The notes beneath the pieces were generated by a model, which ran no database searches, was not told where the DNA came from, and was given only the letters and a program-made list of their open reading frames with translations. A DNA stretch of 49,639 nucleotides from positions 1-49,639 of the forward strand of contig JAFDEE010000036.1 of NCBI GenBank assembly GCA_019310525.1. Direction: 5' to 3'. Numbering within the stretch: the stretch's first letter is position 1; the number at the start of each line of letters is the position of its first letter. The position numbers and the translations under genes are program-made. The stretch comes from Deltaproteobacteria bacterium (GTDB taxonomy: Bacteria; Desulfobacterota; DSM-4660; Desulfatiglandales; HGW-15). Shown here one piece after another: positions 1-49,639 of this stretch.

Positions 1-107
1 AAATACTTCAATGTATGGGGCCTCTGCCGCTTGGGATACCAAGCGGGGCGGTTGAAACTTTCGCCTTCCTTGAACTTGACCAAAATTGAGCATTTTTCAA
101 AGGTCTT
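1..107 (+). repeat. Mosaic palindromic repeat, copy A (left-truncated by window)
   Basis: Shares the core AAATACTTCAATGTAT and the TTTCGCCTTCCTTGA block with the copies near 3.1, 11.2, 20.1, 38.2 and 44.2 kb. The segment between them is replaced by a GC-rich hairpin (CGCTTGGGATACCAAGCG). The right end TTTTTCAAAGGTCTT is the GAGACCTTTG-type terminus. It lies directly downstream of the YcaO gene stop. Confidence 0.8.
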
Positions 108-119
108 AAGGAGTCAGAC

Positions 120-1889
120 TCAGGCCCCCGGCCGCCCCTCCCGTATGGAGGAAGGGCCCTCCTGCTGTTGGAGTCTCTCTAGATTTTCTTTGGCGAACTC
201 AATCGTCGGATCAAGCTCCAGGGCGAAGCGGTAGTAAGCCTTGGCCTTCTCCCTGTCTCCCATTTCCCGGTAATTGCTTGCGATGTTGGCATAGTCGATG
301 GCGGATCCGGGATCCAACTCCAGGACCCTTTGAAAACTCCGGATCGCCCTTTCGTGCTCCTTTAGTTTGAAATAGCAAAACCCCTTGAGATTGTAGATAT
401 CCGTCCTCTCTGTGTCGTAGCGTTCCGCCTCCTCCAGGGAAGAGAGGGCTTCCTGGTATCTCTCAAGATTTTTAAGGCTTTGTGCCATGTAAGAATATAT
501 AGTCGGCACGTCCTGTTCCTTGGGATTTAAATCCAGTGCCTTCCTAAAGCACGCCAGTGCTTGCTCTTCCTCGCCCATGGCCTGATGGCAGGTCCCCCTG
601 TAGAAATGGACATAGTACTTCCCGGGCATCAATTCATCCATTCGTTCCAACTCCGCCATCGCCCGCTCAGGAGAATATTTTTCAGTCAACAACTTGGCCG
701 TGAACATGCCCACGCCGGTATCTCTGGCCCTCTCCCTGAAGTGGGCCCCGGGGATGATGGTATAGAAGGAGGGGATCTCCAGGAGGGGATGCTTGATGTC
801 AATAACCAGGACTTCCATACCGATTTTTTCAAGGGCCGATATGCAGCGCTCCACCTCGATGCGGATGTTGTCATGGGAGAGGTCCGGCATTGCTGAGAGG
901 GGCTTCCCCGGGCCCGTTACCATGGCATACTTGGCCTCCTCCAGGGTCCGGAACTTCGGGAGACCGCTAGCCACGTAACAGGAGCCGGTGTTGAAGTCCC
1001 CTGCAAGCTGGGCCACCTCCGTAAGGGCACGGCTCAAGGCCTTCTGGGGACTGGGAGTGGTTCCGGCCGTCCATACGATTTCGCTGGATTGCGGGAAGGT
1101 TGAAGGATCATAGGCAAGCACACCGACGGAAGGGATCCCTGTGTCAAGAGAAAAATCCGACGCGAAGAGTCTGACCCCGATCTTCTCGTACTTTCCGATC
1201 ATCTCGAGCACGAGGGGATCCGTTGCAGATCTGATGTCCAGGGCCTCCAGTCCCTTCTTTTCCTGGCTGATGATCGAGGAAACATGCCTTTCCACCACCT
1301 CGCAGATTCCTTGAAGCAGTGCCTCTTCGTTGCAGTTGCCGGCCGACGGACCGTTGAATTCATTGATTGCGAAAAACCAGTCAAAGGGGATCAGGACCTC
1401 CCGTTCCCTGGTCAAGTTGTAAGCCTCTGTCCAGCGCAAGGGTATGCCGGAAAAGACCTCCTTTGCCCTTTCCAGGTCGTCCGAGTCGTCATGGACCGAA
1501 CGGGCGATGATTTCAAAGGGGAGCGCCCGGTCACTGATATTTCGGTACTCCTCAACGATAAAATTCCCGGGATTCTTGCTGAAACTGAAGAAGCTGAAAC
1601 GTTCCGCGAGCTCCATGACCGCGCTTGCCTCCGCCTGCTGTGGAGTGCCTCCTTTTCCCATTTGTTTTTTCGTTCCAATCACCTCTTCTGCTTCCCTTCC
1701 GCAAATACTGAAATAGACCGGAATCCCCAGTCTCCCATTGTCGATCCGAAGGGTCGATTGGAGAATATCCAGACCGACCTTCCGGATCTTCTCCTTGAAC
1801 CGGCGTACGGTTTCCTCGGGAGACCATATCTTGTCCTGGTCTTGAGTGTAACCTTTGTAAGCGTCATTCAAACGGATTTCATGGGTCAT
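120..1889 (-). CDS. YcaO-family ATP-dependent enzyme fused to C-terminal TPR repeats
   Basis: YcaO enzymes use ATP to activate a backbone amide, giving azolines, amidines or thioamides; the substrate here is unknown. The YcaO domain spans roughly residues 50-390 of 589. Its ATP-site helices are visible: GKGGTPQQAEASAVMELAER near residue 80, and SAGNCNEEALLQGICEVVER further on. Instead of the proline-rich tail of azoline-forming YcaOs it carries three to four TPR units from about residue 425, with typical ALELDP-like repeat ends, suggesting recruitment of a protein partner. I chose the ATG at 1889 because GGGGAGAG precedes it at good spacing; an upstream in-frame ATG at 1922 lacks this. It is 83 nt downstream of larE on the same strand, so co-transcription is likely. 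No peptide precursor or TfuA-like gene is visible. The YcaO family call is firm; the reaction is not. Confidence 0.88.
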   Translation of the reverse strand: MTHEIRLNDAYKGYTQDQDKIWSPEETVRRFKEKIRKVGLDILQSTLRIDNGRLGIPVYFSICGREAEEVIGTKKQMGKGGTPQQAEASAVMELAERFSFFSFSKNPGNFIVEEYRNISDRALPFEIIARSVHDDSDDLERAKEVFSGIPLRWTEAYNLTREREVLIPFDWFFAINEFNGPSAGNCNEEALLQGICEVVERHVSSIISQEKKGLEALDIRSATDPLVLEMIGKYEKIGVRLFASDFSLDTGIPSVGVLAYDPSTFPQSSEIVWTAGTTPSPQKALSRALTEVAQLAGDFNTGSCYVASGLPKFRTLEEAKYAMVTGPGKPLSAMPDLSHDNIRIEVERCISALEKIGMEVLVIDIKHPLLEIPSFYTIIPGAHFRERARDTGVGMFTAKLLTEKYSPERAMAELERMDELMPGKYYVHFYRGTCHQAMGEEEQALACFRKALDLNPKEQDVPTIYSYMAQSLKNLERYQEALSSLEEAERYDTERTDIYNLKGFCYFKLKEHERAIRSFQRVLELDPGSAIDYANIASNYREMGDREKAKAYYRFALELDPTIEFAKENLERLQQQEGPSSIREGRPGA

Positions 1890-1972
1890 TGTTTCTCTCC
1901 CCGTATCTACTTTTTGATACAATCCCGGGCGAGTACGTTCTCACCTGAATCTCTCACTTCAAACGCCCTTCT

Positions 1973-2806
1973 TCAGTCCTTCTTCCCGTCAAGGGCGCGA
2001 TTGAGGGCTCCCTGCCTATACCCCCCGAGGTCAAGAGCGACATGCAGAAAGCCGATCTCCAGGAGCCTTCGTGCCGTTTCCTGTCGAAGGCTCCCGGAGA
2101 GCATCTCGGGGATATCCTTCTCCTCCAGTTCTATCCTTGCCACGGCCCCGTGGTGCCTGACCCGGAACTGCCGGAAACCTTTCCCCGCCAGAAATTCCTC
2201 TGCCTCTTCAACCATTCGGAGGTCATCCATTGTAATGGGGCGGCCGTACGGGATCCTGGTGGCCAGGCAGGCTCCAGCAGGCCTGTCCCAGGTTGAAAGT
2301 CCCATTTCTCTACTGAGAAACCGAATTTCTTCCTTTCCAAGCCGAGCTTCCAAGAGAGGCGCAAGGATTCCCAGCTCCATTGTCGCACGGTTTCCGGGCC
2401 GGTAGTCTTCCATGTCATCGAGATTGGCGCCATGGGCCACCTTCGATATCCCCTTCTCGCGGGCCAGTGAAAGGATCTTTCGGAAGAGATCCCTCTTACA
2501 CCAGTAACACCTGTCGGGCCCGTTGGCCAAAAATTCGGGGAGCCGCATTTCCCCGGATTCCAGCAAGGTATAGGGAATACCCCTCTCATCAAGAAAGGCG
2601 AGGGCTTCATCCAACTCCCGGCGTGGGTGAACAGGCGAGCAGGCCGTCACAGCCATGACCCTATCTCCCAGGGCCTCCTGGGCCGCCGCCAGAAGAAAAG
2701 AACTGTCCGTCCCCCCCGAAAAGGCGACCAAAAGAGAATCGAATGACCGGAGGCGCTCGATCAAAACCTTTTTTTTCTCGAAAGCAGTGATTCCTTCATT
2801 CATCAC
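1973..2806 (-). CDS. larE: LarE-family ATP-dependent sulfur transferase
   Basis: LarE adenylates and sulfurises pyridinium carboxylates to make the nickel-pincer nucleotide cofactor of lactate racemase-type enzymes. The N-terminal PP-loop is SGGTDSS at residues 30-36. The conserved DYRPG motif and the C-terminal LDLGGYRQG ending fit LarE rather than other N-type ATP pyrophosphatases. Cys180 (AGAC, before RIPYG) matches the sulfur-donating cysteine. In addition Cys100 and Cys103 form a CYWC motif absent from the sacrificial Lactobacillus enzyme, as I recall, and typical of Fe-S-dependent LarE. Length 277 aa is normal. The start is ATGATG with no strong ribosome site. It is followed by the YcaO gene on the same strand; larC is about 18 kb away. 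Confidence 0.88.
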   Translation of the reverse strand: MMNEGITAFEKKKVLIERLRSFDSLLVAFSGGTDSSFLLAAAQEALGDRVMAVTACSPVHPRRELDEALAFLDERGIPYTLLESGEMRLPEFLANGPDRCYWCKRDLFRKILSLAREKGISKVAHGANLDDMEDYRPGNRATMELGILAPLLEARLGKEEIRFLSREMGLSTWDRPAGACLATRIPYGRPITMDDLRMVEEAEEFLAGKGFRQFRVRHHGAVARIELEEKDIPEMLSGSLRQETARRLLEIGFLHVALDLGGYRQGALNRALDGKKD

Positions 2807-3091
2807 ACGACAAAAAATCCAGAGTCTCTCCCTGTAGTCTCCCTTGATGGAAATAAAAACCTATAAGGGGATATTTCCCGTAAATTCCGGCGTAAAGCCA
2901 CCCCCGGCCCTTCTGGCAAAACCGTACTTGTAGCTTGGGGGGCCTTTTGCAAAATCAACTTAGCAGATAGCGGCGGACCTTTCAAAGCAAATATGGACGC
3001 TCCATCTTTTCACCTTTGAGGATAAAAAGGCGGATATTCCCCGGGCAAAGGGGAGGGGCGGCTATATGGAAAAAACAGGGTTTATGAGTTC
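2807..3091. other. Intergenic region between divergent larE and hup, left part
   Basis: No gene recognised. It must hold the larE promoter. On the minus strand two TTTACG hexamers lie 8 nt apart (about 2880-2898), a possible operator. On the plus strand the same stretch reads CGTAAAGCCAC, which resembles part of a cyclic-di-GMP riboswitch, but the rest of that fold is not convincing. Confidence 0.3.
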
Positions 3092-3233
3092 GTGCCCATC
3101 CATAAATGGCCAATTTCCGCAATCTCTGCGTCAGGCTCAAATTTTAATCCTCGAAATACTTCAATGTATTCCTGCGGTTAAAATTTTCGCCTTCCTTGAC
3201 CTTGAACAAATTTTCTCATTTATGGATGGACAC
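3092..3233 (+). repeat. Mosaic palindromic repeat, copy B (ATCCATAAAT-type ends)
   Basis: The best-defined copy. Terminal inverted repeats of 17 bp (3092-3108 and 3217-3233) match at 16 positions. The perfect direct repeat GAGTTC flanks it at 3086-3091 and 3234-3239, as a target-site duplication would. The core folds on itself: 3139-3150 pairs with 3176-3186, and AATAC/GTATT lie inside. The core recurs in copies A, C, D, E and F. Confidence 0.85.
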
Positions 3234-3412
3234 GAGTTCATTCCAGGAGGCTCCCTCCTTTATAGCGGGCTCGGGCGATACCGAACGGCCGAAAAGGGCG
3301 TGGAAAAAGGACTTTCGGCTGATTTTTGGGTTGAAATTTCATTTTGGATCGATTAATGTTCCCTGGAAATTCCGTTTTATCCTTGAACCACTTTTCAAAA
3401 GGAGGAGGAGCT

Positions 3413-3682
3413 ATGAATAAGGGAGATCTGGTCAACGAAGTCGCCAAGGTCGTGAGCACCAAGAAGGAAGCCCAGGCCGCGGTGGATACCGTGTTCGCAA
3501 GCATCACCAAGGCCCTCAAGAAGAAAGACACGGTTACACTGGTGGGTTTCGGTACGTTCAAGGTGGAAAAGAGGAAGGCCAGAAAGGGAAGGAATCCCCA
3601 GACAGGAGAAGAGATCAAGATCAAAGCCAAAAAGGTTCCCAAATTCACCCCAGGAAAGGCCCTGAAGGACGCCGTCAAGTAG
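3413..3682 (+). CDS. hup: HU-family DNA-binding protein
   Basis: A small nucleoid protein that bends and compacts DNA as a dimer. The 89-aa product begins MNKGDLVNEVA and carries the HU/IHF signature: the GFGTF turn followed by a basic beta-arm (KARKGRNPQTGEEI) and KVPKFTPGKALKDAV at the end. The start is fixed by GGAGGAGGAG three nt upstream of the ATG; a longer open frame reaches back to 3344 but has no such site. A clear hairpin terminator follows 25 nt after the stop, so it is probably monocistronic. HU versus an IHF subunit is decided on overall sequence; HU is much more likely. Confidence 0.95.
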   Translation: MNKGDLVNEVAKVVSTKKEAQAAVDTVFASITKALKKKDTVTLVGFGTFKVEKRKARKGRNPQTGEEIKIKAKKVPKFTPGKALKDAVK

Positions 3683-3706
3683 ATATCCTCAAAGGAATTC
3701 CCGTGA

Positions 3707-3744
3707 AGCCCCCACCAGTCCCCCCCCTGGTGAGGGCTTTTTTT
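3707..3744 (+). terminator. Rho-independent terminator after hup
   Basis: The 12-bp stem AGCCCCCACCAG/CTGGTGAGGGCT has one mismatch and a short C-rich loop, and is followed by seven T residues. Confidence 0.9.
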
Positions 3745-3867
3745 GAAGCAAATTTGCCGGGACAGGGGGGGGGGAGTAAGGAGCTTTCTTGATAGGGCCA
3801 AACCCCGGTAAATTACGAGGGTGGAGGGCTGTCTTTCTTCAAGTTGTCACCATCAAAGGAGGAAAAC

Positions 3868-4974
3868 ATGGCGCAAAAGGATACCTATGAAAGACTGGCT
3901 GAACGTCTGTCCCTGTTGGGGATGGGATTTCCGAAGGAAGAAACGCTTCTGGATATTCTTCGAGAGAATTTCTCTCCCCTGGAGGCCGAGGCGGCCCTTG
4001 CCCTTCCCACCCGCACCACGCCCCTGAACCCCGTGGAACTTGAAGAGATCGAAAAAGCCTCCTCTATTCCAAGAGAAGAATTGAAGGAGATCTTAGAGGG
4101 CCTTGTCAGGAAAGGCCTGCTTTATGCCGGAAAAACCGGATCGGGAGAAAGGGGCTATGCTCTCCATCAGGTGGGCTATGGTTTTCCTCAGACCTTTTTC
4201 TGGAAGGGAGAGGAGAGCCCCCATGCCCGGAAGATGGCGAAATTGACCGTGAAGTACTTCAACCGCAGGGTCGTGCGGGAGGGCTACACCGCGGATCCCA
4301 AACCCTACCGATATGTTCCCGTAAGGGAGGCGATACAAGGCTGGGGCCGGGCGGCGGTCTACCCCCACCACGCCATGGAAAGCGTGATCGACCAGGCGGA
4401 CGTCCTTGCTGTGGGCCACTGCCCCTGCAGGATCATTTACCGGCTGAACGGAAGGACCTGCACCCATCCGACCGAGGTCTGCATCAAGTTCAACGATCTG
4501 GCCCGCTATGTAATCGACCGGGGGCTTGCCCGAGAAATCACCCGGGAAGAGGCCTGGGAGATCATCCGGTTAGCGGAGGAAGCCGGACTGGTTCATTTCG
4601 TAGACAATACCGAGAAGAACATACAGCACAACTGTAACTGCTGCGGATGCGCCTGCTGGAATGTCGGGAATATCCGAAGAAGAAAAATTCCCCGGGATGT
4701 GCTCATGGCCACATACTTCCTCCGGGAAACCCTGGAGGAGGAATGCACGGGCTGCGGTCTGTGTGCCGAGATATGCCCGGTGGATGCCATTCGAATGGAG
4801 GAAGAAAGCCCCGTCGTGGATACCGAATGGTGTATCGGATGCGGGGTATGCGTTACCAAATGCCCGACCGGGGCCGCAAGGATCGAGCTGCGAGCGGACC
4901 GCAGCGGTGAACTTCCCGCAAAAACCTTCCAGGGGCTCCACGAAAAAATTCTGAAGGCAAAGGGCCTGGCCTGA
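3868..4974 (+). CDS. Winged-helix / 4Fe-4S ferredoxin-domain protein
   Basis: Predicted cytoplasmic iron-sulfur protein of 368 aa, role unknown. Residues 1-100 look like a helical, winged-helix-type domain (EEIEKASSIPREELKEILEG then VRKGLLYAG). The central part holds two cysteine clusters: HCPC...C...C near residues 188-212, and CNCCGCAC near 254-262. The C-terminus is a classical two-cluster ferredoxin domain (CTGCGLCAEICP at about 292 and CIGCGVCVTKCP at about 321). The ATG at 3868 has AAAGGAGGA 5 nt upstream. Such proteins occur widely in anaerobic deltaproteobacteria, often annotated only as 4Fe-4S binding proteins. Electron transfer or redox-sensing regulation are both possible. Convergent with the RNase gene at 5020. 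Confidence 0.85.
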   Translation: MAQKDTYERLAERLSLLGMGFPKEETLLDILRENFSPLEAEAALALPTRTTPLNPVELEEIEKASSIPREELKEILEGLVRKGLLYAGKTGSGERGYALHQVGYGFPQTFFWKGEESPHARKMAKLTVKYFNRRVVREGYTADPKPYRYVPVREAIQGWGRAAVYPHHAMESVIDQADVLAVGHCPCRIIYRLNGRTCTHPTEVCIKFNDLARYVIDRGLAREITREEAWEIIRLAEEAGLVHFVDNTEKNIQHNCNCCGCACWNVGNIRRRKIPRDVLMATYFLRETLEEECTGCGLCAEICPVDAIRMEEESPVVDTEWCIGCGVCVTKCPTGAARIELRADRSGELPAKTFQGLHEKILKAKGLA

Positions 4975-4975
4975 C

Positions 4976-4999
4976 CATGAACAGAATTGTCTGTTTATG
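4976..4999 (+). terminator. Short hairpin between convergent genes
   Basis: CATGAACAGA pairs with TCTGTTTATG (one G-T position) around the loop ATTG. It starts just after the stop at 4974. There is no clean T tract, so termination is uncertain. The following TTTATGGATGCACAC resembles the outer end of the mosaic repeat family and may be a remnant. Confidence 0.35.
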
Positions 5000-5019
5000 G
5001 ATGCACACTATCTCCCTTC

Positions 5020-6627
5020 TTAACGATATTCCTTCAGTATAAACTGAACCTCTTCCCGCAAGTAGCGGAGGTAGTCCAGTTCCTCCTCGCCTGGCGCGGC
5101 CGCCCCGGACTTGATCTCTCTTCTGAGGATATCCAGGTCCCTTTCGAGGTCCAGGATGGCGTTCAACACAAGGTCCCCGTAGTCAGGGGCGGGTTCTGCC
5201 ACCCCCGGGGCCTCCACGGCCATCTCCCTGGGCTTCAGGATCAGCCTCTCTTTCCACCTCGGCACGTGAACGGAGAGTTTCAAGTCCGCCCGGATTTTTT
5301 CCGCCAGGGTCTCGCTGGCCCTGGGTTCACCGTGGACCACAAAGACCCGCGGATTGCTCTCGAAGTGGGAGATCCAGTCCAGGATGTCCGCCTGGTCTGC
5401 ATGGGCCGAGAAGCCCCCGATGGTGAAGACCTTTGCCTTGACCCGGATGTTTTCTCTGAAAATACGGACCTGCTTGGCCCCGTCCACAATTTTCCTGCCC
5501 GTTGTTCCCTGGGCCTGGAAACCCACGAAAACGATACTTGCCCCTTCCCGCCACAGGTTGTGTTTGAGATGGTGTTTGATTCGGCCGGCGTTGCACATTC
5601 CGCTGCCCGCGATGACGATGGCGGATCCCGGGGTCTCGTTGATCGCCATGGACTCCTTTGTGCTTTCAGTGAAATGGAGATGGGGCAGATCAAAGGGATC
5701 AAATCCCCTGTCCACGATCGCCCTTGCCTCGTCATCATAATACTTCTTGTTTTTACGGAAAATCTCAGTGGCCTTGATGGCCAGGGGGCTGTCCAGGTAG
5801 ATCGGGATGTCGGGCAGCCGCCCTTCCCTGAAAGACTCGCCCAGGATATACAGGATTTCCTGGGTCCTCTCTACGGCAAATGCGGGGATAAGGATCTTCT
5901 CTCCCTTAGAAACGCTGAATTGAACGGCTTCGAGTAGTTCTTCCTTGCTCTCATCGAAGGAACGGTGAAGGCGGTCTCCGTAAGTGGATTCGATGAACAA
6001 ATAATCGGCGTCAAAAATCTCATGGGGGTCTTTTACGATCAATTGATTCTTTTTTCCGATATCCCCGGAAAAGACTACCTTCAAGGTCTCCCCCCCTTCC
6101 TCGACCCAGAGTTCCAGAATAGAAGACCCCAGGATATGTCCCGCGTTTCTCAATCGTGCCCTAATCCCCGGCTCCACTTCCAGGATCCGGTCGCGCTCCA
6201 CGGGAGCCAGGTACTTCAGGCTGTTTTCGGCATCCCGAGTCGTATAAAGGGGGAGAATACCCCCCCTGTCCTGCCGTCTGTTCTTTCGGGTCTGCCATTC
6301 CGCGTCCATCTCCTGGATGTGTGCCGCATCGAGGAGCATGATGGTGCAGAGCTCCGCCGTGGGAGAAGAGGTGATGATCCGGCCCTTGAAGCCGTCCTTT
6401 ACGAGTTTGGGGATCTTTCCGCTGTGATCGATGTGGGCGTGGGTGAGGAACAGGGTGTTTACAGCACCCGGATCAAAGGCCCAGGGCTCACGGTTCCGGT
6501 CCTCCATCTCTCTCCCTCCCTGGAAGAGCCCGCAGTCCACCAGTATCTTCTTTCCCCTGGAACTTTCCACCAGGTAGCAGGATCCGGTCACGGTCCCCGC
6601 ACCACCGAGGCAGGTCACCTTTAGCAT
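5020..6627 (-). CDS. Beta-CASP metallo-beta-lactamase RNase-like protein
   Basis: A predicted zinc-dependent nuclease of the CPSF73/Ysh1-like group, probably acting on RNA. The 535-aa protein starts MLKVTCLGGAGTVTGSCYLV, the usual opening of the family. It shows the metal-binding HAHIDHSG motif near residue 66, SGDIGKK further on, and the beta-CASP region with GSGMCNAGRI. The conserved late histidines are seen in GGFSAHADQ and VVHGEP. The tail after about residue 470 is a family-specific extension. AAAGGAGAAG lies 4 nt before the ATG. It is downstream of the KamA-like gene on the same strand, with a 260-nt gap that could hold its own promoter. MBL-fold assignment is firm; substrate is inferred. 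Confidence 0.9.
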   Translation of the reverse strand: MLKVTCLGGAGTVTGSCYLVESSRGKKILVDCGLFQGGREMEDRNREPWAFDPGAVNTLFLTHAHIDHSGKIPKLVKDGFKGRIITSSPTAELCTIMLLDAAHIQEMDAEWQTRKNRRQDRGGILPLYTTRDAENSLKYLAPVERDRILEVEPGIRARLRNAGHILGSSILELWVEEGGETLKVVFSGDIGKKNQLIVKDPHEIFDADYLFIESTYGDRLHRSFDESKEELLEAVQFSVSKGEKILIPAFAVERTQEILYILGESFREGRLPDIPIYLDSPLAIKATEIFRKNKKYYDDEARAIVDRGFDPFDLPHLHFTESTKESMAINETPGSAIVIAGSGMCNAGRIKHHLKHNLWREGASIVFVGFQAQGTTGRKIVDGAKQVRIFRENIRVKAKVFTIGGFSAHADQADILDWISHFESNPRVFVVHGEPRASETLAEKIRADLKLSVHVPRWKERLILKPREMAVEAPGVAEPAPDYGDLVLNAILDLERDLDILRREIKSGAAAPGEEELDYLRYLREEVQFILKEYR

Positions 6628-6887
6628 TGACTTCTCCTTTCCTCTTCAGTTCTTCTTGAAATGAAACATATTCTCATCACTCTTCTTGCCCTGTAACGCT
6701 TCCAATGGGAAGAAGACAGAAAGAAACCGGCCGAAACACAGAGAACCCGTCGGCCCGGATGGCTGAGCGTATTCGGGGATTCCCGGTTCGCCACGCACAA
6801 AAAACCTATGTCGGCTTTTCGATTTCACGTCCTCTTACCGAAACGACCCCAGGCGCCATCTCCGGCTGGAACGCCGAGCCCTTCTCA

Positions 6888-8054
6888 TCACCCGGGAGTA
6901 GAATACCGGATGCACTGTCCCAGGTAATTCTTAACAAGAAGGACGCCGGAATCTTCCCCCAGGATATAGCGGGGAAGAAGAGGAATCTTCCCTTTGCCGC
7001 CCGGGAGATCCAGGACGAAGTGGGGGATGCACATGCCGGAAGTATGCCCCTGCAAGGCCTCAATGATCCCAAGGCCCCGATCCAGGGGAGTCCAGAAATG
7101 GGCGGTGCCCCTCGCAAGGTCCGCCTGAAAAAGGTAGTAAGGTCTTACGCGGATCCTCAAAAGGTTTTGCATCAGGGCCTTCATGATGCCCGGATCATCG
7201 TTCACACCCCGCAAAAGGACCGTCTGGCAACCCAGAGGTATGCCGGCATCCGCCAGTCTCCGGCAGGCCTCAGCGGCCTCCGGAGTGACCTCGGCGGGAT
7301 GGTTGAAATGGGTGTTGATGTATAGGGGATGGAAGGCCTTGAGAATACGCACGAGCCGCGAAGTCACCCGCTGCGGGAGTGTGCAGGGGACGCGGGTGCC
7401 GATTCTCAGGATCTCCACGTGGGGGATCTCTCGAAGCGCCTTCAAAATATCAAGAAGTTCCTCGTCCCTGAGCAGCAGGGGATCTCCGCCCGACAGGAGG
7501 ACGTCTCGAACGGCCTTCGTGCTCCGGATATAGGAAAGTCCCTCCCTTATCGTCTCCTTACTCACCATGGAAGGTCGACCGACCTTTCTTTTCCGGTTGC
7601 AAAACCGGCAGTACATGGCGCATTGGGCGGACACGAGGAAGAGGACCCGATCGGGATACCTGTGGGTAAGCCCCGGTACCGGAGAGAGGTCCTCTTCCCC
7701 CAGGGGATCCTCGAATCCCCTGGTATCACGGATTTCCCGGAGATCGGGAACGGCCTGCTCATAGAGCCCGTCTCCCTTCTCCTTGATCAACCCAAGGTAG
7801 TAAGGATTGATACGCATGGGGTAGCGGGCCGTGACCTCCGAAAGGTCGCCGGTGGCCAGGTGGGCCGGGAGTTCGTCGGGACTCGTGATACTTCGCGCGA
7901 GGATCTCCCGCCACGTTTCTCGTGATCTCCCGGGTCTCCGGGTTCTTCGGGGGGCTCTACCGCCCTTTGCCCGCTCAATATGGGAAGAATGATGATAGAT
8001 GGCGCTCTCCCTCCAGGTGGCCCCACTTGTAATGCAATTCGCCCGGTTTTTCAA
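6888..8054 (-). CDS. KamA-family radical SAM lysine 2,3-aminomutase-like enzyme
   Basis: KamA enzymes use [4Fe-4S]/SAM and PLP to move the alpha-amino group of lysine to the beta carbon. The cluster motif CAMYCRFC (Cys145, 149, 152) is intact, as are SGGDPLL, the FNHP region and the PLP-lysine region LPGGKGKIP. An acidic residue is kept in both expected substrate-binding stretches (ADLARG and FVLDLPG). The HFRTP segment I recall for true KamA reads HFWTP here, so substrate may differ (EpmB-like, or another amino acid). The start is uncertain: the open frame begins at a TTG (8054), but homology starts only around residue 45 and there is no clear ribosome site. No beta-lysine acetyltransferase gene is nearby. 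Confidence 0.85.
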   Translation of the reverse strand: MKNRANCITSGATWRESAIYHHSSHIERAKGGRAPRRTRRPGRSRETWREILARSITSPDELPAHLATGDLSEVTARYPMRINPYYLGLIKEKGDGLYEQAVPDLREIRDTRGFEDPLGEEDLSPVPGLTHRYPDRVLFLVSAQCAMYCRFCNRKRKVGRPSMVSKETIREGLSYIRSTKAVRDVLLSGGDPLLLRDEELLDILKALREIPHVEILRIGTRVPCTLPQRVTSRLVRILKAFHPLYINTHFNHPAEVTPEAAEACRRLADAGIPLGCQTVLLRGVNDDPGIMKALMQNLLRIRVRPYYLFQADLARGTAHFWTPLDRGLGIIEALQGHTSGMCIPHFVLDLPGGKGKIPLLPRYILGEDSGVLLVKNYLGQCIRYSTPG

Positions 8055-8127
8055 GGAACTTAGGGGTACTCACGGCGTCCGGATTCCGGTTCCTCTGCTG
8101 CAAGGATGTGGTGAGCGGGTTTTAACA

Positions 8128-8156
8128 TTGATAAAATCTTTGTTTACCTTTAGAAT
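8128..8156 (+). promoter_or_regulatory. Sigma-70-type promoter for the nitroreductase gene
   Basis: TTGATA, a 17-nt spacer and TAGAAT. The expected transcript start near 8163 excludes the in-frame ATG at 8155 and supports translation from 8188. It overlaps no plus-strand gene. Confidence 0.6.
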
Positions 8157-8187
8157 GGCTGAAAATTCAACAGATAGCGAGGCAGAA

Positions 8188-8838
8188 ATGGATTTATTTC
8201 AGGCTATCATGGAGAGGAGAAGCACCAGGGCCTTTCTGGAAAAACCCGTGGAAAGAGAAGTCCTTGAATCCCTTTTGACATACGCCATCCAGGCTCCCTC
8301 CGCCATCAACATCCAGCCGTGGGAATTGACCGTCGTATCCGGAGAAGAGAAGAAGAGGCTGAGCAGGCTGCTGATAAAGAGGATGCGCGAGAGGAACATT
8401 TCCTGCGCTCCCGGGGCCAAAAGACCTTTGCCCGAGTACTTCGTGGACCGCCAGAGGGGCCTGCTGGAGAGCATGCGTCCTTACCTTCCCGAAGAACTGC
8501 CATTCCAGGAGTTCGTCAACGAGGGAAGCTGCAATTTTTACGGGGCCCCGACCGCCATCATCGTCTCCATTGACCAGGTATTCTCGAGTGCCCGGCTGAC
8601 AGACATCGGAATCCTCGTGGGGTATCTCGTCCTGGCCGCCCACGGGCTCGGCCTGGGGACTTGCCCCATCGGCCTGATCACGGCCTTCGGCGATGACATC
8701 AAGGAGGAATTGAACCTCTCGGAAGACAAGCAGGTTGTAATAGGTATCGCCGTCGGATACCGGGATCCGGAAGGGCCGATCAACAAGTCCAGGTCCGAAA
8801 GGGTCCCTCTCAAGGAAGTGGTGACCTGGCGGGAATAG
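8188..8838 (+). CDS. Nitroreductase-family FMN oxidoreductase
   Basis: A flavin enzyme of about 216 aa that would reduce nitro, quinone or enoate-like substrates with NAD(P)H. It begins MDLFQAIMERRSTRAFL, the typical opening with the FMN-phosphate-contacting RRSTR. It continues with APSAINIQPWE and has the C-terminal FMN region GLGTCPIGLI and AVGYRDPEG. An insertion of about 30 residues (CAPGAKRPLPEYFVDRQRG region) precedes the YGAPTAI strand. The chosen start is supported by the promoter at 8128. It is divergent from the KamA-like gene and stands alone. Substrate cannot be read from sequence. Confidence 0.9.
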   Translation: MDLFQAIMERRSTRAFLEKPVEREVLESLLTYAIQAPSAINIQPWELTVVSGEEKKRLSRLLIKRMRERNISCAPGAKRPLPEYFVDRQRGLLESMRPYLPEELPFQEFVNEGSCNFYGAPTAIIVSIDQVFSSARLTDIGILVGYLVLAAHGLGLGTCPIGLITAFGDDIKEELNLSEDKQVVIGIAVGYRDPEGPINKSRSERVPLKEVVTWRE

Positions 8839-9074
8839 ACCCCTGTCTGAATAGACCCCCGTCTCCCGCTTCCCCCCTTGGCTTCCGGGGCGGACACCTG
8901 ATTTGATTCACCATGATAGGGGACCCCACCTTTGGGAGGGGGAGCATATCGCACCCGTTTCTCAGGGGATAAACAGGAGAATGGATGGAACCGATCCCAT
9001 TTCACTGGAAAGGCGGGGAGGCCGTGCCTGGCCGGGATCGGGTACTAGGGTAAACCAACCTGGGAGTCAAGCCG

Positions 9075-9761
9075 ATGAAAAAGAACAAACAGGTGGTCAC
9101 CTTTCTTGGAAAGGACACGGAATTTGAAGGAAGGCTGAACTTCAACGGAAGCATTCGCATTGACGGTCATTTCAAGGGCGAAATCCACTCCGACGGAAAC
9201 CTTATCGTGGGGGAAGAAGGGATGATCGAGGCCGATATGCACGTCGGATTCCTCGTGATCCGGGGGGAGGTCCATGGAAACATAATCGCCGATCAGCGCG
9301 TCGATATCCGGGCACCGGGTAAGGTTTTCGGAAACGTGCAGGCCCCTACAGTCGTGATCGACGAGGGTGTCATTTTCGAGGGTCAGACCCGGATGTATCA
9401 GGCGAGGGCAGTGCAGGCCGACTCATCGGATGTGGTGGATTCGGCCCAGTACGCCGGCGGTCCGCCCCAAAACCTGACGGCGATCTATGGGGTGATCAGC
9501 GAAGAGGGGACCGGGAAACCCATACGAAATGCCGAGGTGCGCGTAAAGGGTGACGAGAAAAAGGAGACCCAGTCGAATGCCTCGGGCTATTACGAGCTGA
9601 TCCACCTCAGGGACGGGAAGTGGAAAGTCAAAGTCAAGGCCAAGGGTTATCGAAAGGTGGAATCGGTGATCGAGATATCCGGCGGCGGCGCCCATAAGCA
9701 GGACTTCGCCCTTCAACCCAAAAAGGGCCGTAAAGAGCCTCCCCGGGAAATCCCGACGTAA
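9075..9761 (+). CDS. Bactofilin with C-terminal carboxypeptidase-regulatory-like domain
   Basis: Bactofilins polymerise without nucleotide into filaments near the membrane and help shape the envelope. Residues 1-115 form the right-handed beta-helix domain, opening TFLGKDTEFEGRLNFNGSIR and repeating short I/V-G-x-I steps. After a linker, residues about 135-215 look like a carboxypeptidase regulatory-like beta-sandwich (GVISEEGTGKPIRNAEVRVKG, then SGYYELIHLRDGKWKVKV and KGYRK). No signal peptide or membrane segment is seen. GGGAG lies 7 nt before the ATG. The basic tail KKGRKEPPREIPT could contact membrane or cell wall. Bactofilin assignment is solid; the extra domain is unusual. Confidence 0.88.
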   Translation: MKKNKQVVTFLGKDTEFEGRLNFNGSIRIDGHFKGEIHSDGNLIVGEEGMIEADMHVGFLVIRGEVHGNIIADQRVDIRAPGKVFGNVQAPTVVIDEGVIFEGQTRMYQARAVQADSSDVVDSAQYAGGPPQNLTAIYGVISEEGTGKPIRNAEVRVKGDEKKETQSNASGYYELIHLRDGKWKVKVKAKGYRKVESVIEISGGGAHKQDFALQPKKGRKEPPREIPT

Positions 9762-9776
9762 AACAGCGCACAGGGA

Positions 9777-11132
9777 TCAAAACAGGACCTCCATGAGGCC
9801 GTTGATTGAATCCAGCCCCAGGAGTTCCATCCCTTCCTCCCTGCTTGATTCATGCTGGTTGGTAGTGGAAAGAATACACCGGGTAAACCCCATTTTTCTC
9901 GCCTCGTTGATGCGCATATGGGGCCGACTCACGGCCCGGATCTCGCCAGCCAAACCGACTTCTCCGAAAAGAACCGTGTTTTCCGCCACCGGCTTATTAA
10001 TAAAGCTTGATATCAGGGCGGAAATGATTCCCAGGTCCGCCGCGGGCTCATCCACCTTCAGTCCTCCGGCGACGTTCACGAAGATGTCCTGGTCCCCCAT
10101 CTCAATGCCCAGCCTCTTCCCGAGAACGGCCACCAGAAGCGATATCCGGTTGTGGTCCACGCCGATCGCCGTGCGCCTGGGCATACCCAGGGGACTGGGG
10201 CCTACCAAAGCCTGGATTTCCAGCAGGACCGGCCGGGTTCCTTCTATGCAAGGGATGACCACGGACCCGGACGCCCCCTCCGGCCTCTCCTCCAAAAAGA
10301 TGCGGGAGGGATTGCCCACCTCCTCCAACCCCGTGTCCTTCATTTCAAATACACCGATCTCATTGGTGGATCCGTAGCGGTTCTTTACGGCCCGAAGGAT
10401 CCGGAAGGCATGGGTCCCGTCTCCCTCGAAATACAGAACCGTGTCCACCAAATGCTCCAGCACCTTGGGTCCTGCGATGGCCCCGTCTTTGGTAACATGG
10501 CCGACCAGGAAGGTTGGTGTGCCCGTTTTCTTCGCCCAGGCCAGGAGCCGGGAAGCGACCTCCCTGACCTGGCCCACGCTCCCGGGAGCCGAGGAGAGCA
10601 GATCCGTGTAAAGGGTCTGGATGGAGTCCACCACCAGCAGGTCGGGGGGCATCCGCTCCATTCGCTCGAAGAGGTCCTCCAGGCAGGTCCCGGTGAGCAC
10701 GTAAAGATCGTCTGAATGGACGGAGAGGCGTTCTGCCCGGAGTTTGATTTGCTGGGGGGATTCTTCGCCCGAAAGGTAGAGGGCCTTCAGCCCCTGGGTG
10801 GCGAATCTATAGGCGGCCTGGAGCACCAGGGTCGATTTCCCGATGCCCGGATCGCCCCCGATCAACACGAGGGATCCGGGAACAAGGCCCCCGCCCAGGG
10901 TACGGTCGAATTCCTGAATGCCGGTCCTGATCCTGAGCTCCGGGTCGAGGGGAACAGCATTGATGGGACGGGGATCCCCCATTTCCCGCAATGGCTCCCT
11001 TTCCCTTCCGGACCCCAAGGACTCCTCTACAAGGGAGTTCCACTCGCCGCAGTCGGGGCAGCGTCCCATCCACTTGGGGGATTGGTAGGCACAGTTCTGA
11101 CATACGAAAAGAATTTTTTTCGACTTCACCAT
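9777..11132 (-). CDS. radA: DNA repair protein RadA
   Basis: A RecA-like ATPase that promotes branch migration during recombinational repair. From the N-terminus: a zinc finger (CQNC...CPDC), Walker A GGDPGIGKST, the RadA-specific KNRYGSTNEIG motif, and a Lon-protease-like C-terminal domain. The start at 11132 (MVKSKKILFVCQNC) matches the family; the open frame extends to 11189, but those 19 extra codons overlap repeat copy C and lack homology. AGGG lies a little upstream. The gene is convergent with the bactofilin gene, with only 15 nt between stops. The length of 451 aa is typical. Confidence 0.95.
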   Translation of the reverse strand: MVKSKKILFVCQNCAYQSPKWMGRCPDCGEWNSLVEESLGSGREREPLREMGDPRPINAVPLDPELRIRTGIQEFDRTLGGGLVPGSLVLIGGDPGIGKSTLVLQAAYRFATQGLKALYLSGEESPQQIKLRAERLSVHSDDLYVLTGTCLEDLFERMERMPPDLLVVDSIQTLYTDLLSSAPGSVGQVREVASRLLAWAKKTGTPTFLVGHVTKDGAIAGPKVLEHLVDTVLYFEGDGTHAFRILRAVKNRYGSTNEIGVFEMKDTGLEEVGNPSRIFLEERPEGASGSVVIPCIEGTRPVLLEIQALVGPSPLGMPRRTAIGVDHNRISLLVAVLGKRLGIEMGDQDIFVNVAGGLKVDEPAADLGIISALISSFINKPVAENTVLFGEVGLAGEIRAVSRPHMRINEARKMGFTRCILSTTNQHESSREEGMELLGLDSINGLMEVLF

Positions 11133-11157
11133 CGGATACCCTGAAAGGCTCTTCATG

Positions 11158-11352
11158 GAGACCTTTGAAAAACGCCCCCTTTTGCCCAATCTCTGCGCCT
11201 GCCTGTGCCGGGCCTATCTGCCGTTCCGACGGGACAGGCAGGCACGGCAGACAGGTCAGACTCAAATTTTAATCCTCGAAATACTCCAATGTATTCCTGC
11301 GGTTAAAATTTTCGCCTTCCTTGACCCTTGGACAAAATTGAACATTTTTTAG
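11158..11352 (+). repeat. Mosaic palindromic repeat, copy C (GAGACCTTTG-type ends)
   Basis: The left end GAGACCTTTGAAAAACG is intact; the right end is eroded to TTTTTTAGG. The core (CTCAAATTTTAATCCTCG, then GGTTAAAATTTTCGCC) is nearly identical to copy B. Between left end and core sits a long GC-rich palindrome (about 11197-11255) built from CCTGCCTGTGCCG and CGGGACAGGCAGGCACGG. It abuts the radA start. Confidence 0.85.
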
Positions 11353-11494
11353 GTTTTCACCCTCTGCCGGTATCTTGGAAAAGAAACCGGTAGCATTGTT
11401 TTTCATGGGAGGGAAGGTGTCAACGAAAATTATGTCTTTTTGAAACCTCAGGGCGAAGAAGGCATCTATAGTACCAGCCCCCGGGGTCACCTTG

Positions 11495-11523
11495 TTGACA
11501 AAGGGCTTGGGCGGTGTTACGGT
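11495..11523 (+). promoter_or_regulatory. Candidate promoter of trxA-trxB
   Basis: A perfect -35 TTGACA, a 17-nt spacer and a weak -10 TACGGT, with the trxA start 48 nt further on. The rest of 11353-11570 holds nothing else that I recognise. Confidence 0.45.
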
Positions 11524-11570
11524 TTAAGCTGTCATTCAAAGCATTTAGTCATGGAAAGGAGATCTTTCTT

Positions 11571-11894
11571 ATGGGAAACGTAATGGAAGTCACTGACGAA
11601 ACCTTTGAGGCGGAAATCGAGAAGTCGGAGATTCCCGCCATGGTGGATTTTTGGGCCGATTGGTGTGGGCCTTGCAAAATGATCGGCCCTGTGGTGGAGG
11701 AACTCGCTGCCGAATACCAGGGAAAAATCAAGATCGCCAAGATGAATGTGGACAACAACCGCGAAACCCCGGCAAAGTTCGGTATACGAAGCATTCCCAC
11801 CCTCATCCTGTTCAAGGGAGGGGAAGTCGCCCAGACCATCATCGGGGCTCAACCCAAAAGTTATATCGAGGAAGAGATCAAGAAGGTCCTGTAG
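11571..11894 (+). CDS. trxA: Thioredoxin
   Basis: A 107-aa cytoplasmic dithiol reductant with the active site WCGPC in FWADWCGPCKM, the cis-proline region SIPTLILFKGGE and the usual length. The ATG at 11571 is preceded by AAAGGAGAT at good spacing; the longer open frame from 11514 has no ribosome site. The stop TAG is directly followed by the trxB ATG, so the two proteins are co-expressed as substrate and reductase. Confidence 0.96.
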   Translation: MGNVMEVTDETFEAEIEKSEIPAMVDFWADWCGPCKMIGPVVEELAAEYQGKIKIAKMNVDNNRETPAKFGIRSIPTLILFKGGEVAQTIIGAQPKSYIEEEIKKVL

Positions 11895-12815
11895 ATGCAC
11901 GATGTAATCATCATAGGCGGAGGGCCTGCAGGGTTGACTGCGGGCCTTTACAATGCCCGGGCGAGACTGGATGTCCTGCTTCTTGAAAAGTTGAGTCCAG
12001 GAGGCCAGGTACTTACGACCGATTGGGTGGAAAACTACCCCGGTTTCCCTGAAGGCGTCTCCGGATTTGAACTCATGGACAGGATGAGACGCCAGGCCGA
12101 AAACTTCGGTCTCGTGATAAAAAACAAGGAAGTACTGGGCCTTGAATTCCACGGGGCCCGGAAAGTGGTCCGAACCTCTGATGAACATCTTGAAGCCAAG
12201 GCCCTGATTCTCGCATGCGGGGCGACCCCCAGGAAACTGGGGATCGAGGGAGAGGACCTCCTTGTAGGCAAGGGGGTCTCTTACTGTGCGACCTGTGACG
12301 GAGCCTTCTTCCGGGACCAGGAGGTTGCGGTGATCGGTGGAGGGGATACTGCCGTGGAGGAAGCCCTCTTCCTGACACGTTTTGCAAGTAAGGTCACCCT
12401 GATTCACCGAAGGGACGCCCTGCGGGCCACAAGGGTATTGCAGGAAAGGGCCATGGCGGAGGAGAAGATTGAATTCCTGTGGGATACAGTGCCTGTGAAG
12501 ATCCTCGGGAATACCGCCGTGGAAGGGATTGAACTAAGAAATGTCAAGACCGGCGAGACTTCAGAAAAGCAGGTCAAAGGGATCTTTGTCTTCATCGGAA
12601 CGAATCCCAACACCGAGCTGGTGAAAGGCCTTCTCGAACTGGATGAGAACGGATTCATCGTCACCGACAACAAGATGGAAAGCTCCGTTCCGGGCGTTTT
12701 TGCAGCCGGGGACGTTCGCTCCAAGCTTCTTCGCCAAATTTCCACCGCGGTGGGAGAAGGAGCGGCGGCCTCCTTTTCGGCCGAACGGTACCTGGAAGGT
12801 CTTGGTTCAGGGTAG
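11895..12815 (+). CDS. trxB: Thioredoxin reductase
   Basis: A FAD enzyme that passes electrons from NADPH to thioredoxin. The N-terminal FAD site is IIIGGGPAGLTAG, the redox pair is in CATCDGAFF, the NAD(P) site is VIGGGDTAVEEALFL followed by HRRDALRA, and the C-terminal FAD motif is VFAAGDVR. HRRD-x3-R suggests NADPH rather than NADH. The 306-aa length is standard. It starts at the base after the trxA stop, with the ribosome site inside trxA. bamD follows after 11 nt. Confidence 0.96.
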   Translation: MHDVIIIGGGPAGLTAGLYNARARLDVLLLEKLSPGGQVLTTDWVENYPGFPEGVSGFELMDRMRRQAENFGLVIKNKEVLGLEFHGARKVVRTSDEHLEAKALILACGATPRKLGIEGEDLLVGKGVSYCATCDGAFFRDQEVAVIGGGDTAVEEALFLTRFASKVTLIHRRDALRATRVLQERAMAEEKIEFLWDTVPVKILGNTAVEGIELRNVKTGETSEKQVKGIFVFIGTNPNTELVKGLLELDENGFIVTDNKMESSVPGVFAAGDVRSKLLRQISTAVGEGAAASFSAERYLEGLGSG

Positions 12816-12826
12816 GGGGAATGACC

Positions 12827-13531
12827 ATGCCCACATCATGGAAGGTTTTGAAGCTATTGGTTTTAAGTCTTGCTTCGGTTTTCCTCCTCGGAGGATGCTC
12901 GATGATCGACGATTATCTCTTCGGGGGGGGGGAAGAAATGAATCCCGCCGAACTCATGGCCCGGGGCATGGAAAAGATGGACAAGGGCCAATACAAAGCG
13001 GCCGTAGAGTCCTTTCAAATGATCAAGGACCGATACCCTTACAGCAAATACGCCGTCCTGGCGGAGCTGAGGATGGCCGACGCCCTTTACCGGACGGAAG
13101 AATACGATGCCGCCTTTGAGGCCTACGATGAATTCGAAAAACTCCATCCCAAGCACAAGCATATCCCTTACGTCATTTACCAAAAGGGCATGTGCCACTT
13201 CAGGCAGATGCGGAGCAACGACAGGGAGCAGTCTCACACCCTCCGGGCAAAGGAGGAATTCGAGCGCCTGATCCGGCGTTTCCCCAGGGATGACTATGCA
13301 CACCTGGCCCGAAAAAATATACGAAAGTGCCTGATTTTCCTTGCTGAATACGAACTCAACGTGGGCCATTTCTACTTCAAGATGGGAAAATACAAGGCGG
13401 CCCTGGCCAGATACGATTATATCATTAAAAATTACCCCGACATGGGACAATACAGCGAGGCCCTGGAATACATCAGCCGATGCAAACAGAAGCTTGCGGA
13501 AGGAGAAAAGAAGAAAGAAAAAAAGGGGTGA
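12827..13531 (+). CDS. bamD: Outer membrane assembly lipoprotein BamD
   Basis: Part of the BAM complex that folds beta-barrel proteins into the outer membrane; a lipid anchor faces the periplasm. The signal sequence ends in the lipobox LLGGCS, followed by five TPR-like units: ALMARGMEKMDKG-like start, then RYPYSKYA, LHPKHKHI, RFPRDDYA and NYPDMGQYS. The product of 234 aa has the highly charged tail KKKEKKG. AGGGGGA is too close to the ATG at 12821 but well spaced for the ATG at 12827, which I chose. Its placement right behind trxB suggests joint transcription. Confidence 0.9.
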   Translation: MPTSWKVLKLLVLSLASVFLLGGCSMIDDYLFGGGEEMNPAELMARGMEKMDKGQYKAAVESFQMIKDRYPYSKYAVLAELRMADALYRTEEYDAAFEAYDEFEKLHPKHKHIPYVIYQKGMCHFRQMRSNDREQSHTLRAKEEFERLIRRFPRDDYAHLARKNIRKCLIFLAEYELNVGHFYFKMGKYKAALARYDYIIKNYPDMGQYSEALEYISRCKQKLAEGEKKKEKKG

Positions 13532-13552
13532 AAGTGAAAGGTGAGATGTAAG

Positions 13553-13586
13553 CCTGGGGGCGTTTCGAGAACGAAGCCCCCCCAGG
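13553..13586 (+). terminator. Hairpin terminator after bamD
   Basis: CCTGGGGGC pairs with GCCCCCCCAGG, followed by TTGTTTAC. It lies between convergent bamD and alaS. Downstream (about 13624-13685) are two imperfect direct copies of GCAAGCCGCAGGGGATCA of unknown role. Confidence 0.65.
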
Positions 13587-13698
13587 TTGTTTACTTTCGT
13601 GAACCTAATGAACCTCCCTCAGGCAAGCCGCAGGGGATCATAAGTTGTTCTGGTCTTTTCAACGCAGCAAGCTGCGGGGAATCAGGCCGTGAGAAAAA

Positions 13699-16341
13699 TT
13701 AAAGCCCCTCGGCCACCAGATCGAATGTAGAGGAGAGTGCTGAATCCAGGGCCTCCGGCCTGCTCCCTCCCCCTTGGGCCATATCCGGCCTGCCGCCGCC
13801 TTTTCCGCCCACCTTTTCGGCCAATCGGCGAATGATTTCCCCTGCCTTGAAACGCTCCTGCAAGTCGTCAGTGACGATGCAGATGAGGAGGGCTTTGTCC
13901 GGCCTTTTGGACCCTAGTACCGCGATTCCGGAATCCAGTTTCTCTTTCACCCGGTCGGCGAATTCCCTCAGTTCGCGGGGTGAGTCAGCATCCACTTCAC
14001 GAACCAGCACCTTGACTCCTCCAACCTCACGAATCCCTGAGAGAAGGTCCCCGGATTGCAGGGAACGAAGCCTGGCCTTCAGGGACTCTATCTCGCGGTC
14101 CATTGATTTCTGTTGTTTCAAGAGTCTCTCGGCCCGGTCCTTGAGTTGATCCGGGGAAGTCTTCAAGAGAGAAGAGACCTCTTTCAGCTCGCTTTCCTGA
14201 GACTGGACGAATTCCAGAGCAGCCTCGCCGGTCAGGGCCTCGATTCGCCGCAGATTGGCCCCAACGGCACTCTCACTCACGATCTTGAAAAGGCCGATGT
14301 CTCCCGTTCTTGCCGTGTGGGTTCCTCCGCAAAGTTCCATGCTCACCCCGTCCCCGATCCGAACCAGGCGAACCCTCTCCCCGTACCGTTCTTCGAAGAT
14401 GGCCATGGCCCCGGTATCCAGGGCCTCCTGCCTGTCCATCTCTTGGATGGAAAGGGGGTGGTTTTCCCGAATACGCCGGTTTACGAGACGTTCCACTTCC
14501 CGGAGTTTTTCGGGATCCACCTGGGTAAAATGGCTGAAGTCGAAGCGAAGGCGCTCCGGGGAAACCAGGGAGCCGGCCTGTTTGACGTGGTCCCCGAGGA
14601 CCTCCCTCAGGGCCGCGTGGAGAAGATGGGTGGCCGTGTGGTTGCAGGCCGTGGCCCTTCTCTTGGCGGCGTCCACCCGGGCCTCAACCAGATCACCCTT
14701 GGAGAGCCGGCCTTGCAGGACTTTGCCCTGGTGGACGATGAAGTCCTGGCCGAATTTGAGCGTTCCCAAGATCTCCACCTGCAGGTTCTCACCGCTGAGC
14801 CAACCCTTGTCCCCGACCTGTCCCCCGGCCTCGCCGTAAAAAGGAGTTCGGTCCAGAAGCACCTCCACCTCGTCTCCCGCACCGGCGGAGGGCACCTCTT
14901 CACCCTCCATGAGAAGGGCCGTCACCTCGCAAGGGGAGACGAGCTGCCCGTAGCCCACAAAGACGCTGGAAAGACCCTCCGCCGCCAGTTTGCGGTAGAC
15001 CTCCGGGATCTCCTCTTCCCCGCTGCCCTTCCAGGACTCCTGGGACTTTCGCCGCTGCCGGTCCATGGCCTCCTCATAACCCGGAAGATCGACCCGAAGC
15101 CCCTCTTCCCTGGCAACGTCCACGAGGATGTCGACCGAAAGCCCGTAGGTATCGTAAAGTTTGAAGGCCACTTCTCCCGGGATGGTGTCTTCTCCCTTGG
15201 TTCTCAGGGTCTCGATCTCTTCTCTCAATACCCTCATGCCATGGTGAAGGGTATCGGCGAAACGTTTTTCCTCACTGAGCACGACACCCTCGATGAAGCT
15301 CCTGGAAGCCGTCAGTTCCGGGAAGTCTCCGCCCATAAAATCGATCACCTTGTCCGCGATGAGGTGAAGGAAGGGCTCCTCGATGCCCAGGACCTGCCCG
15401 AACCGGATGGCCCTGCGGATAATCCTTCTCAGGACATAACCCCTACCCTCGTTGGAAGGCATCACGCCGTCCCCTATGAGAAAGGCGGCTGCCCGGGCGT
15501 GGTCGGCGATCACCCTGAAGGATACGTCCTGCCGGGTCTCTTCTCCGTATTCCTTGCCAGCGATCTCGGAGATCCCCCGGATGATGTCCCTGAAAAGATC
15601 CGTATCATAATTGCTCTTTACTCCCTGGACCACGGCGGCCAGTCTCTCAAGTCCCATGCCGGTATCGATGCTGGGCCTTGGGAGGGGATGAAGGGTGCCG
15701 TCGGGATCGCGATTGAATTGCATGAAGACCAGGTTCCAAATCTCCAGGTAGCGGTCGCACTCGCACCCGGGTGCGCACTCAGGTCTTCCACAGCCCACGG
15801 ACTCTCCTTGATCGATCAGGATTTCCGAACAGGGCCCGCAGGGTCCCGTATCCCCCATGGCCCAGAAATTGTCCTTCTCCCCCAGGCGGACGATCCTCTC
15901 GGCGGGCACGCCGATCTGCTTCTCCCATATTTTGTATGCCTCGTCGTCTTCCCTGAATACGGAAACATAAAGGCGGTCCGCCGGCAGCCCGTAGCCTTCC
16001 GTCAGCAGTTCCCAGCTCCAGGATATGGCCTTCTCTTTGAAATAATCACCGAAGGAGAAGTTCCCGAGCATTTCAAAGAAGGTATGATGTCTCGCGGTAT
16101 ATCCCACGTTCTCCAGGTCGTTGTGTTTCCCCCCGGCCCGGACGCACTTTTGGGAGGTCACAGCCCGGTTGTAGCTCCTCTTCTCCTCTCCCAGGAACAG
16201 CCGCTTGAATTGCACCATGCCGGCGTTGGTAAACAACAGGGAGGGATCCTCCCTGGGGATGAGGGGGGCGCTGGCGACCCTCTCATGCCCGCGTTCCGTA
16301 AAAAAGTCGAAAAATTTCTGCCTGATTTCTCTGAAATCCAT
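13699..16341 (-). CDS. alaS: Alanyl-tRNA synthetase
   Basis: Charges tRNA-Ala and edits mischarged Ser/Gly. The N-terminus has the class II catalytic core: LFTNAGMVQFK, QKCVRAGGKHNDL, then HHTFFEMLGNFSFGDYFK. The zinc-dependent editing domain shows HTATHLLHAAL and CGGTHTARTGDIG. A coiled coil and a glycine-rich C-Ala domain (GGKGGGRPDMAQGGG) complete the 880 aa, as usual. It starts 3 nt after the recA stop, so it is translated from a recA-alaS mRNA. A 743-aa open frame on the opposite strand is a GC-driven shadow. Confidence 0.97.
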   Translation of the reverse strand: MDFREIRQKFFDFFTERGHERVASAPLIPREDPSLLFTNAGMVQFKRLFLGEEKRSYNRAVTSQKCVRAGGKHNDLENVGYTARHHTFFEMLGNFSFGDYFKEKAISWSWELLTEGYGLPADRLYVSVFREDDEAYKIWEKQIGVPAERIVRLGEKDNFWAMGDTGPCGPCSEILIDQGESVGCGRPECAPGCECDRYLEIWNLVFMQFNRDPDGTLHPLPRPSIDTGMGLERLAAVVQGVKSNYDTDLFRDIIRGISEIAGKEYGEETRQDVSFRVIADHARAAAFLIGDGVMPSNEGRGYVLRRIIRRAIRFGQVLGIEEPFLHLIADKVIDFMGGDFPELTASRSFIEGVVLSEEKRFADTLHHGMRVLREEIETLRTKGEDTIPGEVAFKLYDTYGLSVDILVDVAREEGLRVDLPGYEEAMDRQRRKSQESWKGSGEEEIPEVYRKLAAEGLSSVFVGYGQLVSPCEVTALLMEGEEVPSAGAGDEVEVLLDRTPFYGEAGGQVGDKGWLSGENLQVEILGTLKFGQDFIVHQGKVLQGRLSKGDLVEARVDAAKRRATACNHTATHLLHAALREVLGDHVKQAGSLVSPERLRFDFSHFTQVDPEKLREVERLVNRRIRENHPLSIQEMDRQEALDTGAMAIFEERYGERVRLVRIGDGVSMELCGGTHTARTGDIGLFKIVSESAVGANLRRIEALTGEAALEFVQSQESELKEVSSLLKTSPDQLKDRAERLLKQQKSMDREIESLKARLRSLQSGDLLSGIREVGGVKVLVREVDADSPRELREFADRVKEKLDSGIAVLGSKRPDKALLICIVTDDLQERFKAGEIIRRLAEKVGGKGGGRPDMAQGGGSRPEALDSALSSTFDLVAEGL

Positions 16342-16344
16342 TGA

Positions 16345-17379
16345 TCAATCCTTTGCCTTCTTTTCTTCGGCTTCCTCCTCTGTCTTGATCAGGCCGGTCT
16401 TTTCCCTGATCATACGGGTAAGACGCTCCAGGGTGTCCCGGTTTTCCGCAAGGAACCGCTTGACATTCTCACGGCCCTGACCCAGCCGTTCTCCTTCAAA
16501 GGAATACCATGCTCCGCTCTTCTCCACGATTCCCATGGAGACGCTCAAGTCCAGGATGTCTCCTTCCCTGGAAATGCCCCTCCCGTAAATAATATCGAAT
16601 TCGGCCTCCTTGAAGGGGGGGGCGATCTTGTTTTTTACTACCTTGACCCGGGTCCGGTTCCCAACCACCTGGTCCCCTTCCTTGATGGCCCCTATGCGCC
16701 GGATATCCAATCGCTGGGAGGCGTAAAACTTGAGCGCATTGCCGCCCGTGGTGGTCTCGGGGCTCCCGAACATGACCCCGATTTTCATCCGGATCTGGTT
16801 GATGAAAATAACGCAGGTCCTGGACTTGCTGATGGTGGCCGTGAGTTTCCGGAGGGCTTGGGACATAAGACGGGCCTGGAGCCCCACGTGCTGGTCTCCC
16901 ATCTCTCCCTCAATCTCGGCGCGAGGGACGAGCGCGGCAACGGAGTCGATGATCAAGACATCGATAGCTCCGCTCCTTACCAGGATTTCCGCTATGTCCA
17001 GGGCCTGTTCCCCTGTATCGGGCTGGGAGACGAGCAGGCTGTCCACGTCAACCCCGAGCCTCCTGGCATAACCTACGTCCAGGGCGTGCTCCGCATCGAT
17101 AAAGGCCACCATGCCGTCCAACATCTGGGCCTCTGCGGCGATATGGAGAGCGAGGGTCGTTTTTCCAGATGATTCGGGACCATAAATCTCCACGACCCTT
17201 CCTCTGGGTACTCCCCCGACACCGAGAGCCAGATCCAGCGCCAGAGAACCGGTCGGGATGGCCGGGATATCCACCACCCTTTCCTCGCCCATCTTCATAA
17301 TGGAACCACGGCCGAACTGCCTTTCGATTTGGGAAATGGCCTGTTGAACCGCTCGTTCCCTATCCGATTGCTTTACCAT
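16345..17379 (-). CDS. recA: Recombinase RecA
   Basis: ATP-dependent strand exchange and SOS co-protease. It shows [13 protein letters not shown] (Walker A), the [15 protein letters not shown] region, [15 protein letters not shown], the L2-adjacent [19 protein letters not shown] and an acidic tail. The length of 344 aa is typical. GGGAGGG lies shortly upstream of the ATG. It is downstream of pgpA-cinA-thpR, an order seen in related bacteria, but the 308-nt gap before it suggests its own promoter. Confidence 0.97.
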
Positions 17380-17687
17380 GCATTACCCTCCCTCGCTCGG
17401 GCCTTTGGCCGGCATCCTCAAAAAACGGGCGAAGCGGGGAAAAGACCTTAAAAATTGAGGATTCACGCCGGCCGGCCCTTCCTGTTTCAGGACCGAAACT
17501 CCTGCGATCCGGCAAAACTCATTGATTTGCCGGTGAAAAAACAACGCCGATCAAGGTTCATGTTTAAGGTTATACGTCCCAAAGTAAATCAACCTCTCCT
17601 GTATAAACCAGAAAACGCCGCACGGCAATACCCGAGGATTCGACATGAAAACCCCTGGGAGGACATCCCTTACACACCTTTCAGTCC
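17380..17687. other. recA upstream region
   Basis: 308 nt without a gene between thpR and recA, expected to hold the recA promoter and SOS operator. An 8-bp perfect inverted repeat ATCCTCAA/TTGAGGAT (17414-17421 and 17455-17462) lies in the probable leader. A CTG-N7-CAG element occurs near 17600, but it is shorter than the usual LexA box, so no operator is claimed. Confidence 0.3.
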
Positions 17688-18263
17688 TTACTTCTTCCCG
17701 ACAAGGGGCCACTCTGCCAATCGCGAATAGATCGCACCGGTCGGCTTCAAGGTGCTTTTGAAAAAGGTCAGCCGATCCAATCGGCACTCGGGACCTTCCA
17801 GATCCCGATATTTCGAGAAAATTTCCTCCAGCGGAGAACCGGGGCCGGGAGGCCTTCTGAAGCGGCCCAGGGTAAGATGTGGTCTGAAGGGCCGATCTTC
17901 CCGCTCCACCCCGAAATCCTCCAGTGCTTCCCGAAGGGAATCCCTGAAGGCGGAGAGCCTTTCCCCTTCCCCCCTGAGCCCGATCCACAAGACCCTGGGT
18001 CTTCGGCTGTTTGGGAAACAACCTATTCCATTCAGGGAAAGGCGAAAGGGTCCGTATCCTTCGCAGACGACCCTGAGCTTCTCCTTTATGGGATCAACGT
18101 CTCCGACAGGGATGTTTCCCAGGAAGACCATGGTCAGGTGGATATTACCAGGCCTTACCCACCGCGCCTCCAGCGGGGTCTTCCGGAGATCCGCCGCCAC
18201 TGCGTCAATGGCGGCCATCATCTCCCCGGGCAGTTCAAATGCCAGAAAGGAACGGATTTCCAT
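17688..18263 (-). CDS. thpR: RNA 2',3'-cyclic phosphodiesterase (ThpR/LigT family)
   Basis: Opens 2',3'-cyclic phosphate ends of RNA. The two catalytic HxT/S-x motifs are present as HLTMVFLG (about residue 42) and HLTLGRF (about residue 129), in the bilobal 2H phosphoesterase fold. The opening RSFLAFELP is typical. At 191 aa the length is normal. The start overlaps the end of cinA by 29 nt, so translation is probably coupled. Confidence 0.92.
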   Translation of the reverse strand: MEIRSFLAFELPGEMMAAIDAVAADLRKTPLEARWVRPGNIHLTMVFLGNIPVGDVDPIKEKLRVVCEGYGPFRLSLNGIGCFPNSRRPRVLWIGLRGEGERLSAFRDSLREALEDFGVEREDRPFRPHLTLGRFRRPPGPGSPLEEIFSKYRDLEGPECRLDRLTFFKSTLKPTGAIYSRLAEWPLVGKK

Positions 18264-19491
18264 CCAGATAACGTCTCAGCCAATCCAAGGCCATCATGGC
18301 CGTATTTTGCTTGATTTGGATCCTGGTGCCCCAGAATCGATATCTCCGGGAAAAGGTCTCTTTCGATTCCGTCAAAGCAATATGGACCGTTCCCACGGGT
18401 TTGTCCCTACTTCCCCCGTCGGGCCCCGCTATGCCTGTCACGGCAAGACCGATATCGGTCTTCATTCTGTCCCTCACTCCACGGGCCATCTCCCGGGCCG
18501 TCCCGTCGCTCACAGCGCCCACCTTCTCAAGGGTCCTTGGAGACACCCCCAGCAGGTCCACCTTGGCCTGGTTGCTGTAAACCGTCATGCCGCCCATAAA
18601 ATAGGCGGAACTTCCAGGAACATTGGTCAAGAGATGTCCGATGAGCCCCCCCGTGCAGGACTCGGCCACCGACACCGTCATGGCCTTTTCCCTCAACCGT
18701 TCACCGACCACCGATTCCATGGTCTGGTTCCCTGAGGTGAAGATGTAAGGATCCAGGATCTCCCGGATTTCCTTCTCCATTCGATCCAGTTCCTCCGTCA
18801 CCCCGGCCTCGTCACGCCCACGCAAGCTCATGGTGATATGATTTTCCGGAAAATGAGGATAAAACCCAAGGATCACGTCCCTGCGCTTTTGGAGTAGTTC
18901 TTTCAATACATCTGCTATCTTTGGTTCGCTCAGCCCGTAAAGCTTCAGGATCCTTTGCCGCATGACCGGAAGCGTTTCATACCGGGCCAGGATTTCGGGG
19001 AGCACGAACTTATCCATCAAAAAGCGCATCTGATCCGGCACCCCGGGAAGAAAATAGAGGCGGACACTGTCCTTGGATAAGGAGAAACCGCAGAAATTTC
19101 CTTCGGGATGAAGCATGCTGGAACCTTCCGGCATCCAAGCCATCTTCTCCAGGGATGGAGAAAGCTCGATTCCCCTGACCTCCACATATTTCTTGATCCG
19201 TTGAAACATCTGCTTATCGAAGCGCAGGGGTCGATCCAAGGCCTGGGCCGCGATCTCACAGGTCATGTCGTCTTCCGTGGAACCGAGTCCCCCCGTGACG
19301 ATAACGAAACGGGAATCCCTGACAGCCTCGGTAAGCGCCCTTGAAACCCTTTCGGGGTCGTCCCCCACAGTGGTGATACGGGTCACCTTCAGGCCCGACG
19401 CCGTGAGCCTTCCTGCGGCATACCAAGCGTTAAGGTCCATGGTCCTGCCGGAAATCAGCTCATTTCCGATGGTGATGATCTCCCCGTACAT
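18235..19491 (-). CDS. cinA: CinA-family protein (nicotinamide mononucleotide deamidase)
   Basis: The N-terminal half is a MoCF/COG1058 domain (EIITIGNELISGRTMDLNA, then VTGGLGSTEDDMT), linked to ADP-ribose pyrophosphatase activity in some homologs. The C-terminal half is the PncC/CinA NMN deamidase domain (SVAESCTGGLIGHLLTNVPG...GIAGPDGGS.DKPVGTV). The start at 19491 (MYGEIITIG) has GAGAGGACC just upstream; the longer frame to 19557 is not supported. Full length is 418 aa. It sits between pgpA (53 nt upstream) and thpR (overlapping). Confidence 0.93.
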   Translation of the reverse strand: MYGEIITIGNELISGRTMDLNAWYAAGRLTASGLKVTRITTVGDDPERVSRALTEAVRDSRFVIVTGGLGSTEDDMTCEIAAQALDRPLRFDKQMFQRIKKYVEVRGIELSPSLEKMAWMPEGSSMLHPEGNFCGFSLSKDSVRLYFLPGVPDQMRFLMDKFVLPEILARYETLPVMRQRILKLYGLSEPKIADVLKELLQKRRDVILGFYPHFPENHITMSLRGRDEAGVTEELDRMEKEIREILDPYIFTSGNQTMESVVGERLREKAMTVSVAESCTGGLIGHLLTNVPGSSAYFMGGMTVYSNQAKVDLLGVSPRTLEKVGAVSDGTAREMARGVRDRMKTDIGLAVTGIAGPDGGSRDKPVGTVHIALTESKETFSRRYRFWGTRIQIKQNTAMMALDWLRRYLDGNPFLSGI

Positions 19492-19544
19492 CGGTCCTCT
19501 CTCCCGGGCCGGGGTAACTCCCCCCGGTGCAGAAAAGCAGAGAA

Positions 19545-20051
19545 TCAAAAGATCCATAGAAAAAGCCTCAGGGCCAGGTTGGCATAAAGCCCTGCCATGA
19601 GGTCATCCAGGAGGATCCCCTTGCCCCCTTCAAACCGTTCGAGTCTTTTTACGGGATAGGGTTTGAGGATATCGAAAACGCGAAAGAATACGAACCCCGC
19701 CGCCAGGGTCGCTCCGCTTATGGGGACGAGGAAAAGAGTTACAAGGAACCCGGCGACTTCGTCAATTACGATCTCCCCGGGATCCGGCCTGTCTAAAATC
19801 CTCGCCGCCTTTCCCGAACTCCAGAGGGCCAGGAAGATAAAAAGTACAAGCGCTGTCACGGCCCACGGAAGCCCCAAGAAAGAAAAGGCCACCGCCAGAG
19901 GAACGGCCCCCAGGGTCCCCATGGTCCCGGGCGCCCTGGGAACAAGCCCCATGCCGAACCAGACCGACAGCCATAAGGCCGTTTTTTCGGAAAAATCGGC
20001 TTTTTTTAAAGAGTTCCAGAAAGCCAACCTATCAGATTGAAGAGCAGACAT
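19545..20051 (-). CDS. pgpA: Phosphatidylglycerophosphatase A
   Basis: An integral membrane phosphatase that makes phosphatidylglycerol from its phosphate. The family pattern is clear: GLVPRAPGTMGTL near the N-terminus, IVIDEVAGFLVTL in the middle, and FDILKPYPVKRLE...GGKGILLDDLMAG toward the end, with four hydrophobic stretches. Length is 168 aa. ATG at 20051 is taken as the start, though no convincing ribosome site precedes it. Repeat copy D begins only about 20 bp upstream, so the promoter may lie inside or beyond the element. Confidence 0.92.
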   Translation of the reverse strand: MSALQSDRLAFWNSLKKADFSEKTALWLSVWFGMGLVPRAPGTMGTLGAVPLAVAFSFLGLPWAVTALVLFIFLALWSSGKAARILDRPDPGEIVIDEVAGFLVTLFLVPISGATLAAGFVFFRVFDILKPYPVKRLERFEGGKGILLDDLMAGLYANLALRLFLWIF

Positions 20052-20073
20052 CAAGACGCTATTCCGTTATTTA

Positions 20074-20272
20074 GGGCCCATCCATAAATAGGCAATTTTG
20101 TTCAAGGTCAAGGAAGGCGAAGATTTTAACCGCAGGAATACATTGAAGTATTTCGAGGATTAAAATCTGAACCTGACCTGTCTATCGTGCCTGCCTGCCC
20201 CTTGGAATGGCAGATAGGTCCGGCACGGGCAGGCGCAGAGATTGGGGAAAAGGGCCATTTATGGATGGGCAC
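20074..20272 (-). repeat. Mosaic palindromic repeat, copy D (ATCCATAAAT-type ends)
   Basis: Inverted ends of 16 bp (20074-20089 and 20257-20272, one mismatch) are flanked by the direct repeat TATTTA (20068-20073 and 20273-20278). The core is in reverse orientation relative to copies A-C: TTGTTCAAGGTCAAGGAAGG, then AATACATTGAAGTATT. A GC-rich hairpin segment around 20180-20235 resembles that of copy C. Confidence 0.85.
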
Positions 20273-20323
20273 TATTTAGGGCAGGGAACCGAAGGTTCCT
20301 CGCTCTTTTATGGTCATTGTTTG

Positions 20324-20582
20324 AACCCGGATTATGCAATTGCCAAGTTTGCCGAAGATGCAAGGCGTAAGGTGCCCCAGACTACTTTAGTACTTCGAGC
20401 GCCTTACAACGCAGCAGATTCGGCAAAATCGGCAATCCCGAAGGGTGACAAATTTTGAATAGATTTGATGTTTCCTGACTGCACCTTTTTGGTGAATGTA
20501 ATCTGGCCTGGAGAGATATCCAACAGTCTACAATCATTAAACAAATGACTTCTTTCAAAATTTGTCATGCATAATCTGGGTT
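20324..20582. repeat. Second inverted-repeat element, unrelated to the mosaic family
   Basis: The ends AACCCGGATTATGCA (20324-20338) and TGCATAATCTGGGTT (20568-20582) are inverted with one mismatch. A perfect 13-bp inverted pair lies within: GACAAATTTTGAA (20447-20459) and TTCAAAATTTGTC (20554-20566). A long imperfect hairpin at 20351-20424 (GCCGAAGATGC...GCAGATTCGGC) fills the left half. No open frame of note. A non-autonomous mobile element is likely but unproven. Confidence 0.7.
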
Positions 20583-20608
20583 GAAAGCTCTCTCCCGAGT
20601 TCTTCCCC

Positions 20609-21775
20609 TCACTTCCTGCCGGTGGAAATGATCCAGGCGTAGATTTCCTTGAGCGGGACCCCCTCCCGTTCGGCTATTCTCCTGCAGGCCTCGTATTCGG
20701 GGACTGGGGTCCATCGACCATCCGGCCCTTGGACCCGCTTCACAGCCAGTTTGCCCCAGGGGCTTTCCAACTCCTCCTCTAAACGCGGGAGAATCCGCCT
20801 CCGGACGTGCTGGAAGCGCACCCCCAAGGTGGTACTTTCCCTGAACAAGATCTCCATCAGGGCATCCCGCCGGCTTGGGGGTCCCAGCACCTGGACCAGG
20901 ATACCGGGTCGGTTCTTTTTCATATACGCAGGGAGAAAAACCACGTCCAATGCCCCTGCGTCGAAAAGCCGGTCCATAAGGAACCCGAGCCATTCCGGAT
21001 TCGTATCATCCAGATTCGCCTCGAGGACGGCAACGGTGTCTCCTTCCCGTCCGGATTGAGACCTTCCTACCAGGATTCGGAGGAGATTTGGCCTGTCGGG
21101 CAATCTTTGCGTGCCCACCCCGTATCCCACGTCCTCAACCGTCATTGCCGGCATGCCCCCGAACCCTTGAACGAGAGTCTTTAGGAGTGCCGCGCCTGTG
21201 GGGGTGACCAGTTCGGCCCGTAGTCCTGAATCATAGACGGGAGCCCCCTTGAGAATCCCCAGGGTGGCCGGGGAGGGAACGGGAATGGTTCCGTGACGGG
21301 TCTCCACGAATCCCGAGCCCAGAGGCAAGGAAGAGGCCCATAGGGTATGGATCCCCAAGAACTCCAGTCCGAACACGGCCCCGGAAATATCAACGATGGA
21401 ATCCACGGCCCCCACTTCGTGAAAGTGCACCTTTTCGGGAGAAAGGTTGTGGATCCTGGCCTCCTCCCGGGCAATGGTTTCGAAAACCTCCAGAATCTTC
21501 TCTCTGGCGCCGGAACTGAATCCGGAGGACTCAAAGATACTCCGAATATCAGGGAGGGTTCTGTGGGGCTGACGGACTTCCTCAACCTCCACGAGAAAAC
21601 GGGTTCCGAAAAGGCTGTTCCGTTCTTCTTTTCTGGCCTCAATCCGATAACCGGAAAGGGGAAGGGAAGATAGGACCCCTTCAAGCTCACGGATGGGCAG
21701 CCCCAGATCCAGCAAGGCGCCGACCAGCATGTCCCCGCTGATCCCGGAAAAACAGTCAAGATAAGCTGTTTTCAT
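20609..21775 (-). CDS. larC: LarC-family nickel insertion protein
   Basis: LarC uses CTP to insert nickel into the pincer nucleotide made by LarB and LarE. It opens KTAYLDCFSGISGDMLVGALL and has the histidine motif FHEVGAVDSIVDISG, both diagnostic of the DUF111/LarC family. The C-terminal part continues in the same frame (ANLDDTNPEWLGFLMDRL, then EREGVPLKEIYAW), so no ribosomal frameshift is needed, unlike the split larC1/larC2 of Lactobacillus. GGAAGGGATGA precedes the ATG. Full length is 388 aa. larE is about 18 kb away; no larA or larB is in the window. Confidence 0.93.
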   Translation of the reverse strand: MKTAYLDCFSGISGDMLVGALLDLGLPIRELEGVLSSLPLSGYRIEARKEERNSLFGTRFLVEVEEVRQPHRTLPDIRSIFESSGFSSGAREKILEVFETIAREEARIHNLSPEKVHFHEVGAVDSIVDISGAVFGLEFLGIHTLWASSLPLGSGFVETRHGTIPVPSPATLGILKGAPVYDSGLRAELVTPTGAALLKTLVQGFGGMPAMTVEDVGYGVGTQRLPDRPNLLRILVGRSQSGREGDTVAVLEANLDDTNPEWLGFLMDRLFDAGALDVVFLPAYMKKNRPGILVQVLGPPSRRDALMEILFRESTTLGVRFQHVRRRILPRLEEELESPWGKLAVKRVQGPDGRWTPVPEYEACRRIAEREGVPLKEIYAWIISTGRK

Positions 21776-22127
21776 TCATCCCTTCCTTCAACCCGAACCT
21801 GCTTCGTTATCGACCGGGTACTATAAAAAATCCAGCACGGTCGATACCTTGCACCTCCGGCAAACTCGACGCCTCCAGGATTCAGGTTCGATTCATTCCG
21901 TCCCGAATCCTTGATCCCTATGCCCGCAAAAAATCCGATTGAAATCTCCGCTGGAAAGAAATGAATTTCCCCCCATTCCCCGAATGGGACAATAAACCAA
22001 AAATATGCGAGGCCTCAATGAAAAATCGGGCAGGGATCCATAAGTCCCCGCCCCTTTCCCAATTTCGATTCCTTCGAGCAGGCATCCCGGCATCCATCTC
22101 ATGCCCCACTCCTTACGGCCCAAGATG
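21776..22127. other. 352-nt intergenic region
   Basis: Nothing recognised apart from a small palindrome CCCATTCCCCGAATGGG near 21972-21990 without a T tract. It separates larC from the upstream radical SAM gene, so each may have its own promoter. Confidence 0.3.
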
Positions 22128-23150
22128 TCACGAGGTCTCGGGGGAGCCGCCCCCGAAAGGACGCCTTCGACGAAAATCCGGGAAAAATGGGGACGGTGAA
22201 GGCCCCCTTCCCCGGGGAGATTCCGGAAACTGAACAAAAAGACGGTCGAACCCGAGGTCGAGGGCATGATTGTATATCGTCTCGAATTCCTCCCTTTTCA
22301 GGTATCGGTTCAGATCATCGTCCTTCTGGGGAAGGGCGGGAGTGTACTGGGACATGAGGCTCAGGGGAAGATGCGGACCGAATTCCAGGAAAAGGGAGGT
22401 AAGGGCATCCAGGGAATTCTGGATCTTTCCGGGAAGGATCAGGTGCCGGACCAGAACCCCTCGTCGCGCCACGCTCCTCCCGGTCTCAAAGGAATCAAGG
22501 AAGCCTTTCTGGCGGACCATTTCAGAGATGGCATCAAGGGCCACGGCCGGGTAATCCCTGCATTTCGAGAACCTCCTGGAAAGGAACGCGTCCGCATACT
22601 TGAAATCCGGAAGGTAGATGTCCACTACGTCCCGGGCCATCTCAAGCATCCTCTTCGACTGGTATCCGGACAGATTGTAGACGATCGGGAGTTCGTATCC
22701 CTTGCCCCGAAGAGCGGAGACCAGGTGATGGACGTGGGGGAAAAAATGATCAGGGGTCACTAGGTTGACGTTATGGACCCTGTCCTCCAGGATCATCGCC
22801 TCAACTCGCTGGATCAGACTCCCTATAGTAATCTTTTCACCCAACCCTCCCCGTGAGATCTGGTGGTTCTGGCAGAAGGAGCACTGAAGTGAGCAGCCGG
22901 AGAAGAAAACGGTTCCGGACCCATGCACCCCCGAAATCGGAGGTTCTTCACCGAAATGGGGGCCCACGTAAGATACCCGAAGCAGAGAGCTTTCCCCGCA
23001 ATATCCCAAACTGACCCCTCCCGTTCCTTCCGCCTCTTCTTCTAGGCGGTTCACCCTGCATTCCCTCGGGCATAAGCGGCAAGATTCGTAACAACCGTAA
23101 ACACCCAAGGCTGTCCCAGTCACCGATTTTTCAGAGATCTCCGCTATCAT
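22128..23150 (-). CDS. PflA-like radical SAM protein
   Basis: A 340-aa member of the radical SAM group often annotated as putative pyruvate formate-lyase activating enzyme. The SAM cluster motif is CSLQCSFCQNHQIS (about residues 90-103). A second cysteine set, CYESCRLCPRECRVN (about 20-34), plus GYCGE, precedes it and may bind another cluster or zinc. The family motifs VNLVTPDHFFP and YLPDFKYAD are present. The proline/arginine-rich tail is unlike the core and may be disordered. No glycyl radical enzyme is nearby, so the partner protein is unknown. GGGACGGG lies before the ATG. Confidence 0.85.
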   Translation of the reverse strand: MIAEISEKSVTGTALGVYGCYESCRLCPRECRVNRLEEEAEGTGGVSLGYCGESSLLRVSYVGPHFGEEPPISGVHGSGTVFFSGCSLQCSFCQNHQISRGGLGEKITIGSLIQRVEAMILEDRVHNVNLVTPDHFFPHVHHLVSALRGKGYELPIVYNLSGYQSKRMLEMARDVVDIYLPDFKYADAFLSRRFSKCRDYPAVALDAISEMVRQKGFLDSFETGRSVARRGVLVRHLILPGKIQNSLDALTSLFLEFGPHLPLSLMSQYTPALPQKDDDLNRYLKREEFETIYNHALDLGFDRLFVQFPESPRGRGPSPSPFFPDFRRRRPFGGGSPETS

Positions 23151-23250
23151 CGACCCGTCCCTTACAATATTTCAATTCAAATAATGTATACCATCCATTG
23201 GAAAAAAGGGACACGAAAAGGAAACTTGATAATAGGAACGACTTATTTTA

Positions 23251-23278
23251 TTGTGCAACACCTATGTCGGGATAATAA
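23251..23278 (+). promoter_or_regulatory. Possible promoter of the UDP-sugar dehydrogenase gene
   Basis: TTGTGC, a 16-nt spacer and TAATAA in an AT-rich divergent intergenic region. A reasonable but unproven match. Confidence 0.35.
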
Positions 23279-23332
23279 TTCTGACCCGTTCAGACTCGAA
23301 CCAAAATCTTGAAATGAAAAAGAGGTGAACCT

Positions 23333-24991
23333 ATGGAATACTCGGTAAGCCCCGGAGGAGAGAGATTCAAACTTCCGGAAGAAGAGGATTACCGCAAGGA
23401 ATTCGAAAGACTGTCAAAGCTCGTCCAGGAACACCGGTCGGAGGGGCGGGAAATCGTGGTGGTCATGGGCCTGGGATTTGTCGGGGCGGTCATGGCCGGG
23501 GTCATCGCCGATTCGGTGGACAAGGAAACCGGGGTCCCCAACAAGTTCGTCATCGGGATGCAGAGGCCGAGCACGAGGAGTTTCTGGAAAATCCCCCTCC
23601 TCAATCGTGGAATCTCTCCGGTCAAGGCCGAGGACCCTGAGGTGGATCCGATGATTGAGCGCTGTGTCAATCGGAAGAAGACCATGACCGCAACCTTCAC
23701 TTACGATGCTCTCAAGCTCGCAGATGTGCTTGTGGTGGATGTGCAGTGTGATTTCGTGAAGCAGGACCTGGGCAACCTGCGAAGCGGACAAGCAGAGATC
23801 AGCGCACTGGAGGAAAGCTTCAAGATAATCGGGCAAAAGATCGATCCCCGGTGCCTGGTACTGATTGAAACCACTGTCCCGCCCGGAACTACCGAATACG
23901 TAGCCTATCCCCATATCAAGAAGGCCTTTAAGAAGAGGGGCATCCAGGAAGAGCCCTTGCTGGCCCACAGCTTCGAGCGGGTTATGCCGGGGAGGAATTA
24001 CGTGAGTTCCGTTCGGGACTTCTGGCGGGTCTGCAGCGGTATCAATGAAGAAAGCAAAAGGCGGGTCACCCGATTCCTCTCCGAGGTCCTTAACGTGGAT
24101 GACTATCCCCTGACGGTGCTGGAAAGGCCCATTGAGAGTGAAACCTGCAAGATCGTGGAAAACAGTTACCGGGCCACGATCCTGGCCTTCCTGGACGAGT
24201 GGAGTCTGTTCGCGGAAACCAACGGGGTGGACCTGATCAAGGTCATCAATGCCATCAAAGTCCGGCCCACCCACAACAACATCATCTTTCCGGGCCCTGG
24301 AATCGGAGGTTACTGCCTGCCCAAGGACGGGGGACTGGGCCTCTGGGCCTACAAACACCTCCTGGGTTTTGAAAACGACATTTTCAAAATCACTCCCGAG
24401 GCCATCAATATCAATGATACCCGGGGGTTACACGCGGCCCAACTGGTGCGGGACGCCCTGAGGAATATGGGGATGATACCGGCGGCCTGCCAGGTAACCG
24501 TGTTAGGGGCCTCTTACCGGGAGGACGTGGGCGATACCCGATACAGTGGTTCTGAAATCATTGTCAGGAAACTGACGGAGATGGGAGCGGAGGTTCGGGC
24601 CCATGACCCTTACGTGAAACACTGGTGGGAACTGGAAAAGCAGGACACTTACCCGGCGGTAGGAGCAAGTTGGTCCAGGTTCTTCAGGAATCAGGACCAT
24701 CTGAAGGACTTCCGGATGACCAGGGATCTTGAGGAAGCGCTTCGAGGCGCGGACGCCGTCGTGCTGGCCGTCCGGCACAAAGAGTACCTGGATCTGGATC
24801 CGGACGAAGTGGTCGAAATGATAGGCGGTCCGGCCGCGATCGTGGATTGTTTCGGGATCCTGGATGACCGGAAAATCGAGAGATATTTCGAACTGGGATG
24901 CGAAGTCAAAGGACTGGGAAGAGGCCATATCAACCGGATCAAAGATCGGGTACGAAAAAGGGTAATGGGTAAAAAAACCCCCACAAAATAG
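23333..24991 (+). CDS. UDP-glucose/GDP-mannose dehydrogenase family protein
   Basis: Oxidises a nucleotide sugar to its uronate with two NAD+, feeding surface polysaccharide synthesis. The Rossmann motif is VVMGLGFVGAVMA near residue 45. The catalytic cysteine is Cys328 in GIGGYCLPKDG, with the lysine and aspartate of the motif present. ETTVPPGTTE and the C-terminal UDP-binding domain (LGASYREDVGDTRYS) follow the family. At 552 aa it is longer than the usual 430-450: a 40-residue N-terminal extension and an insertion around WWELEKQDTYPAVGASW account for this. AAAGAGGTG is close to the ATG. No glycosyltransferase neighbours, so the sugar is not known; UDP-ManNAc/GlcNAc-type is my best guess. 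Confidence 0.85.
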   Translation: MEYSVSPGGERFKLPEEEDYRKEFERLSKLVQEHRSEGREIVVVMGLGFVGAVMAGVIADSVDKETGVPNKFVIGMQRPSTRSFWKIPLLNRGISPVKAEDPEVDPMIERCVNRKKTMTATFTYDALKLADVLVVDVQCDFVKQDLGNLRSGQAEISALEESFKIIGQKIDPRCLVLIETTVPPGTTEYVAYPHIKKAFKKRGIQEEPLLAHSFERVMPGRNYVSSVRDFWRVCSGINEESKRRVTRFLSEVLNVDDYPLTVLERPIESETCKIVENSYRATILAFLDEWSLFAETNGVDLIKVINAIKVRPTHNNIIFPGPGIGGYCLPKDGGLGLWAYKHLLGFENDIFKITPEAININDTRGLHAAQLVRDALRNMGMIPAACQVTVLGASYREDVGDTRYSGSEIIVRKLTEMGAEVRAHDPYVKHWWELEKQDTYPAVGASWSRFFRNQDHLKDFRMTRDLEEALRGADAVVLAVRHKEYLDLDPDEVVEMIGGPAAIVDCFGILDDRKIERYFELGCEVKGLGRGHINRIKDRVRKRVMGKKTPTK

Positions 24992-25024
24992 AAGTTTTTT
25001 ATATTTTTACACCCTGTTTTTTAC

Positions 25025-25053
25025 TTGACCCTCAATAGGGTATTGACTATACT
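25025..25053 (+). promoter_or_regulatory. Strong sigma-70-type promoter of the LIV-type importer operon
   Basis: TTGACC, a 17-nt spacer and TATACT. This predicts a leader of about 130 nt before the binding-protein start at 25193. Confidence 0.7.
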
Positions 25054-25192
25054 CCGCTTCGAAAAAGCCCGGGAAGGTTCCGGAAAATCCGTGGAAGGGA
25101 ACAGTGTCCAGGCTGACCCGTCCAAGGGGAAGTTTTTATTCTGGACAAAATTTCACCTGGAACCAATAAAACCTTTTTCCGAAAGGAGGACC

Positions 25193-26359
25193 ATGATGAT
25201 CAAAAGAATGTCCCTGTTTTTCTTCGTAGCCTTGTTGGTGAGCTCTTTAGGCTTTTCGGTCTGTGCCGCTGATGAATGGGGAACCATCACCATTCCTGCA
25301 GGCAAACCGATCAAAATCGCCATGGGAGCCATGTTAACCGGCGATTACGCCAGCCTGGGTATTGACATCAAGAACGGGGCCGAAATGGCAATCCTGGAAA
25401 AGGGGAGCATCCTGGGCCATCCCCTGAAATTTCAACCGGAAGACGATGGATGCGCCGGTCCTCCATCCGTTGCCATCGCCGAGAAGGTGTGTAACGATCC
25501 CCTCGTGGTGGGCCTCATCGGCTATATGTGCAGCGGCGGAAGCAAGCCCGCATCCGATGTCCATAACAAGTACAAGGTAGTGATGATTTCACCCTCCTCA
25601 ACGGCCTTAGAATTAACCGCCAGAGGGATTCCAATCTTTTTCAGGACTTGCTGGAACGACAAGATCCAGGCCAAGAGGGCGGCTGAATTCGCCATCCACA
25701 AGGGATGGAAAAGAGTGGTTGGACTTCATGACAAGAGCGACTACGGCCAGAGTCTGGCACGGGACTTCTGCGACAACGTGAAGGCCATGGGCGGCAAAGT
25801 GCTTGCCTTCGAAGGCATCACCCGGGGCGACAAGGACTTCACCCCGGTGCTGACCAAAATCAGGCCCCTCAAACCCCAGTTGATCTATTTCGGTGGAATG
25901 GCGGCGGAAGGAGTCCTGATCGTCCGGCAGATGAAACGGGCTGGCCTCCGGAAGGTAAAATTCCTCAGTGACGACGGATGCTTCACGGTCAAGGACTTCA
26001 TCCAGGCGGGCGGTGATGCTACTGTCGGGTCTTACGTATGCTACGCCAAGGAACCTGATGAGGCATGGGTGAAAAAGTTTGAGTCCAAGTACGGCCCACG
26101 GCAAACCTTCTCCCCTCAGGCCTATGATGCAGCCAAAATCCTGATGGCCGCTGTTGAAAAGGTCGCCAAGAAGCAACCTGATGGATCTCTTATCATTGGA
26201 AAGAAGGCCCTCAGGGATGCCGTAGCAGCTACCAATATGGAAGGCATCACGGGGAAGATCGCCTTTGATCAATATGGTGATCGGACCGGGTCCGTCGTGG
26301 TCGTTTACCAGGTCGTGAAGGAAAACGGAAAGAGGTTCTTCAAGATGGAGGACTTCTAA
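25193..26359 (+). CDS. livJ: Branched-chain-amino-acid-type ABC transporter substrate-binding protein
   Basis: A periplasmic receptor of the type I (LivJ/LivK, Peripla_BP_6) fold that delivers ligand to the permeases encoded downstream. It has a signal peptide (MSLFFFVALLVSSLGFSVCA, cut near AADEW), then IKIAMGAMLTGDYASLGIDI and the hinge-region motifs KRVVGLHDKSDYGQSLA and YDAAKILMAA. The mature protein is about 365 aa. Ligand could be amino acids, but homologs also bind aromatic acids, which the nearby CoA-reductase cluster makes plausible. AAAGGAGGA fits either ATG of the ATGATG start. A strong hairpin separates it from the permease genes. Confidence 0.9.
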   Translation: MMIKRMSLFFFVALLVSSLGFSVCAADEWGTITIPAGKPIKIAMGAMLTGDYASLGIDIKNGAEMAILEKGSILGHPLKFQPEDDGCAGPPSVAIAEKVCNDPLVVGLIGYMCSGGSKPASDVHNKYKVVMISPSSTALELTARGIPIFFRTCWNDKIQAKRAAEFAIHKGWKRVVGLHDKSDYGQSLARDFCDNVKAMGGKVLAFEGITRGDKDFTPVLTKIRPLKPQLIYFGGMAAEGVLIVRQMKRAGLRKVKFLSDDGCFTVKDFIQAGGDATVGSYVCYAKEPDEAWVKKFESKYGPRQTFSPQAYDAAKILMAAVEKVAKKQPDGSLIIGKKALRDAVAATNMEGITGKIAFDQYGDRTGSVVVVYQVVKENGKRFFKMEDF

Positions 26360-26390
26360 TTGAAACCCACTCGGCCTGAAAAAGGACCTT

Positions 26391-26447
26391 ATTGCTGATC
26401 CGTGAACAAAAGGCCGAGGAACCTCTCGGCCTTTTGACATCAGCAAT
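26391..26447 (+). terminator. Intra-operon double stem after the binding-protein gene
   Basis: The inner stem is a perfect 11 bp, AAAAGGCCGAG/CTCGGCCTTTT, around GAACCT. An outer 9-bp stem ATTGCTGAT/ATCAGCAAT encloses it. A partial terminator or mRNA-stabilising structure would give more binding protein than permease. Confidence 0.8.
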
Positions 26448-26596
26448 GGGTTGATCAAGGCGGATTCCGTGTATGCCTGGGCGGCTCTTCTCTTTACCAA
26501 ATTGAAAACCATGATGCCGCCGACTCTGGGGGGCCCCTTGACGCGGAAATATTGTATGAGGGACTCCCCTCCTCCATGGAGGACATATCGAACATC

Positions 26597-27514
26597 ATGT
26601 TTGATCCAGAAATCATTATTGACCAAATAATTAATGGACTTACCATCGGGGGAATCTATGCTCTGATCGCCTTAGGATACACCCTCGTTTACGGGATCCT
26701 CTTCATGATCAATTTCGCCCACGGGGAAATTTTCATGTTCGGCTCCTTTGGAGGGTACGTAGTACTGATGTACTTCGCAAACAGCGGATTCGCCTCCAAC
26801 CATCCGATCCTGGCGGTCATCATCGCCTTTTTAGGAGCCATGCTCGTCTCTTCCGTGCTCGGAGCACTGCTGGAGCGCATAGCTTACAGGCCCCTGCGAA
26901 AGGCCCCCAGGCTCGCCCCCCTGATCAGCGCTATCGGTGCCTCCATATTTCTCCAAAACGTCATGATGCTGATCATCAAAGGACGGATGCAGATCTATCC
27001 GGATATCATCCCCGAAGAATTTCTTGAGATCGGGCCCGCTACCATCTCATATTTCCAGATCTTCATCATCTTCAGTTCGTTTCTCCTCATGGCGGGACTC
27101 TACATCTTCATCCAGAAAACCAAAATCGGAAAGGCCATGCGGGCCGTGGCGGAAAACAAGGATGCGGCTTCCCTCATGGGGATCGATGTGGACCGGATCA
27201 TCCTGATCACATTCGTCCTAGGTTCAGCCCTGGCTGCGGCCGCAGGCGTCATGGTGGGGATGTACTACACCCAGATCAACCATATGATGGGTTTCATCCC
27301 CGGGATCAAGGCCTTCACCGCAGCCGTATTGGGAGGGATCGGCAACGTGGTAGGGGCGATGCTGGGCGGTTTTTTCCTGGGTATGGTCGAGGCCATGGGC
27401 GTCCTGGTGATGCCTTCCGAATACAAGGATGTTATCGCCTTCAGTCTCCTGGTGCTGGTGCTCATCTTCAGGCCCAGGGGTATACTGGGTGAAGTCGTAT
27501 CGGAAAGGGCATAG
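26597..27514 (+). CDS. livH: LIV-type ABC transporter permease LivH
   Basis: One of the two inner-membrane subunits of the importer. It opens with IIDQIINGLTIGGIYALIAL and YTLVYGILFMINFAHGE, the hallmark of LivH, and has eight or so hydrophobic helices. The cytoplasmic coupling loop AMRAVAENKDAASLMGIDVD is present. The ATG at 26597 best matches homologs, although GGAGGA is 13 nt away; an ATG at 26576 and a TTG at 26552 are alternatives. About 305 aa from the chosen start. Confidence 0.9.
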   Translation: MFDPEIIIDQIINGLTIGGIYALIALGYTLVYGILFMINFAHGEIFMFGSFGGYVVLMYFANSGFASNHPILAVIIAFLGAMLVSSVLGALLERIAYRPLRKAPRLAPLISAIGASIFLQNVMMLIIKGRMQIYPDIIPEEFLEIGPATISYFQIFIIFSSFLLMAGLYIFIQKTKIGKAMRAVAENKDAASLMGIDVDRIILITFVLGSALAAAAGVMVGMYYTQINHMMGFIPGIKAFTAAVLGGIGNVVGAMLGGFFLGMVEAMGVLVMPSEYKDVIAFSLLVLVLIFRPRGILGEVVSERA

Positions 27515-27523
27515 CGGAAAAAT

Positions 27524-28495
27524 ATGGGAAAAATAAAAGAAATCACTGACATGGTGCCGACCAAGGTATACCTCGGCACTCTTTTGCTGGTGGTCCTTCT
27601 GTTGCCCCCTCTCTTGGGAAATTACTGGACCCAGGTGATGGGGGATATTGGGATCTACATCATGCTGGGGATCGGGCTCAACGTGGTGATCGGTTTCGCC
27701 GGGCTACTGGACCTGGGATATGTGGCCTTTTTCGGCATCGGGGCATACAGTTACGCCTTGCTCGCATCCCCTCAATATGGAATCCACATTCCTTTCTGGC
27801 TCATGCTACCGGTCTGTATCGCCTTGGCCGCCCTGGGGGGAACGTTACTCGGTATCCCCGTCTTGAAATTGCGGGGGGATTACCTGGCCATCGTCACCCT
27901 TGGTTTCGGAGAAATCATCCGGATAGTGCTCAACAACCTGGATCCGGTCACAAACGGCCCCAAGGGCCTGCTCCGGATCGATCCACCCACTATCGGCAAC
28001 TTCACCGTGGACAGCCCCATGAAGTGGTACTACATGATCCTGGCCGGGATCATCTTCTCGATCTTCGTGGCCGACCGGCTCAACAATTCCCGTCTTGGAA
28101 GGGCCTGGGTCGCCATGCGCGAGGATCAGGATGCGGCGGCCCTCATGGGGATTAATATCCTGAGGACCAAACTCCTGGCCTTTACCATCGGTGCCTCATT
28201 TGCGGGCATCGGGGGTGCCATCTTCGCGGCAAGACAGGGATCCATCTTCCCTGAAAACTTCGGCATCATGGTCTCTATAAATGTCTTGTGCCTCATCATC
28301 ATAGGCGGTATGGGAAGTATTACCGGCGTTACTCTTGGTGCAATCGTGCTCATCGGGTTGCCCGAAGTCTTACGGGATGTACAGGAATACCGAATGCTTG
28401 CATTTGGAGGTCTCCTGGTAGCCATGATGATTTTCAGGCCCACCGGCTTTATTCCCTCGGCCAGGAGAAAAATGGAATTCAAGAAAGAAGAGTAA
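27524..28495 (+). CDS. livM: LIV-type ABC transporter permease LivM
   Basis: The second membrane subunit, pairing with LivH. It shows GIGLNVVIGFAGLLDLGYVA and FFGIGAYSYALLASP, typical of LivM, and the coupling loop VAMREDQDAAALMGIN. About nine transmembrane helices in 323 aa. It starts 9 nt after livH and its last bases lead directly into livG, so all are one transcription unit. Confidence 0.93.
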   Translation: MGKIKEITDMVPTKVYLGTLLLVVLLLPPLLGNYWTQVMGDIGIYIMLGIGLNVVIGFAGLLDLGYVAFFGIGAYSYALLASPQYGIHIPFWLMLPVCIALAALGGTLLGIPVLKLRGDYLAIVTLGFGEIIRIVLNNLDPVTNGPKGLLRIDPPTIGNFTVDSPMKWYYMILAGIIFSIFVADRLNNSRLGRAWVAMREDQDAAALMGINILRTKLLAFTIGASFAGIGGAIFAARQGSIFPENFGIMVSINVLCLIIIGGMGSITGVTLGAIVLIGLPEVLRDVQEYRMLAFGGLLVAMMIFRPTGFIPSARRKMEFKKEE

Positions 28496-28503
28496 TCAAA
28501 GGG

Positions 28504-29316
28504 ATGAATGTGATCCTAAAAACAAAGAGACTGACCAAAAAATTCGGTGGTCTTACGGCCCTTGACAGTATCGATTTCGAGATGACCCAGGGGATGATTG
28601 CCGGCCTGATCGGGCCCAACGGGGCAGGGAAGACCACCCTTTTCAATTGCTTGACGGGGGTTTACCCGCTGGACGGGGGTGAGATGCTCTTCATGGGGAA
28701 AAGCATAGACGGCCTCAAGGAGCACGAAATCGCTCACCTGGGCATCTCCCGCACCTTCCAGAACATCCGGCTCTTCAACAATATGACCGCACACGAAAAC
28801 GTACTCGTGGGCCGACACTGCCGGATGAGAGCAGGAGTTTGGGGGGCCATCAGCAGAAACAAGGCCGCCATGCGTGAAGAGAAGGAGGCCGCCCTGAAGG
28901 CGGATGAACTTCTCGATTACGTGGGCTTGAAAGATAAGGCAAACGACCTGGCCAAAAACCTGCCATACGGCGACCAGCGACGGCTGGAGATTGCAAGGGC
29001 CTTGGCCACAGAACCGAGGCTTCTCCTCCTGGACGAACCCACCGCTGGTATGAATCCGCAGGAGACGGCCGCCTTGACCAAATTCATCTCGCGTATCCGT
29101 GATGAGCTGAATCTCACGATCCTTCTTATTGAACACGACATGCGGGTGGTGATGAATATCTCTGACAGGGTAACGGTCCTGGATTATGGGGTAAAAATCT
29201 CTGAAGGAACCCCGGAGGAGGTCCAAAAAGATCCAAAAGTCATCGAGGCCTATCTGGGCCGTCAGGCCCTTTCACTGGGAAAAAAGCGATCCACCAATGC
29301 TGCTGGGGAGAACTGA
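28504..29316 (+). CDS. livG: LIV-type ABC transporter ATPase LivG
   Basis: A cytoplasmic ATPase subunit of 270 aa. The motifs are Walker A GPNGAGKTTLFN, Q-loop ISRTFQNIRLF, signature LPYGDQRRLEIARAL, Walker B LLLLDEPTAGMNP and the switch histidine IEHDM. The AGMNP D-loop and the long insert after HRCRMRAG-like residues are typical of LivG. The ATG at 28504 is 8 nt after the livM stop. The stop overlaps the livF start by one base. Confidence 0.94.
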   Translation: MNVILKTKRLTKKFGGLTALDSIDFEMTQGMIAGLIGPNGAGKTTLFNCLTGVYPLDGGEMLFMGKSIDGLKEHEIAHLGISRTFQNIRLFNNMTAHENVLVGRHCRMRAGVWGAISRNKAAMREEKEAALKADELLDYVGLKDKANDLAKNLPYGDQRRLEIARALATEPRLLLLDEPTAGMNPQETAALTKFISRIRDELNLTILLIEHDMRVVMNISDRVTVLDYGVKISEGTPEEVQKDPKVIEAYLGRQALSLGKKRSTNAAGEN

Positions 29317-30044
29317 TGGGCAGGGCGGAAAAAATAGTATTACAGGTTCAGGATGTCCACACCTATTACGGAAACATTCATGCCCTCAAGGGCGTTTCCC
29401 TGAATGTCCGCGAGGGAGAAATCGTAACGCTGATCGGGAGCAACGGTGCAGGGAAAAGCACCCTGCTGAATACCATCTGTGGAATACTGAGGGCGAAGGA
29501 AGGAAAGATCCTCCTTCACGGAGCCCCGATCGAACACATGGTGGCCCACAAAATTGTAAAGGAAGGGCTCTGTCAGGTTCCGGAGGGAAGGATGATCTTC
29601 TCCAGGCTTACGGTAACGGAGAACCTGGAGATGGGAGCTTTCCTGCGACGAAATCCTGCGGAAATCAAGCGGGACATGGAAGGTGTATTTCAACTTTTCC
29701 CCAGGCTGAAAGAACGGAAAAACCAGATAGCTGGCACCCTGTCCGGAGGAGAGCAACAGATGTTGGCCATCGGAAGGGCCTTGATGGCTCGGCCCCACAT
29801 CCTGCTCCTTGACGAACCTTCAATGGGGCTTGCCCCTGTACTGGTCGAAACGATCTTCGATACCATCCAGGGAATCAACAAGGAAGGAACCACGATTCTC
29901 CTTGTAGAGCAGAATGCCCTGATGGCCTTTCAAATCGCCACCCGGGGATACGTGATCCAGACCGGTAACATTGTCCTGGAGGACAACACGAGTAACCTCC
30001 AGGAAAACGAAATGGTACAAAAACTTTACCTCGGCGTTGAATAG
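29316..30044 (+). CDS. livF: LIV-type ABC transporter ATPase LivF
   Basis: The second ATPase of the importer, 242 aa. The motifs are GSNGAGKSTLLN (Walker A), LCQVPEGRMIFSRLTV after the Q-loop, the LivF-type signature LSGGEQQMLAIGRAL, and LLLDEPSMGLAP. Its start overlaps the livG stop (TGATG), indicating translational coupling. It ends the transporter operon; a small minus-strand gene converges on it. Confidence 0.94.
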   Translation: MGRAEKIVLQVQDVHTYYGNIHALKGVSLNVREGEIVTLIGSNGAGKSTLLNTICGILRAKEGKILLHGAPIEHMVAHKIVKEGLCQVPEGRMIFSRLTVTENLEMGAFLRRNPAEIKRDMEGVFQLFPRLKERKNQIAGTLSGGEQQMLAIGRALMARPHILLLDEPSMGLAPVLVETIFDTIQGINKEGTTILLVEQNALMAFQIATRGYVIQTGNIVLEDNTSNLQENEMVQKLYLGVE

Positions 30045-30082
30045 CGCCTCGACGTCTTGTTACCCTTTATCCGTTTTTGCCA

Positions 30083-30274
30083 TCAGCCCACGATATATTC
30101 TTTAAGCTTTTCCTTTAATGAGTCCGGCCAGACTTCGTCATGAAGAAAGGCCTCGATCTCTTCCCTGCTCAGGGTGTCCAGGACCCTCTTGGGAAGCCTC
30201 CTGATGGCCTCCAGCCTTTCAGGAGAAGGGTTACCCCTTGGCACTTTGCTCTCTTCCATGTCGTTTTTCCTCAT
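30083..30274 (-). CDS. Small hypothetical protein
   Basis: A 63-aa hydrophilic protein (starting MRKNDMEESKVPRG, ending KEKLKEYIVG) that I do not recognise. It looks helical, rich in R, E and K, with LEAIRRLPKRVLDTL and REEIEAFLHDEVWP as likely helices; no cysteine or membrane segment. The start is chosen from AAAAAAGGT upstream of the ATG at 30274; a longer frame to 30349 has no ribosome site. Convergent with livF. It could be a real small protein or a chance frame. Confidence 0.45.
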   Translation of the reverse strand: MRKNDMEESKVPRGNPSPERLEAIRRLPKRVLDTLSREEIEAFLHDEVWPDSLKEKLKEYIVG

Positions 30275-30402
30275 CTTACCTTTTTTGTACTTGCACGTTT
30301 GAACCCTTTCATAAAAAAGGCGACCTGGCAACAGAAAAAAGCTCTGCATGCCCGCAAATTGTCTTCAACCCGATTGACGCCTGAAATCCCCTCCCTTTTT
30401 GA

Positions 30403-30432
30403 TTGACAACCCTCCCCGGGCTGTCTTATTTG
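30403..30432 (+). promoter_or_regulatory. Possible promoter of the BcrD-like gene
   Basis: A perfect -35 TTGACA; the best -10 is TATTTG at 18-nt spacing, which is weak. It would give a leader of about 100 nt. Confidence 0.35.
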
Positions 30433-30541
30433 GAGATGGGCCGCAGTTCTTTTTTCCGGGAGCGGGCATATGGGGCCGGGCAGTGATTATTCGACATCAA
30501 GGCAACGCCCGTCACCCCGAGACGAACATGGGGAGAATACC

Positions 30542-31342
30542 ATGTCCTGTGTATTGGGTATTGATATTGGTTCCGCCCATTCAAAATGCGTCCTCCTTTC
30601 CGAGGGAAAGGTGATCGAGCGCATCGACCGCCCCTCTGGAGGAGATTTTGCCGTCACGGCCGATGAGCTCCGCCGGGACCTTCTCGCCCGAACCGGGATT
30701 TCTCCAGAGGCGATTGAAAGGACTATAGCCACCGGGTACGGGGCCAAGAGCGTTGGTTTTGCATCCGATACGAGGTCGGACATCACCTGCCACAGCATGG
30801 GCGTTCACCTCCTCCTGCCGTCAGCAAGGACGGTTATCGACGTGGGAGACCTCTACAGTAAGGTCTTCAAGGTAGATGGAAGAGGGCATGCAAACAACTT
30901 TCTGTTGAGCGGAAAATGTGCAGGTGGAAGCGGAAGGGTGCTTCAAGTCATTGCAAAGGTACTCCACGTCCCGGTGGAGGATATCGGAGAGATGTCCCTG
31001 AGGTCAAAAAATCGGGTGGATTTCAACACCGGATGCGTAGTGTTCGCCGAATCCGAGGCGGTCTCCAGGATCGCCGAAGGGGTCCCCAAGGAGGACCTGT
31101 TGGCTGGAATCCACCGGGCCCTCGCCGCCCAGATTTACAACCTTGCTGAAAGGCTGGGGATTGAAACGGAACTGGCCCTCGTGGGCGGCGGAGCTCGGGA
31201 TGTGGGTCTGGTAAAGGCCCTGGAAGAGATCTCCGGCGGAAAAGTTTTAGTTCCTGAGGAACCCCATATGACGGCGGCCCTTGGTGCAGCCATCATCGCG
31301 GAGACCGAGACCATGGAGCCCACGGAACCGATCCCCCATTAG
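30542..31342 (+). CDS. BadF/BcrD-type ATPase subunit with divergent phosphate motif
   Basis: Member of the BcrA/BadF/HgdC ATPases, which couple ATP hydrolysis to low-potential electron transfer into benzoyl-CoA reductases or 2-hydroxyacyl-CoA dehydratases. It opens VLGIDIGSAHSK (phosphate-1 loop). The bridging [4Fe-4S] cysteines are Cys126 (GKCAGGSG) and Cys165 (TGCVVFAESE). The second phosphate motif, DIGGQDSK in the paralog at 34169, reads DVGDLYSK here; from memory BcrD also departs from the canonical motif at this place. This suggests the non-canonical half of an ATPase heterodimer. 266 aa; GGGGAG precedes the ATG. It has its own hairpin at the stop codon, and the other three subunit genes start 217 nt later with a separate promoter. 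Confidence 0.85.
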   Translation: MSCVLGIDIGSAHSKCVLLSEGKVIERIDRPSGGDFAVTADELRRDLLARTGISPEAIERTIATGYGAKSVGFASDTRSDITCHSMGVHLLLPSARTVIDVGDLYSKVFKVDGRGHANNFLLSGKCAGGSGRVLQVIAKVLHVPVEDIGEMSLRSKNRVDFNTGCVVFAESEAVSRIAEGVPKEDLLAGIHRALAAQIYNLAERLGIETELALVGGGARDVGLVKALEEISGGKVLVPEEPHMTAALGAAIIAETETMEPTEPIPH

Positions 31343-31373
31343 TGTCCATCCATAAATAAAATCCGGACACTAA
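31339..31373 (+). terminator. Hairpin overlapping the stop codon; minimal repeat-end element
   Basis: A perfect 9-bp stem TTAGTGTCC/GGACACTAA encloses ATCCATAAATAAAATCC. The left arm plus loop is exactly the ATCCATAAAT-type terminus of the mosaic repeats, with the core missing. The TAG stop lies in the left arm. CAGTCTTTTCC follows, so partial termination is plausible. Confidence 0.6.
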
Positions 31374-31413
31374 CAGTCTTTTCCATACGGTTTGGCAAGG
31401 AAACCCCTCATTC

Positions 31414-31442
31414 TTGATCTTTCAACGCGGTTCCGGTATATA
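31414..31442 (+). promoter_or_regulatory. Promoter of the three-gene CoA-ester reductase/dehydratase operon
   Basis: TTGATC, a 17-nt spacer and TATATA. The transcript would start near 31449, 110 nt before the first ATG. Confidence 0.55.
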
Positions 31443-31559
31443 TTGCCCGCAGATGCCTGAAATCAGGACTTTCCACGATTCCCTTTTCGGTGGTGTTCAT
31501 CGCGGCCGGCGGACCACGAGTTCCCGCGCGAACATCCAGAGTACAAGGAGATTCAGCTA

Positions 31560-32720
31560 ATGAATGCCAAGAACAGCGTCATCTCATCGAAAATCGACAT
31601 CCTTTACCGGGACTACGGGCAAAGGGCCCGGGAACTGGCGAAAGAGGGCGAAAAACTCATCGGTTACGTCTGCTCTTTCGTGCCGGTGGAAATGATCACG
31701 GCTGCAGGGTGCATCCCCTTCCGGATCCGTGGGGACGTCCATGAACCTATCACAAAGGGTGACACCTTGCTCGAGACCATCGTATGCCCCTTCATCCGGA
31801 GTTGCTTCGACCTCGCACTGAAGGGAAGGTACGACCTCCTCTCGGGAATCGCCATCCCCCACGGGTGTGACAGCATGACAAGGAGTTACAGCACCTGGAG
31901 CTACGGTCTTGAACTTCCTTACTCTTATTTCATCAATATTCCTTCGGTTGTAAAAGAATCCAGCCTTGAATTTTTCCAAGAGGAACTCAAGGCTTTCAAA
32001 AAAAGTCTGGAGGACTTCGTTGGACACGAGATCACGGAGGAGGACCTCTCGGGAGCCGTGCATCTTCACAATGAATACAGGGACAAGGTCAGGCGTCTCT
32101 ACGAGTTCAGAAAACCGGATCCCCCCATGATCACCGGCCTGGAACTGACGAAGGTCCTGACCGTTGGGACGAGCCTCCCGGTCGAGGAGGCTAATCGCCT
32201 ACTGGACGAAGTGCTCGCGGAACTTGAAGGGAGAGAAAAACCTCCCACAGGGAAGAGGCCTAGAATTCTTATTGATGGGGCCTGCATCGACAACGTTGAG
32301 CTGGTGAGGATCCTGGAGGAAAGCGGCGCCAATGTAGTGGCGGACGCCGTCTGCAATGGAGCCCGGGATACCTTCCCCCGTACCGACGAAACCACCGACC
32401 CCATCGCGGCCCTGGCTGAACGTTACCTGGTCAAGATCAACTGCCCCAAGACTTACAGAGAAAACAAGGCGGGTACCTTTGAAGGAGACATCGCGGACCG
32501 CTTCGGTGATATCGGCAAGTATGCCGCGGATTACCACGTGGAGGGGGCCGTCTTGTTCGTTTACAAGTACTGCGATCCCTTCGGCTTCGAGGTGCCGGCA
32601 AGAAAAGTCTACTACGAAACCATCCAGGTCCCGATGCTTTACGTTGAAGACCTTTACAGCTCAGGCAGCATAGGCCAACTTAAGACCCGGATCCAGGCAT
32701 TTCTAGAAATGATCGCTTGA
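31560..32720 (+). CDS. BcrC/HgdB-like catalytic subunit (2-hydroxyacyl-CoA dehydratase family)
   Basis: One of the two catalytic subunits expected to bind the CoA ester and a [4Fe-4S] cluster. The family layout is clear: GEKLIGYVCSFVPVEMITAA near residue 35, GDTLLETIVCPFIRSCFD with two cysteines, then IPHGCDSMTRSY. The C-terminal half repeats a Rossmann-like unit (RILIDGACIDNVELVRILEE, then VYKYCDPFGFE). The 386-aa length equals that remembered for BcrC/BzdN and is close to HgdB. AAGGAG lies upstream of the ATG. It is followed by the larger subunit after 32 nt. Benzoyl-CoA reductase, 2-hydroxyglutaryl-CoA dehydratase or another substrate cannot be separated from sequence alone. Confidence 0.85.
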   Translation: MNAKNSVISSKIDILYRDYGQRARELAKEGEKLIGYVCSFVPVEMITAAGCIPFRIRGDVHEPITKGDTLLETIVCPFIRSCFDLALKGRYDLLSGIAIPHGCDSMTRSYSTWSYGLELPYSYFINIPSVVKESSLEFFQEELKAFKKSLEDFVGHEITEEDLSGAVHLHNEYRDKVRRLYEFRKPDPPMITGLELTKVLTVGTSLPVEEANRLLDEVLAELEGREKPPTGKRPRILIDGACIDNVELVRILEESGANVVADAVCNGARDTFPRTDETTDPIAALAERYLVKINCPKTYRENKAGTFEGDIADRFGDIGKYAADYHVEGAVLFVYKYCDPFGFEVPARKVYYETIQVPMLYVEDLYSSGSIGQLKTRIQAFLEMIA

Positions 32721-32752
32721 TGCCGATTCCGCTTACAAGGAGGAATGAGGTA

Positions 32753-34156
32753 ATGGCTGAAGAACAACAGAAAAAGAAACACAAAAAGAGGAGGACCGCC
32801 ACCAAGGCGGCGGCCTCCATCGGCCCCATGGTGAAGGAATTCATCGCCGGCACGATCCGGGCAAGGGAAGAGGGAACCCACAAACTCGCCTATACCTTCA
32901 TCGTTTGTTGCCACGAAGAGATTCTTTACGCCCTGGACGTCCTGCCTGTCTGGACGGAGAACTTTGCGGGCGTATGCGGTGCCAAGAGGGATGCGGAGCG
33001 GTTCCTCCAACGAGCGGAATCCTTGGGCTTTTCCCGCTCTCTTTGCACATATGCCCTTTGCGGTCTCGGTTTCGACCAGTGGCGGGAGGAACTGGGGGAG
33101 ATGCCCCCGGATGCCCCTTGGGGCGGACAGGCGAGACCCGATTTCATGATATCCAGCGGACAGATCCTCTGTGATCCCCGCTCCAAATGGTATCAGGCGG
33201 CGCAGCAATTCATGCCGGATGTGCCCATCTACAACATCGATCTCCCTTATCCTCTTTTCGACCCGAAGAGAGATCACCGGGAGGTCTGGGGTTATTATCA
33301 TAAGTATATTGTTAAGGAACTCCGGGGCCTGATCGCCTTCGTGGAGGAGCAAACCGGCAAAAAGATGGACTATGATCGGTTGAAAGAGCTTGTCGAGCTG
33401 AGCGACAAGACCTGGAACCTGATCGAAGAGACCTACGACCTGCGGGCAGCCGTACCTTGTCCAATGGGAACCGGGGACGCCATGAATACGATGGTCCCCC
33501 TGTGCTTCAAGATGGCCACCCAGGAGGCCTACGACTTCTTCCTCAATCTCAGGGAAGAACTAAAAGAGAAGATCGCAAAGGGCGAAGGAGAGGTCCCCGA
33601 GGAGAAGTACAGGCTGATGTGGGGAGGAGGTCTCCCGGCATGGTACGCCCTCAGTGACTTCAACTATTTCAACAGCAAGGGCGCATCCTTCCCCGTGGAG
33701 ACCACCTATCGGATGGTGGCGCCCATCCACGAGATGGATATCCCCGAGACCGATGATCCCGTGGAACACCTGGCCTGGCGTTGGCTCGGTTACTGGACCT
33801 TCTGGTATGACAAGGCCAGGAAGCGACCCGGAAGCGAACCCGACGTGGAGCGCCTCATCGAATACATTGAGCGTTACAAAATCGACGGGGTCGTCATGCA
33901 CGAGGCCTTCTCTTGCAGGACGTGGCACGTGGGGCTCATTTGGCAGCTCCATCAACTGGCCAAAATATACAAACCCATTCCCGTGCTGATGCTCGGGGAA
34001 GACGGGAAGGAGAAGCCGGGGAAGAGGGAGATCCCTTCCCTGATCCTGGAAAGCGACATTATCGACATCACCTCTTATTCCGAGGTGGACACGAGAAACA
34101 AGATCGACGCCTTCATTGAAACCCTGGAATCCATCAAGAAAAGCCGGATCGGGTGA
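32753..34156 (+). CDS. BcrB/HgdA-like catalytic subunit (2-hydroxyacyl-CoA dehydratase family)
   Basis: The larger catalytic partner, 467 aa. After a lysine-rich N-terminus (KKKHKKRRTATK) come FIVCCHEEILYALDVLPVW and SRSLCTYALCGLG, holding the cysteines expected to ligate its cluster. The second half has RLMWGGGLPAWYALSDFNYF and GVVMHEAFSCRTWHVG, paralleling the usual domain pair. AAGGAGG lies about 10 nt before the ATG at 32753; an upstream in-frame start at 32717 would overlap the preceding gene and is less likely. The size is closer to BcrB/BzdO (about 440-450 aa from memory) than to most dehydratase subunits. The ATPase gene follows after 12 nt. Confidence 0.85.
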   Translation: MAEEQQKKKHKKRRTATKAAASIGPMVKEFIAGTIRAREEGTHKLAYTFIVCCHEEILYALDVLPVWTENFAGVCGAKRDAERFLQRAESLGFSRSLCTYALCGLGFDQWREELGEMPPDAPWGGQARPDFMISSGQILCDPRSKWYQAAQQFMPDVPIYNIDLPYPLFDPKRDHREVWGYYHKYIVKELRGLIAFVEEQTGKKMDYDRLKELVELSDKTWNLIEETYDLRAAVPCPMGTGDAMNTMVPLCFKMATQEAYDFFLNLREELKEKIAKGEGEVPEEKYRLMWGGGLPAWYALSDFNYFNSKGASFPVETTYRMVAPIHEMDIPETDDPVEHLAWRWLGYWTFWYDKARKRPGSEPDVERLIEYIERYKIDGVVMHEAFSCRTWHVGLIWQLHQLAKIYKPIPVLMLGEDGKEKPGKREIPSLILESDIIDITSYSEVDTRNKIDAFIETLESIKKSRIG

Positions 34157-34168
34157 GCAGGCCGAATA

Positions 34169-35011
34169 ATGGCAGACTATTTCGCAGGAATCGATATCGG
34201 ATCGACCATGACCAAGGCGGTGATCCTCGGGGAGGGGATCATCGCCTCAGTTATCGGTCCCACGGGTCCGGAGCAGAGGCGGCTGGCCAACCGGGTCATG
34301 GAAGACGCCCTAGGAGAGGCGGGTATCCCTTTCGATTCCATCACCTATATCATCTCTACCGGCTACGGGAGAATTAACGTTCCCTTCGCAGACAGGCAGG
34401 TCACTGAAATCAGCTGCCATGCGAAGGGAATTTCCCATCTTTTCCCACGGGCCCGAACCATCATCGATATCGGGGGGCAGGACAGCAAGGCCATACGGGT
34501 GGGCCCGGGCGGCAGGCCTTCCGATTTCGTCATGAACGACAAGTGTGCCGCAGGGAGCGGGCGCTTTGTGGAGGTGATCGCCGACACCCTGGGAATCAGG
34601 CTTGAAGACATGGGAAAGGTGTCCCTGGAGAGCACAAATCCAGCCCCTATCAGCAGTATCTGCACCATTTGGGCCCAGCAGGAGGTGGCGGCCAGTCAGG
34701 CGAAGGGGATTCCGATACCCGATCTGGTTGCCGGCGTGCACCGGTCCCTGGCCGACCGCGTGGTCCGGATGGCCAAACGGATCCGGATCGAGCAGGAAAT
34801 CATCCTGACAGGAGGGGGAGCGAAAAATATCGGCCTGGTGAAGGCCATGGAAGCCGAACTGGGGCAGGAGGTCCTGGTCCCGGATGAACCCTTGATCACA
34901 GGGGCACTGGGTGCGGCCCTGCTCGGGAAGGATATGGCCGACAAGGCCTTGAAAAGCGGCCGTCCTCTCGAAACCAAGGAACGGGTACTGGAAGAAATCC
35001 AAATCCTCTGA
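34169..35011 (+). CDS. BadF/BcrA/HgdC-type activating ATPase
   Basis: A 280-aa ASKHA ATPase that reduces the catalytic subunits in an ATP-driven step. All canonical motifs are present: AGIDIGSTMTKAV, IDIGGQDSK (residues 100-107), Cys126 in NDKCAAGSGRF, Cys165 in SSICTIWAQQE, and GGGAKNIGLVKAME. The two cysteines fall at the same residue numbers as in the paralog at 30542. This could be the canonical member of an ATPase heterodimer (BcrA/BzdP-like) or a homodimeric HgdC-like activator. It closes the operon, with a terminator 93 nt further on. Confidence 0.9.
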   Translation: MADYFAGIDIGSTMTKAVILGEGIIASVIGPTGPEQRRLANRVMEDALGEAGIPFDSITYIISTGYGRINVPFADRQVTEISCHAKGISHLFPRARTIIDIGGQDSKAIRVGPGGRPSDFVMNDKCAAGSGRFVEVIADTLGIRLEDMGKVSLESTNPAPISSICTIWAQQEVAASQAKGIPIPDLVAGVHRSLADRVVRMAKRIRIEQEIILTGGGAKNIGLVKAMEAELGQEVLVPDEPLITGALGAALLGKDMADKALKSGRPLETKERVLEEIQIL

Positions 35012-35103
35012 CCCCGTGGCAGGCAAAAGTGGCCATGGTTCGAGGGGCCGAAGGTTCTCCCCGGGTTATCCATGAATAGATTTCATCACTCGCCCCCTTT
35101 CTC

Positions 35104-35130
35104 AAGCCATTCCGAACCGGAATGGCTTTT
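35104..35130 (+). terminator. Terminator after the CoA-ester reductase/dehydratase operon
   Basis: A perfect 11-bp stem AAGCCATTCCG/CGGAATGGCTT with an AAC loop, then TTGG. It lies between convergent genes. Confidence 0.75.
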
Positions 35131-35151
35131 GGTTTCAGGTGTGCAAACACC

Positions 35152-36333
35152 TTACGAAAGAAGGCCCGTGATCATGCCGGCGACCTGGCGGGCGATGGCC
35201 ATGGAGGCGGTCAGACCCGGGCTGTCGATACCAAGGAGATGGATACAGCGCGGGAAGCGGGGATCAGGTTCAATGACGAAGTCCGGAAATCCCCTAAGCC
35301 TGGCCTGGAGGCCCGCCTGGTGCCAAATCAAGTCGTCCTTGCGTAACCCCGGGAAAAAGGGCTTGACCAGTTCTACGAACTCATCCGGCCCGGTTCGCAC
35401 CTCCATCCATTTTTCCCTGTCCCCGACGGCTGCCAACCGCGGTCCGACCGTAACCGTTGAACCCAATGCGGGGGGCCAGGAGAAGTCCTTGAAGGTGGGG
35501 GTCAGATGCACCCCCACAGTGAAATGGGCGCCATGGGGGGTATGCACAATCCGCGGCGTCGGATAGATGTTCCTCCCGGCCACCCTGAGTTCGAACCGCC
35601 GATTCCCATAAAATTTATAGCTTTCCCCCTTGACGGGATCCAGGACATAGGGAGAACGGGGATTCAACTGCCGGGCCAGGAGATCTGCATCAACACCTGC
35701 CGCGTTGACCAATACCCGGGCCCGGACCCGTTCTTCGAGACCGTCGCGGTAACGGAGGGTAAGGAGCAAGGAATCAGACCCGCCTCGGATGCCTGTAACC
35801 CTTGTCCCGGCCATGAACTCCACGCCCGCCTCCCGGGCATGGGTATGGAGGCGGTAGACAAGGGCCGCCGGATCAACGATACCGGCGGAGGGCACCCAGA
35901 GGGCGGCCCGGGCGGTTACATTGGGTTCCATGGCACGAACGGCTTCACCCGATATTTTCCTAACCCCGGGCACTCCGTTTTCCCCGGCCCTGTGGAGATA
36001 GAGATCCAAAACCTTCTCTTCTTCTTCCATAGCGGCCACAATGAGCTTGCCGGTCCGGAGTACGGGAACCCTGTGGCGCTCGCAGAAGTTATAGAGGATT
36101 TGATTTCCTTTCACGCAAAGGGCGGCCTTAAGGGGCCGGGTAGTCCGATCATAATAGATCCCGGAATGGATGACCCCGGAATTTCGGGTTGACTGGTTTT
36201 CCCCTTTGGCGATACCGGGGTTTTTTTCAAAGACGAAGATCCCTCGGTGCCTTTTCGACAGTTCCCGGGCAACCGCACAACCAATCACTCCACCACCGAT
36301 GACGGCTATTTGAATCACGTTGTCTGTGCTCAT
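35152..36333 (-). CDS. lhgO: LhgO-family FAD-dependent oxidase/dehydrogenase
   Basis: Resembles L-2-hydroxyglutarate oxidase/dehydrogenase, which turns L-2-hydroxyglutarate into 2-oxoglutarate with electrons going to FAD and the quinone pool or an acceptor. The FAD motif is IGGGVIGCAVARELS (residues 12-26). The family-typical NSGVIHSGIYYDRTTRPLKA and KGNQILYNFCERHRVP follow, with the late GIDSPGLTASMAIA. At 393 aa it has the usual length. Related enzymes act on other 2-hydroxy acids or glycerol-3-phosphate, so the substrate is inferred. It lies downstream of the AbfD-like gene on the same strand with a 280-nt gap in which I see no gene. Confidence 0.82.
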   Translation of the reverse strand: MSTDNVIQIAVIGGGVIGCAVARELSKRHRGIFVFEKNPGIAKGENQSTRNSGVIHSGIYYDRTTRPLKAALCVKGNQILYNFCERHRVPVLRTGKLIVAAMEEEEKVLDLYLHRAGENGVPGVRKISGEAVRAMEPNVTARAALWVPSAGIVDPAALVYRLHTHAREAGVEFMAGTRVTGIRGGSDSLLLTLRYRDGLEERVRARVLVNAAGVDADLLARQLNPRSPYVLDPVKGESYKFYGNRRFELRVAGRNIYPTPRIVHTPHGAHFTVGVHLTPTFKDFSWPPALGSTVTVGPRLAAVGDREKWMEVRTGPDEFVELVKPFFPGLRKDDLIWHQAGLQARLRGFPDFVIEPDPRFPRCIHLLGIDSPGLTASMAIARQVAGMITGLLS

Positions 36334-36613
36334 ACCTTTCTATGCAAAAGTGGAAGAAATCAAGGAGGGAGTCAGAAGAATCTGTCAATTCTACCACGAA
36401 AAGACGGGCTAGGCGTCATCTCTCCTCGTGGGCCTGTCGATGGACATCGAAGGACCCCGGGGTTCTCTGCGCTAGCCCGACCGTTCCATGGCCACCCAGG
36501 GAAACCATCTCGTGCCGACTTGCCTGTGCTTTTTCAAGGATCCGCCCCGGGGCCCGGGAGGCAGTGAGGGGCGTTTCCCTTGACATGGCGGGATAGTCGC
36601 CGGAGTCGACATA

Positions 36614-38095
36614 TCAGGCATCTTCTTTTTCCTGAAGCGGCCTTTCTTTCAGATTCAGGGTTTCCTTTACGAGATCCTTTTCCCGGTCATAGTTGATCAC
36701 GCGCTGTAGCATGATCTTCTGGGCCATGACAGGCCCGGCCCCATGCCAGGTTCCTACTCCGTGAAGCCCTGCGGTCCAGTTCTGAAGGAGTTTGTGGACC
36801 TTGAGGATGTTCTCCGTGGGTTCACTGGACCCAAAGCTGTAAAATTCCTCCACGTAGTCTTTTACAGCCGGGTTTTTCAACTCCTTGAGGGAGGGCATGG
36901 TAACGAGCAGACCCCCTCCGATATCCCCGGCCAGGGCCATAACCCTCCAGAAGGCATTGCAGATGTTGAGTTTGGCCACATTGCCCATGAGTTCATCCGG
37001 GAGAAAGACGCCGGATCCCACCGGCTCTTCTTCCCCCCGATGGGCCGCCGCAAGCCCGCAGGCCCGCCCCGTCTCTCTCAAGACCACCATTTCAGCCAGT
37101 TGTTCGTTGATGTGGGCCGCCTTCTCAAGACCCTTGTATTCCTGGATCAGTTTGGAGGCCCCGATGATCTGGTTCATGAAGCCCACCTTGCAGGTGCCCC
37201 CGCAGGTCATACGGTGGGTCCTTGCGAAACGGGTCACCAGCTTGACGGAGTAAGGGGTCTCCCCGCAGTGAAAGACCCTATCCCAGGGAACGAACACGTT
37301 ATCAAAAACCACCATAGAGGTCTCCCGCTGGCCGAACACGGGATTTCCGAGTTCTTCAGGCCCGTCGGCCAGATCCCTTTCGGCGGAATAGGGGGTATAC
37401 TGGCAGACAAAGGTGATACCTTCCGCATCCACGGGTGTGGCGAAGGCCAGAGCATAATCCTCTTCCCCCGGATAGTGAGCGGCCTGTGGGAGGACCACCA
37501 GCTCGTGGCAGGCATAGGCCCCGCTGATGTTGATCTTGGCCCCCCTTACCCGGATACCCTCCTTGTTTCGATCCACCACCTTCAAGGAGAGGTAAGGATC
37601 CGGCCAGTCCAGGGTCTTCCTGTTCCGCCCTCCCCTCGGCTCCGTAAGGGCTCCGGCGACCGCTAAATCCTTCCTCTGGACCTCCTTCAAGTACTCCAGG
37701 AAACGAGGATAGTAGGAGGTCCCAAGATCCCGGTCCATCTCCCAACAGGTGCCGGCCAGGGCATGAAAAGCATCGTACCCCACGCAACGATAGATACAGG
37801 TGCCCAGCCTTTCCGCCGTAAAGGTGCCAGCCTCGGCCTTTTTGAGAAGGTCTTCTCTGCTGGCACTAACATAGGTATAACGATTGACTACATCATCTAC
37901 CAACGGAGAATAACAGGTCATGATCTCCCTTGAATCGGGATCCAGGGCCCACCGGTAGCTCGCTTTATTGGCCTCAACCACCGTGCGGGTATTCCTGTTT
38001 TCAAGAACGTTTTCCACCCTTTTTCCGTTCATGAAGATACGGGGATGCAGATCTTTTAAGGATTCTTCGAATTCCTCGGGTGTCATCAGGGGCAT
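36614..38095 (-). CDS. 4-hydroxybutyryl-CoA dehydratase / 4-HPA 3-hydroxylase family enzyme
   Basis: The family holds flavin monooxygenases and the oxygen-sensitive, [4Fe-4S]/FAD 4-hydroxybutyryl-CoA dehydratase (AbfD). The cluster ligands of AbfD have clear counterparts: Cys100 and Cys104 (CIYRC), His294 and Cys302 (THRMTCGGTCKVG). From memory the His-Cys spacing in AbfD is one residue shorter, and an extra Cys298 lies between. GALTEPRG, the conserved RGAK stretch and VVFDNVFVPWDR fit the fold. The 493-aa length matches AbfD. AGGAGGAG lies 5 nt before the ATG at 38095; a longer frame to 38158 lacks this. The cluster ligands argue for a dehydratase or isomerase over a monooxygenase. Confidence 0.82.
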   Translation of the reverse strand: MPLMTPEEFEESLKDLHPRIFMNGKRVENVLENRNTRTVVEANKASYRWALDPDSREIMTCYSPLVDDVVNRYTYVSASREDLLKKAEAGTFTAERLGTCIYRCVGYDAFHALAGTCWEMDRDLGTSYYPRFLEYLKEVQRKDLAVAGALTEPRGGRNRKTLDWPDPYLSLKVVDRNKEGIRVRGAKINISGAYACHELVVLPQAAHYPGEEDYALAFATPVDAEGITFVCQYTPYSAERDLADGPEELGNPVFGQRETSMVVFDNVFVPWDRVFHCGETPYSVKLVTRFARTHRMTCGGTCKVGFMNQIIGASKLIQEYKGLEKAAHINEQLAEMVVLRETGRACGLAAAHRGEEEPVGSGVFLPDELMGNVAKLNICNAFWRVMALAGDIGGGLLVTMPSLKELKNPAVKDYVEEFYSFGSSEPTENILKVHKLLQNWTAGLHGVGTWHGAGPVMAQKIMLQRVINYDREKDLVKETLNLKERPLQEKEDA

Positions 38096-38164
38096 AGTTC
38101 TCCTCCTTTTCCTAAAGGTTGTTCCACTAGGACCCCAAAATCCAGGATCTCTGCGCAATGTTAT

Positions 38165-38287
38165 GAGACCTTTGAAAAACGTTCAATTTTGTTCAAGGTC
38201 AAGCCTCCGGCCCGTAAGGCCTACGCCCCGGAGGGGAAGGCGAAAATTTTAACCACAGGAATACATTGAAGTATTTCCAAAGGTCTC
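38165..38287 (-). repeat. Mosaic palindromic repeat, copy E (GAGACCTTTG-type ends)
   Basis: A compact 123-bp copy bounded by GAGACCTTTG and CAAAGGTCTC and flanked directly by GTTAT at 38160-38164 and 38288-38292. It contains the reverse core (AATTTTGTTCAAGGTCAAG, then GAAGGCGAAAATTTTAACC, then AATACATTGAAGTATT) and a CCTCCGG...CCGGAGG-like hairpin shared with copy F. The rest of 38288-38404 shows nothing recognisable. Confidence 0.85.
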
Positions 38288-38404
38288 GTTATTACAGGCG
38301 TTCCCTTTGCCGGGAGGCGGGGGCGAACGGCTTGAACGGGTCCGGGGAAATCCGGGGTGAACCCCTGGGACCTAAGACTTAACCCTGGGGGAAGATCTTT
38401 CCTG

Positions 38405-40156
38405 TCAAAACCGGGGCAAACGCAGGACTCGGTAGCCCTTTTTCCGCAGGAAATCGGTGATATCGCCTGGCAGGTTCACAGGCGTGGCCAGGATCCTTTC
38501 ACCTGACTGTCCAAGAAAAGTGATCCCCGGCACGGTGATCTGGATGTTCCTCCGGTCGGTACGCTCTGCCGTCAGGAAGGTATGGGGCGATGAATCAAAG
38601 GCAGTCCCAAGGAAAGCCAGCGTCTTCGAGACCAAGGCACCCGGATCTTTTTCGTCGTGCAGGCTCAGGACGGAAAAACCATGATCTTTAAGGAGAGTCA
38701 GGATCTCTCCACCCAGGTCAGAGAGATCCACGATGGAATCCTTTCCGGCAATGTTAAGGAAAAAATCCGCCTTGATCTTCACATTGAAATCAGTCCCCTT
38801 GTCCTGATAAACGGGAATTTCCAGATCCCTGGAATATGAATGTCCGGTCAATTCCAACAGTGAAGCGACCAGATCCCCCGGGGTATCCCCTCCAGGCAAT
38901 GTCTCCTGCGGAGGAAGGGATTCTTCCCCGGCACTCGCCGCCTCCTCGGAAGGGTACTCGACATACCGGATTCCCAATCCCTTCAGATATCTTTTCACCT
39001 CCAGAGGCACCTTCGGGGTCTGATCATCAAGGAGGGCCAGGGCGATGATCTGGGCTGCCTCACCATTGGAGCCTGCACCCGTCTTGATAATCCAGTCGGC
39101 CGTGACGCGCACGGGAAGATCCCCACCGATCTCAAGGGGTTCGCCTCCCTCCTTGACCTCCGTGTATCCGCAAAAGGGCAAAATCTTCTCAAGGGCGCCT
39201 CTCAGGCTCTCGCCCGATGGGAGGCTCAGGACCTTGTAATTTTTCCAGTTGGATTCAATAACTTGGGCCATTCGAGAGGGAAGCTCACGGTTTAGATCCA
39301 GGATGACCCGATGGCCGTTCGCCAGATTGATGATCGGAAAGGATGCGGCATTGAGCTCCACCTGTCCCCCGGATTTCAAGGGGATGAAATGTTGCCCGGA
39401 ATCCACCCACTCCTCGCCCATCTCACGAAAGACGGCGCCCAGTTGAAGAGCGAGCTGAGAATAATCTTCCCGGGTACTTTCCTTCTGGATTTCTGGAGGC
39501 TTCTTGGTTTCCGGAGGCCGACTCGGAACGGGTGATCGCACCACCTGGGGGGAATAGACCGGGAGCCTGAGTTTCTGATTCGGATAAATACGATTGAGAT
39601 CACGGATGGATGGATTCAGCCTCTTCACCAGATCAAGGTATTCATTGTATAGTTGCCTGCGGGGAATATTATAGCGTCTCTTGATCACCTTGATGAGGCT
39701 GTCCCCTGGACGGACCGTATAGTTTTCAAGGGGGAGATCCTTCAAGTCTTCAAGGGAGATCGGCGTTTCCGGAGGCAACTTGGGACTGGTTCGAGAGCCG
39801 GCGTTGACGGGTGTGACGGTCAAGGGGATGATGATCTCCTGGCCCGGATATACCATGTCCAGATTCGAGAGGGACGTATTGAGTTTTTTTAAAAGCGCCA
39901 GGATCTCGGAAAGGTTTCTCTTTTCCAGAAGGCCTCTCTCCCTTAAGAGTTGCCAGAGATGGTCCCCCTTTTTCACCTGATAAGTCTCCGCAAGGACCTT
40001 TCTCCCTTCCACCTCAATGATTTCCTTGTCCTCCTCGGCCGTCTGGACAAGGGAAATGGAGTAAGTATCCTCGGATCCCTCCTGGGATTGCACCGGATAG
40101 GGGGATCCCAGCAGGATAAGGCAGATGAGCAATAAGCGGCTCAGTCTCTTTGCCAT
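38405..40156 (-). CDS. Secreted LysM-domain protein with large uncharacterised C-terminal region
   Basis: A 583-aa exported protein. The signal peptide is RLSRLLLICLILLGSPYPVQS, cut near SQEG. Two LysM-like modules follow, at about residues 58-112 (YQVKKGDHLWQLL...VYPGQEIIIP) and 146-200 (YTVRPGDSLIKVI...IYPNQKLRLP), which should bind peptidoglycan; both carry longer inserts than a standard 45-aa LysM. A proline-rich linker (PSRPPETKKPPEIQ) leads to about 360 residues of mixed alpha/beta sequence that I do not recognise. Probably periplasmic and cell-wall associated. Divergent from smc. Confidence 0.8.
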   Translation of the reverse strand: MAKRLSRLLLICLILLGSPYPVQSQEGSEDTYSISLVQTAEEDKEIIEVEGRKVLAETYQVKKGDHLWQLLRERGLLEKRNLSEILALLKKLNTSLSNLDMVYPGQEIIIPLTVTPVNAGSRTSPKLPPETPISLEDLKDLPLENYTVRPGDSLIKVIKRRYNIPRRQLYNEYLDLVKRLNPSIRDLNRIYPNQKLRLPVYSPQVVRSPVPSRPPETKKPPEIQKESTREDYSQLALQLGAVFREMGEEWVDSGQHFIPLKSGGQVELNAASFPIINLANGHRVILDLNRELPSRMAQVIESNWKNYKVLSLPSGESLRGALEKILPFCGYTEVKEGGEPLEIGGDLPVRVTADWIIKTGAGSNGEAAQIIALALLDDQTPKVPLEVKRYLKGLGIRYVEYPSEEAASAGEESLPPQETLPGGDTPGDLVASLLELTGHSYSRDLEIPVYQDKGTDFNVKIKADFFLNIAGKDSIVDLSDLGGEILTLLKDHGFSVLSLHDEKDPGALVSKTLAFLGTAFDSSPHTFLTAERTDRRNIQITVPGITFLGQSGERILATPVNLPGDITDFLRKKGYRVLRLPRF

Positions 40157-40471
40157 GGGGAATGATCCGGTTTTTTTCGGTTTCCTGTGCCGCCCCCGCT
40201 GGTGTAATGTCCACCGATAAATATGTATTCAGGCAGTGGGGAGCGTCGCTAAGCGCGGACAAACGAGCCATTTATGGATAGAAACCAGTGTAATGAGTCC
40301 TCCTGGAGGGTGTCAACGCTTTTCTCAAGGAGAAGGAAACTATACTAGATATGGTTTACCTGAAATTCAAATATACAGCATATGGTGTTTAATCTTTACA
40401 AAAGTCCTCTCATCTGGTATTCATGGAGAGCCTGAAGGAACAAGTTTTTCCGTAGGCAGGGAGGAAAGTTC
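40157..40471. other. Divergent intergenic region between the LysM gene and smc
   Basis: 315 nt. It holds a degraded ATCCATAAAT-type repeat (40210-40287, TCCACCGATAAAT...ATTTATGGATAG) flanked by the 8-bp direct repeat GTGTAATG (40202-40209 and 40288-40295). TATACT at 40341 may be a -10 element for smc, but no good -35 is seen. Confidence 0.55.
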
Positions 40472-43400
40472 ATGAAAATCAAGAAGATCTTCATGACTGG
40501 ATTTAAATCCTTCATGGATCGGCAGGAAGTCACCTTCCCTGATGGATTGAGCGCGATTGTCGGACCCAACGGAAGCGGCAAGAGCAATATCGTGGATGCC
40601 ATCCGGTGGGCCCTGGGTGAACAAAGCGCCAAGCTCCTCAGGGGCCGTAATATGGAGGACGTCATATTTGGAGGGGCCGATGGGTTCAAGCCCCTTGGAA
40701 TGGCGGAGGTCTCGGTCGTTTTCGAAAACGGGGACGGGTCATTCCCCCCGGAGTTTTCCCATCAAACCGAACTCTCTGTTACAAGGAGGCTTTACAGGTC
40801 CGGAGAGAGTGAGTATCTGCTCAACAATGTTCCCTGCCGCCTCAAGGATATCCAGGAAATATTCATGGACACGGGGCTGGGAAACCGGACTTACTCCATC
40901 ATAGGACAGGGGAAAATCAGCGACATCATTGAACAGCGGCCCGAGGAGACCAGGGCAATGCTGGAAGAGGCTGCCGGGATCACCAAGTACAAGAAAAAGG
41001 TGGAAGAGGCCCGCCGCAAGATCGAGCTGACGAAAGGGAACCTCCAGAGAGTGGAGGATATCCTGGTGGAAGTGGAGAGGCAGATGAGATCCCTTAAGCG
41101 CCAGGCAGGGAAGGCCCGGCGTTACAAGGAGATCAGCCGAGAGATCCAGCGCCTCGAACTGATCCTCAGCGCCCATGCCTACCAGGACTTGACCCAGAAG
41201 GCAGGGGATCAAGGCAAATCCCTCGAAGAACTCGTCCGGGAAGAGCTTTCCTTGAATACGGCTTTTTCGGGAATCCAGGCCCGTCTCCAGGCCATGGGCC
41301 TTGAACTGGAGGAAAAAGACAAAAGAATTTCAGGGCTCAAGGAGACATATTTCCAACTGAAAGACCGGGTCCACCAAAAAGAGGCCTCCCTTGAATCCAT
41401 GGCGATCGAAAAGCGGATGCAGGAAGAGATGAAAGACCGCCTGGAGAAAGAACGGGAAGAACTGGGTAAAAAGCTGACCCGGCTTCGGGAAGAGAGGGAG
41501 CGGATCCTTGAAAAGATTGAAGGCGTCCGCCGGGCCTCCGACGAACTGGAGGAGCAGATTTCCACACTGGAAGAACGGATCAAAGGGAGGCAGGCACTTC
41601 TCAAGGAGGCAAGGGAAGTCTACGAAGAGGCCAGGACCAGGGTTCATTCCCGCACCTCCAAGGAGATGAGCCTGGCCCAGGAATCCGGATATCTCAATGA
41701 CAGGATAAGGGAAATCACCGACAGCCGCACTAGACTTGAAAAAGAAAAGGAGGAGATCGAACGCAAACTCGAGACCGTCGCCCGGGCCGGAGAGCGAAAG
41801 GCCGAGGTGCGACAGGCCCTCATGGAAAAGCTCCAGGCCATCGAACAGGACCTGGAGCGCAAAAGGGAAGAGGTAGATGAATTAACCCGGCTCCGACAGG
41901 ATTTGGAGGCCAAACTTCGGGTTATCGATGCGGACCTCAACCGGTACGGTTCGCGGCTGGCGACCCTTCGGTCTATGTCGGAAAATTTCGAAGGATTCAA
42001 GATCGGGGTGCGCACCGTTATGAAGGCCTCAGAGCTTGAAGCCCACAGGGAAGGCCGAATCATCGGACTTGTGGCTGACATCCTCGGGGTACCTCCGGAG
42101 TACGAACAGGCGGTCGAGTCCGTGCTTGGAGACAAGCTCCAGTACGTAATCGTGGAAAGCCAGAGAGACGGAAAAGAGGCGGTCTATTACCTCAAGGAAA
42201 AGAAGCGTGGAAAGAGTAGTTTCGTGCCCCTAGCAGAACTGAAGGGAAACGGACTCACAGAAGGTAAAAACGGACACCCGCTCCTGCGTGATCTTGTTTC
42301 CGTTCCGCAGCAGTACAAAAAGCTGGCGGACATACTCCTTGGCAACGCCGTGCTCGTGGAAGACCTGGAACAGGCTGTTGCGGAATGGTCCGCAAACGGA
42401 AAGGATCACTGCCTGGTCACCCGGGACGGGGACATGGTGGACGCCTCGGGGATTATCAGTGGAGGGGCCTTGGCCAATTCCTCCCGCGGAATCCTCGGCC
42501 GAAAGAGGGAGATCCATGAGCTTCAGGAAAAGGTAAATACCCTGGAAAAATCCAAAAGGGATCTTGAAGATCGTTTAGGCCATATCTCCATTGAAATCGA
42601 AAAAAATCAGGAGCTATTAGAAGAGTTGACCCAAGAGAAGTCCAATTGTCAGGAAAGAATCACGGATCTGGACAAGGAAAACTTCCGATTGAGCCACGAA
42701 ATGGATCAACTCGAAAGGCTGTCTGAACGCATCTTGGAGGAACTGGAGAGGAAGGGCAGGGAACAAAACCGCCACCGGGAGGCCCTTGAAAAAATCCATT
42801 CGGAGCTGGAACAGTGTAAGGAGATCCGGGAACAGGAAGAAGCCTTTTTCCATGAAAAGGAATTTGAGTTGAGGGAGAGCGAAGAGGAACTGGACCGTTA
42901 CCGGGAGGAACTCTCCGGTCTGAAGACATCACATAGCCGCATAGGGGAGGAGGAAAGGGGCCTGAGGAGAGAGGTTGAACGCATCGACGATTTCACCCTT
43001 GAAGCAGAAGAGAGGATTGACAGGATCGGAGACGAAATCTCCGAGAGTATCAGGAGATTCAAGGAATACACGGTTCGCGAAGAGGTTCTCCGGGAAGAAC
43101 TCGGTAGGCTCTATACTAAGCTGGAAGATGCCAAAGAAAATGTCGGCGCTGCCGAACGTGAAAGGAACATTCTCTGGAGCAAAATCCATGATAAAGAAAA
43201 AAAGTCGGAAGAACTGAGGGGACTCCTGGAAGAGGTTAAGGAAAAAATCCATTTGGCCAAGATGGAACAGTCGGAAATCAAGTTCAAGATCGAGGCCTTG
43301 GTCGAGTCCTGCCGTGAAAAGTTCAATCTGGACCTTCCTCAAGCCTATCGATCCCATCTGGTGGAGGACTTCTCTCTTTCTGAGACCAAGGAAAGGCTTG

Positions 43401-44038
43401 AACACCAGAAGCGACTCAAGGAAAGGCTGGGAGAGGTGAACCTCACGGCCATCCAGGAACACGAAGCCCTCAAGGAACGACACCAATTCATAGTCGAGCA
43501 AAAAAGCGATCTGCTCCGGTCCATGGACTCCTTGAACCAGGCCATCCGGAAAATCAACAAGACCTCACTGGAAAAATTCATGAAGACTTTCAGGGAGGTG
43601 GATGAAAAATTGAAGGAGGTGTTCCCGATCCTTTTCAACGGTGGAACGGCTGCCCTGAAACTCGTTGACGAGACCAGGCCGCTGGAAAGCGGAGTACTTG
43701 TTGAGGTCCAACCTCCGGGCAAGAAGTTGAGTCATATGGGGCTGCTTTCCGGAGGGGAAAAGGCCTTGGTGGCTATGGCCCTCCTGTTCTCCATGTACCT
43801 CATCAAGCCGAGTCCTTTCTGCCTCCTGGATGAGGTGGATGCTCCTCTGGACGAAGCCAACGTGGATCGCTTCAACAACCTCCTGAGGGAAATCGGAAAG
43901 TTTTCTCAGATCATCATGGTGACCCACAGCAGGAAATCCATGGAGATCGCCGACAGGCTTTACGGTGTAACCATGGAGAAAAAGGGAGTGTCCAAGCTGG
44001 TCTCCGTGAACCTTGAAAAGTTCCGCAGTGACAATTGA
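40472..44038 (+). CDS. smc: Chromosome segregation ATPase SMC
   Basis: A condensin subunit that organises and segregates the chromosome. The N-terminal head has the FKSFMDRQEVTFPDGLSAIV stretch and Walker A GPNGSGKSN. Long coiled coils (about 170-510 and 690-1010) flank a hinge near 525-680 (GFKIGVRTVMKASELEAHR, later GGALANSSRGILG). The C-terminal head has the signature LLSGGEKALVAMALLF and Walker B PFCLLDEVDAPLDEANV. The 1188 aa are standard. GGGAGGA lies 7 nt before the ATG. No scpA or scpB is adjacent. Confidence 0.97.
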   Translation: MKIKKIFMTGFKSFMDRQEVTFPDGLSAIVGPNGSGKSNIVDAIRWALGEQSAKLLRGRNMEDVIFGGADGFKPLGMAEVSVVFENGDGSFPPEFSHQTELSVTRRLYRSGESEYLLNNVPCRLKDIQEIFMDTGLGNRTYSIIGQGKISDIIEQRPEETRAMLEEAAGITKYKKKVEEARRKIELTKGNLQRVEDILVEVERQMRSLKRQAGKARRYKEISREIQRLELILSAHAYQDLTQKAGDQGKSLEELVREELSLNTAFSGIQARLQAMGLELEEKDKRISGLKETYFQLKDRVHQKEASLESMAIEKRMQEEMKDRLEKEREELGKKLTRLREERERILEKIEGVRRASDELEEQISTLEERIKGRQALLKEAREVYEEARTRVHSRTSKEMSLAQESGYLNDRIREITDSRTRLEKEKEEIERKLETVARAGERKAEVRQALMEKLQAIEQDLERKREEVDELTRLRQDLEAKLRVIDADLNRYGSRLATLRSMSENFEGFKIGVRTVMKASELEAHREGRIIGLVADILGVPPEYEQAVESVLGDKLQYVIVESQRDGKEAVYYLKEKKRGKSSFVPLAELKGNGLTEGKNGHPLLRDLVSVPQQYKKLADILLGNAVLVEDLEQAVAEWSANGKDHCLVTRDGDMVDASGIISGGALANSSRGILGRKREIHELQEKVNTLEKSKRDLEDRLGHISIEIEKNQELLEELTQEKSNCQERITDLDKENFRLSHEMDQLERLSERILEELERKGREQNRHREALEKIHSELEQCKEIREQEEAFFHEKEFELRESEEELDRYREELSGLKTSHSRIGEEERGLRREVERIDDFTLEAEERIDRIGDEISESIRRFKEYTVREEVLREELGRLYTKLEDAKENVGAAERERNILWSKIHDKEKKSEELRGLLEEVKEKIHLAKMEQSEIKFKIEALVESCREKFNLDLPQAYRSHLVEDFSLSETKERLEHQKRLKERLGEVNLTAIQEHEALKERHQFIVEQKSDLLRSMDSLNQAIRKINKTSLEKFMKTFREVDEKLKEVFPILFNGGTAALKLVDETRPLESGVLVEVQPPGKKLSHMGLLSGGEKALVAMALLFSMYLIKPSPFCLLDEVDAPLDEANVDRFNNLLREIGKFSQIIMVTHSRKSMEIADRLYGVTMEKKGVSKLVSVNLEKFRSDN

Positions 44039-44149
44039 TCACTCAAACCGAATTGAATATCCAATAACCCCACCTTACCGCCCCCGGTTTCGATCTTTTC
44101 ACCCGGAACCCTTTTCAATCTGACGGGATTCCGAGGAGTTTATTAATCA

Positions 44150-44375
44150 GTTTCCATCCATAAATAGGCAATTTTGTTCAAGGTCAAGCCTCCGGCCCGT
44201 AAGGCCTACGCCCCGCTTGGTATGCCAAGCGGGACAGGCATACATACATTGAAGTATTTCGAGGATTAAAATCTGAGCCTGACGCAGCCTGTCCGCCGCT
44301 GTTTGGCGGGCTTGTCACGCCGTAGCCTTAGCGAAGGCGGAAGATTGGGGAAAAGGGCCGTTTATGGATGGACAC
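44150..44375 (-). repeat. Mosaic palindromic repeat, copy F (ATCCATAAAT-type ends)
   Basis: Inverted ends GTTTCCATCCATAAAT and GTTTATGGATGGACAC are flanked by TAATCA (44144-44149) and TGATCA (44376-44381), a 6-bp direct repeat with one mismatch. It holds the reverse core and two GC-rich hairpins, one (CCGCTTGGTATGCCAAGCGG) like that in copy A. Between here and copy G (44376-44546) no gene is recognised. Confidence 0.82.
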
Positions 44376-44546
44376 TGATCAGCAATCACCGGTTCTGCCG
44401 GTGGTTGCTGGTTTTCAACGACTCCAGGATTACCGATTGCAAGATCAACAGGAATTATTGTACAATTTAATCAAACTTCGGATCTTTTTCTTCTGCCAGC
44501 GACACCGTAGCGATAACTTTCCATCCTCCGGGCAAGTTCCCGCTTT

Positions 44547-44652
44547 GAGCCTGATGCAGCTTGCCCGCCAGCAGTTTGGCGGGCTTGTCATGCCGTACGT
44601 AGTCGTGAGGAGGGCGGAAGATCAGGCAAAAGGGGGCTTTTTCAAAGGTCTC
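44547..44652 (-). repeat. Partial mosaic repeat, copy G
   Basis: Matches the right half of copy F (GAGCCTGATGCAGC, then GTTTGGCGGGCTTGTC, then GGCGGAAGAT) but ends in TTTTTCAAAGGTCTC, the other terminus type. It directly precedes the ribosome site of the next gene. Confidence 0.75.
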
Positions 44653-44667
44653 AAGAAAGGAGGTTGA

Positions 44668-45060
44668 ATGATGCGGTATTATCTATTGGTGATCGGTCTT
44701 GTATGCCTGGCCGTCATTGCGGGATTCCTGATCCGCAACAGCCAGCAGGGCCCGCAGGAAAAGAAGGAATCAAACCAGGAAATTGTTCTTCATGAAGGCG
44801 TTGGGGAAAAGCAGGCTGGCCAGGCAACAGCCACTGGTATAGAGCCCTTCCCGGCCGCCAAAGAATGGAAGTACCCCATCGCTCCAGGTGTTTGGTACCC
44901 CGGGGATGGAGCCATCCCTGATAAGCCCATGCGTTACTACCGGATAAGGTGTTGGCCGGGCTGTCACAGCGGGAGCCCACATGGTCTTTATCCGGATAGG
45001 GACCTGGGGATGAAACCCATCTTCCCGACAAGCACCGTACCGGGAAAAGCAAGTCCCTGA
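44668..45060 (+). CDS. Small membrane-anchored protein with CX3CH motif, function unknown
   Basis: A 130-aa protein that I do not recognise as a known family. Residues 4-22 form a single hydrophobic segment (YYLLVIGLVCLAVIAGFLI), either an uncleaved anchor or a signal sequence, so the rest is periplasmic. A low-complexity linker leads to a conserved-looking C-terminal part with W/Y/P-rich stretches and Cys95-Trp-Pro-Gly-Cys99-His100. CX3CH is a rare variant of the c-type haem attachment site; metal binding or a disulphide are alternatives. AAAGGAGG lies 4 nt before the first ATG of ATGATG. The ribosome site sits immediately after repeat G, so the repeat forms its leader. Convergent with the peptide importer. 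Confidence 0.7.
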   Translation: MMRYYLLVIGLVCLAVIAGFLIRNSQQGPQEKKESNQEIVLHEGVGEKQAGQATATGIEPFPAAKEWKYPIAPGVWYPGDGAIPDKPMRYYRIRCWPGCHSGSPHGLYPDRDLGMKPIFPTSTVPGKASP

Positions 45061-45163
45061 AAAGTGCAAGTTGTTTCCCGAGATTTGTTTTTTAGCGGGA
45101 TCCCGGCTCCTGGAAAAGCAATGGTTTGTGGGTGGATTCTCTTCCTCCCCAGGTGTTTTCCAC

Positions 45164-46144
45164 TTATAGATTGCAGGCTACCCAATGCTCCTTTCCGACC
45201 TCCCGTAATTCTGGTTCGGCCTGGCTGCACTCCGGTGTTGCACGATGACATCTGGGGTGAAACCGGCAACCTGGAGGAGGATTGATTGGACTGGGAATCT
45301 CGCCTTTAGGAATAGGATGGGTCCTCCGGAACCTGGGATCGGGCACGGGAACCGCTGCCAGCAATGTGGAAGTATAGGGATGAACCGGATTTTTGAATAC
45401 TTCCTTGAGGGGGCCGATTTCCACGATCTTTCCAAGATACATGATGGCCACCCGATCACAGATATACTTGCTGGTGGCAAGATCATGGGTAATGAACAGG
45501 TAGGTCAGATCGAACTCTTCTTTCAGCCGAATCATGAGTTCAAGGATCATGGATCGGACTGAAACGTCAGCCATGGCGATGGGTTCGTCTGCGACGACAA
45601 ATTCCGGATTGGTTACAAGGGCCCTGGCGATCACCACTCGTTGGCGCTGGCCGCCCGAGATCTGGTGCGGATATTTGTGATACAGGAAAGAGGCGGGTTC
45701 CAATCCCACCTTCTCCATGATATCCATAACCTTGTGCTCGGCCTCCGTGTTGTGGGCGAGGTGGTGAATAATAAGGGGATGCCCGATGGCCTTGCCGATG
45801 GTCATGCGCGGACTCAGGGATGCGTATGGATCCTGGAAAATAACCTGGATCTTCTCCCGCATCTTCTGCATTTCCACTCTTGAATAGGAAAAAATAGACT
45901 TTCCTCCGTAAACGACCTCTCCTGAGGTGGGTTCCAAGAGGCGCAGAATAAGCCTTCCCGTCGTGGTCTTCCCGCAACCGCTCTCTCCGACCAATCCAAG
46001 GGTCTCACCCTTCCGAATGGAAAAGGAGACACCATCCACGGCCCGGACGAATTTTTTTTCCTTGGCCAGGAGATTGTCCAGAAATCCTTTCTGAAGGGGA
46101 AAATGCTTTATTAAATTTTTTACTTTGAGCAGTTCCGTCATCAT
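45164..46144 (-). CDS. dppF: Dipeptide/oligopeptide ABC transporter ATPase, DppF type
   Basis: A cytoplasmic ATPase of 326 aa. The motifs are [44 protein letters not shown] and [13 protein letters not shown]. The D-loop reads IAMADVS where most relatives have SALDVS, a noticeable departure, although the catalytic glutamate is kept. The C-terminal oligopeptide/dipeptide domain holds four cysteines ([15 protein letters not shown] and a final VAC), which in some homologs bind an Fe-S cluster. It is the last gene of the importer operon, 3 nt after dppD. Confidence 0.92.
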
Positions 46145-46147
46145 TCA

Positions 46148-47104
46148 TCACCTGTAAAGCCAGCATCGCACAATACGATCATCTTTCCTGAAGGCCCTCG
46201 GCCTCTCCTTCCTGCAAATATCCATCACCTGCGGACATCGTGGATGAAAGACGCATCCCGATGGAGGATCAACCAGATCCGGGGGCGATCCTTCCATAGT
46301 ATGAAGCTCGGGCTGATCCAATTTGATATTGGGGATGGAGGCCAGGAGTCCCTTTGTGTAAGGATGCATCGGATTTTCGAAAAGCGGCTCCGTAACACCG
46401 GTCTCCGCGATCGTTCCCCCATACATCACCGTTATTCGATCCGCCAACTGGGCGACTATCCCGAGATTGTGTGTAATGAGGAGAATGGTCAGATCGTATT
46501 GCTTGCGCAGTTCATTCAAAAGATCCAGGAACTGGGCCTCCACAATGACATCCAAGGAGGTCGTGGGCTCGTCTGCTATCAAGAGATCCGGGTCCAGGAC
46601 CAGGGCCATACCGATCATGATCCGCTGTCGCATTCCACCCGACATCTGGTGAGGGTATTCCAGGAGCCTCTCGGGGGAAATGCCCAGGCTCTCCAACACC
46701 TTCGCCGCCTTATCGAAGGCTTCCTCTTTGCTGATCTGCGGGTTATGGGTCTTGAGGGCCTCGATGAATTGCTCATCTATTCTGAAAAGAGGGTTCAATG
46801 AGGTCAAAGGATCCTGGAATATCATGGAAATATTGTTTCCGCGAAGCGTCAAAAGATCCTTTTCCCTCATACTGACGATATCTCGGCCATGGTAGAGGAT
46901 TTCCCCTTCCACGATTTCACCGGGGGGGCGAAGCAACCTCAGGATCGAAAATCCAAGGGTCGATTTCCCGCAACCCGACTCTCCGACCAGGCCCATCACC
47001 TCTCCCTGTCTCAGTTCGAGATCAACCCCCTGGACCGCACGGACCGTACCGATATTGATTGGAAAATGAACATGAAGGTTCTTTATCTCAAGGATTGTCT
47101 TCAT
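46148..47104 (-). CDS. dppD: Dipeptide/oligopeptide ABC transporter ATPase, DppD type
   Basis: The partner ATPase, 318 aa. It shows GESGCGKSTLGFSIL, SMIFQDPLTSLNPLFRI, MSGGMRQRIMIGMAL and LLIADEPTTSLDV, all canonical. The C-terminal cysteine domain is present (GCVFHPRCPQVMDIC, then RCW). It lies 4 nt from dppC and 3 nt from dppF; all five genes run in the same direction. Confidence 0.93.
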   Translation of the reverse strand: MKTILEIKNLHVHFPINIGTVRAVQGVDLELRQGEVMGLVGESGCGKSTLGFSILRLLRPPGEIVEGEILYHGRDIVSMREKDLLTLRGNNISMIFQDPLTSLNPLFRIDEQFIEALKTHNPQISKEEAFDKAAKVLESLGISPERLLEYPHQMSGGMRQRIMIGMALVLDPDLLIADEPTTSLDVIVEAQFLDLLNELRKQYDLTILLITHNLGIVAQLADRITVMYGGTIAETGVTEPLFENPMHPYTKGLLASIPNIKLDQPELHTMEGSPPDLVDPPSGCVFHPRCPQVMDICRKERPRAFRKDDRIVRCWLYR

Positions 47105-47108
47105 CCTC

Positions 47109-47993
47109 TTATCGCTCCAGAAGTCTCGGATTCAATATCTCGGACAACCCCTCTCCAAGCATGGTGAAACCAAGGGCAAGAAGAGAGATCATAGCCCCGG
47201 GAAAGGTGATCATCCACCATTGACCTGAAGGCAGGAACTTCTTCCCCATGGCCAGGTCCATTCCCCAGTCCACTACAGATGGAGGAAGCCCCAACCCCAG
47301 ATAAGTCAACGCCGCCTCAATCATGATGGCGTCCGCAATGTTCAGAGAAAACACGACTACGGTGGTGGCGATGACGTTGGGAAAGATGTATTTCCAAAGG
47401 ATGACCTTATTCGTAGCTCCGATGGCCCTTGCAGCCTCCACATAGAGTTCCTCCTTGATGGAGAGAGTCTGCCCCCGGACCAAGCGGAAATAAGTGGGGA
47501 TATAAATCACCGCCACCGCCAGGGTGATGTTGATCACACCCGGACCCAGCATCGCCGCAAAGGCGATGGCAAGAATGAGACCCGGGAAGGAATAAACGGA
47601 ATCCATCACCAACGAAAAGGCCCGGTCGAAGTTCCCGCCGATAAATCCGGAAATCAGGCCGAAGGTGATGCCCACGGTGGATGAAAGAACCGCGGCAAGC
47701 ACCGCTACCCGGAGGATGGTCTGAGAGCCGAACACCATGCGAGACCAGACATCCCGCTGGAGGTTGTCCGTCCCCATGATATGGACATCGTTCGGCGGCG
47801 ATAGCTGCGGCCCGGTATTTTGGTCATAAGGACTGAAGGGCGCTATGGCCGGGGCGAAAAGGGCCATGAGGACGATGGCCAGAACGATGAGCGCCCCGAT
47901 GACCATCACCCACCATTCCACTCCATACTTCTTACCTTGCGCCATGAATCTCCGAAGGAGATTTCCCAGTCCCGCTGCAGGTGAAAATCTCAT
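47109..47993 (-). CDS. dppC: Dipeptide/oligopeptide ABC transporter permease, DppC type
   Basis: An inner-membrane subunit of 294 aa with an N-terminal helix (VMVIGALIVLAIVLMALFAP), a periplasmic loop containing HIMGTDNLQRDVWSRM (the family marker), and five further helices. The cytoplasmic coupling segment is EAARAIGATNKVILWKYIFPN. It begins 8 nt after the dppB stop. Confidence 0.93.
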   Translation of the reverse strand: MRFSPAAGLGNLLRRFMAQGKKYGVEWWVMVIGALIVLAIVLMALFAPAIAPFSPYDQNTGPQLSPPNDVHIMGTDNLQRDVWSRMVFGSQTILRVAVLAAVLSSTVGITFGLISGFIGGNFDRAFSLVMDSVYSFPGLILAIAFAAMLGPGVINITLAVAVIYIPTYFRLVRGQTLSIKEELYVEAARAIGATNKVILWKYIFPNVIATTVVVFSLNIADAIMIEAALTYLGLGLPPSVVDWGMDLAMGKKFLPSGQWWMITFPGAMISLLALGFTMLGEGLSEILNPRLLER

Positions 47994-48001
47994 CTTGTCT
48001 C

Positions 48002-49018
48002 CTAGTATCGAATTCTCGGGTCTACCATGGCATAGATGATGTCCACGATGAGAGATATGGTTGCCACCAACAGGGCGAAAATCACGATGGTACCCTGGAT
48101 GGTGGGATAATCTCTAAGGTAAATCCTCTCCATGAGGAGCCGCCCCATGCCGGGCCATGAGAAGGTGGTCTCCGTAAGAAGGGCGTTACAAATGAGTTGG
48201 GCGAACTGCAGCCCCATCATGGTCAGGATGGGAATGAAGGCGTTTTTGAGTGCATGCTTGTAAACCACGATCCTGTGCTTGATCCCCCGTGCCTCGGCGG
48301 CCAGGATGTAATCTGAACGGAGGACGTCCAGCATATTCGCCCTGGTAAGACGCAGAAAAATCCCCGAGAGAACCAGACCGAGGGTCACTGCGGGGAGGAA
48401 GAGATGAATAAGAACATCCCAGAGAGCCGCCCAGTCCCTGATCAGGATAGTGTCCACGATGTAAAATCCTGTTTTCTCGAAAACCGATGCAAAGACCCTC
48501 GGTCCCGTCCTGCCCGCAATGGGCAGCACATCGAGCCAGACGCCGAAGACCAACTGCAGCATGAGACCCAACCAGTAGACAGGGATGCAATAAATCACGA
48601 TACCGTAAAAACGCAACATGTAGTCCTGAGTGGAGCGCCTCTTATCCGCCGCGTATGCGCCCGTGAACACCCCCAGCAAAAGGGTGATCAGCATCCCGGC
48701 CACCGTGAGTTCAAGAGTAGCGGGAAGCTTCTCGGCAATAGCCTTTGTCACCCGCTGTTTGAAGACCATGGAATCGCCCAGGTCCAAACGGCATATCTGC
48801 CACAGGTAGTTCACATATTGAACGGCCAGGGGACGATCCAGACCCAGTTCATGCTTTTTCTGCTCAATGACGCTCTCAGGTGCGTGCCCTCCCAGCATGG
48901 TGGACACCGGGTCACCGGGCATGATGCGAATCACGACAAAGACAATCGTCAGGAGAATAAAGACCATGGGGATGGTCATGAGGGTCCGGGCGATTATGTA
49001 TTTAAGTAAATTCCTCAT
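48002..49018 (-). CDS. dppB: Dipeptide/oligopeptide ABC transporter permease, DppB type
   Basis: The partner permease, 338 aa. It has an N-terminal helix (TIPMVFILLTIVFVVIRIMP) followed by GDPVSTMLGG and LGLDRPLAVQYVNYL, typical of DppB/OppB, and the coupling motif AEARGIKHRIVVYKHALKNA. GGAG lies a few nt before the ATG. It is separated from the binding-protein gene by a strong hairpin. Confidence 0.93.
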   Translation of the reverse strand: MRNLLKYIIARTLMTIPMVFILLTIVFVVIRIMPGDPVSTMLGGHAPESVIEQKKHELGLDRPLAVQYVNYLWQICRLDLGDSMVFKQRVTKAIAEKLPATLELTVAGMLITLLLGVFTGAYAADKRRSTQDYMLRFYGIVIYCIPVYWLGLMLQLVFGVWLDVLPIAGRTGPRVFASVFEKTGFYIVDTILIRDWAALWDVLIHLFLPAVTLGLVLSGIFLRLTRANMLDVLRSDYILAAEARGIKHRIVVYKHALKNAFIPILTMMGLQFAQLICNALLTETTFSWPGMGRLLMERIYLRDYPTIQGTIVIFALLVATISLIVDIIYAMVDPRIRY

Positions 49019-49072
49019 ATTACTCCGTGATAGATATCAATATCCATTCGTCAACGGATCCGGCCAATATGT

Positions 49073-49104
49073 CGAGAGCCGGGGCCTTATGGCCCCGGCT
49101 CTCG
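49073..49104 (-). terminator. Perfect 14-bp hairpin between dppA and dppB
   Basis: CGAGAGCCGGGGCC pairs exactly with GGCCCCGGCTCTCG around TTAT. On the transcribed (minus) strand there is no T tract after it, so mRNA stabilisation or partial attenuation is more likely than full termination. Confidence 0.75.
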
Positions 49105-49116
49105 CTTTTCATCCCG

Positions 49117-49639
49117 TTACTCCTTGAATAAAGGATCGTAATTGAACCGCAGCGTCGGGGAAAGCTTGACGCCATGGACGTTCTTCTGGGTGAATACGTA
49201 AAGGGTGCCCTGGAAGATCGGACAGGTAGGAACATCAACCGCCCACATCTCCTGGACCTTTTTATAGATCTCCTCCCTCTTCTTCATATCCGGGACCGTC
49301 TGACCTTGGGTGAGGATCTTGTCCCACTCGGGATCAGAGAAATAGATCCCCATCCCGGCGGAACCGGCGGTTCCGGCGAATGCAGCCGTGTAGTTATCCG
49401 GGTCGATATAGTCCGGATACCATCCCAGCAGATAGGACTGCATCTGCTTGTTGTGCCACTGATCCCTGTAAGTTGCCCATTCCGCTGACTTCACGTTGAC
49501 CTTCATCACCCCGGTGGCCTCAAACTGCTTCTGAAGGACCGCAGCCAGGTCCACCTCGGTATCCCCATAATGACTCGGGGTGTACCACAGGTCGAAGGTG
49601 AACTTGTTCTTCTCGTTGTAGCCCTTGGAAGCGAGCAGT
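49117..49639 (-). CDS. dppA: Dipeptide/oligopeptide-binding protein, 3' part only
   Basis: The C-terminal 173 or so residues of a family 5 extracellular solute-binding protein; the 5' part lies beyond the window and the frame stays open to the last base. Recognisable features are FTFDLWYTPSHYGD, LGWYPDYIDPDNYT and the FSDPEWDKIL stretch, all usual for peptide-binding receptors. It is first in the importer operon as seen here. Peptides are the likely ligand, though this family also binds nickel, haem or sugars. Confidence 0.88.
   Translation of the reverse strand, partial: LLASKGYNEKNKFTFDLWYTPSHYGDTEVDLAAVLQKQFEATGVMKVNVKSAEWATYRDQWHNKQMQSYLLGWYPDYIDPDNYTAAFAGTAGSAGMGIYFSDPEWDKILTQGQTVPDMKKREEIYKKVQEMWAVDVPTCPIFQGTLYVFTQKNVHGVKLSPTLRFNYDPLFKE

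Follow-up and report, generated by a model that had tools for sequence, protein, structure and literature searches.

REP-type elements are palindromes of 20–40 bp, often paired, that are associated with RAYT Y1 transposases. IS-derived MITEs, such as RUP of pneumococcus (IS630-Spn1) and MITEAba12, are short and intergenic, with IS-like inverted ends and target duplications (PMC2229807, PMC6382973), and Correia elements occur in size variants of 107 and 155 bp through internal inserts (PMC2229807).

The stretch of DNA analysed here (the window, 49,639 bp) is contig C36 of a 3.78-Mb Desulfobacterales draft genome in 158 contigs (G000, the home genome). It holds six copies of a mini-transposon family, about 142 bp long and apparently non-coding. 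Like RUP and MITEAba12, the family is short, apparently without coding capacity and intergenic, with IS-like inverted ends and target duplications. Unlike them, it carries one interior under five end classes (T1–T5) that involve at least two clearly different IS families; its duplications differ in length, and the sharing spans genera and orders. With ERIC and Correia (NEMIS) elements it has in common palindromes of 100–200 bp that fold end to end and size variants made by inserts, but its sequence is unrelated to theirs, its several hairpin cassettes occupy four fixed sites, and its exchangeable ends are tied to named transposase families. BIMEs and REPINs are likewise mosaic, palindromic and present in many copies; the 6-, 5- and 4-bp duplications and DDE-type IS ends seen here differ from theirs and argue against REP/REPIN membership. 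The terminal 16–18 bp and the duplication lengths of T1 and T2 are those of ISNCY and IS5 ISs, and T3 shares a CTAG target with IS1182, but the present elements lack a transposase gene and their interior was unmatched in the IS ends examined.

Short length, matching inverted ends, lack of long ORFs, fixed duplications, ISs with the same ends and a filled/empty pair mark these elements as MITEs, a kind that is already known. In the open literature searched, whose coverage is incomplete and leaves most subscription papers outside, we found no prior description of ends and interior separating over at least two clear, and probably three, transposase families, and no earlier mention of the family sequences. 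We consider it likely that the copies form a mosaic MITE superfamily, with IS-matched tips around a common interior, whose classes exchange interiors or ends. What seems to be a single element is probably movable by several different enzymes.

Copies in the window

The six core-sharing copies of the original prediction were all found where it had placed them, accompanied, as it had said, by partial copies and remnants. A profile of the interior agrees, with matches at 1–84, 3122–3210, 11255–11336, 20097–20177, 38188–38278 and 44243–44287 (E values from 1e-8 to 1e-29).

1..107, + strand: copy A, T2 element cut off at the contig start, leaving its right part with cassette M5; interior profile match
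3086..3091, unstranded: left target duplication of copy B, GAGTTC, 6 bp; right counterpart at 3234–3239
3092..3233, + strand: copy B, intact T1 element of 142 bp, GTGCCCATCCATAAAT...ATTTATGGATGGACAC; interior profile E 1.4e-29
11158..11352, + strand: copy C, T2 element whose right tip has decayed, carrying cassette M1; interior profile match
11197..11254, + strand: cassette M1 (GCCTGCCTGTGCC...GGCAGACAG) at fixed site CTCTGC^GTCAGG
20074..20272, − strand: copy D, T1 element of 199 bp with the 57-bp cassette M1, flanked by TATTTA/TATTTA; interior profile match
31342..31357, + strand: T1 left tip alone, a very short remnant
38165..38287, − strand: copy E, T2 element with ends GAGACCTTTG, flanked by the 5-bp duplication GTTAT; internally deleted and carrying cassette M4
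38204..38238, − strand: cassette M4 (CCTCCGGGGCGTAGGCCTTACGGGCCGGAGG), a palindrome, at fixed site GCCTTC^CTTGAC
40207..40285, unstranded: degraded T1-like remnant, with tip mismatches of 3 and 2
44150..44375, − strand: copy F, T1 element with cassettes M2, M4 and M5, flanked by TAATCA/TGATCA (one mismatch); interior profile match
44637..44652, − strand: T2 right end alone, a remnant

The flanking repeats first reported for B, D and E are exact, and those of F differ at one position. The copies had been described as all intergenic and none protein-coding. With respect to long ORFs that are probable genes, this holds for every copy except C, whose first 32 bases overlap the 5' end of a TTG-start ORF.

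Distribution and copy number

We searched the home genome and its relatives with the core and the ends, as had been proposed. The core AATACTTCAATGTATTCCTGYGGTTAAAATYTTCGCCTTCC is present in 23 of 85 genomes and 14 of 47 genera of the order, and the reversed control gave zero matches. Outside the order, three genomes of the same phylum hold 31, 1 and 15 copies. The named public genomes that match the core exactly are without exception MAGs; their labels read Desulfobacterales, Desulfobacteraceae, Deltaproteobacteria or Proteobacteria.

Copy numbers in the home genome, namely 88 core matches (≤3 mismatches), 278 T1 and 320 T2 ends (≤2 mismatches; control matches essentially nil) and about 300 end pairs, are lower bounds, since many contigs start near a T1 or T2 end and the family thus probably breaks the assembly. 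Contigs C3, C7, C10, C14, C18, C19, C61, C62 and C140 each have such an end within about 100 bp of their start.

End classes and target duplications

The original prediction had listed all copies together and spoken of probable 6-bp duplications. This stands for B, D and F, which have T1 ends (GTGYCCATCCATAAAT); A, C and E have other ends, of class T2 (GAGACCTTTGAAAAAC), whose duplications are 5 bp long. The GTTAT repeat of E therefore follows the T2 rule and is not a shortened 6-bp duplication. In related genomes, further ends occur on the same interior: T3 (GAGGCTGTCCGAGAATGG), T4 (GAGCCAGTTTCAAAACG) and T5 (GTGCCTGAACGAAAAC).

We compared the left and right flanks of intact elements from the home and related genomes, with shuffled pairing (500 shuffles) as control. 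Exact 6-bp duplications, at targets of the TANNTA type, flank 34 of 59 T1 elements (shuffled mean 0.94, maximum 5), and exact 5-bp duplications flank 19 of 34 T2 elements (0.02, maximum 1). For T3, 11 of 31 elements have exact 4-bp duplications, mostly CTAG (3.8, maximum 9), and 3/5 T5 elements have exact 6-bp ones. Set against shuffled flanks, the counts for T1 and T2 leave no statistical doubt about the length, and duplication length is thus a property of the end class. Direct repeats missing from other copies had been named as grounds for rejecting a transposable family; this did not occur, most intact copies having duplications. There is also a natural filled/empty pair: at locus L258 a T2 element interrupts a T1 element and is flanked left and right by TCTCT, and the uninterrupted T1 sequence CAATCTCTGCG has a single TCTCT.

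Partner transposases

We screened transposase loci across the order for flanking inverted repeats. ISs with T1 ends, of about 1.66–1.70 kb, occur in relatives; they have GTGTCCATCCA-type ends, belong to the ISNCY family and show 6-bp duplications (TAATTA at L185 and L186, TAAATA at L205). The L186 transposase matches the NCBIfam ISNCY model NF033593 at 449.6 bits (cut-off 325), and its genome (G044) also holds a T1 MITE (L238). T2-ended ISs in relatives are IS5-family elements of 1.45–1.93 kb with ends GAGACCTTTG and duplications ACTGT (L155/L162) and TGAAG (L163); a transposase of this type matches NF033581 at 175 bits. Terminal identity between MITE and IS is 18/18 for ISNCY and T1 and 16–17/18 for IS5 and T2.

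The partner of T3 is probably an IS1182-family IS. The tips of two such ISs, L150 and L169, resemble that of T3, with a tip match of 12–13/18, and T3 elements have a CTAG-like 4-bp duplication. L150 has CTAG borders; in its genome (G045) the IS (L150:95–1730) has inserted next to a T3 end, at the CTAG on its border. For T4 and T5, no partner IS was found among the screened transposase loci of the order.

The search for an IS with the same ends thus succeeded in relatives (ISNCY for T1, IS5 for T2) and failed in the home assembly. There we found no match to PF05598 or to IS5_4, and the ISNCY search yielded only an 87-bp ISNCY-like fragment below the cut-off. The source of transposase in the home genome may have been lost or may be unassembled. 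Because this assembly has no ISNCY or IS5_4 transposase above the cut-off, trans-mobilisation at home is deduced from the relatives. Two candidates were rejected. A long T1 pair at C10:887–2493, considered as an autonomous element, consists of two MITEs around a non-transposase gene, and the PF01609 transposases of the home genome (L127–L129) were dismissed as partners, L128 having inverted ends of its own.

L128 (L128:1–1640, contig C62) is an IS4-family IS bounded by CAATGTCATTAACTTAA; its insertion point lies some 10 bp from a T1 element's end, and its flanks are GATGGACACT/GATGGGCACT (10 bp, one mismatch). On contig C118, a truncated IS4-family transposase (L127:1237–2696) adjoins an IS630-family transposase fragment.

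The window repeats had been attributed to a non-autonomous family moved by a transposase encoded elsewhere. A MITE they are, and a single transposase does not suffice: the data support a need for two transposase families in the window, and the copies across relatives probably need three or more.

Ends and interior sort differently

At least five end classes carry one interior of about 100 bp, in register, which bears out the mosaic nature first ascribed to the repeats. T2 and T4 elements without cassettes measure 143 bp, those of T1, T3 and T5 142 bp, so ends of different classes are in register.

We aligned 86 simple copies and computed identity in 8-column windows. In tip columns, identity was ∼0.89–0.91 for copies with the same tip from different genera, compared to ∼0.54–0.58 for copies from the same genus with different tips. 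Variable interior columns showed the opposite trend: copies of one genus with different tips were about as similar as those with the same tip, and more similar than copies of different genera with the same tip. Within-stratum permutations put the tip effect at 0.36 for the left tip and at 0.02 for the interior; the genus effect was 0.08–0.11 in those interior columns that the search pattern does not cover. The test takes copies as independent, which they are not, and hence these effect sizes weigh more than counts. Recruiting copies via the core pattern biases the core, but not the flanking interior, toward similarity. The ends, then, sort by transposase across genera, and the interior sorts by host genus regardless of ends. 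Within the home genome, two interior types lie under the same T1 tips; one resembles T2 close to the ends (CCCTTTTCCCC...GAACAAAATTG), the other does not.

Similarity between MITE and IS is limited to the terminal 16–18 bp, with the first 28–45 bases of each IS end compared. An interior resembling the IS, as internal deletion of a partner would leave, was not seen in these ends.

Cassettes and hairpin

Palindromic inserts occupy four fixed sites in the longer copies: CAATCT^CTGCGT, CTCTGC^GTCAGG, CAGGCT^CAAATT and GCCTTC^CTTGAC. An identical cassette at an identical site is shared by T1 and T2 elements in the home genome, by T1 and T3 elements in G041, and by T3 and T5 elements in G022; in G042 and G051, one site is used by different hairpins. 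In the sampled stretches of the home genome, most cassette matches lie within tip-bounded elements, and the rest are mostly in damaged or contig-edge copies.

The long stem originally proposed for the core extends to the whole element, which pairs end to end. Standard pairs make up 95.7% of the interior pair cells in a set of 41 sequences and fall to ∼45% when the partner is shifted by one column, and two-sided changed cells number 54, compared to 14.6 in shuffles. These data show that the palindrome is maintained by compensatory changes. Such upkeep is predicted both by selection on the hairpin and by template-switch correction.

Deep common ancestry might explain much of this: the tips would have diverged slowly, following their transposases and with no exchange, while selection (for transposition or host use, for example) kept the interiors alike. 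The covarying stems agree with it, as does the above-chance similarity of in-register tips by consensus counts (∼12/19 for T1/T3, 13/17 for T2/T4). Pure selection, however, does not predict interiors that group by host genus whatever the tip, nor genome-specific cassettes at one site in several tip classes (G000, G041, G022), and we regard this history as unlikely.

Nested, hybrid and short forms

Three loci (L045, L270 and L110) hold hybrids whose two ends belong to different classes; they are candidate products of exchange. Hybrid-ended copies lack duplications, as recombinants between loci would, and could also be short-read assembly chimeras. At L269:130–610 (contig C59 of the home genome), a T1 element has a T2 left end buried inside it, with the T2 right end absent, and is a possible intermediate of end exchange. 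L036 and L201, also considered as T1/T2 hybrids, were discarded for weak tip calls (4 mismatches).

Inserts of about 240–400 bp, with ends like AACCCAAATTATGC...GCATAATTTGGG, lie in T1/T2 elements of the home genome at L260, L063 and L093. Some inserts of this type contain CTGCCTGCGGCAGGCAGG palindromes and apparently represent another nested repeat family.

The shortest forms are minimal two-tip elements. One of 38 bp (L088:296–333, contig C7 of the home genome) consists of two T1 tips only and has a perfect 6-bp duplication, TACCTA; another (L089) is 73 bp. Such elements, and the entry of cassettes at fixed points, could suggest that the interior is itself a palindromic module inserted, like a cassette, in the loop of older two-tip elements. 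Against this, the short forms retain subterminal interior at the junction, as internal deletions would, element length is constant in every class, and no interior was seen between foreign flanks with a duplication of its own. An inserted interior is in our judgement very improbable.

DISCUSSION

Sequence and compensatory pairing are conserved from genus to genus and even outside the order, which is also what one would expect of a putative RNA or regulatory element that benefits the host and is spread by several transposases. We give this little credence: Rfam covariance models returned no match, one genome holds some 300 end pairs along with many broken and truncated copies, and compensatory changes are predicted by hairpin template switching as well. 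Two or more independent MITE families, each deleted from its own IS and alike only in appearance, would account for every class matching its own IS in tips and duplication length, but such an origin is hardly tenable, as separate IS deletions cannot yield an identical interior in register, the length, compensatory stem changes and cassettes are also common to the classes, and past the tips no resemblance between IS ends and MITE is visible.

Exchange among classes is the reading we favour. Each copy would be a quasi-palindrome of about 142 bp whose terminal 16–19 bp are recognised by one IS transposase and whose interior of about 100 bp is common to all. We infer that ISNCY and IS5 transposases act in trans on the tips, and that copies of different classes may recombine through the common interior. 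Exchange could proceed by gene conversion confined to the interior, or, plausibly, by one element inserting into the interior of another and then recombining, which would swap an end. Gene conversion and end replacement both fit as putative routes of exchange. Recombination would keep interiors alike within a genome and give an interior new ends, and hairpin template switching would restore the match between the two arms after an end change.

We also suggest, tentatively, that the interior hairpin is the lasting unit: its terminal ∼20 bp would be swapped by recombination and hairpin template switching to change transposase, and the element could thereby persist across the order when one transposase is lost.

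The usual description of a MITE makes it dependent on a single IS; here an interior is carried by several transposase families. An interior shared among end classes complicates the classification of MITEs by interior similarity. The natural combinations of end and interior provide material for asking what a transposase needs past the terminal 18 bp, and the separate evolutionary tracks of ends and interior make it testable how MITEs outlive their transposase.
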